DNA from: Streptomyces qaidamensis
GTDB lineage: Bacteria > Actinomycetota > Actinomycetes > Streptomycetales > Streptomycetaceae
Assembly: GCF_001611795.1 (NCBI RefSeq)
Contig: NZ_CP015098.1
Location: 6,138,001-6,202,000, forward strand
DNA length: 64,000 nucleotides
Direction: 5' to 3'
In this document: positions 1 through 64,000 of the stretch, in pieces
Layout of the letters: each line of letters opens with the position of its first letter
Numbering within the stretch: position 1 is the first letter of the stretch
The notes under the pieces: model-generated
The model's database searches: none
Told to the model about the DNA's origin: nothing
The model's input: only the letters and a program-made list of their open reading frames with translations
Position numbers and translations under genes: made by a program

Positions 1-53
1 TGTTCGGTCAGTAATTTTCTGCTCACCGACACGTTTCGACGAAAGGCACTGAT

Positions 54-602
54 GTGATCGCCAACCTGGTGCAGCTGGCGGCCGAGGAGAAGCAGAACCC
101 GCTTGTTCCTCCGGGCCCCGAGCTGCTCGTCGGCACCATCGCCTTCGCCATCGTGTTCTTCTTCTTCTGGAAGAAGCTGCTTCCGAACATCAACAAGGTT
201 CTGGAGGAGCGCCGCGCGGCGATCGAAGGCGGTATCGAAGAGGCCGAGACCATGAAGGTCGAGGCCCAGAGCGTCCTTGAGCAGTACAAGGCACAGCTCG
301 CCGAGGCCCGGCACGAGGCCGCGCGCCTGCGCCAGGAGGCGCAGGAGCAGGGTGCCACGCTCATCGCCGAGATGCGGGCCGAGGGCCAGCGTCAGCGCGA
401 GGAGATCGTCGCCGCCGGCCACTCCCAGATCGAGGCCGACCGCAAGGCCGCCGCTTCCGCGCTGCGCCAGGACGTCGGCAAGCTCGCCACCGACCTGGCC
501 GGCAAGCTCGTCGGGGAGTCCCTCGAGGACCACGCCCGCCAGAGCCGTGTGATCGACCGGTTCCTCGACGAGCTCGAGGAGAAGGCCGAGGCCGGACGAT
601 GA
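54..602 (+). CDS. atpF: ATP synthase F0 subunit b
   Basis: This is the peripheral-stalk b subunit of F1F0 ATP synthase, which ties the membrane sector to the catalytic head. The 182-residue protein has one N-terminal membrane segment (about residues 26-42, rich in Phe, Val and Ile) followed by a long charged helix rich in Ala, Glu, Gln and Arg, the usual b-subunit plan. The GTG start at 54 is chosen because it follows a GAAAGG ribosome site. The ATG at 52 is followed directly by a stop. The stop overlaps the atpH start by four bases (ATGA), so the two are translationally coupled. The genes before it in the operon (atpI, atpB, atpE) lie outside the window. Confidence 0.97.
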   Translation: MIANLVQLAAEEKQNPLVPPGPELLVGTIAFAIVFFFFWKKLLPNINKVLEERRAAIEGGIEEAETMKVEAQSVLEQYKAQLAEARHEAARLRQEAQEQGATLIAEMRAEGQRQREEIVAAGHSQIEADRKAAASALRQDVGKLATDLAGKLVGESLEDHARQSRVIDRFLDELEEKAEAGR

Positions 603-1414
603 ACGGAGCGAGCCGCGAGGCCCTGGCAGCCGCACGTGAGCGTCTCGACGCGCTGACGGACTCGACGTCCGTGAACGCGGGCTCGCTCGCCGACGAGCTG
701 GCCGCCGTCACCGCGCTGCTCGACCGCGAGGTGTCGCTGCGTCGGGTCCTCACCGACCCGGCGCAGGACGCGCAGGCCAAGGCCGAGCTGGCCCAGCGCC
801 TGCTCGGCACCCAGGTCAGCGGCCCGGCCGCCGACCTGGTCGCCGGCATGGTGCGCTCCCGCTGGTCGCAGTCGCGCGACCTGGTGGACGCGCTGGAGGT
901 GCTGGCCGCGACCGCCGACCTCACCGCCGCGCAGCAGGCCGGCAAGCTCGATGACGTCGAGGACGAGCTGTTCCGGTTCGGCCGGATCGTCTCCGGCAGC
1001 ACCGAGCTGCGTGCCGCGCTGACCGACCGCAAGGCCACCACCTCGGCCAAGGGCGAGCTGCTGCGCAGCCTGCTCGGCGGCCGGGCCCAGTCGGCCACCG
1101 AGCGTCTGGTCACGCGCCTTGTGACCGCGCCGCGGGGACGTAGCCTGGAGTCGGGACTGGAGTCCCTGTCCAAGCTCGCCGCCGAGCGCCGGGACCGCAT
1201 GGTGGCCATCGTCACCTCGGCGGTGCCGCTGAGCGACCCGCAGAAGCAGCGCCTGGGCGCCGCCCTCGCGAAGCTCTACGGCCGCAAGATGCACCTCAAC
1301 CTGGACGTGGACCCCGAGGTCCTCGGCGGAATCCGGGTGCAGGTCGGTGACGAGGTCATCAACGGCTCCCTCGCGGACCGCATCGAGGACGCCGGCCGCC
1401 GGCTCACCGGCTGA
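599..1414 (+). CDS. atpH: ATP synthase F1 subunit delta
   Basis: This subunit joins the peripheral stalk to the F1 head. At 271 residues it is longer than the roughly 180-residue delta of most bacteria, as is normal in actinobacteria, where an N-terminal extension precedes the OSCP/delta domain. The family C-terminus, with the motif GIRVQVGDEVINGSLADRI near residues 243-261, is clear. The start overlaps the atpF stop (ATGA). It is followed by a 126-base gap before atpA that contains two small hairpins. Confidence 0.97.
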   Translation: MNGASREALAAARERLDALTDSTSVNAGSLADELAAVTALLDREVSLRRVLTDPAQDAQAKAELAQRLLGTQVSGPAADLVAGMVRSRWSQSRDLVDALEVLAATADLTAAQQAGKLDDVEDELFRFGRIVSGSTELRAALTDRKATTSAKGELLRSLLGGRAQSATERLVTRLVTAPRGRSLESGLESLSKLAAERRDRMVAIVTSAVPLSDPQKQRLGAALAKLYGRKMHLNLDVDPEVLGGIRVQVGDEVINGSLADRIEDAGRRLTG

Positions 1415-1445
1415 GCAGCAACTCAATAGGCAGTACGTACTTACG

Positions 1446-1492
1446 ACGGCCCTGGTTGGGCCGTGCAGAAGAATCCTGGGGGTCGCCCCCAG
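1446..1492 (+). other. Two tandem hairpins between atpH and atpA
   Basis: The first hairpin pairs ACGGCCC (1446-1452) with GGGCCGT (1458-1464) around a five-base loop. The second pairs CTGGGGG (1476-1482) with CCCCCAG (1486-1492) around TCG. Neither has a U-tract. They sit in the longest gap between adjacent genes in this part of the operon, just upstream of the atpA ribosome site (AAGGAG at 1521). They may be mRNA processing or stability elements. This is inference from sequence only. Confidence 0.5.
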
Positions 1493-1540
1493 ACCCCCAA
1501 AGTGAAACTTCGGGCCCAACAAGGAGAGCAGGGAACCCAG

Positions 1541-3130
1541 ATGGCGGAGCTCACGATCCGGCCGGAGGAGATCCGGGACGCGCTGGAGAACTTCGTCCAG
1601 GCGTACAAGCCGGACGCGGCCTCGCGCGAGGAGGTCGGTACGGTCACCTTCGCCGGCGACGGCATCGCGAAGGTCGAGGGTCTGCCCTCGGTCATGGCCA
1701 ACGAGCTGCTGAAGTTCGAGGACGGCAGCCTCGGTCTCGCCCTCAACCTCGAGGAGCGCGAGATCGGCTGCGTCGTCCTCGGCGAGTTCAGTGGCATCGA
1801 GGAGGGTCAGCCGGTCTCCCGCACCGGTGAGGTTCTCTCCGTCGCGGTGGGCGAGGGCTACCTCGGCCGCGTGGTGGACCCCCTCGGCAACCCGATCGAC
1901 GGCCTTGGCGAGATCGAGACCGAGGACCGTCGCGCCCTGGAGCTGCAGGCCCCGGGCGTCATGGTCCGCAAGTCGGTGCACGAGCCGATGGAGACGGGCT
2001 ACAAGGCCGTCGACGCGATGACCCCGATCGGCCGTGGCCAGCGTCAGCTGATCATCGGTGACCGTCAGACCGGCAAGACCGCCCTGGCCGTCGACACGAT
2101 CATCAACCAGCGCGACAACTGGCGCTCGGGCGACCCGAACAAGCAGGTCCGCTGCATCTACGTCGCCATCGGCCAGAAGGGCTCCACGATCGCCGGTGTG
2201 CGAGGCGCTCTGGAAGAGGCCGGCGCGCTGGAGTACACGACCATCGTCGCCGCCCCGGCGTCCGACCCGGCCGGCTTCAAGTACCTGGCGCCGTACACCG
2301 GTTCGGCCATCGGCCAGCACTGGATGTACCAGGGCAAGCACGTCCTGATCATCTTCGACGACCTGTCGAAGCAGGCCGACGCCTACCGCGCCGTGTCGCT
2401 GCTGCTGCGCCGCCCGCCGGGCCGTGAGGCCTACCCGGGTGACGTCTTCTACCTGCACTCCCGTCTGCTGGAGCGCTGCGCGAAGCTCTCCGACGAGATG
2501 GGTGCCGGATCGATGACCGGTCTGCCGATCGTCGAGACGAAGGCCAACGACGTCTCGGCGTTCATCCCGACCAACGTCATCTCCATCACCGACGGCCAGT
2601 GCTTCCTGGAGTCGGACCTGTTCAACGCCGGTCAGCGCCCCGCGCTGAACGTCGGTATCTCCGTCTCCCGAGTCGGTGGTTCCGCGCAGCACAAGGCGAT
2701 GAAGCAGGTCTCCGGCCGTCTGCGCGTGGACCTCGCCCAGTTCCGTGAGCTGGAGGCGTTCGCCGCCTTCGGTTCCGACCTGGACGCCGCGTCCAAGGCG
2801 CAGCTGGAGCGCGGTCAGCGCATGGTCGAGCTGCTGAAGCAGGCGCAGTACCAGCCGATGGCCACCGAGGACCAGGTCGTCTCCGTCTGGGCCGGCACCA
2901 CCGGCAAGATGGACGACGTCCCCGTCGCCGACATCCGCCGCTTCGAGAAGGAGCTGCTGGAGTACCTGCACCGCAAGGAGCAGGGCCTGATGACCTCCAT
3001 CCGCGAGGGCGGCAAGATGTCCGACGACACCCTCCAGGCTGTCGCCGAGGCCATCGTGGAGTTCAAGAAGCAGTTCGAGACCTCCGACGGCAAGCTGCTC
3101 GGCGAGGACTCCCCGGCTGCCGGTAAGTGA
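1541..3130 (+). CDS. atpA: ATP synthase F1 subunit alpha
   Basis: This is the non-catalytic nucleotide-binding subunit of the F1 hexamer. The 529-residue length is typical. The P-loop GDRQTGKT lies at about residues 172-179, and the family segment [17 protein letters not shown] follows further on. The ATG at 1541 ([10 protein letters not shown]) is preferred over an in-frame start at 1463, because the upstream stretch encodes an unconserved, proline- and lysine-rich leader that overlaps an intergenic hairpin. A Shine-Dalgarno AAGGAGAG lies at 1521-1528. The gene continues directly into atpG after a 20-base gap. Confidence 0.98.
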
Positions 3131-3150
3131 CGACGGAAGGGACCTGACTC

Positions 3151-4068
3151 ATGGGAGCCCAGCTCCGGGTCTACAAGCGTCGCATCCGATCCGTCACCGC
3201 GACCAAGAAGATCACCAAGGCGATGGAGATGATCGCCGCCTCGCGCGTCGTCAAGGCGCAGCGCAAGGTGGCGGCCTCCACCCCGTACGCGACCGAGCTC
3301 ACCCGGGCGGTCACGGCGGTCGCCGGCGGATCCAACACCAAGCACCCGCTCACGACCGAGCCCGAGAACCCGACCCGCGCCGCGGTCCTGCTCCTCACGA
3401 GTGACCGCGGTCTGGCCGGCGCCTTCAACTCCAACGCCATCAAGGCCGCGGAGAAGCTCACGGCGAAGCTCGAGGCCGAGGGCAAGGAGGTCGTCAGCTA
3501 CATCGTCGGCCGCCGCGGTGTCGCCCACTACAACTTCCGCGAGCGCAAGATCGCGGAGTCGTTCACGGGCTTCACCGACGAGCCGTCGTACGCGGACGCC
3601 AAGAAGGTCGCGGCCCCGCTGATCGAGGCGATCGAGACGGAGACGGCCGAGGGCGGCGTGGACGAGCTCCACATCGTGTACACCGAGTTCGTGTCGATGA
3701 TGACGCAGACGGCGATCGAGGCCCGGCTGCTGCCGCTCAGCCTCGAAGAGGTCGAGCAGGAGGCCAAGCCCAAGGGCGAGATCCTTCCGCTGTTCGACTT
3801 CGAGCCCTCGGCGGAGGACGTCCTGGACGCCCTGCTGCCGCGCTACGTCGAGAGCCGCATCTACAACGCGCTGCTCCAGTCGGCCGCCTCCAAGCACGCC
3901 GCCACGCGGCGGGCGATGAAGTCGGCCACCGACAACGCCGGAGAGCTCATCGAGACGCTCACCCGGCTTGCCAACCAGGCCCGCCAGGCCGAAATCACCC
4001 AGGAAATCAGCGAGATCGTCGGTGGCGCGAGTGCCCTGGCCGACGCGACCGCGGGGAGTGACCGATAA
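3151..4068 (+). CDS. atpG: ATP synthase F1 subunit gamma
   Basis: This is the central rotor shaft of F1. The 305-residue protein shows both family termini: the N-terminal helix [20 protein letters not shown] and a C-terminal helix containing [15 protein letters not shown]. The ATG at 3151 follows GGAAGGGACC. It ends with TAA immediately before the atpD ATG, with no bases between, so coupling to atpD is likely. Confidence 0.98.
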
Positions 4069-5505
<1,437 letters not shown>

Positions 5506-5520
5506 GCCCCGTGCTCGTCG

Positions 5521-5548
5521 GAGGGGGCGGGGTTCGTCCCGCCCCCTC
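5521..5548 (+). promoter_or_regulatory. Strong hairpin inside the atp operon, between atpD and atpC
   Basis: An 11-base perfect stem (GAGGGGGCGGG at 5521-5531 with its complement at 5538-5548) encloses the loop GTTCGT, followed by TCTGTCACG. It looks like an intrinsic terminator with a poor U-tract but lies before the last gene of the operon. It could attenuate atpC expression or stabilise the 3' end of the atpD message. Confidence 0.6.
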
Positions 5549-5616
5549 TGTCACGCCTACTAGACTTGTAACCAACACCCGGCACTCCCGCCGGGTGGTG
5601 ACCCGAGGAGCCACCC

Positions 5617-5994
5617 TTGGCTGCTGAGCTGCACGTCGCGCTGGTCGCGGCCGACCGTGAGGTCTGGTCCGGCCAGGCCACCCTGGTCGTCGCGCGCACC
5701 ACGTCCGGCGACATCGGCGTCATGCCCGGTCACCAGCCGCTGCTCGGTGTGCTGGAGTCGGGCCCGGTGACCATCCGTACGAGTGAGGGCGGGACGGTCG
5801 TCGCCGCGGTCCACGGCGGATTCATCTCGTTCGCGGACGACAAGCTCTCGCTGCTGGCGGAAGTCGCCGAGCTGTCGGACGAGATCGATGTCCAGCGCGC
5901 GGAGCAGGAGCTCGAGCGCGCGAAGGCGGAGGACGACGCGGAGGCCCAGCGCCGCGCGGACGTCCGGCTGCGGGCTGCCACGGCGGCGCGCTGA
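5617..5994 (+). CDS. atpC: ATP synthase F1 subunit epsilon
   Basis: Epsilon is a rotor subunit that inhibits ATP hydrolysis. The 125-residue protein starts MAAELHVALVAADREVWSG and has the family motif GDIGVMPGHQPLL. The C-terminal helical hairpin (VQRAEQELERAKAEDDAEA) is present. The start is a rare TTG at 5617 placed seven bases after GAGGAG. No ATG or GTG is available closer to this site, and the encoded N-terminus matches the family from the first residues. Confidence 0.96.
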   Translation: MAAELHVALVAADREVWSGQATLVVARTTSGDIGVMPGHQPLLGVLESGPVTIRTSEGGTVVAAVHGGFISFADDKLSLLAEVAELSDEIDVQRAEQELERAKAEDDAEAQRRADVRLRAATAAR

Positions 5995-6019
5995 CCGAGT
6001 CCGCCGTGTGATGACGTCA

Positions 6020-6068
6020 CTCAGCCGCGGCTGGGTACCGGAGAGATCCGGACCCAGCCGCGGCTGAG
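6020..6068. terminator. Large inverted repeat ending the atp operon
   Basis: Perfect 17-base arms lie at 6020-6036 and 6052-6068, each built around CAGCCGCGGCTG, which is itself a 12-base palindrome. Inside, CCGG at 6038-6041 pairs with CCGG at 6048-6051 with one bulged A, leaving the loop AGAGAT. The position, 25 bases after the atpC stop, fits a transcription terminator. A short T-run (GATTTTTACG) lies about 12 bases after the second arm. Confidence 0.85.
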
Positions 6069-6124
6069 GCGGATGTGGGTGATTTTTACGTTCCGTTACC
6101 TAGGAGACGAGGAGGTCGGTGTCG

Positions 6125-6571
6125 ATGGTCCTCGCTCTGACTGTGTGCGGAATCGTGGTGGCCCTCGTGGTGGTGGGCCTGTTCGTCTTCGGTCTGCGCC
6201 GCCGGCTGATCCAGCGCTCGGGCGGCACCTTCGACGCCAGCCTGCGCTGGGACACCCCGGAGGAGGGCGACCGGAGCGGCAAGGGCTGGGCGTACGGGGT
6301 GGCCCGCTACAACGGTGACCGCGTCGAGTGGTACCGCGTCTTCTCGTACTCGCCGCGTCCGCGCCGTGTCCTGGAGCGGTCCGCGATCGAGGTCGCCGGC
6401 CGCCGCGTCCCGGAGGGCGAGGAGGAGCTGGCGCTGCTCTCCGACCATGTGATCCTGACCTGTCTGCACCGGGGCACGCGTCTCGAACTCGCGATGAGCG
6501 AAGACGCGCTGACCGGTTTCCTCGCGTGGCTCGAAGCAGCCCCGCCCGGTCAGCGCGTCAACGTCGCCTAG
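6125..6571 (+). CDS. DUF2550 single-pass membrane protein
   Basis: This small conserved actinobacterial protein of unknown function follows the ATP synthase operon. It has one N-terminal transmembrane helix (about residues 1-24, ending in the basic stop-transfer RRRLIQRSGG) and a soluble domain. The PH-like C-terminal part resembles the DUF2550 family. The ATG at 6125 lies nine bases after GGAGG (6111-6115). The in-frame GTG at 6119 is too close to that site. Confidence 0.85.
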   Translation: MVLALTVCGIVVALVVVGLFVFGLRRRLIQRSGGTFDASLRWDTPEEGDRSGKGWAYGVARYNGDRVEWYRVFSYSPRPRRVLERSAIEVAGRRVPEGEEELALLSDHVILTCLHRGTRLELAMSEDALTGFLAWLEAAPPGQRVNVA

Positions 6572-6607
6572 GTCTTGACGACCCTTCGAACTTCTCTGTG
6601 ATCCGGC

Positions 6608-8431
<1,824 letters not shown>

Positions 8432-8495
8432 GCTGCGCCTCCTTGATGGAGTTGTGGGGGGCGTGACTGAGCCTCACGCCACACATGGTGCGGTG

Positions 8496-8524
8496 AGAAT
8501 AGAAAGGTCTGGACCACCGGTCAA
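8496..8524 (-). promoter_or_regulatory. chiC promoter
   Basis: On the minus strand TTGACC (8519-8524) is followed after 17 bases by TATTCT (8496-8501), a good vegetative-type promoter about 65 bases before the chiC start. The paired repeats listed separately overlap it, so a bound regulator would affect polymerase access. Confidence 0.75.
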
Positions 8525-8539
8525 TAGGTCTGGACCACC
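8505..8539. repeat. Paired regulatory repeats at the chiC promoter
   Basis: AGGTCTGGACCACC occurs twice, at 8505-8518 and 8526-8539, spaced 21 bases start to start, two helical turns. One copy lies in the -10/-35 spacer and the other just upstream of the -35. Such 12-14 base direct repeats are a known feature of Streptomyces chitinase promoters. Each copy holds an imperfect palindrome (GGTCTGGACC) of the kind bound by the GntR-type regulator DasR. Both ChiR and DasR are plausible binders. Confidence 0.8.
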
Positions 8540-8554
8540 AGCACCGAACGCGGT

Positions 8555-9196
8555 TCAGACACCCAACTCCTGCGCCAGCACGGCGGCTTGCACCCGGCTC
8601 CGCAGCTCCAGCTTCCCCAGCAGCCTGCTGACGTGGGTTTTCACGGTCGCCTCGGCCATGTCGAGCCGCTCCGCGATGCCCGCGTTGGACAGACCCTGGC
8701 CGAGGCAGGACAGCACCTCGCGCTCCCGCCGGGTCAGATGTTCGAGCACCGCCGGATCGGCCGCGGGCTCCCGGGCGGGCTTCGCGGCGAACTCCGCGAT
8801 CAGTCGCCGCGTGACCGCCGGGGCGATCAGCCCCTCCCCACGGGCGACCGTCCGCACGGCCTCCAGCAGCTCCGCCGCCTCGGTGTTCTTCAGCAGGAAG
8901 CCGGACGCGCCCGCCCGCAGCGCCCCGAAGACGTACTCGTCGAGGTCGAAGGTGGTCAGCACCAGCACATCGGCGAGCCGCTCCGCGACGACCTGCCGGG
9001 TCGCCGACACCCCGTCAAGACGCGGCATCTGAACGTCCATCAGCACCAGGTCCGGCCGCAGCTCGCGGGCCAGCGCCACCGCCTGCTCGCCGTCCGCCGC
9101 CTCGCCGATCACCTCGATGTCGGGTGCGCTGCGCAGGATGAGGACGAGCCCGGCGCGGACGGCGGACTGGTCGTCGGCGACCAGGACGCGGATCAT
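8555..9196 (-). CDS. chiR: NarL/LuxR-type response regulator of chitinase expression
   Basis: This is a 213-residue response regulator with a receiver domain (phosphoacceptor D54 in VLMDVQMP) and a C-terminal LuxR helix-turn-helix (LTRREREVLSCLGQGLSNAG... region). Its start at 9196 overlaps the chiS stop by four bases (ATGA), so it is coupled to its kinase. It lies directly upstream of chiC, the arrangement known for ChiR, which activates chiC in S. coelicolor. A longer frame running upstream is not coding: it overlaps chiS. Confidence 0.9.
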   Translation of the reverse strand: MIRVLVADDQSAVRAGLVLILRSAPDIEVIGEAADGEQAVALARELRPDLVLMDVQMPRLDGVSATRQVVAERLADVLVLTTFDLDEYVFGALRAGASGFLLKNTEAAELLEAVRTVARGEGLIAPAVTRRLIAEFAAKPAREPAADPAVLEHLTRREREVLSCLGQGLSNAGIAERLDMAEATVKTHVSRLLGKLELRSRVQAAVLAQELGV

Positions 9197-10386
9197 GCGG
9201 TGTCTCCTTCGGGGCTGTGGCTGACGGGGAGGGTGGCGCGTACCACCCAGATCTTGCCCTCGGGCGAGTCCTCGGGGGCGGCTTCGAACGTGCCGTCCAG
9301 CAGGGCCACCCGTTCTCTCATGCCGACCAGACCCGCGCCGGAGCCGGGGGCGCGCGGGGCGTCCCGGTCCCCGTAGGGGCTGGTCACGCTGACCACGAGG
9401 GAGCCGTCCCGCCGGGCGAGGGACACGGTGACCCGGCCCGGGGCGGCGTGCTTGAGCGCGTTGGTCAGCGACTCCTGCACGATGCGGTAGGCGGCGAGCT
9501 CCACGGGTGTGGGCACCTCGCTCCGTTCGGCGTCGAGGGCGACGTCGAGGCCGTTGGTGCGGGCGCCTTCCACCAGCGCGCCGAGACCGTCGAGCGTGGG
9601 AGCGGCGGACGGTTCCATGTCGCCGCTGCTGTCGCGCAGGATGCCGATCAGCCGCCGCATCTCGGCGAGCCCCTCCACGCTGTTCTCGCGGATGACCACG
9701 AGCGCCTCCTGAGAGGTCTTCGGGTCGTCGAGGGACAGCGCGGCGGTGGAGTGGATGGCGATCGCGGACAGGTGGTTGGCGACCATGTCGTGCAGCTCGC
9801 GGGCCATCCGGGCACGTTCGGCGGTGACCGCCTGGGTGCGGTCCATCTCGGCGAGCAGCGCGGTCTGTTCGGCGCGCAGCCGGGCCGCCTCGGCCGCGTC
9901 GCGGTGGTTGCGCACGATCAGGCCGGTCGCGGCGGGGCCGAAGGACACGAGGCCGGTGATCACGCCGATCAGCAGCGCCTCGGGCTCGCGCCAGATCGCG
10001 AACGGCACCGCCGCGGCGGCCACCGAGAGCAGCCCGGTGATCCGCGGGATGCGGTGGGCCGACGCGGGCGGGCCGTACAGGACGGCCGCGTACATCAGAT
10101 CGGTGTACATCAGGATCGTGACCAGGTTGCCCTGGGTGACGGTGTCCAGGACGATCGCGGGCGTGCCGATCAGCAGAGCGGCGCGGGGAGCGCTCCGGCG
10201 CAGCAGCTCGCAGCCCGCCATGACGACGAGCGGCAGCAGAAGCGGCCAGCGCCCGGGCAGGATGACGTACGCCTCGGTGTGCGGCCGGGTGGCCAGGCCG
10301 ACGCCCCACAGCAGCAGCCCGCCGAGCAGGCCGCCCAGCGCGACGTAGACGTCGAAACGGCGGGGACGGGGGAGTCGTACGGCCAT
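9193..10386 (-). CDS. chiS: Membrane sensor histidine kinase of the chi locus
   Basis: This is a HisKA_3-type sensor kinase paired with ChiR. The N-terminal 150 residues form about four to five hydrophobic segments. A dimerisation helix carries the phosphoacceptor H199 in ARELHDMVANHLSAI, followed by the HATPase domain with GAGLVGMRERV near the C-terminus. The ATG at 10386 (MAVRLPRPRRF) is chosen because residues before it are arginine-rich and unlike a membrane protein start. The length is then 397 residues. A divergent gene starts 153 bases away. Confidence 0.87.
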   Translation of the reverse strand: MAVRLPRPRRFDVYVALGGLLGGLLLWGVGLATRPHTEAYVILPGRWPLLLPLVVMAGCELLRRSAPRAALLIGTPAIVLDTVTQGNLVTILMYTDLMYAAVLYGPPASAHRIPRITGLLSVAAAAVPFAIWREPEALLIGVITGLVSFGPAATGLIVRNHRDAAEAARLRAEQTALLAEMDRTQAVTAERARMARELHDMVANHLSAIAIHSTAALSLDDPKTSQEALVVIRENSVEGLAEMRRLIGILRDSSGDMEPSAAPTLDGLGALVEGARTNGLDVALDAERSEVPTPVELAAYRIVQESLTNALKHAAPGRVTVSLARRDGSLVVSVTSPYGDRDAPRAPGSGAGLVGMRERVALLDGTFEAAPEDSPEGKIWVVRATLPVSHSPEGDTA

Positions 10387-10538
10387 GTCACCATCCAACA
10401 CGGCCGTCGTGCCCTGCGCGTGATCCCCGCGGAGGGTCCCCGGCTGCATCCTTCGATGTACCGCGAGTTCGTCAGTCGCGACGACGATTCCGGGCGCGCC
10501 GCACGGGAGCCTGAAGAGGTGACCGAGAGGAGCGAACC

Positions 10539-11117
10539 GTGATCGTCGCATTGATCGCCGCCTGCGAGATCGGCTTCTGGGTGCTGCTGGCAGCCGGCCT
10601 GGGCGCCCGCTACCTGCTGCGCATGCCACGGCTCGGGCTGGGCCTGCTGCTGTGCGAGCCACTGCTGGAGGTCGTCCTGCTGGTCGCCACCGCGCTGGAC
10701 CTGAAGAACGGTGCCGAGCCGAACTGGACGCACGGCCTGGCCGCGCTGTACATCGGCTACACCGTCGGGCACGGCCACCGCACGGTGAAGTGGCTGGACG
10801 GCCACGCCGCCCACCGGCTGGGCGGCGCCCCGAAGCCGATCGGCCCGCCGCGCTACGGCATGGCCCGGGCGCGCCACGAGGGCACGGTGTGGCTGGGCAC
10901 CCTCACGGCGGCCGTCGTCGCGACCGTGCTGCTCCAGCTGGCCATCTGGTACGTCGACGACCCGAGCCGCGTCACCTCGCTGGAGAGCTGGCGCTACGTG
11001 GCCTGGCGTGCGGCCGGGATCCACGGACTGGTCGCGCTGAGCTATCTGATCTGGCCGCGGAAGGCGCCGGAGGGCGAACCCGGGGCGACGATCGAGAAGC
11101 AGAGGGTGGACCGCTGA
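10539..11117 (+). CDS. Conserved polytopic membrane protein
   Basis: The product has 192 residues. I do not recognise a named function. Hydrophobic segments lie at about residues 1-24, 31-52, 108-132 and 145-165, so four membrane passes are likely, with a basic, Pro-rich loop between the second and third. The GTG at 10539 follows GAGAGGAG. It is divergent from chiS and convergent with the adenosyltransferase gene. Confidence 0.75.
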   Translation: MIVALIAACEIGFWVLLAAGLGARYLLRMPRLGLGLLLCEPLLEVVLLVATALDLKNGAEPNWTHGLAALYIGYTVGHGHRTVKWLDGHAAHRLGGAPKPIGPPRYGMARARHEGTVWLGTLTAAVVATVLLQLAIWYVDDPSRVTSLESWRYVAWRAAGIHGLVALSYLIWPRKAPEGEPGATIEKQRVDR

Positions 11118-11119
11118 GG

Positions 11120-11185
11120 CCGGGAACCCGGCTTCCCGGGCGTCGTGACCGGTCGCGCAGTTCCCCGCGCCCCTTTCCGGGGCGC
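11120..11185. terminator. Double hairpin between convergent genes, with a Streptomyces-type repeat
   Basis: CCGGGAA (11120-11126) pairs with TTCCCGG (11133-11139). GCGCCCC (11167-11173) pairs with GGGGCGC (11179-11185). The stretch GGTCGCGCAGTTCCCCGCGC leading into the second hairpin resembles a dispersed intergenic element that I recall from many Streptomyces genomes. Placement between two converging genes supports a bidirectional terminator. Confidence 0.65.
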
Positions 11186-11186
11186 C

Positions 11187-11759
11187 TCAGCGCTCCCCGC
11201 CCGGCACCCACAGCACGTCTCCGGCCTCCTTGTTCGCGGTCCTGGCCAGGATGAACAGCAGGTCGGAGAGGCGGTTGAGGTAGGTCGCCGTCAGCGGGTT
11301 CATCACCTCGCCGTGCACCTCCAGCGCCGCCCACGTGGAGCGTTCCGCCCGGCGTACGACCGTGCAGGCCTGGTGGAGCAGGGCCGCGCCCGGGGTGCCG
11401 CCGGGGAGGATGAAGGAGCGGAGCTTGTCCAGCTGTTCGTTGAAGCGGTCGCAGTCCGCCTCCAGCTTGTCGATGTAGAACTGCTCGACCCGCAGGGGCG
11501 GGAACTCCGGGTTCTCCACCACCGGCGTCGACAGGTCCGCGCCCACGTCGAACAGGTCGTTCTGGACGCGTGTGAGGACCTTGACGAGCTCCTCGTCGAG
11601 ACCGCCCAGCGCGATCGCCGTGCCGATCACCGCGTTCGCCTCGTTGGCGTCGGCGTACGCGGAGATCCGCAGATCGGTCTTGGCGACCCGGCTCATGTCG
11701 CCGAGGGCGGTGGTGCCCTGGTCGCCGGTCCTGGTGTAGATGCGCGTCAGATTGACCAT
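11187..11759 (-). CDS. PduO-type cob(I)alamin adenosyltransferase
   Basis: This enzyme transfers the adenosyl group of ATP to cob(I)alamin, making adenosylcobalamin for B12-dependent mutases. The 190-residue protein has the family N-terminal ATP-binding motif YTRTGDQGTTALGD and the C-terminal motif LNRLSDLLFILAR. The ATG at 11759 opens a family-typical N-terminus (MVNLTRIYTRTGD). B12-dependent functions elsewhere in the window (icmA, meaB, mce) need its product, although they are not in the same operon. Confidence 0.93.
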   Translation of the reverse strand: MVNLTRIYTRTGDQGTTALGDMSRVAKTDLRISAYADANEANAVIGTAIALGGLDEELVKVLTRVQNDLFDVGADLSTPVVENPEFPPLRVEQFYIDKLEADCDRFNEQLDKLRSFILPGGTPGAALLHQACTVVRRAERSTWAALEVHGEVMNPLTATYLNRLSDLLFILARTANKEAGDVLWVPGGER

Positions 11760-11778
11760 GTGGCCAGCGTAGTTACGC

Positions 11779-12522
11779 TCAGGCGGTTCGGAACACGCGT
11801 GTGCCCACTGTCACGGACAGCGCCGTGAGGCCGACGGCCACCAGCGCGCCGTAGAGCATGTGGGGTGTGGCGTAGTCGCCCACGTACGCGTCCCGCACCG
11901 CGTCCACCAGATAGCGGAACGGCATGAGGTGCGAGAGGGCGTCCAGCCAGGCCGGTCCCAGGGTCATCGGCAGCATCAGGCCCGACAGCAGCATGGACGG
12001 CATGGTCAGCGCGTTGATCGCCGGGCCGAAGCTCTGCGGGGTGTCCATCCTCATCGCCAGTGCGTACGACAGGGCGGCCAGCGAGAGCGTGAGCAGGGCG
12101 ACGAAGGCGAAGCCGATCAGCACCCCGGCCAGGGGCGCCCGCAGGCCCATCACCACCGCGGCCAGCACCAGCAGCACGGCCTGGAAGACGAACACCGTGG
12201 CGTCCCGCAGCACCCGGCCCAGCAGCAGGGCCAGCCGGCTGACCGGGGTGACGCGCATGCGCTCGACCACGCCGTGGCCCTTCTCGATGATGATCGAGAA
12301 GCCCGCGAAGGATGCCCCGAACAGGCCGAGTTGGAGCAGCAGCCCGGGGACGAGCACCTGCCAGGAGCTGCCTCCCGTGCCGAGCGGCAGGTCGGTGAGC
12401 AGCGGGCCGAAGAACAGCAGGTACAGCAGCGGCATGAGTACGCCGAAGAGCAGCGCGAAGCGCGAGCGCAGTGACTGGCGGAGGTAGCGCCCGTAGACGA
12501 GGGCGGTGTCGTGCAGCAGCAT
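11779..12522 (-). CDS. ABC-2 type exporter permease
   Basis: The product is a 247-residue membrane protein with six predicted helices in the ABC-2 (drug/polyketide export) fold, including the segment near GFSIIIEKGHGVVERMRVTPVS that is typical between helices 2 and 3. It is transcribed after the ATPase gene and separated from it by a short tandem repeat. Together they form a DrrAB-like exporter, probably controlled by the divergent TetR regulator. Confidence 0.88.
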   Translation of the reverse strand: MLLHDTALVYGRYLRQSLRSRFALLFGVLMPLLYLLFFGPLLTDLPLGTGGSSWQVLVPGLLLQLGLFGASFAGFSIIIEKGHGVVERMRVTPVSRLALLLGRVLRDATVFVFQAVLLVLAAVVMGLRAPLAGVLIGFAFVALLTLSLAALSYALAMRMDTPQSFGPAINALTMPSMLLSGLMLPMTLGPAWLDALSHLMPFRYLVDAVRDAYVGDYATPHMLYGALVAVGLTALSVTVGTRVFRTA

Positions 12523-12524
12523 CG

Positions 12525-12560
12525 TGGGTCCTCTGGGTCCTCTGGGTCCTCTGAGTCTTT
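12525..12560. repeat. 9-base tandem repeat at the permease ribosome site
   Basis: Three exact copies of TGGGTCCTC (12525-12551) and a fourth diverged copy (12552-12560) lie directly before the permease ATG. On the coding strand the unit reads GAGGACCCA, so each copy brings a GAGGA ribosome-binding core. Only the nearest copies can serve the start. Confidence 0.8.
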
Positions 12561-12574
12561 GAGTCCGCCGGGCC

Positions 12575-13357
12575 CTAGACGGCGACGGGGGTCTGGTCGG
12601 CCGGCGCGGCGCTGCGGCCGGTGATGGCGAGGAACGTGTCCTGGAGCGAGGCGTCGAGCGAGCCGCCGTGGCGCAGCTTCAGCGCGCTCGGGGTGCCCTC
12701 GGCGACGACCACGCCGTGGTCCACGACGACCAGCCGGTCGGAGAGGGCGTCGGCCTCGTCGAGGTAGTGCGTGGTCAGGAACACCGTCGTGCCGTGCTCG
12801 TCGCGCAGACGGCGCACCAGGTCCCACAGGTCGGCACGGCTGCCGGGGTCGAGACCGGTCGTCGGCTCGTCCAGGAACAGCACCTTCGGGCGGTGGGTGA
12901 GCGCCATCGCGATGTCCAGCCGCCGCCGCTGACCGCCGGAGAGCGCGCCGCACCTGCGGTCGAGGAGCCCGGTGAGGTCCAGGTCGCGGGCCAGTTCCCC
13001 GGCGCGCTCGACGGCCTGCGCCCTGGTCAGCCGGTACAGCCGCCCCTGGGTGACCAGTTCCTCCCGCACGCTGATCTGCGGATCGACCCCGCCGGACTGC
13101 GCCACGTAGCCGCAGGCCCGCCGCACCCCGGCCGCGTCCGTCGCCAGGTCGCATCCCGCGACGGTGGCGGCGCCGCCGGACGGTGCCAGCAGCGTCGTCA
13201 GCATCCGCAGGGTCGTGGTCTTGCCGGCCCCGTTCGGGCCGAGGAAGCCGAGGATCTCGCCCTCGCGGACGGTCAGGTCGATCGAGCGCACGGCCTGAAC
13301 GGGGCCGTTCTTGGTCAGGAAGGTGCGGGCCAGCCCGGCCGTACTGATGATTGCCAT
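12575..13357 (-). CDS. ABC exporter ATPase, DrrA-like
   Basis: This is the nucleotide-binding subunit of an ABC-2 exporter, 260 residues. The Walker A motif GPNGAGKTT (about residues 39-47), signature LSGGQRRRLDIA and Walker B VLFLDEPTTGLD are all intact, followed by the switch TTHYLDEAD. The permease gene follows. The start lies 79 bases from the divergent tetR, with an inverted-repeat operator between. Confidence 0.93.
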   Translation of the reverse strand: MAIISTAGLARTFLTKNGPVQAVRSIDLTVREGEILGFLGPNGAGKTTTLRMLTTLLAPSGGAATVAGCDLATDAAGVRRACGYVAQSGGVDPQISVREELVTQGRLYRLTRAQAVERAGELARDLDLTGLLDRRCGALSGGQRRRLDIAMALTHRPKVLFLDEPTTGLDPGSRADLWDLVRRLRDEHGTTVFLTTHYLDEADALSDRLVVVDHGVVVAEGTPSALKLRHGGSLDASLQDTFLAITGRSAAPADQTPVAV

Positions 13358-13372
13358 GGCCCCAGAAAAACA

Positions 13373-13415
13373 GAGGCTCTTAAAATTTGCAATGACCCCA
13401 AGTTTTCAGAGCCTC
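13373..13415. promoter_or_regulatory. Probable TetR operator between the ABC exporter and its regulator
   Basis: GAGGCTCTTAAAATTT (13373-13388) faces AAGTTTTCAGAGCCTC (13400-13415). The arms are complementary at 14 of 16 positions with an 11-base spacer. It lies centrally between the two divergent starts. A -10-like TAGAAT (13425-13430) just before the tetR ATG at 13437 suggests a leaderless tetR transcript. Confidence 0.7.
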
Positions 13416-13436
13416 CAGGGAAGCTAGAATTCGGAC

Positions 13437-14078
13437 ATGGCTGAGGGGCTCAGGGAACGGAAGAAGCGCGAGACCAGGCAGCGCATCTCGGACATCGCCA
13501 CCGGGCTCTTCCTGGAGCGCGGATTCGTGACGGTGACGATCGCCGACGTGGCGGAAGCGGCCGACGTCTCCGTGAACACCGTCTACAACTACTTCCCGGC
13601 CAAAGAGGACCTCTTCTTCGACCGCTCCCAGGGCGTCGTCGACCGGCTCTCGCGATGGGTGCGCGGCCGGGACGCGGGGGAGTCGGCCACCCGGGCGGTG
13701 CTGCGCGAGCTGCGCGCCGAGATCGAGGCCGTCTCGCCCCGTATGGGCCTCATTGGGGGCTATGACCGTTTCATGCGCTGCATCGAAGAGGCGCCACCGC
13801 TGCGCTCCCGGCTGTGGAGCATCCAGCAGGAGCTCCAGGACAACCTGGAGGCGACCCTCCGCGAGGAGACCGGCGCCACCGTCGGCGATCCGCTGCCCGG
13901 CCTGATCGCCGGTCAGATCTGCTGGGCCCACGGCACCCTTTTCGTCGCGATCGGCCGCGAGATGGTCAAGGGGCGCAACCCGGACGAAGTGTCACGGGAG
14001 ATGCTCGTCGTTCTCGACGACATCGAGGAGTTGTTGGGCGAGAAGGTGCTCAACTACGCCGTACGAGGCGGCGCGTGA
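13437..14078 (+). CDS. TetR-family regulator of the adjacent ABC exporter
   Basis: This is a 213-residue regulator with an N-terminal HTH (residues about 9-55, including TIADVAEAADVSVNTVYNYFPAKEDLF) and a helical ligand-binding domain. It is divergent from the exporter ATPase gene and shares a control region holding a strong inverted repeat. It most likely represses the exporter until it binds an unknown ligand. No clear ribosome site precedes the ATG, in keeping with leaderless translation. Confidence 0.9.
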   Translation: MAEGLRERKKRETRQRISDIATGLFLERGFVTVTIADVAEAADVSVNTVYNYFPAKEDLFFDRSQGVVDRLSRWVRGRDAGESATRAVLRELRAEIEAVSPRMGLIGGYDRFMRCIEEAPPLRSRLWSIQQELQDNLEATLREETGATVGDPLPGLIAGQICWAHGTLFVAIGREMVKGRNPDEVSREMLVVLDDIEELLGEKVLNYAVRGGA

Positions 14079-14082
14079 CGCG

Positions 14083-14101
14083 CGTCTCACGTCGTGAGAC
14101 G
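14083..14101. promoter_or_regulatory. Palindrome upstream of hydroxybutyryl-CoA dehydrogenase
   Basis: CGTCTCAC (14083-14090) and GTGAGACG (14094-14101) form a perfect 8-base inverted repeat with a GTC centre, five bases after the tetR stop. It may end tetR transcription or act as an operator. Just downstream, TTACTAAGCGCTCAC (14111-14125) is a second AT-containing motif that stands out from the GC-rich background. Confidence 0.5.
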
Positions 14102-14194
14102 TGAAACGCGTTACTAAGCGCTCACACGCGCTCTCGCGGGCGCTAGTGTCCGCCGGAGAAGCAGGCATAAGCAGCGCGTCAGGGGAGTCGCACA

Positions 14195-15043
14195 GTGGCA
14201 GGGAAGCTCGCCGTCATCGGGGCCGGCCTCATGGGAGCCGGCATCGCCCAGGTCTCCGCCCAGGCGGGCTGGGAGGTGATCCTGCGTGACGTCACCGACG
14301 AGGCACTGACGCGGGGCACCGACGGCATCAAGGCGTCGTACGACAAGTTCGTCGCCAAGGGCAAGCTGGAAGCGCACGACGCCGACGCCGCCCTGGCCCG
14401 CATCACCGCGACCACCGACCTGGACGCCGCGGCCGACGCGGACGTCGTCGTCGAGGCCGTGTTCGAGAAGCTCGAGGTCAAGCACGAGATCTTCCGCGCG
14501 CTCGACAAGATCGTGAAGGACGAGGCGATCCTCGCCTCCAACACCTCCGCCATCCCGATCACCAAGATCGCGGCGGCCACGGAGCGCCCGGAGCGGGTCG
14601 TCGGCACGCACTTCTTCTCGCCGGTGCCGATGATGCAGCTGTGCGAACTCGTCCGCGGCTACAAGACCAGCGACGAGACCCTCGCCACGGCCCGGCGGTT
14701 CGCCGAGTCGGTGGGCAAGACCTGCATCGTCGTCAACCGCGACGTCGCCGGGTTCGTGACGACCCGTCTCATCTGCGCCCTGGTCGTCGAGGCCGCGAAG
14801 CTGCAGGAGTCGGGCGTGGCCAGCGCCGAGGACATCGACCTGGCCTGCAAGCTGGGCTTCGGCCACGCCATGGGCCCGCTGGCGACGGCGGACCTGACCG
14901 GCGTCGACATCCTGCTGCACGCCACGAACAACATCTACACCGAGTCCCAGGACGAGAAGTTCGCGGCCCCCGAGTCGATGCGCCGGATGGTTGACGCCGG
15001 TGACATCGGACGCAAGAGCGGGCAGGGCTTCTACAAGCACTGA
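14195..15043 (+). CDS. hbd: 3-hydroxybutyryl-CoA dehydrogenase
   Basis: This enzyme interconverts acetoacetyl-CoA and 3-hydroxybutyryl-CoA with NAD(P)H, in butyryl-CoA or ethylmalonyl-CoA type metabolism. The 282-residue length is typical of the stand-alone enzyme. The Rossmann motif GAGLMGAGIAQ lies at residues 8-18, the catalytic His in GTHFFSPVPMMQL, and the C-terminal domain ends DIGRKSGQGFYKH. The GTG at 14195 is placed after GGGGAG (14182-14187). It stands alone, followed by a stable hairpin. Confidence 0.94.
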   Translation: MAGKLAVIGAGLMGAGIAQVSAQAGWEVILRDVTDEALTRGTDGIKASYDKFVAKGKLEAHDADAALARITATTDLDAAADADVVVEAVFEKLEVKHEIFRALDKIVKDEAILASNTSAIPITKIAAATERPERVVGTHFFSPVPMMQLCELVRGYKTSDETLATARRFAESVGKTCIVVNRDVAGFVTTRLICALVVEAAKLQESGVASAEDIDLACKLGFGHAMGPLATADLTGVDILLHATNNIYTESQDEKFAAPESMRRMVDAGDIGRKSGQGFYKH

Positions 15044-15107
15044 AACCGCACATGCCCCGGGCCCATCACACGCCAGGGTGAATTCGGTATCGGTTCGCTT
15101 ACAAGAA

Positions 15108-15142
15108 GCAACCTCTGACTCCTCCACACAGTCAGAGGTTGC
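15108..15142 (+). terminator. 13-base-pair hairpin between hbd and the STAS gene
   Basis: GCAACCTCTGACT (15108-15120) pairs perfectly with AGTCAGAGGTTGC (15130-15142) around CCTCCACAC. It lies 64 bases after hbd and 51 bases before the STAS gene. It has no U-tract, so it could be a terminator or part of the STAS gene leader. Confidence 0.6.
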
Positions 15143-15193
15143 ATCACCCACATCCAGAACGCGGAGCACGATTCGCACGCACGGGGAGCGCAT

Positions 15194-15517
15194 ATGTACA
15201 TCAGGGGCGACCACGCCGAGCTGGTCGTCGGGGGCCGCCTCGACGTCCGGAGCGCGGCGGACGCCCGTACGGTCCTGCACTCGGCCGTCGACGACGGAGT
15301 CGGCGATCTGGTGCTCGACCTGTCCGAACTGGACTCCTGGGACGCCACCGGACTGGGCGTGATCATGGGAGCCCACCGGCGGGCCGGCCGCTGCGGCCGG
15401 CGCCTGGTGCTGCGCGGGGTACCGCCGCAGATGCAGCGCCTGCTGGTGGCCACCCGACTGCACCGGATCCTGGCGATCGAGGGGGGCATCGGGGTGGAGA
15501 CGCTTCCCCGCGTGTGA
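15194..15517 (+). CDS. STAS-domain anti-sigma factor antagonist-like protein
   Basis: This is a 107-residue single-domain STAS protein, a class that releases sigma factors by binding anti-sigma kinases. The core reads LVLDLSELDSWDATGLGVI. The residue that is phosphorylated Ser in most antagonists is Thr here (DATGLG). Streptomyces has many such paralogues and the partner cannot be told from sequence. No kinase or sigma gene is adjacent. The next gene encodes a large NTPase-like membrane protein. Confidence 0.85.
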   Translation: MYIRGDHAELVVGGRLDVRSAADARTVLHSAVDDGVGDLVLDLSELDSWDATGLGVIMGAHRRAGRCGRRLVLRGVPPQMQRLLVATRLHRILAIEGGIGVETLPRV

Positions 15518-15783
15518 CGCCGCGTACGGGTGTGAGCCGGGCGACCGGGGAGACCCGGACGCACGTCGTCGCATCGGGCGACGCGCACAATCCTCACGAG
15601 ACCGTGACGTTACGGACGGCGCGGTACCCCGGACTGTCGTAGATACTGTGCGAAGGTTTAGGGTTCGGCTGCCCGCTGCCTTGACACCCTTCGGCGGGAC
15701 CGGACCAGAAGCGACAGCGCGGTGTGCAGCAAGGCCGGGAGGGGCTTTTCCAAGCACACACACGCTTTTGGGGGGCTTGACCT

Positions 15784-18285
15784 ATGGATCCTGACAACCA
15801 GGGACCCGAGGAGTACGGCCACGAAGGTGACGGCCCCGCGCCGCGCCAGCGCCCTCCCAGGGAATCCCTCACACCCGACTTCGCGCAGCACGCGCCGGCG
15901 CTCGCCCGCACCGTGCAGCTCGTCTCCGGCGACTTCCTGCTGACCGTCAACCCCGTCGACGGCAGCGAGATAGAGGCCTGCCCGCCCGCCGAACGGCCTG
16001 CCCGGCCCGAGAAGCTCACCGCGGCCGAGCGGGCCGAGGCCGAGCGCGCCGCCCGCCCGCCCGTCCCGCCCGGCCCGGCGCTGCCCGTCCTGCCGCTGCT
16101 GGCCCGCCAGGACGAGCGCGAGCGCCTGGTGCGCCTGCTCGCCCGCGGCCGCTCCACGCGCCTGACCGGCGCGGCCGGCTCCGGCCGCACCCGCCTCCTG
16201 GACCTCGTCGCCGAGGACTGCTCCGACCTCGCCCCCGACGGCGTCGTCCGCCTCAACGGCTTCGGACGCACCGCCGACGACCTGCTGTACGACCTGTTCC
16301 ACGCGGTGTACAGCGCCCCCCTGCACCGCCCGGACCGGGACGAACTGCTCACCTACGTCCGTGACATCGGTGCGGTCGTCGTCCTCGACGACCTGGAGTT
16401 CGGCGGCGCCGCGCTCGACGAGCTGCTGGAGGCGACCCCCGAGTGCGCCTTCCTGCTCGGCGCCACCCCGGACGTGCCGGCCCCCTCCGCCGACGCCGGC
16501 GTCGAGGAGGTCCTCCTCGGCGGGCTGGAGCGCGCGGCCGGGCTCGACCTGCTGGAACACGCCGTCGGCCGGACCCTCACCGAGGACGAGTCCAACTGGG
16601 CGGGCGACCTCTGGTTCGAGTCCGAGGGCCTGCCGCTGCGCTTCGTCCAGGCCGGTGCCCTGCTGCGGCAGCGCGACCGGCTGCGCGCCGGCACCGGCGC
16701 CGTCGACGAGTTCGGCGTCTTCGAGGACGCGCCCCCGGACGACCCCGCCGACTCCTACGACCTCGGTGACGACGTGCCGCTGCCGGCGCTCGGCGAGGCC
16801 GCCGCGCCCGCCCCGCTGCTCGCCTCCCGGCTGAGCGCCTCCGCCCGCGCCACCCTGCGGTTCGCCGTCGCCCTGGGCGGCGAGGTCCCGCACCAGGCGC
16901 ATCTGCCCGCCCTGGTCGGCGACACCCACGCGGACGCCGCACTCGGCGAACTGGCCGCCTGCGGCCTCGTCTCCCCGGTCGGCTCCCGCTACCGCCTCGC
17001 GGCCGGCGTCCCGGCCCAGCTGGAAGCCGCCGGGTACGCCGACGAGGCCGAGGCCGCAGCCCGCAGTGCCGCCCAGCACTACTCCTGGTGGGCCGGGCAC
17101 CCCTCGGTCACCCCCGAGCGGGTGTGCGCCGAGGCCGACGCGGTCCTCGCCGCCCTGGCCCTCCTCGGACCCGCCACCCGGCCGCCCGCCGAGGACGAGG
17201 AGAGCGCGGCCGTCCACCTGGCCCGCACCGCCGCCCCCGCGTTCGCCGCCGGACTGCACTGGAGCGCCTGGGAGCGGGCCCTGCGGGCCGGCGCCGAGGC
17301 AGCCCGGCTCGCAGGGGACGTCGGCGAAGAGGCCTACTTCCACCACGAGCTCGGCGTCCTCGCCCTGTGCGGGGGGCAGCTCGACCGGGCCCGTGCCGAA
17401 CTGGAGGCCTCCATCGGCCTGCGCGGCGCCCTCGCCGACAAGCGCGGGACCGTCGCCGGCCGCCGTGCCCTGGTCCTGGTCGCCGACCGCTCGGGCACGC
17501 CGATCGGGCTCGGGCCGACCGCGGGGGAGGAGGTGCCCGACGCCCGGGACGAGGAGTCGGCGTCCCCGCCCGGCGGTGTTCCGGCGGCCTTCCCGACGCT
17601 CCAGAAGCCGCCCTCCCCGACGCTGGTCACCCACCGCAGCTCGCCCGCGCCCTCGCGCAAGGCGCGCGGCGGCCTCAAGGGCCTGGCCCGGCGCAACCTC
17701 GTGGCCGCCGGTGCCGGTGCCCTGCTCGTCGCGGTCCTGGGCACGGTGGTGACGCTCGGCGCCACTTCCGACAAGGATCAGAACCCGCCGTCCGACCAGG
17801 TCGGCGTCAACCCGTCCGCCAGCCAGGGCGTCGACGACGGCAGCCTCGGCGCCGACCGGCCGGCGAACGAGGGCGGGGGAGGCACCGGCGAGGCGGCAGC
17901 CCGCCCGACCGACCCGGGCCCGGACGGCACGATCGGCACGTCGGACGACCCGACGCCGACGGACTCCCCGAGCGGTTCGCAGGAACCGAGCGACTCCGCG
18001 TCGCCGTCGAAGCCGCCGACGTCCTCGAAGCCGTCCACGTCCAAGCCGCCGACGACGTCCAAGCCCCCCACGACGTCCAAGCCGCCGACGTCGAAGCCGC
18101 CGACGTCCGAGCCGCCGACCTCGGAGCCGCCGACGTCCGAGCCGCCCACCTCGGAGCCGCCGACGACCAGCCCGTCCACCTCCGACTCGGCCAGCGGCCC
18201 GGCGCCCAGCGCTCCCATGAGCACCTCGGCGAGCGCGTCGCAGAGCACCACAGGCACGCCGAGCGGCCCGGAGACGGTGATCTGA
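15784..18285 (+). CDS. NTPase-like protein with C-terminal membrane anchor and proline-rich external tail
   Basis: The 833-residue protein is of unknown function. After a disordered Pro/Arg-rich start, a P-loop-like motif GAAGSGRT lies at about residues 129-136, with Arg where Lys is normal, and a Walker B-like VVVLDDLEF at about 199-207. This resembles a STAND/AAA-type ATPase core. A helical, Ala-rich middle (about 350-580) could be a repeat scaffold. One hydrophobic helix (about 641-660) is followed by a tail rich in Pro, Thr, Ser and Lys with PPTTSKPP and PPTSEPP repeats (about 740-800), typical of a cell-wall spacer. Topology would be cytoplasmic ATPase, outside tail. The ATG at 15784 follows a GGGGGG run. 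Confidence 0.75.
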   Translation: MDPDNQGPEEYGHEGDGPAPRQRPPRESLTPDFAQHAPALARTVQLVSGDFLLTVNPVDGSEIEACPPAERPARPEKLTAAERAEAERAARPPVPPGPALPVLPLLARQDERERLVRLLARGRSTRLTGAAGSGRTRLLDLVAEDCSDLAPDGVVRLNGFGRTADDLLYDLFHAVYSAPLHRPDRDELLTYVRDIGAVVVLDDLEFGGAALDELLEATPECAFLLGATPDVPAPSADAGVEEVLLGGLERAAGLDLLEHAVGRTLTEDESNWAGDLWFESEGLPLRFVQAGALLRQRDRLRAGTGAVDEFGVFEDAPPDDPADSYDLGDDVPLPALGEAAAPAPLLASRLSASARATLRFAVALGGEVPHQAHLPALVGDTHADAALGELAACGLVSPVGSRYRLAAGVPAQLEAAGYADEAEAAARSAAQHYSWWAGHPSVTPERVCAEADAVLAALALLGPATRPPAEDEESAAVHLARTAAPAFAAGLHWSAWERALRAGAEAARLAGDVGEEAYFHHELGVLALCGGQLDRARAELEASIGLRGALADKRGTVAGRRALVLVADRSGTPIGLGPTAGEEVPDARDEESASPPGGVPAAFPTLQKPPSPTLVTHRSSPAPSRKARGGLKGLARRNLVAAGAGALLVAVLGTVVTLGATSDKDQNPPSDQVGVNPSASQGVDDGSLGADRPANEGGGGTGEAAARPTDPGPDGTIGTSDDPTPTDSPSGSQEPSDSASPSKPPTSSKPSTSKPPTTSKPPTTSKPPTSKPPTSEPPTSEPPTSEPPTSEPPTTSPSTSDSASGPAPSAPMSTSASASQSTTGTPSGPETVI

Positions 18286-18301
18286 CACCCGTACACACGG
18301 C

Positions 18302-18332
18302 AGGGCCGGGTCCGTTCCGCGGACCCGGCCCT
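18302..18332. terminator. Bidirectional terminator
   Basis: AGGGCCGGGTCCG (18302-18314) pairs perfectly with CGGACCCGGCCCT (18320-18332) around TTCCG, then TTTCG. It serves the upstream plus-strand gene and probably nucS, which converges on it 20 bases away. Confidence 0.88.
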
Positions 18333-18351
18333 TTCGTCGTCGTACGGGCTG

Positions 18352-19023
18352 TCAGAACAGCCGCAGCTTGTCGTCCTCGATGCCCCGCAGCGCGTTGTAG
18401 TCGAGGACCTGGCAGCCGATGCCGCGGTCGGTCGCGAGGACGCGGGCCTGGGGCTTGATCTCCTGGGCCGCGAAGACGCCGCGCACCGGGGCGAGATGGG
18501 GGTCGCGGTTCAGCAGCTCCAGATAGCGCGTGAGCTGCTCCACGCCGTCGATCTCGCCGCGCCGCTTGATCTCCACCGCGACGGTCTTGCCGTCGGCGTC
18601 CCGGCACAGGATGTCGACCGGCCCGATGGCCGTCGGGTACTCCCGGCGGATCAGCGTGTAGCCCTCGCCGAGTGTCTCGATGCGGTCGGCGAGCAGCTCC
18701 TGGAGGTGCGCTTCCACGCCGTCCTTGATCAGGCCGGGATCGACGCCCAGTTCGTGCGAGGAGTCGTGGAGGACTTCCTCCATCGTGATGATGAGCTTCT
18801 CGCCCGCCTTGTTGACGACGGTCCAGACGCCCTCTTCCTCGCCGGTGCCCTCTTTCAGGGTGCAGGGCGGCGACATCCAGTTCAGGGGCTTGTAGGCCCG
18901 GTCGTCGGCGTGGATCGAGACGCTGCCGTCCGCCTTCACCAGGATCAGGCGCGGGGCCGAGGGAAGGTGGGCGGTGAGCCGCCCGGCGTAGTCCACGGAG
19001 CAGCGGGCAATGACGAGACGCAT
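18352..19023 (-). CDS. nucS: Mismatch-specific endonuclease NucS/EndoMS
   Basis: This enzyme cuts both strands at G-T, G-G and T-T mismatches, the basis of actinobacterial mismatch repair in organisms without MutS/MutL. The 223-residue protein has the N-terminal dimerisation/DNA-binding domain and a RecB-like nuclease core with [30 protein letters not shown] and the QxxxY element. It ends in DDKLRLF, the kind of tail that binds the sliding clamp. The ATG at 19023 ([12 protein letters not shown]) is used. An in-frame ATG three codons earlier gives MPT and is not conserved. Confidence 0.95.
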
Positions 19024-19276
19024 GGTCGGCAACGCTACTCGACGGGCACCTGTCCACGCGATTCGCCCTGGAAAACACGTGTTCGGTAATGGCCGATTGT
19101 GTGCATGGTGTGCTCAGCGGGAGTGTCTCATCTGCGCATTTTCCTGGTGCCGCCACCGTACGGTGCTTACCGTATGAACGGGAGGTCGCGAGGCGTGTAC
19201 GCAGCGTGTCCGGTATCGCGAACTCCCCCTATCTGTCCGGCAACCCCTGCTCGTCGGGGGTGCGAGAGGAGAACTC

Positions 19277-19669
19277 ATGTCGCTCGACGTCTCACCGGCC
19301 CTACTCGAACAGGCCGAGCGAGGCGAGGTCGACGAAGCGGAATTCGTCGACTGCGTCCGGACCTCCCTGCCTTATGCGTGGGAGATGATCAGCTCACTGG
19401 TGGCCCAGCTGAAGGTGGACGGCGGCGCGTTCGCCGACAACCAGACGCCCCCGCCGGACGAGCAGGCACGCGGCCAGCTGCTGCGTGCGCTTGCGAGTGA
19501 CGCGATACGCGGCGCGCTGCAACGGCACTTCGGTGTGCGGCTGGCTTTCCAGAACTGCCACCGGGTGGCCGTGTTCCCGCTTGACTCCTCGGTCGACGAG
19601 AAGCTGGACCGCTTCACCTCGGTCCGCAGTCAGGTGCTGAACCAGTCACCCGAGTTCCGGGACTGCTGA
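19277..19669 (+). CDS. SCO5389-family conserved protein
   Basis: The product is a 130-residue soluble protein found across Streptomyces. No function is known to me. It has no signal peptide or membrane helix. An acidic first third (ALLEQAERGEVDEAEFVDC) precedes a helix with SLPYAWEMISSLVAQL. The ATG follows GAGAGGAG at 19265-19272. It stands alone, divergent from nucS, with a stem-loop behind it. Confidence 0.85.
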   Translation: MSLDVSPALLEQAERGEVDEAEFVDCVRTSLPYAWEMISSLVAQLKVDGGAFADNQTPPPDEQARGQLLRALASDAIRGALQRHFGVRLAFQNCHRVAVFPLDSSVDEKLDRFTSVRSQVLNQSPEFRDC

Positions 19670-19682
19670 CGCGGCGCCGCTT

Positions 19683-19732
19683 GCTTGCCGCTCCGTACGC
19701 GGGAGGTGCAGTTCTGTACCGGAGCGGCAAGC
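19683..19732. terminator. Long-stem terminator-like hairpin
   Basis: GCTTGCCGCTCCG (19683-19695) pairs with CGGAGCGGCAAGC (19720-19732). GTAC on each inner side extends the stem with one bulge. The loop is about 20 bases. It lies between two convergent genes and ends about 20 bases before the oxidoreductase stop. Confidence 0.7.
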
Positions 19733-19750
19733 CCCAGGAACCCACCGCGC

Positions 19751-20779
19751 TCAGACGAGTTGGGGGAGCACCTCGGCGCCCAGCCGCCGCACGTTCTCCT
19801 CGGTCGCCGCCAGGTCTCCGGAGCCCTCGACGAGCAGCGCGAACCGGGAGATGCCCGTCCGCTCGCTGGTCGCCGCGAGCCGGTCCGCGCACAGCCGCGG
19901 GGTGCCCACCGGGTGCAGCCCGCAGAGCAGTTCGGTGTACGCCAGCGGGTCGCGCATCCGGCGTGTGCGCCCGTCGACCGTGACATGGGCCTCCAGGCCC
20001 TGCTTCAGCCAGCCCGGCATCGCCTTCATCAGCGTCTCCGCCGCGTCGACCCGCCGGTCCGCGATCTGGCAGACGCCGGCCGATACATGGGACGCGCCCC
20101 GGATCTCCTCCGGCGACCGGCCGCAGGCCCGCGCGTGCTGCCGCCACAGTGCGACCATCTCGGCCTTCTCCTCGTCCCCCACGTGCATCCCGAGCAGCAT
20201 CGAAAGACCCCGCTCGGCCGCCAGCCGCACACTCGACGGCGAGGTGCAGGCGACGACCAGCTCGGGCCCGGCGGCCTCCGTCAGTGCCTCCGACGGCCGG
20301 GGCACCACCGGGACTTCACGGAAGCGGAAGCGCTCCCCGTGGGCCGCCACGGACGACTCGCGCAGCCACCGCACCAGAAGCTCCAGGGACTCCGGGAACC
20401 CCTTCTCGTACGCCTCCAGGCCCGCGCCGAACACCTCCAGGTCGACCCACGGGCCGCCGCGCCCGACACCGAGCGTGAAACGGCCGCCGCTCGTGTGGTG
20501 CAGCAGCGCGGCCTGTTCGCCGAGGGCCACGGGGTGGACGGTGGGCAGGACACTGACCGCCGTGCCCACCCGGATGCGGCGGGTGCGGCCCAGCAGTAAG
20601 GCGGCCAGGGTGATGGCCGACGGGCACGTGCCGTACGGCACGAAGTGGTGCTCGGCCAGCCAGACCGTGTCGAGCCCGGCCTCCTCGGCCACCTCGGCCG
20701 AGCGGACCGCGCGGTGCAGCGCCTCTCCCTCGCCCTGACCGGGGAACTGGGCCGCCAACACGAAACTTCCAACGCGCAT
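19751..20779 (-). CDS. Luciferase-like (LLM class) flavin-dependent oxidoreductase
   Basis: This is a 342-residue monooxygenase-like protein of the bacterial luciferase superfamily, probably using FMN or F420. Family signatures are AEVAEEAGLDTVWLAEHHF (about residues 28-46), the conserved GRTRRIRVGTAVSVLP, and GRFTLGVGRGG. The substrate is unknown. The ATG at 20779 (MRVGSFVLAAQFPGQ) follows AGGAAAG on the minus strand. A much longer frame upstream runs through the neighbouring plus-strand gene and is rejected. Nothing nearby points to a pathway. Confidence 0.87.
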   Translation of the reverse strand: MRVGSFVLAAQFPGQGEGEALHRAVRSAEVAEEAGLDTVWLAEHHFVPYGTCPSAITLAALLLGRTRRIRVGTAVSVLPTVHPVALGEQAALLHHTSGGRFTLGVGRGGPWVDLEVFGAGLEAYEKGFPESLELLVRWLRESSVAAHGERFRFREVPVVPRPSEALTEAAGPELVVACTSPSSVRLAAERGLSMLLGMHVGDEEKAEMVALWRQHARACGRSPEEIRGASHVSAGVCQIADRRVDAAETLMKAMPGWLKQGLEAHVTVDGRTRRMRDPLAYTELLCGLHPVGTPRLCADRLAATSERTGISRFALLVEGSGDLAATEENVRRLGAEVLPQLV

Positions 20780-21045
20780 TGCTTTCCTGCTTCCTTGGCT
20801 CCGACACGGAGCTCCCCCACAGCGCATAACCGTCTGACACGTGCCGAGGACACGGCCGGGCGGAGTATTTTGCGGATTGTCTGCAGAATGGGGCGTTCCG
20901 CCGGGAGCCAGGGGGCGAGCACCCGGGCCGGGTCCGCCGCGCCCGCGAAGGACTTGTGGCGATTGGTTGCCGTACGCGTACCCCTGTGCGCGCCGCGTAG
21001 GCTGGACGCGGCCCCTGCTTCCTGTATAGCCCCGAGAGGTGTCCC

Positions 21046-21378
21046 GTGTCCCCGCGTCGCAACCGACCCAAGGGCGCCGTTCCGTCCGGCCGGAGCGCCG
21101 AGGACGACCGCCCCGGCCGCTACGGCGGCTGGCAGTCCTCGGAGAACTGGCAGGGCGAGAACTGGAGCGTGCGGCACGTGGCCGGCGCGAGCGCGCAGGG
21201 CAAGTCGTACCGCTGCCCCGGCTGCGACCAGCTGATCCCGGACGGGGTGCCGCACGTGGTGGCCTGGGCCGAGCACACGGGCGTCGACGACCGCAGACAC
21301 TGGCACAAGGCCTGCTGGAACGCGCGGGACCGCCGCACCCCGGGGGTGCGGCGGTCCCGTAACGCGCCGAAGTTCTGA
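21046..21378 (+). CDS. Small zinc-ribbon-like conserved protein
   Basis: The product is a 110-residue basic protein of actinobacteria. A disordered N-terminus precedes a compact domain with CPGC (about residues 60-63) and, about 35 residues later, HWHKAC, a likely zinc site of two Cys plus His and Cys. Similar proteins are sometimes annotated as ATP/GTP-binding, but I see no P-loop. The GTG at 21046 follows GAGAGG. A perfect hairpin is embedded in the last 18 codons. Confidence 0.8.
   Translation: MSPRRNRPKGAVPSGRSAEDDRPGRYGGWQSSENWQGENWSVRHVAGASAQGKSYRCPGCDQLIPDGVPHVVAWAEHTGVDDRRHWHKACWNARDRRTPGVRRSRNAPKF
21326..21358. terminator. Terminator hairpin inside the 3' end of a coding sequence
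   Basis: GGGACCGCCGCACCC (21326-21340) pairs perfectly with GGGTGCGGCGGTCCC (21344-21358) around CGG. It is read in frame as RDRRTPGVRRSR of the zinc-ribbon-like protein. Only six bases separate that gene from the convergent permease stop, so the terminator has no other place to be. Confidence 0.8.
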
Positions 21379-21384
21379 GCGGAC

Positions 21385-22266
21385 TCAGACGTCCCGCTTC
21401 TCCAGCAGCGCGAAGGCGCCGGCGAACGCGGCGGCCGTGACGCCGAGGATGATCCACAGCGGGTCCCAGCCGGACGGGCCGGACTGGCTGAGGGAGTTGG
21501 CGTAGAAGACGCTGAGCTGGTTCGGGATCGAGTACTCGAACAGGGCGTCGCGCACGTCCTGCAGGGACTCCGAGAACATGAACAGCGCGATCACCAGCGG
21601 GGCCAGCACGGCGCCGATCATGATGGTGATGGCGCCGGCCGAGTGCCGGATGATGGAGCCGACGAGGAGCGAGAGCAGGCCCAGCAACGCGATGTAGAGC
21701 GAGATGCCGACCGTGCCCTTCAGCCACTCACCGCTGGAGGGCGACTTGGCGCCGTCGCCCTCCAGCATCGCCACGTGCAGGAAGGCGACGAGGGACGCGG
21801 ACACCAGCGTCACGACGAACGCGGTCAGGAAGAACACCACGGCCTTCGCCGCCAGCACCCTGCCCCGGCTCGGGCACGCGACCATCGTGGTGCGGATCAT
21901 GCCGGTGCCGTACTCCGAGGCCGTGGTCAGCACGCCCAGCGTGATGATGCACATGCTGCCCAGCAGCAGCCCGAAGAAGCCCAGGCCGAGGGGGCTCTCG
22001 CCGTCCAGGGCCGGGTCGGAGTTGGCCACCACCACGCCGGTCAGCGTGCCGATGCCGATGACGAGCAGGACGAACACGCCGAGCGTCCACATCGTGGAGC
22101 GCACCGACCTGATCTTCGTCCACTCGGAGGCGATGGCGTTGCCGAGGTGCGTGCGCACGACCGGGATCGGCGAGGTGTAGCCGGGGTCGCCTGCGTACGG
22201 GGCGGAACCGGGTGCCGTCTGCCAGGCGGGCGCGGCCTGCGGCATCTGGGACTGGGGGCTGCTCAT
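21385..22266 (-). CDS. ABC-2 family transporter permease (first pair)
   Basis: The product is a 293-residue membrane protein with a disordered Pro/Gln/Ala-rich N-terminus (about 35 residues) then six helices. The motif ASEWTKIRSVRSTMWTL before the first helix is shared with the permease at 23720. The start overlaps the stop of its ATPase gene by four bases. The product is probably the membrane half of an exporter of unknown substrate. The C-terminus ends LLEKRDV, like its paralogue (LLKKRDA). Confidence 0.88.
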   Translation of the reverse strand: MSSPQSQMPQAAPAWQTAPGSAPYAGDPGYTSPIPVVRTHLGNAIASEWTKIRSVRSTMWTLGVFVLLVIGIGTLTGVVVANSDPALDGESPLGLGFFGLLLGSMCIITLGVLTTASEYGTGMIRTTMVACPSRGRVLAAKAVVFFLTAFVVTLVSASLVAFLHVAMLEGDGAKSPSSGEWLKGTVGISLYIALLGLLSLLVGSIIRHSAGAITIMIGAVLAPLVIALFMFSESLQDVRDALFEYSIPNQLSVFYANSLSQSGPSGWDPLWIILGVTAAAFAGAFALLEKRDV

Positions 22267-23597
22267 CGGGCGTCCTCGGGCTTGGTCAGATCGGAGGTCG
22301 GGGCGGCGGCGGGCGCCGGCGGCGCCGGAACGGGCTGCGCGGGGGCCGAGGCGGCCGGCTGGGCGGCGGGGGCCGCGGGAGCCTGCGGTGCGGGCTGTGC
22401 GGTGCCCTGGGGCGCCTGGGGCGCCTGGGGCGCCTGGGGCGCGGGCTGGGCGTACGGGTTGGGCGTTCCCGCGCCAGGGGTGCTCGGAGCGACGCTCGGA
22501 GCCCCCGGGGCGCCGTACGCCTGAGCCTGGCCGGGTGCGCCCTGCGGCGGAGCCGGGAACGGCTGGCCGCCCTGCTGGGGCGGCGGCGGGGCGTACCAGC
22601 CCGGCTGGCCCTGGCCGGGGACCGGCATGGGCGGCTGCGCGCCGGGCGGCAGCGGCTGCTGGAGCCCTTCCTTCTGGTCGATCGTCGAGCGGTAGTCGAC
22701 GGCGCCCTGCGTCATCCGCATGTACGCCTCCTCCAGGGAGGCCTGGTGCGGCGAGAGCTCCCACAGCCGTACGTCGTGGTCGTGCGCGATGTCGCTGATA
22801 CGGGGGAGCGGCAGCCCGGTCACGCGCAGCGCGCCGTCCTGCTCGGGCAGGACGTGCCCGCCCGACTCGGTCAGCGCGGCCGACAGCTTCTCGCGCTGCT
22901 GCGGCTCGGTGTCGGGTGTGCGCACCCGCGCGAAGTCCGCGGAGTTCGCCGAGATGAAGTCCGTCACGCTCATGTCGGCGAGCAGCTGACCGCGCCCGAT
23001 GACGATGAGGTGGTCGGCGGTCAGAGCCATCTCACTCATCAGGTGGGAGGAGACGAAGACCGTACGGCCCTCCGCCGCCAGCGCCTTCATCAGGTTGCGG
23101 ACCCAGAGGATGCCCTCCGGGTCGAGGCCGTTGACCGGCTCGTCGAACAGCAGCACCTGCGGGTCGCCGAGCAGTGCGGCGGCGATGCCGAGCCGCTGCC
23201 CCATGCCCAGGGAGAAGCCCTTGGACCGCCTCTTGGCCACGTCCTGCAGACCGACGACCCCGAGCACCTCGTCCACCCGCCGGGCCGGGATGCCCGACAG
23301 CTGGGCCAGGGAGAGCAGGTGATTGCGGGCGGACCGGCCGCCGTGCACCGCCTTGGCGTCCAGCAGGGCACCGACCTGACGGGCGGCGTTGGGCAGCCTG
23401 CGGTACGGATAGCCGCCGATCGTCACCTGCCCGGCCGTCGGATTGTCCAGGCCGAGGATCATCCGCATCGTCGTCGACTTGCCGGAGCCGTTCGGCCCGA
23501 GGAAGCCGGTGACGGCCCCGGGCCGCACCTGGAAGGAAAGGTTGTACACAGCGGTCTTGTCGCCGTAGCGCTTCGTCAGGCCGACTGCTTCGATCAT
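22263..23597 (-). CDS. ABC transporter ATPase with long proline/glutamine-rich tail (first pair)
   Basis: This is an ATPase of an ABC-2 exporter. The first 310 residues hold Walker A GPNGSGKST, signature SLGMGQRLGIA and Walker B VLLFDEPVNGLD. About 130 further residues form a low-complexity tail of Pro, Gln, Ala and Gly, including four or five consecutive PQA units. The paralogue at 24493 lacks this tail, so it is not needed for ATPase function. I start at MIEAVGLTKRYG (23597). A TTG six codons upstream is also possible, and the ribosome site does not decide. Confidence 0.88.
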   Translation of the reverse strand: MIEAVGLTKRYGDKTAVYNLSFQVRPGAVTGFLGPNGSGKSTTMRMILGLDNPTAGQVTIGGYPYRRLPNAARQVGALLDAKAVHGGRSARNHLLSLAQLSGIPARRVDEVLGVVGLQDVAKRRSKGFSLGMGQRLGIAAALLGDPQVLLFDEPVNGLDPEGILWVRNLMKALAAEGRTVFVSSHLMSEMALTADHLIVIGRGQLLADMSVTDFISANSADFARVRTPDTEPQQREKLSAALTESGGHVLPEQDGALRVTGLPLPRISDIAHDHDVRLWELSPHQASLEEAYMRMTQGAVDYRSTIDQKEGLQQPLPPGAQPPMPVPGQGQPGWYAPPPPQQGGQPFPAPPQGAPGQAQAYGAPGAPSVAPSTPGAGTPNPYAQPAPQAPQAPQAPQGTAQPAPQAPAAPAAQPAASAPAQPVPAPPAPAAAPTSDLTKPEDAR

Positions 23598-23719
23598 GCT
23601 CCGCACCCATCGCAAGGTTCAGGACAGCGGGGCACACGCCCCCGTAAGGGTTAGGAGGATATCGAGGCGCTGACGGTTCCGCCCAAGAGGAGGTAAAAGG
23701 TCAGGCCGAGCCTGTCCCC

Positions 23720-24490
23720 CTAGGCATCGCGCTTCTTCAGCAGCACATAACCGCCGACGAGCGCCGCGAGCACCCACAGCCCCATGATCCCGAGGCCGCC
23801 CCACGGCCCGTACGGAGTGTCGTCGTCGATCGGCGTGACCACCTGCATGATCTTGCTTCCGGCCTGGTCGGGAAGGAACCGGCCGACCTCCTTCGTCGCG
23901 TCGACATTGCCCAGGATGTTGGAGATCAGGAAGAAGAACGGCATCAGGATGCCCAGCGACAGCATCGGCGAGCGCAGCATCGCGGCGACGCCCATGGAGA
24001 ACATCGCGATCAGCGCCATGTAGAGGCCGCCGCCGAACACGGCCCGCAGCACCCCCGGGTCCCCGATCTCCGCCCGGTGCGAGCCGAGCATCGCCTGCCC
24101 CAGGAAGAAGGCGGCGAAGCTGGTGACGAGGCCGACCAGCAGGGCGAGCCCACTGGCGACCGCGATCTTGCTGAACAGGAAGGAGCCGCGCTGCGGCACC
24201 GCGGCCAACGAGGTGCGGATCATGCCGGTGCTGTACTCGTTCGACACGACCAGCACCCCGAATACGATCATCGCGAGCTGACCGAGACTCATCCCCGCGA
24301 AACTGATGAACGTGGGGTCGAACTCGGCCCGGTCCTGCGCGTTCATCGAGTCGAACTCGCTCTTCGACAGCGCCGAGATCAGCATGCCGAGGGCGACCGT
24401 CACGACCACCACCAGCGAGAGGGTCCACACCGTGGACGCCACCGACCGGATCTTGGTCCACTCCGACCGTACGACCTGTGTCGTCGCCAT
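23720..24490 (-). CDS. ABC-2 family transporter permease (second pair)
   Basis: This 256-residue paralogue of the permease at 21385 has the same pre-helix motif RSEWTKIRSVASTVWTL and six membrane segments, but no disordered N-terminal extension. The ATG at 24490 follows AAGGGCTGAG on the coding strand. Two bases separate it from the stop of its ATPase gene, so the pair is coupled. Confidence 0.9.
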   Translation of the reverse strand: MATTQVVRSEWTKIRSVASTVWTLSLVVVVTVALGMLISALSKSEFDSMNAQDRAEFDPTFISFAGMSLGQLAMIVFGVLVVSNEYSTGMIRTSLAAVPQRGSFLFSKIAVASGLALLVGLVTSFAAFFLGQAMLGSHRAEIGDPGVLRAVFGGGLYMALIAMFSMGVAAMLRSPMLSLGILMPFFFLISNILGNVDATKEVGRFLPDQAGSKIMQVVTPIDDDTPYGPWGGLGIMGLWVLAALVGGYVLLKKRDA

Positions 24491-24492
24491 GC

Positions 24493-25461
24493 TCAGCCCT
24501 TCTTCCAGCCGTCGCCCCACTGCTGCCGCCCCGGCTCGGGGCCCGTGGCGCTCGTCCCGCTGTGTGCGTGGTACTCCACCGACTCCGCGGTCAGCTGCAT
24601 GAACGCCTCCTCCAGCGAGGCCTGTTGCGGGCTCAGCTCGTGCAGCGTGATCCGGTGCTGCGCCGCCAGCTCACCGATCTGCTCGGCCTTGCCGCCGTCC
24701 ACCTCCAGCACCCCGTCGCCGCTCTCCACGGCCACGATCCCGGCCTGGTGCAGCACATCGAGCAGCCGCTCCCGCTGCGGACTGCGGACCCGGACGTACG
24801 AGCGTGAGTTGCGGTCGATGAAGTCCGCCATGGAGGTGTCCGCGAGCAGCCGGCCCTGCCCGATGACGACGAGGTGCTCGGCCGTCAGGGCCATCTCGCT
24901 CATCAGATGGGAGGAGACGAACACGGTCCGGCCCTGCGCGGCGAGCGACTTCATCAGGGTGCGGATCCAGTGGATGCCCTCGGGGTCGAGGCCGTTGACC
25001 GGCTCGTCGAACATCAGGATCCGCGGGTCGCCGAGCAGCGCCGCGGCGATGCCGAGCCGCTGACCCATGCCCATCGAGAAGCCCTTGGTCTTCTTCTTCG
25101 CGACCGCCGTCAGCCCGACCGTCTCCAGCACGTCCCGCACGCGGCGGCTCGGAATGCCGTTGCTCTGGGCGAGGCACAGCAGATGGTTGTAGGCGGTGCG
25201 CCCGCCGTGCCAGGCCTTGGCCTCCAGCAGGGCGCCGATGTACGTCAGCGGGTCCTTGAGCTGCTGGTAGTGCTTGCCGTCGATACGGACGTCGCCGGCG
25301 GTCGGGTGGTCGAGACCCAGGATCATCCGCATGGTCGTCGACTTGCCCGCGCCGTTCGGCCCGAGGAAGCCCGTGACGATGCCCGGTCTCACGGTGAAGG
25401 ACAGGTTGTTGACCGCCACCTTCTCGCCGTACCGCTTGGTCAGCCCCTCCAGCTCAATCAT
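24493..25461 (-). CDS. ABC transporter ATPase (second pair)
   Basis: The product is a 322-residue ATPase closely related to the one at 22263. Walker A GPNGAGKST, signature SMGMGQRLGIA and Walker B ILMFDEPVNGLD are intact. The Q-loop and signature variants match the bacitracin/lantibiotic type of ABC-2 ATPase. The start at 25461 (MIELEGLTKRYG) is chosen by alignment with the paralogue. The two pairs sit head to tail on the same strand, in keeping with a tandem duplication. Confidence 0.9.
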   Translation of the reverse strand: MIELEGLTKRYGEKVAVNNLSFTVRPGIVTGFLGPNGAGKSTTMRMILGLDHPTAGDVRIDGKHYQQLKDPLTYIGALLEAKAWHGGRTAYNHLLCLAQSNGIPSRRVRDVLETVGLTAVAKKKTKGFSMGMGQRLGIAAALLGDPRILMFDEPVNGLDPEGIHWIRTLMKSLAAQGRTVFVSSHLMSEMALTAEHLVVIGQGRLLADTSMADFIDRNSRSYVRVRSPQRERLLDVLHQAGIVAVESGDGVLEVDGGKAEQIGELAAQHRITLHELSPQQASLEEAFMQLTAESVEYHAHSGTSATGPEPGRQQWGDGWKKG

Positions 25462-25482
25462 GCCCGCCACGCTAGAGCGGGA

Positions 25483-25518
25483 CAAAGCCCTCTGCCACCC
25501 GAGCGGCAGAGGGCTTTG
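25483..25518. terminator. Terminator downstream of filP
   Basis: CAAAGCCCTCTGCC (25483-25496) pairs perfectly with GGCAGAGGGCTTTG (25505-25518) around ACCCGAGC. It lies 30 bases after the filP stop on the minus strand and upstream of the ABC pair, so it separates the two transcription units. Confidence 0.85.
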
Positions 25519-25547
25519 CGGAGATTCAGCCTCCGTATGCCCGCGTG

Positions 25548-26483
25548 TTACCGGGACTGCTGCGCCGGGACCCCACGGGAGATCGGCTCGTCCTCGGCCG
25601 GCGTGCCGGCGGCGGCCACCGCGGCGCCCGTGAGCGTCGCGAGCATCTCGCGGACGTTCGTCAGCTGGGCGTTGATGCTGTCGCGGCGGTTGGTGAGGGC
25701 GGCCAGCTCGCGCTCGGATTCCGAACGGATGCGGTCGGCCTTGGCGTTGGCATCGGCCACGATGTCCTCGGCCTGGCGCTGAGCCGTCTCCACCGTCTGG
25801 CGGGCGCGGCGCTCGGCGTCCGTGCGCAGCTTCTCGGCCTCCAGGCGCAGCTGCTCGGCGCGGTGCTCGATCTCGGCGAGGCGCTTCTCGGCCTTGGCCT
25901 GACGCGAGGCCAGGTCGCGCTCGGACTGCTCGCGGCGCTTGGCGAGGTTCGTCTCGAAGTCGGCGGCGGCCTGCGCGGCCTTCGCACGGGTCTCCTCGAA
26001 GAGGGCGTCCGCCTCCTCGCGCTTGGACTGCGCGTCCTTCTGCGCCTCGGAACGCAGCTGGGAGGCGTCGCTCTTGGCCTTCTCGACGATCCGCAGGCCC
26101 TCGTCCTCGGCCTTCGCCTTGCGCTCCGCCGAGTACGACTCGGCGTCGTTGCGCACCTGCTGGGCCGCCGACTCGGCCAGCTCACGGTGCTGCTCGGCCG
26201 CGCGCCGGGCCTCCTCGCGCAGGTCCTTCGCCTCTTCCTCGGCGAGGCGGAGGATCTTCTCCACGCGCGCACCGAGACCCGCGTACGACGGCTCGGCGTC
26301 GGTGATCTGGGCCTGGGCGTTCTGCGTCTCGAGGTGGAGCTCTTCGATGCGCTTTTCCAGAGCGGTGATGCGGGCGAGAGCGCTGTCACGGTCGGAGACG
26401 AGCTTGGAGATACGTTCGTCCACCTGAGCGCGGTCGTACCCACGCCGCACAAGCTCGAAGCCGTAGGGGGAAGTGTCGCTCAT
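25548..26483 (-). CDS. filP: Filament-forming coiled-coil protein FilP
   Basis: FilP forms intermediate-filament-like networks at hyphal tips and works with DivIVA in polar growth of Streptomyces. The 311-residue protein begins MSDTSPYGFELVRRGYDRAQVDERI, then is almost wholly coiled coil rich in Ala, Glu, Arg, Lys and Gln, broken near residues 65-75 (DAEPSYAGLGARVEKIL), and ends in a short Ala/Pro tail. Length and sequence plan match S. coelicolor FilP. It is followed by a strong terminator and preceded by scy, its known partner. Confidence 0.94.
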   Translation of the reverse strand: MSDTSPYGFELVRRGYDRAQVDERISKLVSDRDSALARITALEKRIEELHLETQNAQAQITDAEPSYAGLGARVEKILRLAEEEAKDLREEARRAAEQHRELAESAAQQVRNDAESYSAERKAKAEDEGLRIVEKAKSDASQLRSEAQKDAQSKREEADALFEETRAKAAQAAADFETNLAKRREQSERDLASRQAKAEKRLAEIEHRAEQLRLEAEKLRTDAERRARQTVETAQRQAEDIVADANAKADRIRSESERELAALTNRRDSINAQLTNVREMLATLTGAAVAAAGTPAEDEPISRGVPAQQSR

Positions 26484-26666
26484 GGGGTTCCTGTCGAATG
26501 AGACCGGTGAGGTGATAGGTGGAATCCTAGGGGCCGAAACGGTGTGTCATCGAGCGGATGCGCGTTTGATCTGGAAAATGACACCCCTTTTGAGTGGCTA
26601 ACCCCCGGACCGCTTGCCAAAGACTTGGTCAAAGACCCCAGCACACACCGGATTCGCCCCGTTTGG

Positions 26667-29600
26667 CTAGCTATCCGAACCCTTGCCACCCGAACGGGGT
26701 GCGCCGACCGTCGCGCCCGCCTTGACTCCGTTGTCCTTGCCCGCGGAGGGGGCCTCGAAGGACTCCAACGCCTCAAGGACGTCCTGGACACGGGAGATCT
26801 CGGCGTTGATGTCCTCGCGGCGACGGACCAGGACCTCCAGCTCGCGCTTGCCCTCCTCGACCGTGCGCTTGGCCTCGCGGATCGCCTCGGCCTTGAGCTC
26901 CTCGGCCTCCCGGACCAGCGTGGACTTCTTCTGCTCGGCCTCCTTGAGCAGCCCCTCCGCCTTCTTCACCGCGGCGATACGGACCTTGCCCGCCTCGGAG
27001 TTGGCCTCCGAGACGATCTCCTTGGCCTTCGCCTGCGCCTTCGCCAGCTGCTCCTCGGCCGCCTTGACGAGCGCGTCACAGCGGTCGCCCGCCGACTTCA
27101 TCGTCTCGGCCGACTCCCGGCGGGCCCGCTCGTGCAGCTCCTCGATCTCGGAGGTGATGCGGTCGCGCAGCTCCTCGGCACGCTCCCTGATCTGCGTGGC
27201 GTCCCGGCGCGCGCCGACCAGCAGCTCGTCCGCGTCCGTACGGGCCTTCTCCACCAGGGAGTTGCCCTCGACCGTCGCCTCGGACACCAGCCGGTCGGCC
27301 TCGGTGCGGGCCGCGCCCACCATCGTGTCGGCCTGCGACTCGGCCTCCGCGGTGGTCTTGTGCGCCTGCTGCTGCGCCTCGGTCAGCAGCTTGTCCGCCT
27401 CGGCCGTGGTCTCCGTGATGAGCTTGTCGACCTGCTCGGCCGCCTCGGAACGCCGCTTGTTGGCGTCCTTGCGGGCGCCGTCCAGCGTGCGGTCGGCCTC
27501 CTCGCGCGCGGCGCTGACCAGCCGCTCCGCCTCCGCCTCCGCATCGGTCTTCACCCGCTGGGCCTCGGCGCGGATCCGCTGCGCGTGCTGCTGCGCCGAA
27601 CCGACCGTCTCGGCGGCCTCGGCCCGCAGCCGCTCCGCCTCGCTCGTGGCGTCCCCGACGAGCTGCTCGGCCTTGGCGACCGACTCCGAGCGCACCCGCT
27701 CGGCCTCGGTGGCCGCCTCGGAGCGGACGCGTTCGGCCTCGGAGACCGCCTCCGTACGGACCCGCTCGGCCTCGGCGACCGTGTCCATGCGCAGCCGGTC
27801 GGTCTCCTGGACCGTCTCCGTCGTCAGCCGCTCCGCCTCGTTGCGGGCCTCGGTGATGAGGGTGTCCGCCTGCGTCGCCGCGTCGGAGCGGATGCGGTTG
27901 GCGTCCTCCCGGGCGTCCGCCCGGGTGCGCGAGGCGCTCTGCTCGGCCTCGGCGATCGCGTCCGACGCCTCCGTGCGCACCCGCTGGGCGTGCTCGGCGA
28001 CGTCCGCGCGGATCCGCTCCGCCTCCGAGATCGCCTCGGACATCGTCCGCTCGGCGAGTGCCTTGGCGGCCTCGGACTCCTCGTGCGCCTCGCGCCGCAG
28101 CCGGCCCGCGTCCTCGCTCGCCCGCTCCCGCTCGGCGTAGGCGTCGGAGCGGACCCGGTCCGCCTCCTCCTGGGCCTCGCGGCGCGTACGGTCCGCCGCG
28201 TGCTCGGCGGCGGAACGCAGACCGGTGATCTCCTCCTGGGCCTGCTCGTGCAGCCCCGCGACGGAGTCCCGGACCTGCTGGGCGTGCTGCTCGGCCGCCG
28301 ACACCATCTCCGTGGCACGGCGGTCGGCCTCCTCGACCAGCCGTACGGCCTCGGTCTGCGCCTCCTCCACGCGCTTGCGCGCCGAGGCCAGCAGCTCCTC
28401 GCTCTGCTCGCGGGCCCGCTCGCGCTCCTGGTCGGCCTCCTGCCGGGCGCTGCCGAGAACCTCCTCGGCCTCGCGGCGGCGCCGGTTGGCCTCCTCCTGG
28501 GCGGCGGCCAGCGTCTCCGACGCCTCCGCGGCGAGCCGCTCGGCGGCGGCCTGCGCCTCCGCGCGCATCCGGTCGGCGCTCTCCTGCGCCTCCGACTTCA
28601 GCCGCTCGGCCTCGCTCGCCGCCTCCGAACGCAGCCGTACGGCGACGGCCTCGCCCTCGGCACGCGCCGCGGACGCGTCGGACGCGGCCTCGTCGCGCAG
28701 CCGCTCGGCCTCGGCCGCGGCCTGCTGCTGGAGCGTCCGGATCCGCTCGGCGGCCTCGGCGCGCAGCCGCTCGTTCTCCTCGGCGGCCTCGCGGCGGATC
28801 CGCGCGGCCTCCTCACGGGCGTCCGACAGCGCCTGCTCGGCGGCCGTCAGCCGCTCCTCCGCCTCCGTCTGGAGCCGCGTCAGCTCCTCGGCGGCCTCGG
28901 CGCGACGGGCCTCCATGGCCCGCTCGGTCTCCTCGTGCAGCTCCCGCGCCGCGCGCTCGGCGTCCTCCCTGAGCGCCTCGGCCTGCTCGACGACCTCCTC
29001 GCGGTGCCGCTCGGCCTCCTGCCGGGTGCGCTGGAGGGTCTCCTCGGCCTGCCGGCGCAGCGTCGTCGCCCGCTCGATGGCCTCGGTGCGGACCCTCTCG
29101 CTGTCCGTCTGGGCCGTCGTGCGCAGCTCGTCCGCGTCCGCCTTGGCCTTGGCGAGCAGCTCCTCGGCGGACTTCGCCGCCTCCTCGATCTGCGCCACGG
29201 CCTCCTTGCGGGCCCCGGCGCGGATCTTCTCGCCCTCGTCGACCGCGTCCGCCCGCAGCTGCTCGGCCTCGCCGCGCAGCCGGCGGGCCTCCTCCTGCAG
29301 CTCGACCGTCTTGGCGCGGTACTCCTTGGTGTCGTCCTTCGCCGCGCCCTTGAGCTGCTCGGCGATGTCGTGCGCCTCGGCCCGCAGCCGGTCCGCCTCG
29401 GCCTCGGCCTCCGAGCGGATCCGCTCGGCCTCCTCGGCCGCCGCCTTCGTCGTCTTCTTGGCGTCCTCCGACGCCTTGTTGAGGACCTCCTCGGCGGTCC
29501 TGGCCGCCTTGGACAGCTGGGTCGCGGTCTCCTCGGCGGTGAGCGTGCGGGCCTTCTCGGAGGCCTCCGCGACGATCTTCTCGGCCTCGGCGCGGGCGTC

Positions 29601-30647
29601 GGCGACCAGCTGCTCGGCCTCGGACTTGGTGTGCTCGGCCTCCTTCGTGGCCTCCTCGACCAGCCGGGCGACCTGCTCCTTGGCGGTGCGTGTACGGGTC
29701 TCGTTCGCGGACTCGGCGCTCGACAGGGCCTTGGCGGCGGCCTCCTTGGCCTCCGTGACCAGCTTCTCCGACTCGGTCTGCGCCTTGCGCAGCGCCTCCT
29801 CGGCCTCGGCCATCCGCTGCTCGGCGGCCCTGCTCAGCTCCTGGGCCTCGCGGCGCGCCGACTCCGACTCCGTGGCGCTGGACGTGCGCAGCTGCTCGGC
29901 GTGGTCGGTGGCCTCCTGGGCCTGTGTGGACGCGGCGTTGAGCAGGCGCTCGGCGTCCGTGCGGGCGCGGCGCAGGATCTGCTCGGCCTCGGCCCGGGCC
30001 TCCTCGGCAGCGCCCGTCAGCCGCTGCCGGGCCTCCGTGGTCAGCCGCTCGGCCTCCGCGCGGGCGGTGGCCAGGGCCTGCTCGGCCTCGGCGCGGGACT
30101 CCTCCAGCAGCCGGCGGGCCTGCTGCTCGGTGCGGGCCCGCAGCTGCTCGGCCCAGGCCACGTTCTCGTTGACGTGCGACTCGACCGTCTGGCGGCGCTC
30201 GGCCAGCTCCTGGTCCAGCTGCTGGCGGCGGGTCACCGCCTCCTGGTGCAGCTCGGCCTGGAGCCGGGCGGCCTGCTCGGCGTGCTCCTGGAGGATCCGC
30301 TGGGTCTGCGCCCGGGCCTCGCTCAGCTCGCGGTCGGCGTCCGCGCGGATCTGGTCGGCCTGCACCTGAGCGTTGCGCAGCAACTGCTCGGCCTGCCAGC
30401 CGATGTCGCCCCCGTCGAAGGAGGGCCGGGACATGATGGTGCGCCGCGCCTCGTGCAGCTTGGCGCGCAGCACCTCGACCTGGTAGCCGAGGTCCTCGGC
30501 GTGCTGGATCGCCTTTTCCCGTTCGGTCTTCAGCCGCTTCATCTCGGCTTCGAACCGAGAGAGGTGGTCGACGTCAGCCGCCGGCTCTCGCTCCTGGCTC
30601 TCGTAGCCCCGCACTGCGCGGTCCCATCCGTCCCCTGGTCGCAACAC
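26667..30647 (-). CDS. scy: Giant coiled-coil polarity protein Scy
   Basis: Scy is a scaffold at the hyphal tip that interacts with DivIVA, FilP and ParA and sets the number of tips. The reading frame covers 1326 residues. It is almost entirely a repetitive coiled coil, with units such as AEAERVRTEAVSEAERVRSEA, and has no P-loop or membrane helix. The start is uncertain: a TTG at 30647 after GGAGAG gives 1326 residues, while a GTG at 30614 would begin at VRGYESQEREP, which looks closer to the conserved region. Confidence 0.93.
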   Translation of the reverse strand: MLRPGDGWDRAVRGYESQEREPAADVDHLSRFEAEMKRLKTEREKAIQHAEDLGYQVEVLRAKLHEARRTIMSRPSFDGGDIGWQAEQLLRNAQVQADQIRADADRELSEARAQTQRILQEHAEQAARLQAELHQEAVTRRQQLDQELAERRQTVESHVNENVAWAEQLRARTEQQARRLLEESRAEAEQALATARAEAERLTTEARQRLTGAAEEARAEAEQILRRARTDAERLLNAASTQAQEATDHAEQLRTSSATESESARREAQELSRAAEQRMAEAEEALRKAQTESEKLVTEAKEAAAKALSSAESANETRTRTAKEQVARLVEEATKEAEHTKSEAEQLVADARAEAEKIVAEASEKARTLTAEETATQLSKAARTAEEVLNKASEDAKKTTKAAAEEAERIRSEAEAEADRLRAEAHDIAEQLKGAAKDDTKEYRAKTVELQEEARRLRGEAEQLRADAVDEGEKIRAGARKEAVAQIEEAAKSAEELLAKAKADADELRTTAQTDSERVRTEAIERATTLRRQAEETLQRTRQEAERHREEVVEQAEALREDAERAARELHEETERAMEARRAEAAEELTRLQTEAEERLTAAEQALSDAREEAARIRREAAEENERLRAEAAERIRTLQQQAAAEAERLRDEAASDASAARAEGEAVAVRLRSEAASEAERLKSEAQESADRMRAEAQAAAERLAAEASETLAAAQEEANRRRREAEEVLGSARQEADQERERAREQSEELLASARKRVEEAQTEAVRLVEEADRRATEMVSAAEQHAQQVRDSVAGLHEQAQEEITGLRSAAEHAADRTRREAQEEADRVRSDAYAERERASEDAGRLRREAHEESEAAKALAERTMSEAISEAERIRADVAEHAQRVRTEASDAIAEAEQSASRTRADAREDANRIRSDAATQADTLITEARNEAERLTTETVQETDRLRMDTVAEAERVRTEAVSEAERVRSEAATEAERVRSESVAKAEQLVGDATSEAERLRAEAAETVGSAQQHAQRIRAEAQRVKTDAEAEAERLVSAAREEADRTLDGARKDANKRRSEAAEQVDKLITETTAEADKLLTEAQQQAHKTTAEAESQADTMVGAARTEADRLVSEATVEGNSLVEKARTDADELLVGARRDATQIRERAEELRDRITSEIEELHERARRESAETMKSAGDRCDALVKAAEEQLAKAQAKAKEIVSEANSEAGKVRIAAVKKAEGLLKEAEQKKSTLVREAEELKAEAIREAKRTVEEGKRELEVLVRRREDINAEISRVQDVLEALESFEAPSAGKDNGVKAGATVGAPRSGGKGSDS

Positions 30648-30847
30648 TCTCCAAACGAGCTCCGTCCATCCGCCGAACGGGGCCCCCGGGGAATGGTGTC
30701 AGATCATCGGCGGAGCAGAGGCTGCTGCCCCGACGCTCGTCCCCCGAAACCCGGACCCCGGTGGTCCTGCCGTAGCACGGCGGGACCGCGGTCACCCTGG
30801 ACTGAGCGGCGACCGCCCCCAACCCTACCGGCCCCTATGTACGAGGG

Positions 30848-31288
30848 TCAGTGCTCAGGTGACTCAACAGGCGCCGAAGTGACCAGTTCTGTCAGTACGC
30901 CATGACAGTCCTTGGGGTGCAGGAAGGTGATCCGTGACCCCATGGAACCGACTCGCGGCTCTTCGTACAGCACGCGTACGCCCTTGCCCTTGATCTCCTC
31001 GGCGTCGCCGTCGACGTCTGCCGTACCGAAAGCGATGTGGTGGACGCCCTCGCCGTTCTTCGCAAGCCACTTGGCGACGGTGGAGTCCTCGCGGGTCGGC
31101 TCCAGGAGCTGCAGGTAGGAGGCGCCGCCGTCGGACGTCTCGTTGATCTTGAGCATGGCCTCGCGCACGCCCTGCTCCTCGTTGACCTCGGAGTGGAACA
31201 CCTCGAAGCCATAGGTGGCACGGTAGAACTCGACGGTCTTGTCGAGGTCGAAACAGGCGATTCCGATGTGGTCGATTCGCGTCAGCAT
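30848..31288 (-). CDS. mce: Methylmalonyl-CoA epimerase
   Basis: This enzyme interconverts (2R)- and (2S)-methylmalonyl-CoA, joining propionyl-CoA carboxylation to the B12-dependent mutase. The 146-residue VOC-fold protein has metal-binding residues in IDHIGIACFDLD (H7), GVHHIAF and the final VLTELV glutamate. It is divergent from the thiolase-meaB unit, whose MeaB protects AdoCbl mutases, so the clustering fits methylmalonyl-CoA metabolism. Confidence 0.94.
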   Translation of the reverse strand: MLTRIDHIGIACFDLDKTVEFYRATYGFEVFHSEVNEEQGVREAMLKINETSDGGASYLQLLEPTREDSTVAKWLAKNGEGVHHIAFGTADVDGDAEEIKGKGVRVLYEEPRVGSMGSRITFLHPKDCHGVLTELVTSAPVESPEH

Positions 31289-31436
31289 GGATTCAGTGCA
31301 ACGCCCCGGAGGTGGTTACGCAACGTGCGCGCGATCACACCGACAGCCCGATGACGGCACGGAGTGCCACTCAGTACATTCGAAGTAAACCCTCGTTCAC
31401 TCCTCGGCTGTGCAGCCGGTAAGGGGATCGCAGCTC

Positions 31437-32645
31437 ATGTCTTCTGGAACTTCCGAAGCGAACAGCTCGGTGATCGTCGCGGGAGCGCGTACGCCCATGG
31501 GGCGGTTGCTCGGCTCGCTGAAGTCCTTCTCCGGAGCCGACCTCGGCGGCTTCGCGATCAAGGCCGCCCTCGACCGTGCGGGGATCGGCGGCGACCAGGT
31601 GCAGTACGTGATCATGGGCCAGGTGCTCCAGGCCGGGGCCGGGCAGATCCCGGCCCGCCAGGCCGCCGTCAAGGCCGGCATCCCGATGAACGTGCCGGCG
31701 CTGACCATCAACAAGGTGTGCCTGTCGGGCCTCGACGCCATCGCGCTCGCCGACCAGCTCATCCGCGCGGGCGAGTTCGACGTGGTCGTCGCCGGCGGCC
31801 AGGAGTCCATGACCAACGCCCCGCACCTGCTGCCGAAGTCCCGTGAGGGCTTCAAGTACGGCGCAGTCGAGATGCTCGACGCCATGGCGCACGACGGTCT
31901 GACCGACTCCTTCGACGGCGTCGCCATGGGCGAGTCGACGGAGAAGCACAACACCCGTCTCGGCATCGCCCGGCCCGAGCAGGACGAGATCGCCGCGCTG
32001 TCGCACCAGCGGGCCGCCGCCGCGCAGAAGAACGGCCTGTTCGAGGCCGAGATCACGCCCGTCGAGATCCCGCAGCGCAAGGGCGACCCGGTGCTCTTCA
32101 GCAAGGACGAGGGCATTCGCGGTGACACGACCGCGGAGTCGCTCGGGAAGCTGCGTCCGGCGTTCTCCAAGGACGGCACGATCACGGCCGGGTCCGCCTC
32201 GCAGATCTCCGACGGTGCCGCCGCCGTGGTCGTGATGAGCAAGGCCAAGGCACAGGAGCTCGGCCTGGAGTGGATCGCCGAGATCGGGGCGCACGGGAAC
32301 GTGGCCGGGCCGGACAACTCGCTGCAGTCGCAGCCGTCCAACGCGATCGTGCACGCGCTGAAGAAGGAGGGACTGGAGGTCTCGGACCTCGACCTCATCG
32401 AGATCAACGAGGCGTTCGCGGCCGTGGCCGTGCAGTCCATGAAGGACCTCGGGGTGTCCACCGAAAAGGTGAATGTCAACGGTGGCGCCATTGCCCTGGG
32501 TCACCCGATCGGGATGTCCGGTGCGCGGCTCGTGCTGCATCTCGCGCTGGAGCTGAAGCGGCGCGGCGGTGGCGTGGGCGCGGCCGCGCTGTGCGGTGGC
32601 GGTGGGCAGGGTGACGCGCTGATCGTGCGCGTGCCCAAGGCCTGA
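31437..32645 (+). CDS. Acetyl-CoA C-acetyltransferase (thiolase)
   Basis: This thiolase condenses or cleaves acetyl-CoA/acetoacetyl-CoA. The 402-residue protein has the nucleophilic cysteine in [14 protein letters not shown], the [14 protein letters not shown] motif with its His, and the second catalytic Cys in [10 protein letters not shown]. The start [12 protein letters not shown] at 31437 lies after AAGGGGA (31421-31427). An upstream in-frame ATG-like start is not supported. It is followed by meaB in the same direction. Confidence 0.93.
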
Positions 32646-32650
32646 GTCCC

Positions 32651-32679
32651 GGTACGTCCCTTCCCGGTACGTCCCTTAT
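32651..32679 (+). repeat. Short direct repeat between thiolase and meaB
   Basis: GGTACGTCCCTT occurs twice (32651-32662 and 32667-32678) separated by CCCG, in the 49-base gap between the thiolase stop and meaB. No function is evident. Confidence 0.6.
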
Positions 32680-32694
32680 CTGAACGGAGCTGTG

Positions 32695-33651
32695 ATGCAG
32701 GACGTCTCCACCCTGGTGGCCCAGGCCAGGGAAGGCCGGCCGCGGGCCGTGGCCCGGCTGATCTCCCTGGTGGAGGGGGCGTCCCCGCAGCTGCGGGAGG
32801 TGATGGCGGCGCTCGCGCCGCTGACGGGCGGGGCGTACGTGGTCGGGCTGACCGGGTCGCCCGGGGTCGGCAAGTCCACGTCGACCTCGGCGCTGGTCTC
32901 CGCGTACCGCAAGCAGGACAAGCGGGTCGGCGTGCTCGCCGTCGACCCGTCGTCCCCGTTCTCGGGCGGTGCGCTGCTCGGGGACCGGGTGCGGATGTCG
33001 GATCACGCGTCCGACCCGGGTGTGTACATCAGGTCGATGGCCACGCGCGGGCATCTGGGCGGGCTGGCGTGGGCGGCGCCGCAGGCGATCCGGGTCCTGG
33101 ACGCGGCGGGCTGTGACGTGATCCTGGTCGAGACGGTGGGTGTGGGGCAGTCGGAGGTGGAGATCGCCTCCCAGGCCGACACGTCCGTGGTGCTGCTCGC
33201 GCCGGGTATGGGGGACGGGATCCAGGCGGCCAAGGCCGGGATCCTGGAGATCGGCGACGTGTACGTCGTGAACAAGGCCGACCGGGACGGGGCGGACGCG
33301 ACGGCTCGCGAGCTGAACCACATGCTGGGGTTGGGTGAGTCCCGGGGGCCGGGCGACTGGCGTCCGCCGATCGTGAAGACGGTCGCCGCGCGGGGCGAGG
33401 GCGTCGACGAGGTCGTCGAGGCGCTGGAGAAGCACCGGGCCTGGATGGAGGAGCGGGGCGTGCTGGCGGAGCGGCGGGCGGCCCGGGCTTCGCGCGAGGT
33501 CGAGACGATCGCGGTGACGGCACTGCGGGAGCGGATCGGGGACCTGCACGGGGACCGGCGGCTCGGGGCGCTGGCGGAGCGGATCGTGGCGGGCGAGCTG
33601 GATCCGTACCGGGCGGCCGACGAGCTGGTGGCGGGGTTGACGGAGGGCTGA
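32695..33651 (+). CDS. meaB: MeaB-type GTPase, protector of B12-dependent mutases
   Basis: This G3E-family P-loop GTPase loads adenosylcobalamin into methylmalonyl-CoA-type mutases and protects them from inactivation. The 318-residue protein has the P-loop GSPGVGKST (about residues 61-69), the Asp-rich GVLAVDPSSPFSGGALLGDRVRM region, ETVGVGQSE and NKADRD. The ATG at 32695 follows GGAG with five bases between. The GTG just before it is too close. The companion mutase IcmA is about 9 kb away. Confidence 0.95.
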   Translation: MQDVSTLVAQAREGRPRAVARLISLVEGASPQLREVMAALAPLTGGAYVVGLTGSPGVGKSTSTSALVSAYRKQDKRVGVLAVDPSSPFSGGALLGDRVRMSDHASDPGVYIRSMATRGHLGGLAWAAPQAIRVLDAAGCDVILVETVGVGQSEVEIASQADTSVVLLAPGMGDGIQAAKAGILEIGDVYVVNKADRDGADATARELNHMLGLGESRGPGDWRPPIVKTVAARGEGVDEVVEALEKHRAWMEERGVLAERRAARASREVETIAVTALRERIGDLHGDRRLGALAERIVAGELDPYRAADELVAGLTEG

Positions 33652-33995
33652 GGGCCGAGGGCCCAGGGCTGAGGTCGGCTTCGCCTTCGCCGGTGGTGGG
33701 TCGGGGTGGGTCGGGGCCGCGCCGGGGGGTGTCCGTCCTCGGAACGGCGCGCTGGGGTGTCATACCGACTGACTGTCCGTTGACGCGCCAACCGCTGCGG
33801 GCGGGACACCCCCCGACACGATCCCTTCTCGCCGTACGCGGGTGCGGGTCTGCGCAGCTGCGGGCATGCGTGCCGCTGGGGGCGGCACGGGTCGGCGATG
33901 GGGGAGGCACCCCGCTACGCCGGGTTGCGGACCCACCGGGCCCCGGCGTCCGTCCGGGGACGCCGGGGCCGTGTAGGTAGAGGGGCAGCTGCTGA
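33652..33995. other. 344-base GC-rich gap between meaB and the PepSY gene
   Basis: I see no coding sequence. It contains a long-range inverted repeat, CGGGGGGTGTCC (33723-33734) with GGACACCCCCCG (33804-33815), 69 bases apart, and the terminator at its right end. The rest shows only G-rich low-complexity stretches. Confidence 0.7.
33939..33970. terminator. Terminator between convergent meaB and PepSY genes
   Basis: GGCCCCGGCGTCC (33939-33951) pairs perfectly with GGACGCCGGGGCC (33958-33970) around GTCCGG. It lies 25 bases beyond the PepSY stop. Confidence 0.85.
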
Positions 33996-34643
33996 TCAGT
34001 CCTGGTCGTCGTCCTGGTCGTTCTGGTCGTCGCGGTCCGCCGTGACCTTGCCCGAGGTGAGGTCGATCTTCCAGTCCTGCTCGGCTCCGCCGGACGTGCG
34101 GGTCTCGGCCTCCCAGGACTTGTCCTTGCCGTCCTCGTCGAGGCCGACGGACGTCACCACGCCCTTGCCGGCGGCGGCCTTCGCGGCCTCCTCGGCCGTC
34201 ACCGAGGAACCCTTCAAAGCGGCCCGCACCTGCGCCGTGTCGTCCTCGTCGTCGGTCTGCGCACCGAGGACCTTGCCGTTGGACGGGTCGACGCTCACGC
34301 TGTGCCAGGTGTTGTCGCCCGACAGGACGTCGACCTTCCAGACCACCTTGTCGCTGTCGTCCTCGTCGTCCAGCTCGGCGGAGACGACCGTGCCCGACGT
34401 GTGCTTCAGCGCGGAGGCGATGGCCTCGGGCGCGGTGACGTCGGAGGAGGAGACCTGGGCGGCGTCGTCGTCGCGGTCGTCGCGGTCGTCCTGGTCGTCA
34501 CGGTTGCCGTCGTCCGCCGGCTTCGTGTTCGCCGCCTGCCGCGCCGAGGCCTGGTCGTCTCCCGTGGTCGCGAGGGCCGTGGCCGTCCCGCCTCCGATCA
34601 GCGCGGCGGCAGTCACAGCGGCGATCACGATGTTGCGCTTCAT
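33996..34643 (-). CDS. Exported PepSY-domain protein
   Basis: The product is a 215-residue exported protein with a signal peptide (MKRNIVIAAVTAAALIGGG, hydrophobic to about residue 26) and two PepSY-like domains (about 70-130 and 145-205). A region of repeated Asp, Arg and Gln (NRDDQDDRDDRDDDAAQ) lies before the first domain, and a similar acidic tail ends the protein. PepSY domains are often linked to cell-surface proteases or signalling. It is divergent from an OmpR-type two-component system, which suggests that it is controlled by or modulates that system. Confidence 0.87.
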   Translation of the reverse strand: MKRNIVIAAVTAAALIGGGTATALATTGDDQASARQAANTKPADDGNRDDQDDRDDRDDDAAQVSSSDVTAPEAIASALKHTSGTVVSAELDDEDDSDKVVWKVDVLSGDNTWHSVSVDPSNGKVLGAQTDDEDDTAQVRAALKGSSVTAEEAAKAAAGKGVVTSVGLDEDGKDKSWEAETRTSGGAEQDWKIDLTSGKVTADRDDQNDQDDDQD

Positions 34644-34710
34644 GCGGATTCCTCCCGAGTCGTTTCGCTTTCGACGTCTTCGACTCTGGCTGACGCAGGC
34701 TGAGAGGAAC

Positions 34711-34736
34711 CTGAAGCCCCCTGAAGTGATCTTCAG
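34711..34736. promoter_or_regulatory. CTGAAG repeats in the PepSY/two-component control region
   Basis: CTGAAG occurs at 34711 and 34721 (10 bases apart, one helical turn) and its complement CTTCAG at 34731. A spacing of one turn is typical of OmpR-family binding sites. They lie between the divergent PepSY and response-regulator starts (34643 and 34760). Confidence 0.6.
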
Positions 34737-34759
34737 CTTCCCTTTGCCACTCTTTACGC

Positions 34760-35428
34760 ATGCGCCTGTTGATCGTGGAGGACGAGAAGCGGCTGGCCCT
34801 GTCGCTCGCCAGGGGCCTGACGGCCGAGGGGTACGCCGTGGACGTCGTCCACGACGGACGGGAGGGGCTGCACCGGGCATCGGAGGGCACGTACGACCTG
34901 GTCATCCTCGACATCATGCTGCCCGGCCTGAACGGCTACCGGGTCTGCGCCGCCCTGCGCGCCGCCGGGCACGACGTGCCGATCCTGATGCTGACCGCCA
35001 AGGACGGCGAGTACGACGAGGCCGAGGGACTCGACACCGGCGCGGACGACTACCTGACCAAGCCGTTCTCGTACGTCGTGCTCGTCGCCCGGGTCAAGGC
35101 GCTGCTGCGGCGGCGCGGACAGGGGGCCGGGGCTTCGCCCGTGCATGTGCACGGTGATCTGAAGGTGGACACCGCGGCCCGGCGGGTGTTCCTGGGCGAG
35201 GACGAGATCGCCCTCACCGCCAAGGAGTTCTCCGTACTGGAGCAGCTCGTGCTGCGGGCCGGCGAGGTGGTGTCCAAGTCCGAGATCCTGGAGCACGTCT
35301 GGGACTTCGCGTACGACGGTGATCCGAACATCGTCGAGGTGTACGTCAGCACGCTGCGGCGGAAGCTGCGCGCCGGGCTGATCCGGACTGTGCGCGGGGC
35401 CGGCTACCGGCTGGAGACGTCGCCGTGA
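34760..35428 (+). CDS. OmpR-family response regulator
   Basis: The product is a 222-residue regulator with a receiver domain (phosphoacceptor D51 in LVILDIMLPG) and a C-terminal winged helix (about residues 126-222, with ALTAKEFSVLEQLV and VYVSTLRRKL). Its stop overlaps the GTG of the kinase gene, so the pair is coupled. The signal is unknown. Confidence 0.93.
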   Translation: MRLLIVEDEKRLALSLARGLTAEGYAVDVVHDGREGLHRASEGTYDLVILDIMLPGLNGYRVCAALRAAGHDVPILMLTAKDGEYDEAEGLDTGADDYLTKPFSYVVLVARVKALLRRRGQGAGASPVHVHGDLKVDTAARRVFLGEDEIALTAKEFSVLEQLVLRAGEVVSKSEILEHVWDFAYDGDPNIVEVYVSTLRRKLRAGLIRTVRGAGYRLETSP

Positions 35429-36834
35429 GGCGGCTGTTCGGGTCCGTCCGGGCACGGGCCACGCTGGGAGCCACGCTCGTGGTCGCGGTGGCGCTCGTCG
35501 CGGCCGGGGCCGCCGTGCTGCTGTCCCTACGGTCCAACCTGATGGGCGAGGCCGGCACGCAGGCGGAGCGCTCCGCGCGGGCGGTCGCCTCCGAGCTCGC
35601 CGCCGGAACGCCGTACGACAAGCTCTCCGGGCTGGACGGCGACGACGGTCCGGTGCAGGTCCTGGACGAGCGCGAGCGGCTGGTCGCGGCCAGCGAGGAC
35701 CTGGAGCGGATCAGCGGGACGGACAGCGACCAGGTGAAGCCGCGGCCGGTGACAACGCCCTCCGGGGACGGCGACGACGACTCCGATGACGCGGGCGAGG
35801 CCCTGGAACCCGGTGAGGTCTCCGGCGAGAGCCTCTTCAGCAACGGGTCCGCGACGATCGACGGGGAGGCGCAGGACTACCGGTTCGCGGCCGTCGAGGT
35901 GGAGACCCACGACCGGGGGCACCTCAAGGTCTACGCCGGTGCCCCGCTGGCCGCCGAGCACGGGGCCGTGCGCACCGCGCTGACGGTGATGCTGATCGGG
36001 TTCCCGCTGCTGCTCGGGGTCGTCGCCGCCGTGACCTGGCTGGTGACCCGGCGGGCCCTGCGGCCCGTGGAGGGCATCCGGCGCGAGATGGCCGCGATCA
36101 CCCGGTCGGAGGATCTCGCGCGGCGCGTTCCGGAGCCGGACACGCACGACGAGATCGCCCGGCTCGCCAGTACCACCAACGAGACGCTCGCGGCGTTGGA
36201 GACGTCCGTCGAGCGGCAGCGGCGGTTCGTCGCTGATGCTTCCCACGAGCTGCGCAGCCCGATCGCCTCGCTGCGGACACAGCTGGAGGTGGCCGCCGCG
36301 CACCCCGAGCTCCTGGACCTGGACGGGGCCGTGGAGGACACCGTCCGGCTGCAGCGGCTGGCGGCCGATCTGCTGCTGCTCGCCCGTCTGGACGCGGGGG
36401 AGCGGCCGAACGACGCGAAGGTCGACCTCGCCGGGCTCGCCCGGGAGGAGGCCGAGGGGCGGACGGGTGTGACCGTGGACGCGGAGCCGGTGGAGGTGGC
36501 CGGATCGCGGGGGCAGTTGGGGAGGGTGCTCGCCAATCTGCTCGACAACGCCCAGCGGCACGCCCGGTCGGCCGTCACCGTCAGGGTGCGGCGCGAGGGC
36601 GACCGGGTTGTGGTCGGGGTGGCCGACGACGGTGACGGCGTGCCCGACGGCGACCGGGAGCGGATCTTCGAACGGTTCGTCCGGCTGGACGCGGCCCGTA
36701 GTCGCGACGACGGCGGAGCCGGGTTGGGGCTCGCCATCGCCCGCGACGTGGCCGTCCGGCACGGCGGTACGCTCACCGCCGGGCGGGGGCCCGCAGGCGG
36801 AGCCCTGTTCGAACTCCGCCTGCCGCTCGCCTAG
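35425..36834 (+). CDS. Membrane sensor histidine kinase
   Basis: The product is a 469-residue sensor with two membrane helices (about residues 10-35 and 188-210) enclosing an extracytoplasmic domain with an acidic stretch (DGDDDSDDAGEAL). Then follow HAMP, the phosphoacceptor H274 in ADASHELRSPIASL, and a HATPase domain with NLLDNAQRHA and GAGLGLAIARDV. The GTG start overlaps the regulator stop. Confidence 0.93.
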   Translation: MRRLFGSVRARATLGATLVVAVALVAAGAAVLLSLRSNLMGEAGTQAERSARAVASELAAGTPYDKLSGLDGDDGPVQVLDERERLVAASEDLERISGTDSDQVKPRPVTTPSGDGDDDSDDAGEALEPGEVSGESLFSNGSATIDGEAQDYRFAAVEVETHDRGHLKVYAGAPLAAEHGAVRTALTVMLIGFPLLLGVVAAVTWLVTRRALRPVEGIRREMAAITRSEDLARRVPEPDTHDEIARLASTTNETLAALETSVERQRRFVADASHELRSPIASLRTQLEVAAAHPELLDLDGAVEDTVRLQRLAADLLLLARLDAGERPNDAKVDLAGLAREEAEGRTGVTVDAEPVEVAGSRGQLGRVLANLLDNAQRHARSAVTVRVRREGDRVVVGVADDGDGVPDGDRERIFERFVRLDAARSRDDGGAGLGLAIARDVAVRHGGTLTAGRGPAGGALFELRLPLA

Positions 36835-36852
36835 GAGGGGCCGGCTACGGGG

Positions 36853-37328
36853 CTACGGGCGTCCGCGATGGCCGCGCAGGTGCTCCGCGATGGGCTTGAG
36901 GGCCTTGTCGAGCTCGGTCAGGGCCTCGGGGGACAGCAGGTCGATGAAGTGCCTGCGCACGGACGCCACGTGGTGGGGCGCGACCTTCTGCATCGTCGCC
37001 ATGCCGTGGTCGGTGAGGACCGCGTAGAGCCCCGGCGGTCCGACTCGCAGTTCTCCCGCCGGACCAGGTTCCCGTTCTCCATACGCGTGATCTGGTGCGA
37101 GAGGCGGCTCTTGGACTGGAGGGTGGCGGAGGCGAGGTCGCTCATCCGCATCCTCTGGCCCTCGGACTCGGAGAGATTCACCAGGATCTCGTAGTCGTTC
37201 ATTGTCAGGCCGAACGGCTGCAGGTCCTTCTCGAGCTGGTACGTCAACAGCCTGTTGACCTCCAGGTGGGTGCGCCAGGCGCACTGCTCCGCATCGGTCA
37301 GCCAGCGGGTGGCCGTCTCGGTCTCCAT
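36853..37328 (-). pseudogene. MarR-family regulator disrupted by a one-base frameshift
   Basis: The N-terminal part (METETATRWLTDAEQCAWRT..., to CESDRRG at about residue 101) is read in the frame from 37328. The C-terminal part (LYAVLTDHGMATMQKVAP... to HLRGHRGRP) is in another frame. The frames join at the C-run 37030-37033 (minus strand GGGG in CGGGGCTCTACGCG). One extra base there would restore RRG-LYAV, the normal MarR wing. Without it the frame continues into Arg/Ser-rich nonsense to 36918. Either the gene is a recent pseudogene, or this is a sequencing error in a homopolymer. Confidence 0.85.
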
Positions 37329-37339
37329 GTATGAAGTCT

Positions 37340-37350
37340 ACCTAAAAGGT
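37340..37350. promoter_or_regulatory. Small palindrome at the marR start
   Basis: ACCT-AAA-AGGT is a perfect 4-base inverted repeat with a 3-base centre, lying 12 bases upstream of the marR ATG. It is in an unusually A-rich spot and may be an autoregulatory operator. Confidence 0.4.
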
Positions 37351-37444
37351 TGAAAGGCGAACTAGTGAGGGGTGGCATGTGACGACGACCGCCTGGCGAA
37401 CAACAGTGCGCAGGCGTTCGATGTCACACTCCGCAGACTACCGC

Positions 37445-38245
37445 TCACAGCCCGAAGCGACGCTGGAGGTCCCCCAGCTGTCCGGGAAGACGCGGTACGC
37501 CGGACTGCCCGGCCTGGGGGCTGTGCGCCCCGCCGCCGGGCACGCCCGCCTGGTGCGGAACGGTCCCCGTGGTCTGCTCCGCCATCAGGGTCTCCGACGA
37601 CTGGAGCAGCACCGTCCCGGCGCCGACGAACTCGAACTGGTGCTCCTCGCCGGAGGCCCCGCCGAGACCCGTCAGTGCACGTAGACCGCCCATGACACCG
37701 GTCATGTACCCGTGGTCGTAGTGGTGGCACGGGGAGGGGCAGTCGGCCCAGCCGACCAGGGCCTGGGGGTCGACCCGGATCGGGGGTTCCATGAACACCA
37801 CCGGCCCGTTCGACGCGGCCACGAACTTTCCGGTTCCGATGAGGGTCAGAAAACCCGGCACGATTGATTGCTTCAGTGACAGAGTTGGCTGAAAAGCGAG
37901 GAGGTTGCCCGAGCGAATGGTCAGGTTGCCCTCTTCGAGGTCGTACGCGTTGACGTCGAAGGCCCGGTCGGCGAGGAGCATCTTGCCCGAGCCCGCCGCC
38001 ACGACCCAGTCGCTCGCGTGCAGTGGCGAATGGAACGACGTACGCACGAGACGGTCCAGCCGGCCGTGTCCGACGCCGTTGAAGTCGATCGAGCCGTAGT
38101 AGGCGATCATCTTCCCCTTCTGCAGGAACCACTGGCTCCCCTTGAGCTCCACGCAGAAGGTGTACGCGTTGACGTTGTCGTCGGGCGGCAGCGTCGCCGG
38201 GTCGAAGACCGCGGGGCCGGCGCCGGGGCTTCCGTACGTGCTCAC
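37445..38245 (-). CDS. AIM24-family protein (third gene of three)
   Basis: This 266-residue protein of the AIM24/TIGR00266 family has a beta-rich fold of unknown biochemical role. Two family units are visible, with segments such as GTGKFVAASNGPVVFMEPP and the ending region GAGTVLLQSSE. The last 40 residues are Pro/Gly/Gln-rich. The GTG start overlaps the stop of the previous gene (GTGA). It is the last gene of an operon of three paralogues. Confidence 0.85.
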   Translation of the reverse strand: MSTYGSPGAGPAVFDPATLPPDDNVNAYTFCVELKGSQWFLQKGKMIAYYGSIDFNGVGHGRLDRLVRTSFHSPLHASDWVVAAGSGKMLLADRAFDVNAYDLEEGNLTIRSGNLLAFQPTLSLKQSIVPGFLTLIGTGKFVAASNGPVVFMEPPIRVDPQALVGWADCPSPCHHYDHGYMTGVMGGLRALTGLGGASGEEHQFEFVGAGTVLLQSSETLMAEQTTGTVPHQAGVPGGGAHSPQAGQSGVPRLPGQLGDLQRRFGL

Positions 38246-38892
38246 AGCTTCTCCTCCGACGCCTGGACGTACACCGCACCGCTGCCGCTGAGCTCCAGCT
38301 GGAACGCCTCGCCCGAGCCGCGCCCCACCATGTCCCGCCAGCCCAGGGCCGTGGACAGCTTGTTGCGGACGTCGCCGTGGTGGGCGACGTAGGCCTGCGG
38401 GTCCACATGGACCGGCCGTTGCGGGGTGATCGGGATCTCGATGACGCCGCCGTGGGCCATGACGGCGACGGCCCCCTGCCCCTTCAGCGTCGTCGTGAAC
38501 AGGCCCTGGCCGCTGACCTGCCCGCGCACCATGCCCATGACGCCGCCCTGCGAGCCCAGGAACATCGTGCCCTGCTGGAGCGAGCCCTCGAAGGCCAGGA
38601 GGCGGTCCGCCTCCACGTACAGCGTGTCGCCGGTCAGCCGGATCACCTGGATGTGGTGCCCGCCGTGCCCGAACAGGACCGTGCCGCTGCCCTCGACGGT
38701 CATCAGGGGCGTGTCCTCGTCGGCGACCCGGCGGCCGATCATCGACATGATCCCGCCCTGCCCGCCCGCCGTGTTGGGCGTGAACGACACCTCGCCGCGG
38801 TACGCGAGCATCGCGCCGCGCTGGCTGAACAGCCGCTGACCCGGCGAGACGGTCGCCTCGATCATCTTCGCGTTGATCTCCCGGAAGGCCAT
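38242..38892 (-). CDS. AIM24-family protein (second gene of three)
   Basis: The product is a 216-residue paralogue with the typical repeated motif GSGTVLFGHGGHHIQVIRL, the glycine-rich loop GGVMGMVRGQVSGQGLFTT and a C-terminal unit around GSGEAFQLELSGSGAVYVQ. The ATG at 38892 begins one base before the stop of the gene upstream. No signal peptide or membrane helix is seen, so it is probably cytoplasmic. Confidence 0.88.
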   Translation of the reverse strand: MAFREINAKMIEATVSPGQRLFSQRGAMLAYRGEVSFTPNTAGGQGGIMSMIGRRVADEDTPLMTVEGSGTVLFGHGGHHIQVIRLTGDTLYVEADRLLAFEGSLQQGTMFLGSQGGVMGMVRGQVSGQGLFTTTLKGQGAVAVMAHGGVIEIPITPQRPVHVDPQAYVAHHGDVRNKLSTALGWRDMVGRGSGEAFQLELSGSGAVYVQASEEKL

Positions 38893-38893
38893 C

Positions 38894-39526
38894 TCACACG
38901 TCTCCCGCGATCGTGTTCCGCTCGCTCGGCTGCACGTACACCAGCCCGTCCCCCTCGAACCGCATCTGGAAGGCCTCGCCGCCGCCCTCCCCGAGCAACG
39001 TGCGGAACGTCACACCGGACTGGAAGGACTGCCGCAGGTTGCCCTGGTGCGCCACGTACGCCCCCGGGTCGACGGTCAGCGGGTACTGCGCGCTCACCCG
39101 CAGCACCACCGCGGGGCCGTCCGACATGATCGCCGCCTGACCGTGGCCCTCGACGGTCGTCGTGAACAGCCCGTTGCCCTGCGAGGCGCCGCGCAGACCC
39201 GTGAACTCCGTGCCCGTGCGCAGCCCGGCGTCGGTCGCGAGCAGGTTGCTCGACTCGACGTAGAGCTTGTCGCCCTGGATGCTGACCAGGTTGATCTCGG
39301 AGGCGCGGTCCGCGAACCAGCAGGTCCCGCGCCCCTTCACCTCCATCAACGTCATCTGCTCACCGGTCAGCCGCCGGGTCACCATGCCCCGGATGCCCTC
39401 GCCGCCGCCGCTGAGCTTCTTGAAGGCCATCTCCCCGTCGTACGCGACCATCGAGCCGTTCTTCGCCTTCACGGCATCCCCGGTCATGTCGACGGCGAGC
39501 ACCTTGCTGCTCTGAAGTCGGAACAT
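38894..39526 (-). CDS. AIM24-family protein (first gene of three)
   Basis: The product is a 210-residue paralogue with motif GRGTCWFADRASEINLVSI and C-terminal unit GGGEAFQMRFEGDGLVYVQ, matching the second gene. The start MFRLQSSKVLAVDM at 39526 is chosen by comparison with the family. The longer frame to 39601 begins with Gly/Pro/Cys-rich non-conserved sequence. Confidence 0.88.
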   Translation of the reverse strand: MFRLQSSKVLAVDMTGDAVKAKNGSMVAYDGEMAFKKLSGGGEGIRGMVTRRLTGEQMTLMEVKGRGTCWFADRASEINLVSIQGDKLYVESSNLLATDAGLRTGTEFTGLRGASQGNGLFTTTVEGHGQAAIMSDGPAVVLRVSAQYPLTVDPGAYVAHQGNLRQSFQSGVTFRTLLGEGGGEAFQMRFEGDGLVYVQPSERNTIAGDV

Positions 39527-39762
39527 CGCCACGACTGGAAGGTAGCCGCAGGCCGGGCCCCGCGGACAGGGCCCGTGGGTGGAGAACGACCCTGACCGCA
39601 CCCCTAGGCCCGCAGGGGCGGGGAGGCGGACCCCGGGCCGGAGGGCCCGCTGCGGTTTGCCACAATGGGCGGGACGCTTGTGCGCGCGTTCACAAACCGT
39701 CGGACCCGTGCATGCCGTCCCGACCGACCCGACCGCCGCGTTACTCCCACCGAAGGTGACCC

Positions 39763-40107
39763 GTGGACCTCAAGACCGCCACCGCCATCCGCCGCCTCCG
39801 CCTGGTATCGGCGCCCGAGGCGATCTCCTTCCTCCTGCTGCTGGTCTGCTCCGTGCTGAAGCGGACCACGGACTTCAACGCCGTGCCGGTGATGGGCGCG
39901 GTGCACGGTGCGCTCTTCGTCCTGTACGTGATCTTCTGGGCCGACGCGTGGAACCGGGCGAAGTGGTCGCTGAAGACCGCCGCGCTGTACTTCGTCCTCT
40001 CGGTGCTGCCCGCCGGCGGGTTCTTCGCCGAGCGCAGGCTGCGCCGTGAGGCCCAGGACGCCGTCATCGCGACGCGGGCCCGCAAGGAAGGCGTGGTGGG
40101 CGCGTGA
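39763..40107 (+). CDS. DUF3817 membrane protein
   Basis: The product is a 114-residue integral membrane protein of the DUF3817 family with three hydrophobic helices (about residues 15-35, 43-62, 68-90). The loop [19 protein letters not shown] and the basic [13 protein letters not shown] end are the family pattern. The GTG at 39763 follows GAAGGTGAC. Its end overlaps the next gene (GTGA). A second DUF3817 gene lies 2 kb away. Confidence 0.87.
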
Positions 40108-40397
40108 TCGTCGCCTTCTCCGTGACGCCGCTCGGGGTCGGTGAGGACGTGGGGGAGTACGTCGCCGACGCTGTGCGGGTGGTGCGCGAGTCGGGGCTGC
40201 CGAACCGTACCGACGCGATGTTCACCTCCGTCGAAGGTGAGTGGGACGAGGTCATGGACGTCGTCCGGCGTGCGGTCGCCGCGGTCGAGCGGCGGGCGCC
40301 CCGGGTCTCCCTCGTCCTCAAGGCGGACATCCGCCCCGGCGTGACGGACGGCCTCACGTCCAAGGTGGAGACCGTGGAGCGGCACCTCGCCGAGTAG
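40104..40397 (+). CDS. MTH1187/thiamine-binding-type small protein
   Basis: This is a 97-residue single-domain protein of the MTH1187 (DUF77) family, members of which have been proposed to bind thiamine or related ligands. Signatures are [20 protein letters not shown] at the start and [11 protein letters not shown]. The GTG at 40104 overlaps the DUF3817 stop, so the two are translated together. Confidence 0.87.
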
Positions 40398-40426
40398 CCG
40401 AGTAGCCGCCGGGAGCGGGGCCCGGG

Positions 40427-41416
40427 TCAGCCGGTGGCGTTGCGGGCCAGTTCCAGGGCGTACTCCGGCCACCAGCGCCCGGCGGCCGGGCCGCCCTCGC
40501 AGGTTCCGTCCGACTCCCCGGGCCGCTTGATCCACAGGAAGGCGTCCACGACGGGTTCGCCGGTGCCGGTCGTCGGCGGAGTGCCGAGCGCCCGGCCCGG
40601 CGGGTTGCACCACACCCCGGGCAGGGGCCCGTTGCCGTTGCGGCTGGTGTCGATGACGAAGTGCTTGCCGCCGAGGGCCTGGGCGAGCCGCACTCCGTAC
40701 TCCGTGGTCACCCCGGTCGTCTGGAAGTTGGAGACGTTGAGCGCGAAGCCGTCGGCCGGCTCGATCCCGGCCCGCTTCAGCGGCTCCACCAGCTTGGCCG
40801 GCTCCCGGATCCAGCCCGCGTTGCCCGCGTCCAGGTACACCTTGGTGCCGGGCTGCTGCTTGAGCCGGGCGACGGCCTCGCCGAGCAGCTGCTCGCGCTC
40901 GGCGTGGTACTCGTCCGGGGTGCAGCCGTCCACGACGTGCGCGAGCGCGTCGGGCTCCAGGACGACCAGGGCCTCGGCGTTGCCGAGGGCGTCGGCGAAC
41001 CTCCCGATCCACTCCCGGTAGGCGTTGCCGTCCGCCGCCCCGCCCGCCGAGTGCCCGCCGCAGTCCCGGTGCGGGATGTTGTAGGCGACGAGGACCGCGG
41101 TCTTCCCCTCCCGGCCCGCGGCCGAGGCCGCCGCCCTCACCATCGGCGCCGGGTCCGTCTCGCCCGCGGGCCACAGCGCGACCGGCTGGTCGGCGATCCG
41201 CCGGATCAGCTCGGCGTCCTGCCCGCGGCCCTGCCGCTGCCAGAGCTGAGCCTGCCGGGCCGCGGGGCTCCCGGGATCGGTCCAGAAGGGTGAGGAGCCG
41301 GCCGCGTAGGCGGCCTTCCCGGCGTCGACGCCGGATGTCGTCGCGGCGTGGGACGAGCAGCCCGCGGCGAGACCGAGCACCGCGAGTGCCGCGAAGGCGT
41401 GGATCAGCCGGGGCAT
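40427..41416 (-). CDS. GH6-family glycoside hydrolase lipoprotein
   Basis: This is a probable beta-1,4-glucanase tethered to the membrane. A 19-residue signal with lipobox LAAGC (C19) precedes a GH6 catalytic domain (about residues 45-325) of the endoglucanase/cellobiohydrolase family. Conserved elements visible are VAYNIPHRDCGG, VLEPDALAHV, FVIDTSRNGNG, WCNPPGRALG and FLWIKRPGESDGTC. No cellulose-binding module is present. The ATG at 41416 (MPRLIHAFAAL) gives a good signal peptide. Confidence 0.9.
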   Translation of the reverse strand: MPRLIHAFAALAVLGLAAGCSSHAATTSGVDAGKAAYAAGSSPFWTDPGSPAARQAQLWQRQGRGQDAELIRRIADQPVALWPAGETDPAPMVRAAASAAGREGKTAVLVAYNIPHRDCGGHSAGGAADGNAYREWIGRFADALGNAEALVVLEPDALAHVVDGCTPDEYHAEREQLLGEAVARLKQQPGTKVYLDAGNAGWIREPAKLVEPLKRAGIEPADGFALNVSNFQTTGVTTEYGVRLAQALGGKHFVIDTSRNGNGPLPGVWCNPPGRALGTPPTTGTGEPVVDAFLWIKRPGESDGTCEGGPAAGRWWPEYALELARNATG

Positions 41417-41593
41417 GCCGCTCCCTGGGGAAAGGTGACGTGCAGTGACGAAAGGGACGCCAATCGTTACACACTGCGATGAGGCGTCCTGGAAAGGACA
41501 TGGCCCCCGCGCACCTCCTGCCGGAACCGGCGCCCCCGCCCGAAGGGCGAGACAGGGCTGACCGCCATGTGACCGGCCGGTAAGGTCGGGTTC

Positions 41594-42103
41594 GTGCCGA
41601 AGCCGCTCAGTCTCTCCTTCGATCCGATCGCGCGCGCCGACGAACGCTGGAAGCAGCGCTGGGGAAACGTGCCGTCCATGGCCGCGATCACCTCGATCAT
41701 GCGCGCCCAGCAGATCCTCCTCGCCGAGGTCGACGCGGTGGTCAGGCCGTACGGGCTGACGTTCGCGCGCTACGAGGCGCTGGTGCTGCTCACCTTCTCC
41801 AAGTCCGGCGAGCTGCCGATGTCCAAGATCGGCGAGCGCCTCATGGTGCACCCCACGTCCGTGACGAACACCGTGGACCGGCTGGTGAAGTCGGGTCTGG
41901 TCGGCAAACGGCCCAACCCGAACGACGGCCGCGGCACCCTCGCCAGCATCACCGACAAGGGCCGCGAGGTCGTCGAGTCCGCCACCCGCGACCTGATGGC
42001 GATGGACTTCGGGCTCGGCGTGTACGACGCGGAGGAGTGCGCGGAGATCTTCGCGATGCTGCGGCCGCTGCGCCTGTCGGCGGGCGACTTCCAGGAGGAG
42101 TGA
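41594..42103 (+). CDS. MarR-family regulator, intact
   Basis: The product is a 169-residue winged-helix regulator with the DNA-binding region LPMSKIGERLMVHPTSVTNTVDRLVKSGLV (about residues 76-105) and wing RPNPNDGRGTLASITDKG. The GTG at 41594 is the only reasonable start near AAGGTCGG. It is followed 43 bases later by a DUF3817 gene and is divergent from the GH6 lipoprotein. Its targets are unknown. Confidence 0.88.
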   Translation: MPKPLSLSFDPIARADERWKQRWGNVPSMAAITSIMRAQQILLAEVDAVVRPYGLTFARYEALVLLTFSKSGELPMSKIGERLMVHPTSVTNTVDRLVKSGLVGKRPNPNDGRGTLASITDKGREVVESATRDLMAMDFGLGVYDAEECAEIFAMLRPLRLSAGDFQEE

Positions 42104-42146
42104 CCCGGGGCGAGATCTGCCGGAACGGGTCGTTACGCTCGACGGC

Positions 42147-42479
42147 ATGAAAAAGAGCGTGCTGACTCGCTACCGCGTGATGGCCTACGTCACCGCCGTC
42201 ATGCTCCTCGTGCTGTGCACCTGCATGGTGTTCAAGTACGGCTTCGACATGGGCGAGGACGTCACCCTCGCCGTCTCCCAGGTCCACGGCTTCCTCTACA
42301 TCATCTATCTGGTGTTCGCCTTCGACCTCGGCTCCAAGGCCAGGTGGTCGTTCGGCAAGCTGCTCTGGGTGCTGCTCTCCGGGACGATTCCCTTCGCCGC
42401 CTTCTTCGTCGAGCGCAAGGTCGCCCGCCAGGTCGAGCCCCTGGTCAGCGAGCCGGCCCCGGCTGTCGCCAAGGCCTGA
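42147..42479 (+). CDS. DUF3817 membrane protein, second copy
   Basis: The product is a 110-residue paralogue of the protein at 39763, with helices at about residues 12-30, 43-62 and 70-88, and family motifs VSQVHGFLYIIYLVFAFDLG and PFAAFFVERKVARQ. It is probably transcribed with the MarR gene 43 bases upstream. Confidence 0.87.
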   Translation: MKKSVLTRYRVMAYVTAVMLLVLCTCMVFKYGFDMGEDVTLAVSQVHGFLYIIYLVFAFDLGSKARWSFGKLLWVLLSGTIPFAAFFVERKVARQVEPLVSEPAPAVAKA

Positions 42480-42483
42480 CGAG

Positions 42484-42509
42484 ACCGCCGTACCGACGCG
42501 GACGGCGGT
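42484..42509 (+). terminator. Terminator-like hairpin after DUF3817
   Basis: ACCGCCGT (42484-42491) pairs with ACGGCGGT (42502-42509) around a 10-base loop. GAG and CTC extend it with a bulge, then TTCTC. It begins five bases after the stop and precedes the icmA operator. Confidence 0.7.
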
Positions 42510-42521
42510 TCTCCCATCGAC

Positions 42522-42545
42522 ATTTACTAGGACGTCCAAGTAAAT
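42522..42545. promoter_or_regulatory. Palindromic operator upstream of icmA
   Basis: The arm ATTTACTAGGA faces TCCAAGTAAAT across CG: 10 of 11 pairs, centred on the palindrome GGACGTCC. It ends nine bases before the icmA ATG and is strikingly A/T-rich for this genome. It probably controls icmA transcription. Confidence 0.75.
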
Positions 42546-42553
42546 TCGAGGGT

Positions 42554-44254
42554 ATGGACACTGACGCCATCGAGGAGGGCCGCCGCCGCTGGCAGGCCCG
42601 GTACGACGCCGCCCGCAAGCGCGAGGCCGACTTCACCACGCTCTCCGGCGACCCCGTGGAGCCGGTGTACGGGCCGCGGCCCGGAGACGCCTACGACGGG
42701 TTCGAGCGGATCGGCTGGCCCGGGGAGTACCCCTTCACCCGCGGCCTGTACGCGACCGGCTACCGAGGGCGCACGTGGACCATCCGGCAGTTCGCCGGGT
42801 TCGGCAACGCCGAGCAGACCAACGAGCGCTACAAGATGATCCTCCGCAACGGCGGAGGCGGGCTCTCGGTCGCCTTCGACATGCCGACGCTCATGGGCCG
42901 CGACTCCGACGACCCCCGCTCGCTCGGCGAGGTCGGGCACTGCGGCGTCGCCATCGACTCGGCGGCCGACATGGAGGTCCTGTTCAAGGACATCCCGCTG
43001 GGCGACGTCACGACGTCGATGACCATCAGCGGCCCGGCCGTCCCCGTCTTCTGCATGTACCTGGTCGCCGCCGAACGGCAGGGCGTCGACCCGTCCGTCC
43101 TGAACGGCACGCTCCAGACGGACATCTTCAAGGAGTACATCGCCCAGAAGGAGTGGCTCTTCCAGCCCGAGCCGCACCTGCGGCTCATCGGCGACCTCAT
43201 GGAGCACTGCGCGGCCGGCATCCCCGCGTACAAGCCGCTGTCCGTCTCCGGCTACCACATCCGCGAGGCCGGGTCGACGGCCGCGCAGGAGCTGGCGTAC
43301 ACCCTCGCGGACGGCTTCGGGTACGTCGAGCTGGGCCTCTCGCGCGGGCTGGACGTGGACGTCTTCGCCCCCGGCCTGTCCTTCTTCTTCGACGCGCACG
43401 TCGACTTCTTCGAGGAGATCGCCAAGTTCCGCGCCGCCCGGCGCATCTGGGCCCGCTGGATGCGCGACGTCTACGGTGCCAAGTCCGAGAAGGCCCAGTG
43501 GCTGCGCTTCCACACGCAGACCGCGGGGGTCTCCCTCACCGCGCAGCAGCCGTACAACAACGTCGTACGCACCGCCGTGGAGGCCCTGGCGGCCGTGCTG
43601 GGCGGCACGAACTCGCTGCACACCAACGCGCTCGACGAGACCCTCGCCCTGCCGAGCGAGCAGGCCGCGGAGATCGCGCTGCGCACGCAGCAGGTGCTGA
43701 TGGAGGAGACCGGCGTCGCCAACGTGGCCGACCCGCTGGGCGGTTCCTGGTACGTCGAGCAGCTGACCGACCGCATCGAGGCGGACGCGGAGAAGATCTT
43801 CGAGCAGATCAGGGAACGCGGGCTGCGGGCCCACCCCGACGGGCGGCACCCCATCGGCCCGATCACCTCCGGAATCCTGCGCGGCATAGAGGACGGCTGG
43901 TTCACCGGGGAGATCGCCGAATCGGCGTTCCGGTACCAGCAGGCGCTGGAGAAGGGCGACAAGAGGGTCGTCGGCGTGAACTGTCATGACGGGTCGGTCA
44001 CCGGCGACCTGGAGATCCTGCGGGTCAGCCACGAGGTGGAGCGCGAGCAGGTCCGGGCGCTGGGCGGCCGCAAGACGGCCCGGGACGACGCCGCGGTGCG
44101 CACCGCGCTCGACGCGATGCTGGCCGCCGCCCGCAGCGGCGCCAACATGATCGAGCCGATGCTGGACGCGGTGCGGGCGGAGGCCACGCTCGGCGAGATC
44201 TGCGGGGTGCTGCGGGACGAGTGGGGGGTGTACACCGAACCCGCCGGGTTCTGA
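42554..44254 (+). CDS. icmA: Isobutyryl-CoA mutase large subunit (B12-dependent)
   Basis: This is the catalytic subunit of an AdoCbl-dependent acyl-CoA mutase, most likely isobutyryl-CoA/n-butyryl-CoA mutase. The 566-residue protein is the TIM-barrel half only: [21 protein letters not shown], the family motifs [15 protein letters not shown] and [18 protein letters not shown], and [15 protein letters not shown] are present. The B12-binding domain is absent, as in IcmA, whose partner IcmB is a separate small subunit not seen here. The ATG at 42554 lies nine bases after the operator. Confidence 0.92.
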
Positions 44255-44286
44255 GTCGTCCGGCCCGGGGGCCCGTGCCGGTGCCG

Positions 44287-44307
44287 GCCCCCGGCCCAGC
44301 CGGGGGC
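44287..44307 (+). terminator. Hairpin after icmA
   Basis: GCCCCCGGC (44287-44295) pairs with GCCGGGGGC (44299-44307) around CCA, 32 bases after the icmA stop. It is GC-rich without a clear U-tract. Confidence 0.65.
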
Positions 44308-44547
44308 GGGCGGCTCCTCCGGCGGCTGGGACGCGGCCGGGGCGCCCTTGCCGTCCGCGGCGGGGGACGCCCGGCACCGGCCCGTCCCCGGACAGCTTGC
44401 TCCAGCACACGCGCGGGGCCGCGGTCGCCCGGCCAGGGCGACGAAGCCGGTCGTCGCAGGGCAGATCCGCCGAGCAGCCGTGCGCCCGGGCCGTCGTGCG
44501 GCACCATACGCAGCAACGCACGATCCGCTGACGGCTGGAGGACCTTC

Positions 44548-44925
44548 GTGGAGCCCATCACGGCAGGACTGCTCGTAGCTCTCGCCTCGGGGACGGCAGG
44601 TGCGGCCGGAGAGCAGATCTGGGCGTCCCTGCGCGACCTCGTCACCCGAAGGGGTTCGCGCGCCGGCGACGAAGAGCCGGCGGTGCCCGCCGAACCCCCG
44701 CGTACCGAGGAGCGGGCCGGGCAGCTCGCCGCGCTGCTCAACGATCGCGCCGGGCAGGACCCCGACTTCGCCGCAGCGCTGGAGATCTGGCGGCGGCGGG
44801 CGGACGCGGAGGTCGCGTCACCTTCCGGTGACGTGCACAACGAGATCTCCGGTGGCACCCAGACCACGGTGATCCAGGGCCGGGACATCCACGGCGACAT
44901 CACCATCGGTGGCCGTCCCTCCTGA
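44548..44925 (+). CDS. Small protein with C-terminal RHIM/BASS-like amyloid-type motif
   Basis: The product is a 125-residue protein of unknown function. The first 35 residues form a weakly hydrophobic helical segment (AGLLVALASGTAGAAGEQI) followed by an Arg-rich, then acidic/Pro-rich linker. An Ala-rich helix follows (about 50-85). The last 32 residues, from GDVHNEISGG through VIQGRDIHGDITIGG, resemble the amyloid-type signalling motifs (BASS/RHIM-like, with a V-Q-G core) found on NLR-associated proteins and their effectors in Streptomyces. The N-terminal part resembles small proteins seen beside such systems. The GTG at 44548 follows CTGGAGGA. No NLR gene is adjacent. Confidence 0.75.
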   Translation: MEPITAGLLVALASGTAGAAGEQIWASLRDLVTRRGSRAGDEEPAVPAEPPRTEERAGQLAALLNDRAGQDPDFAAALEIWRRRADAEVASPSGDVHNEISGGTQTTVIQGRDIHGDITIGGRPS

Positions 44926-44955
44926 GCGGCCCACCGGGGCGGGCAGGGGCGCGGC

Positions 44956-45591
44956 TCAGCCGTCGGCCGGGTGGGCGGCCTCTCCCGCCAGTCCCCGCAG
45001 CAGCACGCCGGTGAAGCGGTGGACCCATTCCTCGTCCGCCGGTTCCGCGCTCACCAGAGTGCGGTGGACCACCGCGCCGGCCACCATGTCGAAGATCAGG
45101 TCGACCGTGCGGGCGGACGAGGCGGGGTCCGGTTCCGCGGGGAGTTCGCCCCGGGCCTGGGCCCGCGAGCGGCCCTCCAGGACCAGCCGCTTCTGGCGGT
45201 CGACGACCGACGCCCGGATGCGTTCCCGCAGGGCCTCGTCCCGGGTGGCCTCCGCCACCACCGCCATCAGGCCGCTCCTCGCCTCCGGAAGAGCCAGGAT
45301 CGAGGCGAACTGCAGGACCACGCCCTCGATGTCGGCGGCCAGGGATCCGCGGTCGGGGAGTTCCAGCTCGTCGAAGAGCTCCGCGACCGCGTCGACGACC
45401 AGTTCGTTCTTGCCCGCCCAGCGGCGGTAGAGAGTGGTCTTCGCAACCCCGGCGCGCGTCGCGACGTCCCCCAGGGTGAGCTTGGACCAGCCCAGTTCCA
45501 CCAGAGCCTCGCGGGTCGCGGCCAGGATCGCGGCGTCCGCCGTGGCGCTGCGGGGGCGCCCGGTGCGGCTGGCTGGGCTGCGGCTCTGCAT
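44956..45591 (-). CDS. TetR-family regulator
   Basis: The product is a 211-residue regulator with HTH (LTLGDVATRAGVAKTTLYRRWAGKNELV, about residues 34-61) and a C-terminal ligand-binding domain. The ATG at 45591 (MQSRSPASRTGRPR) is chosen because an Arg-rich, HTH-flanking start is typical. The longer frame has a Pro/Gly-rich leader. It converges with the small RHIM/BASS-like gene and is divergent from the thioredoxin-TPR gene. Confidence 0.88.
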   Translation of the reverse strand: MQSRSPASRTGRPRSATADAAILAATREALVELGWSKLTLGDVATRAGVAKTTLYRRWAGKNELVVDAVAELFDELELPDRGSLAADIEGVVLQFASILALPEARSGLMAVVAEATRDEALRERIRASVVDRQKRLVLEGRSRAQARGELPAEPDPASSARTVDLIFDMVAGAVVHRTLVSAEPADEEWVHRFTGVLLRGLAGEAAHPADG

Positions 45592-45827
45592 CTCACGACC
45601 ATAGACCCGGCGGTTCCCGTCGCGGCCGTGAGGGAGATCACCGGGGGGTGGTGTCCCGGAGCCCCGGTGGGGCATTACGCTACGACTCGTAGCGAAATCC
45701 TGTGATGGACGTACACAGGCCTCGCGCACCCGGCGCGGGGTGGGGACCCGGCGCCGAAAGGCACCGGACCGGCCTGGTTTTCACACCGTTTTTCACACGC
45801 GCGCGCAGGACGGGGGAGGATAGGCGC

Positions 45828-46802
45828 ATGCAGCCACGGAACATGTCCATGAGCGGAGTCGTCGACCTCGCCGCGGTGAAGGCGGCCCAGGAGGCCAAGG
45901 CGAAGGCGGAGCAGGCGCGCGCGCAGTCCGCCCGGGAAGGCGGGGCGGGGGCGATCTCCCCGGCCGATCTCGTCATCGACGTCGACGAGGCGGGGTTCGA
46001 GCGGGACGTCCTGCAGCGTTCCGCCGAGGTGCCCGTCGTCATCGACTTCTGGGCCGAGTGGTGTGAGCCCTGCAAGCAGCTCAGCCCGGTCCTGGAGCGG
46101 CTGGCCGTCGAGTACAACGGCCGCTTCCTGCTCGCCAAGATCGACGTCGACGCCAACCAGATGCTGATGCAGCAGTTCGGCATCCAGGGAATCCCCGCGG
46201 TGTTCGCGGTCGTCGCGGGTCAGGCGCTGCCGCTCTTCCAAGGGGCGGCGGGCGAGGCGCAGATCCGGCAGACCCTGGACCAGCTGGTGCAGGTCGGCGA
46301 ACAGCGCTTCGGCCTGACCGGTCTCACCGTCGACCCCGAGGCCGAGCCGGGCGGTGCCCCGCAGCCTTCCGAGCGGCCGGCCGGCCCGCACGACGGGCTC
46401 CTGGAAGCCGCCGTGCAGGCGCTCGACTCGGGCGATCTGTCCGGCGCCGTCCAGGCGTACAAGAACGTACTGAACGAGGACCCGGGCAACGAGGAGGCCA
46501 AGCTGGGCCTCGCCCAGGCCGAGTTGCTCCAGCGGGTGCAGGGTGTCGACCCGCAGCAGGTGCGCCGGGACGCGGCCGACAAGCCGGCCGATGTGCAGGC
46601 GCAGATCGCCGCCGCCGACCTGGATCTGGTGGGCGGCCACGTCGAGGACGCCTTCGGCCGGCTCATCGAGACCGTGCAGCGCACGGTGGGTGACGACCGT
46701 GACACCGTACGGATGCGGCTGCTGGAGCTGTTCGAGGTGGTCGGGCCCGACGATCCGCGGGTGATCGCGGCGCGCAGGGCGCTGGCGCGCGCCCTATTCT
46801 GA
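45828..46802 (+). CDS. Thioredoxin-TPR co-chaperone-like protein
   Basis: The product has 324 residues: a thioredoxin-like domain (about 45-155, active-site region FWAEWCEPCKQL) and a TPR-like helical domain (about 185-324, QALDSGDLSGAVQAYKNVL). It has the same architecture as E. coli CnoX (YbbN), a holdase co-chaperone. The active site is CEPC rather than the usual CGPC, so redox behaviour may differ. The start MQPRNMSMSGVVDL at 45828 follows GGGGAGGA. The longer frame is Arg/Pro-rich non-conserved sequence. Confidence 0.88.
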   Translation: MQPRNMSMSGVVDLAAVKAAQEAKAKAEQARAQSAREGGAGAISPADLVIDVDEAGFERDVLQRSAEVPVVIDFWAEWCEPCKQLSPVLERLAVEYNGRFLLAKIDVDANQMLMQQFGIQGIPAVFAVVAGQALPLFQGAAGEAQIRQTLDQLVQVGEQRFGLTGLTVDPEAEPGGAPQPSERPAGPHDGLLEAAVQALDSGDLSGAVQAYKNVLNEDPGNEEAKLGLAQAELLQRVQGVDPQQVRRDAADKPADVQAQIAAADLDLVGGHVEDAFGRLIETVQRTVGDDRDTVRMRLLELFEVVGPDDPRVIAARRALARALF

Positions 46803-46864
46803 CCAGTCGTTAAACACGCGGGCATGTGGTGCCCGCGTGAAAAGTTTGGCGATAGAGGGTCACT

Positions 46865-46902
46865 GCGGCCGCGCTTTACCAAATCTTGGTAATCGCGGCC
46901 GC
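46865..46902 (+). terminator. Large hairpin after the thioredoxin-TPR gene
   Basis: GCGGCCGCG (46865-46873) pairs with CGCGGCCGC (46894-46902). Inside, TACCAA (46877-46882) pairs with TTGGTA (46886-46891) around ATC, with a small internal bulge. It lies 62 bases after the stop. Two NotI-type octamers (GCGGCCGC) occur in it. Confidence 0.75.
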
Positions 46903-46904
46903 TG

Positions 46905-46917
46905 TTACTACGAGTAA
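46905..46917. promoter_or_regulatory. First TTACT/AGTAA palindrome
   Basis: TTACT-ACG-AGTAA is a perfect 5-base inverted repeat with a 3-base centre. A related copy lies 128 bases downstream. Both are in the control region of the DUF6230 operon. Confidence 0.55.
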
Positions 46918-47032
46918 GTCATCGGCGTTGATCTGTCGGATTCTGTCCATCGATCAACAGCTTTGTGCCGCCGTCGGACACCACCCTGTGTCGTCGGCCG
47001 AGACCGATGGGTCGTTGTTCGGTTATCCGGCC

Positions 47033-47048
47033 GTTACTAGCGAGTAAC
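47033..47048. promoter_or_regulatory. Second TTACT/AGTAA palindrome
   Basis: GTTACT-AGCG-AGTAAC is a perfect 6-base inverted repeat with a 4-base centre, closely related to the copy at 46905. It lies about 375 bases before the DUF6230 start and probably marks the promoter region. Confidence 0.6.
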
Positions 47049-47423
47049 GAACCCCCTTGTGCGGGCGGCGAGAATGCACCACGATCGGCCACGCTCGGTC
47101 CAATCCCGTACCCCGGCAGCCGGTTGGGTCACGGGACGTCCTGGGTCCCCACCGAGCAGAGCCGGCGGCAGTGGCGCCGGCTCTTGGACAGGGGGGTCTT
47201 CGCCCTTCGGGTGAAGCCTGTCCAGCAGGGTTGTGCGTGATGCGTGTCAGGCGCGACCAGTGGTTGTCGCTCGGGGGTGATCGCCGGTGATTCGGGCGCA
47301 GTTGCGCCGCCGAGTGCAGGCGCTCCCCTTCCCGAGGACGTAGCACTTCTCCCATCCCTGCCCGGCTGAGCCTCGACTCGAGGTTGGTCAGGGCAGGAGA
47401 TGTACGTCCGAGAAGGAGGAAAT
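47049..47423 (+). other. 375-base structured leader of the DUF6230 operon
   Basis: No coding sequence is seen. It holds a 9-base stem (AGAGCCGGC at 47158-47166 with its complement at 47176-47184), followed directly by a two-tier hairpin. The outer stem TGGACAGG pairs 47185-47192 with 47217-47224. The inner stem CTTCGCCC/GGGTGAAG (47198-47205/47209-47216) has a TTC loop. Near the gene, CCTCGA-C-TCGAGG (about 47372-47384) forms another palindrome. The whole looks like a structured 5' UTR or a small RNA. It matches no riboswitch class I know. Confidence 0.6.
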
Positions 47424-48056
47424 ATGGAGTCCCAGGTGCGTGGCGGGACCAGATGGAAGCGGTTCGCTGTGGTCATGGTGCCCAGCGTCGCCGCCACGGC
47501 TGCGATAGGTGTCGCCCTCGCGCAGGGCGCTCTCGCCGCGTCGTTCAGTGTCTCCGGGCAGTCGTTCAAGGTCACGACCGACCAGCTCGTCGGTACGGGC
47601 TTCTCGCAGTACGGCGCCCTCGATGAGGGATACACGATGGACGGCAAGAAGGCCGTCCACCCGGTCGCCGTCTCGTCGTTCAAGCAGGCGACGATCAAGA
47701 ACCTGTGCCAGTCGGTCGTCACCCCGAACATTCCGGTGCTCGGCAACGTCAGCCTGATCCTGCGTGCGGGTCAGGGTGCGAAGCCGGTCGAGGCTCAGAA
47801 CCTCTACATCGACGTCGCCGACCTCAGCGCCGACGCGACGTTCGAGAACATCGACATCGGTGTGGCCGCCAAGGACGCCACCAAGGGTCCGGCCATGAGG
47901 AAGGGTGAGACGGCGAACCCGTACGGCTTCGCCCAGCAGGCCGACAAGGCGACCCTGACCGACGTGAAGCAGACGGCGTGGGCGACCACCGCCGGAACCT
48001 TCAAGCTCAGCGGCCTGAAGATGTCGCTGTCGACGGGTGTCAAGGAGTGCTACTAA
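47424..48056 (+). CDS. DUF6230-family exported protein
   Basis: The product is a 210-residue exported protein of unknown function, conserved in Streptomyces. It has a signal-peptide-like N-terminus (hydrophobic about residues 17-40, AVVMVPSVAATAAIGVALAQ, then GALAAS) and a soluble beta-type domain. Some homologues are annotated as cholesterol esterase, but I see no G-x-S-x-G motif. The ATG at 47424 is preceded by AAGGAGGA. It begins a three-gene operon. Confidence 0.85.
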   Translation: MESQVRGGTRWKRFAVVMVPSVAATAAIGVALAQGALAASFSVSGQSFKVTTDQLVGTGFSQYGALDEGYTMDGKKAVHPVAVSSFKQATIKNLCQSVVTPNIPVLGNVSLILRAGQGAKPVEAQNLYIDVADLSADATFENIDIGVAAKDATKGPAMRKGETANPYGFAQQADKATLTDVKQTAWATTAGTFKLSGLKMSLSTGVKECY

Positions 48057-48174
48057 GCACTCGATGACGGGCGGGGGAGCCGGTGGCGCCCCCGCCCGTC
48101 CACCTTCCGGCCGCGCCTTCACGCGGGGCCCACATCACCACCACAGCAACGCTGTACCAGGGAGCTGTTTTTCG

Positions 48175-48738
48175 ATGAGCGCCGAGACTCCTGCCGCCAC
48201 CGGCCAGTTCACCGTCCGGAGGCAGCAGTTCCGCGCCTGGCGGGGTGAGCGGCCGTTCTGGGCCGGGCTGTTCGTCCTCCTCAGTGGACTGCCCATCGCC
48301 TACTTCCCGTACGCGAACCTCCAGATCGGTCACCTGACGCTGGCGATGGCGACCACCGCGGGTGCCGGGTCCCTGATCATCGGCGTGCTGCTCGTCGTAC
48401 TGGGCGTGAGCCTCTGGTTCCAGAAGCACGTCCGCGTCTTCGCGGGAGTCGCGGCCATCCTGCTGGCGCTGGTGTCCCTCCCCGTGTCGAACCTCGGCGG
48501 CTTCCTCATCGGCTTCCTCCTCGCCCTCGTGGGCGGGGCGATGGCCGTGGCCTGGGCGCCGGGCGCACGTCCCGCGGGACAGCCCGCCGCCATGGCCAGC
48601 ACCGGCACGGGCGGGACTCCCGAGGCAACGGACCACGAGACCACGGTGCTTAAGCCCGTGGCCGGGGTGGACGAGCCGAACGATCTGTCAGGAACGAACC
48701 CGGCCAACGGGGCGAACGGGAGGCACAGTGCCGGCTGA
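48175..48738 (+). CDS. DUF6114-family membrane protein
   Basis: The product is a 187-residue integral membrane protein with four hydrophobic segments (about residues 27-46, 55-82, 85-105 and 107-125), followed by a polar C-terminal tail. It resembles DUF6114 proteins, which regularly occur next to DUF6230 genes in Streptomyces. The ATG at 48175 follows AGGGAG. It overlaps the next gene by 11 bases. Confidence 0.84.
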   Translation: MSAETPAATGQFTVRRQQFRAWRGERPFWAGLFVLLSGLPIAYFPYANLQIGHLTLAMATTAGAGSLIIGVLLVVLGVSLWFQKHVRVFAGVAAILLALVSLPVSNLGGFLIGFLLALVGGAMAVAWAPGARPAGQPAAMASTGTGGTPEATDHETTVLKPVAGVDEPNDLSGTNPANGANGRHSAG

Positions 48739-50107
48739 CGAGGTGACCCACGGGGCTGATGTGGGGGCGTCCCGTGTGAGAACCGGGCCGCGCCACGCGG
48801 CACCCAAGAAGCCGCTGTTCACCAGGTTCAGCAGGCCGACCGGCAAGGCGATAGCCATGGCGGCGATGCCGACGGCGGTGCTCATGGGCATGGGCTTCAC
48901 ATCGACGCTCGCCATCGCCGACAGCGACACCCCGGCGGCCCCGACGTCGAAGAGCCTGACGGCCGACGAGTACAAGGACTGCGTGGCGGCCCTGGAGGAC
49001 TCCGAGAAGGACTCCAAGGGCGACGAGTCCGCCTCGCCCACGCCGTCCCCCTCGGCGAGCGAAGACGCCACGGACGAGAAGGACGACCAGGGCGACACAG
49101 CTCCGAAGCCGTCCCCCTCGGGCGGCACGGACGCGAACAACGGCGGTTCCTCTTCGTCGGATTCAGGTGCCGACGACGAGGCCGAGCCGAAGCCGACCCC
49201 GTCCCCGAGCGCGCCCGCCACGGGCGGCGACGACGCGGCGGCCACGCCGTCCCCCTCGCCGTCCGAGAGCGGCGGCAACGTGCTGGAGGACATCGGCGAC
49301 GCGATCGGCGGCATCTTCGACGGCGGAAACGGCGAGGGCGAGGACGAGGCGAGCCCCGGCCCGGCCCCGTCCGCCTCGGCGTCGGAGAGCACCGAGAAGC
49401 CGGCCGAGGACACCTCCGGCGCCGAGCAGGGCACGGCCGAGAAGGCCGCCGGCACGGTCGAGGACACCGTCAAGGACACCACCGGCAAGGCGTCCGGCCC
49501 GGTGAAGGACACCGGCAAGACGGTGGAGGACACCACCAAGGCCGTCGAGAAGGCCGCCGAGGACGCGGCGGAGAAGGCGAAGGAGGCCACCGCCTCACCG
49601 AGCCCCTCCCCGAGCGCCAGCACGGACCCCGACGACTGCCCGGCCGCCACCGACGCCGAGGGCGGCGTCGACAACAAGGTGCCGCTGCCCGACGACCCGT
49701 GGTTCCTCAACGCCAGCTCGCTGACGCTGAAGGGCGCCGACTACAAGGGCGTCGTCGAGGTGCGCACCGCCAACGGCACCGTCAAGAAGGTCCTGAAGTA
49801 CGTCATATCGGGCGGCACCGACATCGGTGACCTGCACCAGACCGTCAAGGACAAGCAGTCCGGCAAGACCTACCACGTGCAGGCGGCCAAGGGCTCGACG
49901 TCCACGATCCGCGCCGGCGACACCGTGATGTACACGGAGAGCATCTCCGGCAACCTGCTCGGGCTGATACCGATCACGTTCGACCCGGAGCACCCGCCGC
50001 CGCTGAACATCCCGCTGATCTACTTCACCAACGTGAAGGTGCAGCAGGCCGGCCAGTTCGGCGGGACCCTGCACGTGCCGGGGCTGCACAACTTCGTCAC
50101 CGACTGA
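48728..50107 (+). CDS. Exported or anchored protein with long low-complexity linker
   Basis: The product has 459 residues and no recognised family. An Arg/Lys-rich start precedes one hydrophobic segment (about 40-62), then a 240-residue acidic linker of Ser, Pro, Ala, Asp, Glu and Lys with PTPSPS and STEKPAED-type runs, then a folded C-terminal domain (about 315-459) with SLTLKGADYKGVVEVRTANG. Cell-surface location with a flexible spacer is likely. The GTG at 48728 lies after GGGAGG and overlaps the DUF6114 stop. It is followed by a strong terminator. Confidence 0.8.
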   Translation: MPADEVTHGADVGASRVRTGPRHAAPKKPLFTRFSRPTGKAIAMAAMPTAVLMGMGFTSTLAIADSDTPAAPTSKSLTADEYKDCVAALEDSEKDSKGDESASPTPSPSASEDATDEKDDQGDTAPKPSPSGGTDANNGGSSSSDSGADDEAEPKPTPSPSAPATGGDDAAATPSPSPSESGGNVLEDIGDAIGGIFDGGNGEGEDEASPGPAPSASASESTEKPAEDTSGAEQGTAEKAAGTVEDTVKDTTGKASGPVKDTGKTVEDTTKAVEKAAEDAAEKAKEATASPSPSPSASTDPDDCPAATDAEGGVDNKVPLPDDPWFLNASSLTLKGADYKGVVEVRTANGTVKKVLKYVISGGTDIGDLHQTVKDKQSGKTYHVQAAKGSTSTIRAGDTVMYTESISGNLLGLIPITFDPEHPPPLNIPLIYFTNVKVQQAGQFGGTLHVPGLHNFVTD

Positions 50108-50143
50108 GCGCCCCTCAGAGCCCGTTCGGGAGCCGCACACACC

Positions 50144-50176
50144 GAGGGCGCCCCCTGGATCCCAGGGGGCGCCCTC
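50144..50176. terminator. Bidirectional terminator
   Basis: GAGGGCGCCCCCTGG (50144-50158) pairs perfectly with CCAGGGGGCGCCCTC (50162-50176) around ATC, between the operon end and the convergent pyruvate kinase gene. Confidence 0.92.
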
Positions 50177-50211
50177 AGCGGCGTGCACGGGCCCGCACGG
50201 CCCTTCGCGGA

Positions 50212-51639
<1,428 letters not shown>

Positions 51640-51668
51640 GGGGGCGATCCTATCGGTTTGTTTCGCAA

Positions 51669-51680
51669 CGGAATATTCCG
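51669..51680. promoter_or_regulatory. CGGAATATTCCG palindrome upstream of pyk
   Basis: This is a perfect 12-base palindrome, unusually A/T-rich, lying 30 bases before the pyk start in the 74-base gap to ackA. It is a possible operator giving pyk its own control. Confidence 0.5.
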
Positions 51681-51713
51681 TCTGGCGGAAAATACAAAAG
51701 GGCGGGATGCCGC

Positions 51714-52931
51714 TCAGGTGTGATTCCCTGAACCAATTACCAGCGCGTAGGTCTGTGTCGCGATCTCCAATTCCTCGTCAGTAGGCACCACCGCCACCGC
51801 GACCCGGGCCCCCTCCGGCGAGATCAGCCGGGCCTCGTCGCCGCGCACGGCGTTGCGCTCGCCGTCCACCGCCAGGCCCAGTTCCTCCAGGCCCGCCAGG
51901 GCGGCCGCCCGTACGGGAGCCGCGTTCTCGCCGACACCGGCGGTGAAGGCGACCGCGTCCACCCGCCCGAGCACGGCGTAATAGGCGCCGATGTACTTCT
52001 TCAGCCGGTGAATGTAGATGTCGAACGCCAGCTCCGCCTGCTCGTCGCCCTCGTCGACGCGGCGGCGGATCTCCCTCATGTCGTTGTCACCGCACAGACC
52101 GATCAGACCGCTCTTCTTGTTGAGAAGAGTGTCGATCTCGTCGGCGGACATTCCACCAACACGCATCAAATGGAAGATGACGGCCGGGTCCATGTCTCCG
52201 GAGCGCGTACCCATCACGAGCCCCTCCAAAGGCGTCAGCCCCATGGAGGTGTCCACGCAGCGGCCGCCCCGCACGGCCGAGGCGGACGCCCCGTTGCCCA
52301 GGTGCAGCACGATCACGTTCGTCTCGGCGGGGTCCTTGCCGAGCAGCTCGGCGGTGGCCCGGGAGACGTAGGCGTGCGAGGTGCCGTGGAAGCCGTAGCG
52401 CCGCACGCGGTGCTCGTCGGCGGTCTTCACGTCGATCGCGTAGCGGGCGGCCGACTCCGGCATCGTCGTGTGGAACGCGGTGTCGAAGACGGCGACCTGC
52501 GGCAGGTCGGGCCGCAGCACCTGGGCCGTGCGGATGCCGGTGAGGTTCGCCGGGTTGTGCAGCGGGGCCACCGGGATGAGCCGCTCGATCTCGTCGAGCA
52601 CCGCGTCGTCGATCACGGTCGGCTCGGTGAACGTCTTGCCGCCGTGCACGACCCGGTGCCCGATCGCGGCCAGTTCGGGGGAGTCCAGGCCCAGTCCGTC
52701 CTTGGCGAGCTCCTCGGCCACGGCCTTCAGGGCGGCGTCGTGGTCGGCGATCGCGCCGCCGCGCTCCCTGCTCTCGCCACCGGCCGGGGTGTGCTTCAGC
52801 CGGGAGGTCTGCTCGCCGATGCGCTCGACCAGGCCCACCGCCAGCCGGCTGCTGTCGCGCATGTCGAGCAGCTGGTACTTCACCGACGAGGAGCCGGAGT
52901 TGAGGACGAGAACACGGGTCGGGCTGCTCAC
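51714..52931 (-). CDS. ackA: Acetate kinase
   Basis: This enzyme interconverts acetyl phosphate and ADP with acetate and ATP. The 405-residue protein has LNSGSSSVKYQLL at its start, the phosphate-binding segments VVHGGKTF, FDTAFHTTMP and YGFHGTSHAYV, HLGNGASASAVRGG, and TAGVGENAAPVR near the end. The GTG at 52931 overlaps the pta stop by four bases. Pta-AckA together produce or use acetyl phosphate. Confidence 0.96.
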   Translation of the reverse strand: MSSPTRVLVLNSGSSSVKYQLLDMRDSSRLAVGLVERIGEQTSRLKHTPAGGESRERGGAIADHDAALKAVAEELAKDGLGLDSPELAAIGHRVVHGGKTFTEPTVIDDAVLDEIERLIPVAPLHNPANLTGIRTAQVLRPDLPQVAVFDTAFHTTMPESAARYAIDVKTADEHRVRRYGFHGTSHAYVSRATAELLGKDPAETNVIVLHLGNGASASAVRGGRCVDTSMGLTPLEGLVMGTRSGDMDPAVIFHLMRVGGMSADEIDTLLNKKSGLIGLCGDNDMREIRRRVDEGDEQAELAFDIYIHRLKKYIGAYYAVLGRVDAVAFTAGVGENAAPVRAAALAGLEELGLAVDGERNAVRGDEARLISPEGARVAVAVVPTDEELEIATQTYALVIGSGNHT

Positions 52932-55030
52932 TGGGCGGTCGCCTTCTCGCTCGGGGACGGGGCGGGGGTCTGGGCCTGGATCGCCGTGATGGCGACGGTG
53001 TTGACGATGTCCGAGACCATGGCGCCCCGGGACAGGTCGTTGACCGGCTTGCGCAGACCCTGGAGCACCGGGCCGACGGCGATCGCGCCGGCCGAGCGCT
53101 GCACGGCCTTGTAGGTGTTGTTGCCGGTGTTCAGGTCGGGGAAGATCAGCACGCTCGCCTGCCCGGCGACCTCGGAGCCGGGCAGCTTGGTCGCCGCGAC
53201 CGACGGCTCCACGGCGGCGTCGTACTGGATCGGGCCCTCGATCTTCAGGTCGGGCCGGCGCGCGCGGACCAGCTCGGTGGCCTCGCGCACCTTGTCCACG
53301 TCGGCGCCGGAGCCGGAGGTGCCGGTGGAGTACGACAGCATCGCGATCCGCGGCTCCACGCCGAACTGCTCGGCCGTGGCCGCCGACTGGATGGCGATGT
53401 CGGCGAGCTGCTCGGCGTTCGGATCCGGGTTGACCGCGCAGTCGCCGTAGACCAGGACCTTGTCGGCCAGGCACATGAAGAACACCGACGAGACGATGTC
53501 GGCGTCCGGCTTGGTCTTGATGATCTCGAAGGCCGGGCGGATGGTCGCGGCCGTGGAGTGCACCGAGCCCGAGACCATGCCGTCGGCGAGTCCCTCCTGG
53601 ACCATCAGCGTGCCGAAGTAGTTCACGTCCGAGACGACGTCGTAGGCCAGCTCCACGGTGACGCCCCGGTGGGCGCGCAGGGCCGCGTACTGCTCGGCGA
53701 AGGCGTCGCGCAGCTCGGAGGCCGCCGGGTCGATCAGCCGGGACTCGCCGAGGTCGATGCCGAGGTCGGCGGCCTTCTTGCGGATCTGGTCGACCGGGCC
53801 GAGCAGGGTCAGCTCGCACACGCCGCGGCGCAGCAGCACCTCGGCGGCGTGCAGCACCCGCTCCTCGGTGCCCTCGGGCAGGACGACCCGGCGCAGGTCG
53901 GAGCGGGCCTGCTCCAGCAGCTTGTGCTCGAACATCATCGGCGTGACGCGGTCGTTGCTCGGCGCCGAGACGCGGCGTGCCAGGTCGCCGGTGTCGGCGT
54001 ACCGCTCGAACAGGCCGAGGGCCCGCTCCGCCTTGCGCGGGGTGGCGGCGTTGAGCTTGCCCTCCAGGGAGAACAGCTGCTCGGCGGTCGGGAAGCTGGT
54101 GCCGGCCACCGACAGCACCGGGGTGCCGGGCGCCAGGCGGTCGACGAGCGTGAGGATGTGGTCACCGGGCACCTCGTCCAGGGTGAGCAGCACGCCCGCT
54201 ATCGGCGGGGTGCCGGCGCTGTGCGCGGCGAGCGCGCCGACGACCAGGTCGGCCCGGTCGCCCGGGGTGATGACGAGGCAACCAGGGGTCAGGGCGCCCA
54301 GGAAGGTCGGCAGCATCGCGCCGCCGAAGACGAAGCCGAGCACGTCCCGGGCGAGCCCCGAGTCGTCGCCGAGCACCACCTTGGCGGCGAGGGCGTGACC
54401 GATCTGCGAGACGGTCGGGGCGGACAGGGCGGGCTCGTCGGGCAGGACGTAACAGGGCACGGGCAGCCGGGAGTCGAGATGGCCGGCGATCTCGTCGCGG
54501 TCCTCGGGGGCCACCCGGTTGGCGGCCATGGCCAGGACGTCGCAGCCCAGGGTGTCGTAGGCGCGGTAGGCGTTGCGCGTCTCGGCGAGCACCGACTCGA
54601 CGGTCTGCTTGCGGCCTCCGACCACCGGGATCACGGACGCGCCGAACTCGTTGGCCAGCCGCGCGTTGAGCGCCAGCTCGTCCGGGAGCTGGGTCCCGGC
54701 GTAGTCGGTGCCGAGGACCAGGACGACGTCGTAGTCCCGGGCGACCAGGTGGAAGCGGTCGACGAGGGTGGACACCAGCTCGTCGGTTCCGGCCTCGGCC
54801 TGGAGGGCGGACGCCTCGTAGTAGTCCATGCCGTAGACGGTCGCCGGGTCCTGAGTGAGCCGGTAGCGGGCGCGCAGCAGCTCGAACAGGCGGTCGGGCC
54901 CGTCGTGGACCAAGGGGCGGAACACGCCCACCCGGTCGACCTGACGGGTGAGGAGCTCCATGACCCCCAGTTCGACGACCTGGCGTCCGTCGCCTCGGTC
55001 GATGCCGGTCACGTACACGCTGCGGGTCAC
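52928..55030 (-). CDS. pta: Phosphate acetyltransferase, long form
   Basis: This enzyme converts acetyl-CoA and phosphate to acetyl phosphate and CoA. The 700-residue protein has an N-terminal BioD-like AAA domain and a central DRTGG-type domain (about residues 215-330), then the catalytic PTA/PTB domain (about 370-690) with FDIIKTKPDADIVSSVFFM-like substrate segment. The GTG at 55030 (VTRSVYVTGID) follows CGGAGAG. The frame to 55228 is Arg/Pro/Gly-rich and not conserved. It is coupled to ackA. Confidence 0.94.
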   Translation of the reverse strand: MTRSVYVTGIDRGDGRQVVELGVMELLTRQVDRVGVFRPLVHDGPDRLFELLRARYRLTQDPATVYGMDYYEASALQAEAGTDELVSTLVDRFHLVARDYDVVLVLGTDYAGTQLPDELALNARLANEFGASVIPVVGGRKQTVESVLAETRNAYRAYDTLGCDVLAMAANRVAPEDRDEIAGHLDSRLPVPCYVLPDEPALSAPTVSQIGHALAAKVVLGDDSGLARDVLGFVFGGAMLPTFLGALTPGCLVITPGDRADLVVGALAAHSAGTPPIAGVLLTLDEVPGDHILTLVDRLAPGTPVLSVAGTSFPTAEQLFSLEGKLNAATPRKAERALGLFERYADTGDLARRVSAPSNDRVTPMMFEHKLLEQARSDLRRVVLPEGTEERVLHAAEVLLRRGVCELTLLGPVDQIRKKAADLGIDLGESRLIDPAASELRDAFAEQYAALRAHRGVTVELAYDVVSDVNYFGTLMVQEGLADGMVSGSVHSTAATIRPAFEIIKTKPDADIVSSVFFMCLADKVLVYGDCAVNPDPNAEQLADIAIQSAATAEQFGVEPRIAMLSYSTGTSGSGADVDKVREATELVRARRPDLKIEGPIQYDAAVEPSVAATKLPGSEVAGQASVLIFPDLNTGNNTYKAVQRSAGAIAVGPVLQGLRKPVNDLSRGAMVSDIVNTVAITAIQAQTPAPSPSEKATAQ

Positions 55031-55129
55031 GCGCGCTCTCCGTTTCGTCTCGGATGGGGGTACGCCTCTTGCCCCACTGCTATCCAGCCAGGGGCACAAA
55101 AATCGCCCACCGAGGTGAGCAGAACCCTC

Positions 55130-55158
55130 TTGACAATACCTCTGCCGGTAGATAAGGC
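55130..55158 (+). promoter_or_regulatory. Probable pfkA2 promoter
   Basis: TTGACA (55130-55135), a consensus -35, is followed after 17 bases by TAAGGC (55153-55158). The nearby TAGATA is 13 bases away and too close. It lies about 95 bases before the pfkA2 start. Confidence 0.4.
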
Positions 55159-55251
55159 GCCCATCAGAGTCGGGTGCCGCACCGGGCTGCGGAGCGTGAA
55201 ACAATCGGCAGTGGCTCACCGGTGTCAACAGCGAGCAGGAGACACAGCACG

Positions 55252-56277
55252 ATGCGTATCGGAGTTCTCACCGCAGGCGGCGACTGCCCCGGCCTGAACG
55301 CCGTGATCCGGTCGGTCGTGCACCGGGCGGTCGACAACTACGGCGACGAGGTCATCGGCTTCGAGGACGGCTACGCCGGCCTGCTCGACGGCCGCTACCG
55401 CTCCCTCGACCTGAACGCGGTCAGCGGCATCCTCGCCCGCGGCGGCACCATCCTCGGCTCGTCCCGCCTGGAGCGCGACCGGCTCCGGGAGGCCTGCGAG
55501 AACGCCTCCGACATGATCCACGAGTTCGGCATCGACGCGCTGATCCCGATCGGCGGCGAGGGCACGCTGACGGCCGCGCGCATGCTGAGCGACGCGGGCC
55601 TGCCCGTCGTGGGTGTCCCGAAGACGATCGACAACGACATCTCCTCCACGGACCGCACCTTCGGCTTCGACACCGCGGTGGGCGTCGCCACCGAGGCGAT
55701 GGACCGGCTGAAGACCACCGCCGAGTCCCACCAACGGGTGATGGTGGTGGAGGTCATGGGCCGGCACGCCGGCTGGATCGCCCTGGAGTCCGGCATGGCG
55801 GCCGGTGCGCACGGCATCTGCCTGCCGGAGCGGGCGTTCGACCCCGCCGACCTCGTGAAGATGGTCGAGGAGCGGTTCTCCCGCGGCAAGAAGTTCGCGG
55901 TGGTCTGCGTCGCCGAGGGCGCACACCCCGCCGACGGCACCATGGACTACGGCAAGGGCGCCATAGACAAGTTCGGCCACGAGCGCTTCCAGGGCATCGG
56001 CGCCGCCCTCGCCCACGAGCTGGAGCGGCGCCTCGGCAAGGAGGCCAAGCCGGTCATCCTCGGCCACATCCAGCGCGGCGGCGTGCCGACCGCCTACGAC
56101 CGGGTGCTCGCCACGCGATTCGGCTGGCACGCGGTGGAGGCGGCGCATCAGGGGCGCTTCGGCAGGATGACCGCCCTGCGCGGGACGGACATCGTGATGG
56201 TCCCGCTCGCGGAGGCCGTGACCGAGCTGAAGACGGTGCCGAAGGACCGGATGGACGAGGCGGAGTCGGTCTTCTAG
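55252..56277 (+). CDS. pfkA2: ATP-dependent 6-phosphofructokinase
   Basis: This enzyme phosphorylates fructose 6-phosphate in glycolysis. The 341-residue protein has GVLTAGGDCPGLNAVIR, the donor-binding motif IPIGGEGTLTAA (the Gly after GGE fits ATP rather than pyrophosphate), the catalytic PKTIDNDI and MGRHAGWIALESG. In S. coelicolor the corresponding gene is the main phosphofructokinase. The ATG at 55252 follows AGGAGA. It is divergent from pta. Confidence 0.94.
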   Translation: MRIGVLTAGGDCPGLNAVIRSVVHRAVDNYGDEVIGFEDGYAGLLDGRYRSLDLNAVSGILARGGTILGSSRLERDRLREACENASDMIHEFGIDALIPIGGEGTLTAARMLSDAGLPVVGVPKTIDNDISSTDRTFGFDTAVGVATEAMDRLKTTAESHQRVMVVEVMGRHAGWIALESGMAAGAHGICLPERAFDPADLVKMVEERFSRGKKFAVVCVAEGAHPADGTMDYGKGAIDKFGHERFQGIGAALAHELERRLGKEAKPVILGHIQRGGVPTAYDRVLATRFGWHAVEAAHQGRFGRMTALRGTDIVMVPLAEAVTELKTVPKDRMDEAESVF

Positions 56278-56350
56278 GAGTCGGTCTTCCCGGCCCCGGT
56301 CTTCCAGGACCCGGTCTTCCCGGCCCCGGTCCTCCGGGACTCTGTCTTCT
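56264..56350 (+). repeat. Decaying tandem repeat at the pfkA2 end
   Basis: GTCGGTCTTC and relatives (CCGGTCTTCC, CCGGTCCTCC, CTGTCTTC) recur about every 12-19 bases from the last codons of pfkA2 to just before the next gene. At least six diverged units are seen. This may be slippage of the pfkA2 3' end. Confidence 0.65.
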
Positions 56351-56355
56351 AGCTT

Positions 56356-57108
56356 CTAGCCGGCCCCCAGGTCGGTGTCGTCCTGGAGCTTCGTCCAGAA
56401 GTGCTCCACGATCCGGTCGAGGAAGTCCTGGCCGGCACCGCCCGCGTCACCGCTGCCGCCGCCCCAGCTCAGGGTGGCGGCCATGTGCCCCTGGTAGTCC
56501 TCGTGCAGGCCCCGCAGGGCCCCCTCCAAAAACCGCCGGTCCAGGGGCACGAGTCTGGCCACCGGGCGCACGTAGGCCTGCCAGCGGGTGGTGGCGGCGC
56601 TGCGCAGCAGGTCGCCGAGCTTGGCGTCCCGGCCCGTGACGGTGACGACGTCGGGCAGGCCGAGCCCGAGCAGATCGGCGAGGGCGGCGGACTGGCGGTC
56701 CGTGCCGCGCCAGGTGTCGGTCTCCTCCATGCGCAGGTACGCCTGCACGTCGTGCCCCACGGCCCGGGCCACGTCCTCCGGGGCGAGGCAGCGGGCGATG
56801 CGGTGTTCGCGCAGGGTGCGTGGTCTGCCGATGAGTTCGGCGGGCGAGCACCACAGCACGCCCGCGAGTGCGGTGAGTTCGGCATTGGTCGGGGCGGCGG
56901 CCCCGCGTTCCCAGGCCATCACGTGGTCCGGGGTGATGTGGGGATGCCCGTACGAGACACGCATGCCGTAGGCGACGTGCTCGGGTGCCATGCCGAGCGC
57001 GGCGCGCAGCCGGCGGGCGGCGGGGGCGTTGAAGGGCGGGGCCGTGGGGGCGGACGGGGCCGGGGGAGAGGGAGGGGAGTGGCTGGGGCGGGCTGAAGGT
57101 CGGCGCAC
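56356..57108 (-). CDS. XRE-type HTH protein
   Basis: This is a 250-residue putative DNA-binding protein. The N-terminal region has two HTH-like stretches (about residues 30-75 and 95-140, with HHITPDHVMAWERGAAAPTNAELTALAGVL-like segments). An alpha-helical C-terminal domain of unknown fold follows. The start could also be a TTG at 57117. No ribosome site decides. It is divergent from the PPOX gene. Targets unknown. Confidence 0.72.
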   Translation of the reverse strand: MRRPSARPSHSPPSPPAPSAPTAPPFNAPAARRLRAALGMAPEHVAYGMRVSYGHPHITPDHVMAWERGAAAPTNAELTALAGVLWCSPAELIGRPRTLREHRIARCLAPEDVARAVGHDVQAYLRMEETDTWRGTDRQSAALADLLGLGLPDVVTVTGRDAKLGDLLRSAATTRWQAYVRPVARLVPLDRRFLEGALRGLHEDYQGHMAATLSWGGGSGDAGGAGQDFLDRIVEHFWTKLQDDTDLGAG

Positions 57109-57285
57109 GGGCCACAAGCTAGGGCGGTGGGTCTGGGCTGACTACGGTCTGTTCGGCCAGGATCACGGATTGTAGGAAGCTACGGCTACCGGCGGGTTCG
57201 ACCGGGGCCGGAGATCGTCTTCCGGCCGGGGCGGAAGCGGGGCGAGGATGGCGCCGGGTCCGGTGATCGCGGGCCCGGAAAGGCA

Positions 57286-57744
57286 GTGACGCACATGAAC
57301 GGCAAGCTCAACGGGCATATGCGCGAGCGTCTTCTCGCGCCGAACTTCTGGCATCTCGCGACGGTGGGGGCGGACGGGGCGCCTCAGGTGTCGCCCATGT
57401 GGGCGGACATCGAAGGGGAGTACGTCATGGTCAACACCTCGATGGGGCGGGTGAAGGAGGAGAACCTGCGGCGCAATCCGTACGTTTCGCTGTCGCACCA
57501 CGACCCCGCGGACCCCTACGACCGCGCCGAGATCCGCGGGAAAGTGGTGCGGTTCGTGGAGGGGGAGGCCGCGGAGCGGTCGATGGACCGGCTGGCGCGG
57601 AAGTACCTCGGCGAGGACCGCTACCCGTGGCTGCTGCCGGGCGAGCGCCGGGTGATGCTGCTGATCGAGCCGACGCGGGTGCGGAGGCAGGAGGGGGTCG
57701 AGCCGTTCCGGGCGGGCGTGCTCCCGGAGGGCGCGGCGGACTGA
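57286..57744 (+). CDS. PPOX-type flavin/F420-dependent oxidoreductase
   Basis: The product is a 152-residue protein of the pyridoxamine-phosphate-oxidase-like split-barrel family, most likely F420-dependent, with FWHLATVGADGAPQVSPMWAD and VMVNTSMGRVKEENLRRNP typical of the group. The GTG at 57286 is preceded by GGAAAGG. The ATG nine bases on would be too distant. Substrate unknown. Confidence 0.85.
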   Translation: MTHMNGKLNGHMRERLLAPNFWHLATVGADGAPQVSPMWADIEGEYVMVNTSMGRVKEENLRRNPYVSLSHHDPADPYDRAEIRGKVVRFVEGEAAERSMDRLARKYLGEDRYPWLLPGERRVMLLIEPTRVRRQEGVEPFRAGVLPEGAAD

Positions 57745-57867
57745 ACGGCGGCGGCCCCATGAGGGCGCACCGCGTTGCGGCCGGGACGGCCGCGTCGTGA
57801 AGCTGAGTCGCGTGGCCCAGGCAGATCAAGGGGTGTGGGGCGGTTCAGGCCGGCGACTGATGGACCG

Positions 57868-58557
57868 TCACTGGCCCGTGACCCAGCGGTACTGCAACTC
57901 CGGGCGCCCCACCGTGCCGTACTGCGGGCGGCGCGCCGCGCGGCCCGCGTCGACCAGATGCTCCAGGTAACGGCGGGCCGTGATGCGGGAGATGCCCACG
58001 GACTCCGCGACTCCGGCGGCGGTGAGGCCCTCCGCGCTGTCGCGCAGGGCCACCGTCACCCGCTCCAGCGTCGGTGCGCTCAGCCCCTTGGGCAGCGCGG
58101 CCGGGCCCGGTGCGCGCAGGGTCGCGAGCGCCCGGTCCACCTCGTCCTGGCCGCTCGCCTCACCGACCGCCGCGTTGAACTCGGCGTAGCGCACGAGGCG
58201 GTCGCGCAGGGTCGCGAAGGTGAAGGGCTTCAGGACGTACTGCACGACCCCGAGCGAGACGCCCTCGCGGACGACGGCCAGATCGCGCGCCGACGTCACC
58301 GCTATCACGTCCGCGTGGTGACCGGCTGCCCGCAGGGACCTGGCCAGGTGCAGCCCGTGCACGTCCGGCAGGTGCAGATCGAGCAGGAGCAGGTCCACCG
58401 GCGTGCGGTCCAGTACCCGGCGGGCCTCCGCGCCCGTGTGCGCCTTGCCCACGGCCACGAAGCCGGGCACCCGGCCGACGTACAGGACGTGGGCGTCGGC
58501 GGCGACCGGGTCGTCCTCCACCACCAGGACACGGATGGTCTTCCCGCTGCTCGTCAT
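57868..58557 (-). CDS. CitB/DcuR-type response regulator
   Basis: The product is a 229-residue regulator with receiver domain (phosphoacceptor D60 in LLLLDLHLPDVHG) and a C-terminal winged HTH (TAAGVAESVGISRITARRYLEHL, about residues 175-197). It overlaps the upstream kinase gene by four bases (ATGA). Its likely target is the dicarboxylate symporter gene divergent from the kinase. Confidence 0.92.
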   Translation of the reverse strand: MTSSGKTIRVLVVEDDPVAADAHVLYVGRVPGFVAVGKAHTGAEARRVLDRTPVDLLLLDLHLPDVHGLHLARSLRAAGHHADVIAVTSARDLAVVREGVSLGVVQYVLKPFTFATLRDRLVRYAEFNAAVGEASGQDEVDRALATLRAPGPAALPKGLSAPTLERVTVALRDSAEGLTAAGVAESVGISRITARRYLEHLVDAGRAARRPQYGTVGRPELQYRWVTGQ

Positions 58558-60224
58558 GCGTCGCCTCCAGCGCCTCTGGCCGCCGGAACCGCCAAGGGCG
58601 CGCTCTCGGCCGCCGTCCCGGGCTCCCGCAGCGGCAGCCGTACCTCGAACTCCGCCCCTCCTCCGTCGGCCTCCGCCACCGCCAGGGAGCCCCCGTGCCG
58701 CTGGCTCGTCTGCCGTACCAGCGCCAGTCCGAGGCCCCGGCCGCCCGGGCCCGCCGGCTTCGTCGAGAAGCCGCGCTGGAAGACCGCCTCGGCGTGCTCG
58801 GGGTCCACGCCCGGGCCGGTGTCCGAGACCCGCAGCACCAGCTCCGGGGTGTCGTCGGAGGTCCGGGTGTACGCCGCCACCGTCACTCTGGCCCGTACGC
58901 TGCCCTGCGCCGCGTCCACGGCGTTGTCGATCAGGTTGCCGAGGATGGTCACCAGGTCCCGCGCCGGCAGGGTCTCGGGCAGCAGGCCGTCGTCCAGGCT
59001 GCTGTCCTCCGAGACCATCAGCTCCACGCCCCGCTCGTTCGCCTGGGCCGTCTTGCCCAGCAGCAGCGCCGCCAGCACCGGCTCGCTCACCGCCGCCACG
59101 ACCTGGTCCGTCAGGGCCTGCGCCAGCTCCAGCTCGGCCGTCGCGAACTCCACCGCTTCCTCCGCCCGGCCCAGCTCGATCAGCGAGACGACCGTGTGCA
59201 GCCGGTTCGCCGCCTCGTGCGCCTGAGAGCGCAGCGCCTGTGTGAATCCCCGCTCGGAGTCCAACTCGCCCATCAGCGACTGGAGTTCCGTGACATCGCG
59301 CAGGGTGACGACCGTGCCGCGCCGCTCGCCGCCCGACACCGGCGAGGTGTTGATCACCAGGACCCGGGACGCCGTGAGATGCACCTCGTCCACCCGCGGC
59401 TCCGACGCCAGCAGGGCGCCCGTCAGCGGGGCCGGCAGCCCCAGTTCCGCCACCGACCTGCCCACCACGTCCCCGGCCACGCCGAGCAATTCACGTCCTC
59501 CGTCGTTGATCAGCGCCACACGGTACTGCCCGTCCAGCATCAGCAGCCCCTCGCGTACGGCGTGCAGGGCGGCCTGGTGGTAGTCGTGCATCCGGCTCAG
59601 CTCGGCGGCGTTCATGCCGTGGGTGTGGCGGCGAAGCCGGGCGTTGATGACGTACGTGCCGACCGCGCCCAGCACCAGCGCGCCGGCCGCGACGCCGAGC
59701 AGGGCCGTCAGCTGGTCCTGCACCCGCTGGGTGATCTCCTCGACCCTGATGCCCGCGCTGACCAGGCCGACCACCCGCGGGCCGTCCATGATCGGGGTGA
59801 CCGCGCGGACCGACGGACCGAGCGTGCCCGTGTAGGTCTCGGTGAACGTCTTGCCGCGCAGCGCCTGCGCGGTGTGGCCCTGGAAGGTCTGGCCGATCTG
59901 CCGCGGGTCGGGGTGCGTCCAGCGGATGCCCCGCGGATCCATGATCGTGATGAAGTCGACCTCGGTGTCCCGCATCACCTTCAGCGCGTACGGCTGGAGC
60001 TCGGCCGACGGGTCGGCGGTGCGGGTCGCCGCCAGCACGGACGGGGAGTCCGCGACGGACCGCGCCACCGCCCTGGCCTGGCGCCGCGCGGCCTCCTCGG
60101 CCTGGCTGCGGTCGCTGACGTAGGAGAACAGCGCGTATCCGGCCACGACGACCGCTATCAGGACGGCCTGCATGGCGAAGAGCTGGCCCGCCAGACTGCG
60201 GGGGCCGGGGACGGAGAGACGCAT
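58554..60224 (-). CDS. CitA/DcuS-type sensor histidine kinase
   Basis: The product is a 556-residue kinase with two membrane helices (about 15-37 and 176-196) enclosing a Cache-type sensor for small carboxylates, a PAS domain (about 215-310), the phosphoacceptor His in RSQAHEAANRLHTVVSLIEL and a HATPase domain with GGRGLGLALVRQTSQRHGG. A TATAGT-like -10 (60255-60260 on the minus strand) lies 30 bases before the start. The pair probably senses C4-dicarboxylates or citrate. Confidence 0.92.
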   Translation of the reverse strand: MRLSVPGPRSLAGQLFAMQAVLIAVVVAGYALFSYVSDRSQAEEAARRQARAVARSVADSPSVLAATRTADPSAELQPYALKVMRDTEVDFITIMDPRGIRWTHPDPRQIGQTFQGHTAQALRGKTFTETYTGTLGPSVRAVTPIMDGPRVVGLVSAGIRVEEITQRVQDQLTALLGVAAGALVLGAVGTYVINARLRRHTHGMNAAELSRMHDYHQAALHAVREGLLMLDGQYRVALINDGGRELLGVAGDVVGRSVAELGLPAPLTGALLASEPRVDEVHLTASRVLVINTSPVSGGERRGTVVTLRDVTELQSLMGELDSERGFTQALRSQAHEAANRLHTVVSLIELGRAEEAVEFATAELELAQALTDQVVAAVSEPVLAALLLGKTAQANERGVELMVSEDSSLDDGLLPETLPARDLVTILGNLIDNAVDAAQGSVRARVTVAAYTRTSDDTPELVLRVSDTGPGVDPEHAEAVFQRGFSTKPAGPGGRGLGLALVRQTSQRHGGSLAVAEADGGGAEFEVRLPLREPGTAAESAPLAVPAARGAGGDA

Positions 60225-60404
60225 GTCGTCAGTCTGCCTCGTGGCTGATTGTGAACTATATGAACGGAAGGGTGACCGCGCTCACACAGCAGGACATAGT
60301 CACGGCATTCCCCATAACGCATCTCCGGGAGCTCCCCGCTCCCTTTTCCCCCGGACGTGAGCCGCACGCCGGTGATGCCGACGACGTCGTCAAGGAGGGC
60401 CGCC

Positions 60405-61796
60405 GTGACCAGCGCAGCCGATACGGCACCTGCCGCACCCAAGGCCAAGCGGGACCGCACGCACTATCTCTACATCGCGGTGATCATCGCGGTCGCCGCC
60501 GGTATCGCGGTGGGCCTGGCCGCACCCGACTTCGCGGTCGGGCTGAAGCCCATCGGGACCGGCTTCGTGGCCCTGATCAAGATGATGATCTCGCCGATCA
60601 TCTTCTGCACGATCGTCCTGGGCATCGGCTCGGTGCGCAAGGCCGCCAAGGTCGGTGCCGTCGGCGGTATCGCCCTCAGCTACTTCATGGTGATGTCGCT
60701 GGTCGCGCTGGGCATCGGCCTGGTCGTCGGCAACATCCTGGAGCCGGGCACCGGCCTCGCGGTGACCGACGCGATCAAGGACGCCGGTCACGCGCAGGTC
60801 GACGCCGAGGCCAAGGACACCACGGAGTTCCTGCTCGGCATCATCCCGACCACGATCGTCTCCGCCTTCACCAACGAGTCGGTCCTGCAGACCCTGCTGA
60901 TCGCCCTGCTCGCCGGCTTCGCGCTGCAGGGCATGGGCTCGGCCGGCCAGCCGATCCTGCGCGGTATCGAGCACATCCAGCGGCTCGTCTTCCGCATCCT
61001 CGCCATGGTGATGTGGGCCGCCCCGATCGGTGCCTTCGGCGCCATCGCCGCCGTCACCGGCTCCGCCGGCCTGGACGCGCTCAAGAGCCTCGCCGTGCTG
61101 ATGCTCGGCTTCTACGTCACCTGCTTCCTCTTCGTCTTCATCGTGCTCGGCATCCTGCTGCGCGTGATCTCCGGCCTGAACATCCTCACGCTGTTCAAGT
61201 ACCTGGGCAGGGAGTTCCTGCTGATCCTGTCCACCTCCTCCTCCGAGTCCGCGCTGCCGCGGCTCATCGCGAAGATGGAGCACCTGGGCGTCAGCAAGCC
61301 GGTGGTCGGCATCACCGTCCCGACCGGCTACTCCTTCAACCTCGACGGCACCATGATCTACATGACCATGGCGTCCCTGTTCATCGCCGACGCGATGGGC
61401 ACGCCGATGTCGGTCGGTGAGCAGATCCCGCTGCTGCTCTTCCTGCTGGTCGCCTCCAAGGGCGCCGCCGGTGTCACCGGCGCCGGTCTCGCGACCCTGG
61501 CCGGCGGTCTGCAGTCGCACAAGCCGGCCCTGGTGGACGGCATCGGCCTCATCGTCGGCATCGACCGCTTCATGAGCGAGGCCCGCGCCCTGACCAACTT
61601 CGCCGGCAACGCCGTGGCCACTGTGCTGATCGGCACCTGGACGAAGGAGATCGACAAGGAGCGGGTCAACCAGGTCCTCGCCGGTCAGCTGCCCTTCGAC
61701 GAGAAGACGCTGCTCGACGACGGCCACGGCGGTCCGGCCGAGGACCACGTCGAGGTGCCCGAGCAGGGCCCCGAGAAGGAGCTGGCGAAGGCCTGA
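60405..61796 (+). CDS. dctA: Sodium/proton-dicarboxylate symporter
   Basis: This is a secondary transporter for C4-dicarboxylates (succinate, fumarate, malate) of the DAACS/glutamate transporter fold. The 463-residue protein has about eight membrane helices and the family motifs SSSESALPRLIAKME (first reentrant loop) and PTGYSFNLDGTMIYMTMASLF. The GTG at 60405 follows AAGGAGGG. It is divergent from a CitA-type kinase and convergent with a TetR gene. Confidence 0.92.
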   Translation: MTSAADTAPAAPKAKRDRTHYLYIAVIIAVAAGIAVGLAAPDFAVGLKPIGTGFVALIKMMISPIIFCTIVLGIGSVRKAAKVGAVGGIALSYFMVMSLVALGIGLVVGNILEPGTGLAVTDAIKDAGHAQVDAEAKDTTEFLLGIIPTTIVSAFTNESVLQTLLIALLAGFALQGMGSAGQPILRGIEHIQRLVFRILAMVMWAAPIGAFGAIAAVTGSAGLDALKSLAVLMLGFYVTCFLFVFIVLGILLRVISGLNILTLFKYLGREFLLILSTSSSESALPRLIAKMEHLGVSKPVVGITVPTGYSFNLDGTMIYMTMASLFIADAMGTPMSVGEQIPLLLFLLVASKGAAGVTGAGLATLAGGLQSHKPALVDGIGLIVGIDRFMSEARALTNFAGNAVATVLIGTWTKEIDKERVNQVLAGQLPFDEKTLLDDGHGGPAEDHVEVPEQGPEKELAKA

Positions 61797-61818
61797 CGGC
61801 CGCGCCGCCCCACAGACT

Positions 61819-61857
61819 CCGGGCGGCTGGGTGTCCCCCCGTCGCTCAGCCGCCCGG
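61819..61857. terminator. Bidirectional terminator after dctA
   Basis: CCGGGCGGCTG (61819-61829) pairs perfectly with CAGCCGCCCGG (61847-61857) with a 17-base loop, between dctA and the convergent tetR. Confidence 0.82.
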
Positions 61858-61874
61858 TCCACACACCGAGAAGT

Positions 61875-62489
61875 TCACGCGTTCAGCTTCGCCACCAGTT
61901 CGGTGGCCTTCGAGGCGGGCACGCCCGCCGCGGTCAGTACGGTGACCGCGGCGCAGCGGCCCGCCTCTTGCGCTGCCAGCAGCCCGTCGTTCACGGCCTC
62001 CATCACGGCGAACAGCATCTGCTCGTGCACATACGCCAGAGCCGGAGCCGGCAGCGGCGAGCTGAAGACGCCCTCGTCCAGCCCTCGCTGCAGCAGCCCG
62101 ATGCTCGCTTCCCGGACCGGGGCGAGCCGCTCCCGGATGCCCTGCATGGTGACCGTGCGCTGGGCGAGGGCGACCAGCAACCGGTAGCGGTCGGCGATCG
62201 CCCACACCGCCAGCACCGAGCGCGCCACCGCTTCCGCCGGTTCCCGCACGTCCTCGCGGCCCGCCGCGTGCGCGGCCGACAGGGCCTGGACCGCCTCGTC
62301 GACGAGCGTGCTGATCAGCGCCTCACGGCTCGGGAAGTGCCCGTACACCGTCCGCCGTACGACGCCCGCGGCCCGTGCGATCTGGTCCATGGACGCGTCG
62401 GGGTCACGCAGCAGCTCGGCGAGGGCGACGTCGAGGATGCGGCGACGGTTGGCGTCGGCGCGGCTGGTTCCCGTGGTCATGGTCGCCAT
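61875..62489 (-). CDS. TetR-family regulator of MFS efflux
   Basis: The product is a 204-residue repressor with HTH (MDQIARAAGVVRRTVYGHFPSREALI, about residues 34-59) and a helical ligand-binding domain. The ATG at 62489 (MATMTTGTSRADANRR) follows GGGGAAGGGG. The MTTGTSR start 9 bases later is possible. The longer frame covers the promoter and is rejected. It probably represses itself and the divergent MFS gene. Confidence 0.9.
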   Translation of the reverse strand: MATMTTGTSRADANRRRILDVALAELLRDPDASMDQIARAAGVVRRTVYGHFPSREALISTLVDEAVQALSAAHAAGREDVREPAEAVARSVLAVWAIADRYRLLVALAQRTVTMQGIRERLAPVREASIGLLQRGLDEGVFSSPLPAPALAYVHEQMLFAVMEAVNDGLLAAQEAGRCAAVTVLTAAGVPASKATELVAKLNA

Positions 62490-62510
62490 TGTGCCCCTTC
62501 CCCCAGCGAT

Positions 62511-62528
62511 TTGCACAGCGCTGTGCAA
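62511..62528. promoter_or_regulatory. First operator of the tetR-MFS region
   Basis: TTGCACAGCGCTGTGCAA is a perfect 18-base palindrome. It covers the -35 (TTGCAC, 62511-62516) of a promoter whose -10 TAGATT lies at 62534-62539, with a 17-base spacer, reading toward the MFS gene. Confidence 0.85.
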
Positions 62529-62537
62529 CGGCGTAGA

Positions 62538-62555
62538 TTGCACAGCGTTGTGTAA
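62538..62555. promoter_or_regulatory. Second operator of the tetR-MFS region
   Basis: TTGCACAGCGTTGTGTAA matches the first operator at 15 of 18 positions or more, spaced 27 bases from it. It covers the end of the -10 and the expected transcription start of the MFS gene. Confidence 0.8.
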
Positions 62556-62556
62556 A

Positions 62557-62572
62557 TGCACATCCATGTGCA
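62557..62572. promoter_or_regulatory. Third, weaker operator-like palindrome
   Basis: TGCACAT-CC-ATGTGCA is a perfect 7-base inverted repeat directly after the second operator, sharing the TGCACA half-site, in the MFS leader. Confidence 0.6.
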
Positions 62573-62598
62573 AGACAGCGAGGAAGGCAACCCCTGCC

Positions 62599-64000
62599 AT
62601 GCGACTCGTCATGAACGAACCGGCCGAGAGGATGGACCGCCCCTACGCACGCCGCTGGTGGGCGCTCCTCGTGCTCTGCCTCAGCCTGCTGATCATCGTG
62701 ATGGCCAACACCGCCCTCACCGTCGCCGCGCCCGCCATGACCGAGGACCTCGGGCTGTCCAGCGCCGACCTCCAGTGGGTGATCGACGGCTACACCGTCC
62801 CGTACGCCGCGCTGATGCTGCTGCTCGGAGCGATAGGCGACAAGTACAGCCGCCGGGGCGCGCTCGTCCTCGGGCTGGTCGTGTTCGCGGGCGGCTCCGT
62901 CTTCGGCTACCTGGCCGACAGCGCGACGACGGTCATCGCCGCACGGGCCGTGATGGGCGCCGGCGCCGCGATGATCATGCCCGCCACGCTGTCCCTGCTC
63001 GCCGCGACCTTCCCGCGCGCCGAACGCGCCAAGGCCATCACCCTGTGGACCGCCACGGCCGGACTCGCCATCGCGGCCGGACCGCTGGTCGCCGGGGCGC
63101 TGCTGGAGGGCCACGGCTGGTCCTCGACGTTCCTCATCAACGTCCCCGTCGCGCTCCTGGGCCTCATCGGCGCCCTCGTCCTCGTACCGCCGTCCAAGGC
63201 CGCGGACCGCGGACGCATCGACTACGGCGGCGGACTGCTCTCGGTGGCGTGGATCGCCGCGCTGGTCTACATGATCATCGAGGGGCCGCACTTCGGCTGG
63301 GGCGTCAAGGCCGTCACGGCGGCGGTCGTCGCCGGAGCCGGGCTCGTCGCCTTCGTCCTCTGGGAACTGCGCCACCCGCGCCCGCTCCTCGACGTCCGCC
63401 GCTTCACCAACCGCGGCTTCGCCGGCTCCAACCTCGCCGTCGCCCTGTTCTTCCTGGCGGTCTTCGGCGCCTTCTACTACCTGACGCAGCACCTCCAGTT
63501 CGTCCTCGGCTACGACGCCCTGGACACGGGCGTGCGCATGCTGCCGCTGGCGGGCGCCGTGTTCGTGGGGGCGGCCCTCACCGGTCTCCTCACGCCCCGG
63601 GTCGGCATGAAGTGGACCGTCACGGCCGGCATGGTCGGCGGCACGGCGGCCCTGGCGCTGCTCACCCAGGTCGGCTCCGGTTCGTCGTACGGCGACTTCG
63701 TCGCGCCGCTGGTCGTCCTCGGCCTCTCGATCGGGCTCGCCCTGTCGCCCTGCACGGACGCGATCATGGGGGCGTTCCCGGAGGCGGAGCTGGGCGTCGG
63801 CGGCGCGGTGAACGACACGTCGCTGGAGCTCGGCGGCTCGCTGGGCATCGCCATTCTGGGCTCGCTGCTGGCGACCTCCTACTCCGGCCACCTCTCGGAC
63901 GCGACGGCCGGCAGCAAGCTCCCCGCCGACGCCCTGTCCACGGCCCAGGACTCCGTCGGCGCCGGGTACGCCGTCGCCCGGGGCCTCGGCGACAAGGCCC
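62599..64000 (+). CDS. MFS efflux transporter, DHA2-like, cut by the window edge
   Basis: This drug/proton antiporter-like protein continues beyond the window. The 467 codons visible show about twelve or more membrane helices in a continuous frame, with the conserved LQWVIDGYTVPYAALMLLLGAIGD and loop DKYSRRGAL typical of DHA2 14-helix pumps. The ATG at 62599 (MRLVMNEPAERM) is used. An internal ATG at 62611 is equally possible, and GAGGAAGG lies upstream. It is under the divergent TetR. Confidence 0.9.
   Translation, partial: MRLVMNEPAERMDRPYARRWWALLVLCLSLLIIVMANTALTVAAPAMTEDLGLSSADLQWVIDGYTVPYAALMLLLGAIGDKYSRRGALVLGLVVFAGGSVFGYLADSATTVIAARAVMGAGAAMIMPATLSLLAATFPRAERAKAITLWTATAGLAIAAGPLVAGALLEGHGWSSTFLINVPVALLGLIGALVLVPPSKAADRGRIDYGGGLLSVAWIAALVYMIIEGPHFGWGVKAVTAAVVAGAGLVAFVLWELRHPRPLLDVRRFTNRGFAGSNLAVALFFLAVFGAFYYLTQHLQFVLGYDALDTGVRMLPLAGAVFVGAALTGLLTPRVGMKWTVTAGMVGGTAALALLTQVGSGSSYGDFVAPLVVLGLSIGLALSPCTDAIMGAFPEAELGVGGAVNDTSLELGGSLGIAILGSLLATSYSGHLSDATAGSKLPADALSTAQDSVGAGYAVARGLGDKA

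Follow-up and report, generated by a model that had tools for sequence, protein, structure and literature searches.

A single-pass membrane protein conserved in Streptomycetaceae with a predicted STAND fold and an altered nucleotide switch

The gene at positions 15784-18285 (+ strand) of the window, the whole stretch of 64,000 nucleotides of Streptomyces qaidamensis DNA analysed here, codes for a single-pass membrane protein of 833 aa that, judged by its sequence and predicted fold, is best described as a STAND-fold protein with an altered switch and not as a regular STAND NTPase, because the predicted fold, the Walker B motif, and the GLPL motif are in place, whereas Walker A lacks its Lys and sensor-I its basic residue. 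Its cytoplasmic module may hold nucleotide without normal turnover and work as an envelope-coupled scaffold or sensor, a reading suggested by the alignments and the fold model to which we give an even chance of being right. The ORF is supported by its orthologues, runs from ATG to TGA with a GC3 of 0.95, and lies in a genome of 9.08 Mb assembled as a single contig. From the numbering of neighbouring genes, the S. coelicolor counterpart would be named SCO5387: in the available text of the respective papers, SCO5388 is nucS (PMC5290159) and SCO5396 is filP, with SCO5397 also named (PMC2680258). A literature search with most subscription journals outside its scope found no paper on this gene, also under the name SCO5387.

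All the features of the protein are encoded on the + strand. Starting from the N-terminus, the alignment and the predicted fold delineate a beta segment at residues 42-64 (15907-15975), which holds VSGDFLLTVNPVDGSEIE, has a column identity of 93% in Streptomyces, and corresponds in the alignment to the GD.N segment found in most paralogues. It is followed by the altered Walker A GAAGSGRT (residues 129-136, 16168-16191), in which Arg135 is encoded by a CGC codon at 16186-16188, by the Walker B AVVVLDDLE (residues 197-205, 16372-16398), by the sensor-I equivalent GATPD (residues 226-230, 16459-16473), which in the alignment carries no basic residue, and by the GLPL motif (residues 282-285, 16627-16638). 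The predicted fold and the structural matches then define a helical-repeat, TPR-like region at residues 413-575 (17020-17508), with the fold model stopping at residue 572. Further downstream, hydropathy and alignment identify the transmembrane helix with its flanks (residues 637-662, 17692-17769, RNLVAAGAGALLVAVLGTVVTLGATS), and composition and alignment identify a P/S/T-rich outer tail (residues 663-833, 17770-18282) whose translation includes PPTTSKPP and PPTSEPP repeats at residues ~743-797 (18010-18174). The original prediction had recognised GAAGSGRT and VVVLDDLEF (residues 198-206) as Walker motifs with Arg in place of Lys, and a single membrane helix leading to proline-rich repeats; both motifs are indeed present in the 833-aa ORF, Arg135 is confirmed, and one strong hydrophobic stretch precedes the P/S/T-rich tail.

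Sequence profiles leave the protein outside the curated families. Specifically, the Pfam AAA_16 model misses its curated threshold (17.6 bits against a cut-off of 32.6), AAA_22 gives a sub-threshold match only, and no match of the protein to the Pfam NB-ARC model is listed at E up to 1; likewise, the NCBIfam search returns nothing and the PDB sequence search returns no relatives at E up to 1, leaving kin to be recognised by fold comparison only. The Pfam Extensin match (23.9 against a cut-off of 105) was discarded, as it reflects the proline-rich tail. AlphaFold2 was applied to residues 31-572, excluding the membrane helix and the tail, with an alignment of 45 rows; the best of the five models has a pLDDT of 85.1 and a pTM of 0.81, and the others have mean pLDDT values from 79.0 to 62.7. 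As the alignment has little depth (mean column identity of 77%), no weight is placed on side-chain detail. In the model, the P-loop is flanked by a strand and a helix, as expected. VIA-align superposes it on the NB-ARC of NRC1 (8bv0; Z 21.0, 3.0 Å, 285 residues), on Apaf-1 (3sfz; Z 20.1, 4.2 Å, 401 residues), and on the STAND-TPR protein 6mfv (Z 19.7, 3.8 Å, 333 residues), and the best Foldseek matches are again Apaf-1 and 6mfv, with the five best having modest TM-scores by query (0.36-0.45), rmsd values of 11.8-16.1 Å, and 12-17% identity. The fold prediction that had been proposed as a check of the original prediction thus points to a STAND/NB-ARC fold for the cytoplasmic part, in which P-loop NTPase, helical, and winged-helix parts are all predicted.

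Compared with the NB-ARC and Apaf-1 STAND proteins (8bv0, 3sfz), representatives of the immune and cell-death switches of plants and animals, the protein shares the predicted nucleotide-binding, helical, and winged-helix fold, the Walker B DD, and the GLPL motif, a motif name of NB-ARC proteins; conversely, it differs in the P-loop Arg, in the missing sensor-I basic residue, in the absence by Pfam of CARD, WD40, or LRR domains, and in the presence of the membrane helix and the outer tail. With 6mfv and chain C of 8bob (Z 19.7 and 16.7), the latter from an entry on the negative regulation of the maltose system and which we take to be MalT, it shares a STAND core followed by helical repeats; we know of no membrane anchor in either of these proteins, and Pfam detects no DNA-binding output domain in the protein described here.

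Arg occupies the P-loop Lys position in all 81 Streptomyces rows and, across genera, in 116 of the 119 orthologue rows, the others having Lys (2/119) or Gly (1/119), so that the alignment of homologues, also proposed beforehand as a check, upholds its conservation. This protein accordingly departs from the GxxxxGK[ST] Walker A pattern of STAND P-loop NTPases, while it retains the Walker B pattern hhhhD[DE]: Gly134, Thr/Ser136, and Asp202 are each unchanged in 119/119 rows, and the residue after Asp202 is Asp or Glu in 115/119. The invariance of Gly134 and Asp202, and the alignment of the cytoplasmic part and the helix across genomes of more than 100 species, indicate a conservation of the ORF beyond chance. 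The Arg codons of the orthologues are CGC (103), CGT (7), CGG (4), and CGA (2). The 119 rows consist of this gene, loci L083-L089 (7) and L101-L104 (4), 98 loci of the sampled genomes, and 9 chosen from the best 80 public-genome loci; the remaining 71 of the best 80 are counted only in the 81-row Streptomyces set, and the two sets, which may share genomes (L026 and L086, equal in length, look like one contig), are not summed. Dropped before the count were L204 (a broken reading from a 76% complete genome), L082 and L105 (this gene itself), L126 (the same gene as L205), and L094-L100 (other STANDs or no core match). In L102, the orthologue frame runs into an esterase-like stretch through LLYQSDAADA, presumably a sequence resembling the translation of a sequencing adapter, and the run-on is probably an assembly artefact.

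General drift in a GC-rich genome does not account for the Arg, since, among the best 30 of 100 matches to AAA_16 from this genome, 27 have Lys and one has Arg (L228), with L222 showing no motif and L243 showing it only elsewhere, a control to be read with the caveat that a profile search favours Lys-bearing proteins. L228, near 5.739 Mb of the same genome, and L095 have the Arg P-loops GTPGSGRT and GPPGSGRT, respectively, indicating that the Lys-to-Arg change also occurs sporadically elsewhere.

A close comparison is offered by 14 actinobacterial membrane STAND paralogues (L081 from Nonomuraea, L090-L093, and L206-L214), distributed in Streptomycetaceae, another family of the same order, and Nonomuraea, a group of which no description was found in the literature searched. 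Most of them share the GD.N segment, the NTPase, and the helical region with the protein, and they have one C-terminal hydrophobic helix followed by a further C-terminal part. In contrast, their P-loop has Lys (12/14) or Thr (2/14), their sensor-I basic residue is kept in 12/14, and their C-terminal parts are different. The Thr of L208 (GPPGTGTS) and L209 (GPSGTGTS) represents a third state of the P-loop site, with L208 aligning poorly after its P-loop. Several paralogues have an Ala- and His-rich linker, and the Lys paralogues (L081, L090-L093, L206, L207, and L210-L214) have varied small parts after the helix, some with several Cys. Around the paralogues, neither STAS nor NucS was matched in the fetched stretches. 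Their helices are preceded by at most one Lys/Arg and followed by at most two, so that, with few charges on either side, their topology is not set by the charge rule. The expectation that STAND proteins rarely cross the membrane fails for this group, whose members share the C-terminal hydrophobic helix; moreover, the original prediction had named as evidence against itself Lys-bearing homologues with normal folds and no conserved membrane segment, which is not what is seen: all 12 Lys paralogues and both Lys orthologues keep the C-terminal helix.

A quick tree (131 rows and 453 columns, with the P-loop Arg position excluded and L204, L208, and L209 omitted), which drew a program warning about meeting long branches, places the 12 Lys paralogues used on one side of a branch with a support of 100, and the two Lys orthologues stand separately. 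At least four changes of P-loop state are needed on this tree; most simply, Arg arose once at the root of the orthologues, Lys was regained twice, and Gly appeared once, a history that is likely rather than proven. Judging from the layout shared with the paralogues, the membrane architecture probably predates the Arg. The two Lys orthologues, L104 and L200, are found at the same locus as the Arg orthologues, and L141, which has Gly at the Arg position, has also lost the first P-loop Gly, a sign that the P-loop site was abandoned on at least one occasion.

The second alteration concerns the TSR-like sensor-I motif, a STAND feature, whose place, when aligned with ordinary STAND-like proteins, is occupied in the orthologues mostly by ATPD or similar residues. 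Arg or Lys is found within residues 222-231 in 4/119 orthologues versus 12/14 paralogues, and L104 and L200 are likewise devoid of the basic residue; its loss makes the binding without hydrolysis suggested in the original prediction more plausible. Another difference is the Arg-Pro at residues 182-183, present in 117/119 orthologues versus 1/14 paralogues. The GLPL motif of NB-ARC proteins is present in 109/119 orthologues, this protein among them. At the aligned place of the NB-ARC MHD motif there is no MHD-like His and RLAA-like residues are found instead; this loss says little, because the His is present in three of the seven ordinary bacterial STAND-like proteins aligned and absent from the other four.

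In the preferred reading, the cytoplasmic module would be arranged as an N-terminal beta segment, a nucleotide-binding domain, the GLPL and winged-helix part, and TPR-like helices, with an altered switch in which Arg has become fixed at the P-loop Lys position and sensor-I has lost its basic residue; both residues would be expected to take part in sensing the terminal phosphates of the nucleotide or in acting on them. The nucleotide would most likely be held without normal hydrolysis or exchange, as the invariance of Gly134, Thr/Ser136, and Asp202 is the pattern expected from selection for bound nucleotide, and the module, instead of cycling as an ATPase, would serve as a stable oligomerisation scaffold or sensor anchored in the membrane. 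The membrane helix, probably via helix-helix packing, would join this module to the flexible P/S/T-rich tail in the cell wall, and the protein may monitor the envelope or organise components there. An envelope signal may be converted into a cytoplasmic output, possibly via the neighbouring STAS protein, a candidate partner by linkage only.

The strongest competing explanation, although an unlikely one, is that Arg simply stands in for Lys and that the protein is an ordinary ATP/ADP STAND switch anchored to the membrane by chance. The Lys of L104 and L200 at the same locus speaks for it, as Arg and Lys may be interchangeable and hydrolysis may persist, and so do the three invariant residues and the Arg P-loops of the AAA_16-like L228 and of the STAND-like L095; the sensor-I basic residue, however, is gone too, even in the two Lys orthologues, and Lys is kept by 27 of the 30 AAA_16-like loci examined. 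Moreover, in the available text on tomato I-2, an NB-ARC protein of the same fold, the laboratory change K207R is reported to lower the Km for ATP and to cause loss of function, which also favours the preferred reading, although the authors themselves caution that, at the ATP levels of the cell, binding may not be reduced (PMC4714197). More doubtful still is a pseudo-NTPase scaffold that binds no nucleotide and whose domain serves as a protein-binding or oligomerising platform between the wall and the cytoplasm: in its favour are L141, in which neither the first P-loop Gly nor the Arg remains, the loss at sensor-I, and the fact that, in Streptomyces, the NTPase domain is less conserved than the membrane helix, but the conservation of Gly134, Thr/Ser136, and Asp202 exceeds the needs of a dead pocket.

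The strongest hydrophobic stretch of the protein spans residues 640-658 (mean Kyte-Doolittle value 2.24), and the next one, at residues 447-465 (1.53), lies within the predicted helical region. A helix with a mean hydropathy of at least 1.6 after residue 560 is present in 118/119 orthologue rows, and Lys and Arg are more numerous before the helix than after it in 116/119 orthologues, with means over 15 residues of 4.5 and 0.86, respectively, in the 119 rows. From this charge pattern, the N-terminal part is predicted to be inside and the tail outside, in agreement with the outward orientation initially proposed. The helix and its flanks (residues 637-662) have a mean column identity of 97.7% in the 81 Streptomyces rows, the highest of 11 segments, compared to 93.8% for the winged-helix region, 87.6% for the NTPase domain, and 56.7% for the tail repeats; outside Streptomyces, the helix is more variable. 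Such conservation is more than a simple anchor would call for, which makes specific packing between helices likely. Beyond the helix, the tail consists of 22% P, 21% S, and 15% T; VGVNPSASQG and AD are kept next to the membrane on its outer side in Streptomyces, and tail length and repeat type vary among orthologues. The calcium-loop-like tail motif DPGPDGTIGTSDDP was rejected as a general feature, being found by a loose pattern in 24/119 orthologues. A mainly structural wall anchor or spacer, with the tail as the important part and the cytoplasmic domain simply carried along, is very improbable: the tail is long and P/S/T-rich, like wall-spanning linkers, but its repeats are the least conserved part (57%), against column identities of 87-94% in the cytoplasmic domains.

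In a scan of public genomes, at least 526 relatives were found among 593 candidate stretches, of which the best 80 were kept, all from Streptomyces, and Streptomyces are the closest named relatives at this gene among the matches listed. A match is present in 100 of the 101 Streptomycetaceae genomes sampled, including 98/98 genomes of good quality and 17/17 genera, the exception being a genome of 1650 contigs with 7% contamination (G058); an alignable orthologue row was obtained from 99 Streptomycetaceae genomes, that of the gene itself included, and the orthologue of G094 is a broken reading. A same-genus genome (G008; 98% complete, 740 contigs) has no orthologue and only a different STAND, L095. 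Outside the family, no convincing orthologue was found among 110 genomes from other families of the same class (best E 2e-23; 118 searched) and none in eight genomes of other families of the order (best E 6e-14, corresponding to paralogues L090 and L091). The plasmid collection gave one weak match, in a chromosome-sized Nonomuraea record, which proved to be the Lys paralogue L081. Most simply, the gene is an old, vertically kept member of Streptomycetaceae.

The gene neighbourhood is also conserved. A STAS-domain gene (15194-15517, +) lies upstream on the same strand and precedes the orthologue in 64/70 loci, nucS is located downstream on the opposite strand in 54/70 loci (fetched stretches of 3.9-7.5 kb), and both flank the orthologue in 53/70; 17/70 loci are without STAS or NucS within reach, several because the stretch ends early, and five loci from two distant genera (L191, L193, L194, L195, and L203) have neither. 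The STAS protein has DATGLG, as in 100 of 106 STAS matches of the fetched loci, window copies included. Many anti-anti-sigma factors have D-S-[ST]-G where the linked protein reads D-A-T-G, and its usual phosphorylation site may, on this comparison, be altered too. Between the STAS gene and the gene of the membrane protein, an alignment of 24 Streptomyces upstream regions, this one included, outlines a conserved region (15588-15783, +) with the blocks CAATCCTCACGAGAC.GTGA, CTGTCG.AGATACTG....AAGGTTTA, CCGGACCAGAAGCGACAGCG, and GGGGG before the ATG, in which CCGGACCAGAAGCGACAGCG is a long leader element; the region probably contains the gene's own promoter and leader. A regulatory RNA was considered and rejected, as no Rfam family reaches its gathering score in 13000-20000, despite the conserved leader. 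Further along the window, the ORF at 19277-19669, which matches the Pfam family PF20704 "NucS shadow ORF" (2.8e-65), sits divergently upstream of nucS and does not overlap it, and two genes with sub-threshold DivIVA matches (25548-26483 and 26667-30647) are, by position and size, probably the counterparts of S. coelicolor filP (SCO5396) and SCO5397.

A role in defence or conflict, like that of proteins described for multicellular bacteria, with the outer domain as the sensor, is hardly credible. The outer sequences of the paralogues are varied, and PMC7159879, in its available part, describes inactive STAND domains from systems of this type; however, nearly all genomes of the family have the orthologue, mostly at a single locus, unlike accessory defence genes, and no PADLOC family is matched at E up to 0.1. 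The iSTAND of the MoxR-vWA ternary systems, as far as described there (PMC7159879), resembles the protein in being a catalytically altered STAND domain and differs from it in the near-universal presence and single main locus of the latter. Moreover, the adjacent genes here are STAS and NucS, and MoxR or vWA partners were found in 0/20 ORFs scanned at 3.1-30.7 kb of the window, a scan that covers part of the ORFs in this interval and in which 4/20 match no family.

Returning to the altered-switch reading, the protein could, tentatively, be a core receptor of the whole family, namely a nucleotide-locked membrane STAND platform that reads the cell wall via its proline-rich tail and a sequence-specific helix. 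If such a receptor exists, evolution would have fixed the very P-loop substitution by which NB-ARC switches are disabled experimentally. STAND switches are generally regarded as dependent on the P-loop Lys, and a gene that is near-universal in the large family Streptomycetaceae and has kept Arg across genera, with Lys in its relatives, represents a natural experiment on which parts of the switch are dispensable. In bacteria that are major antibiotic producers, it is also a candidate for connecting the envelope with the cytoplasm.
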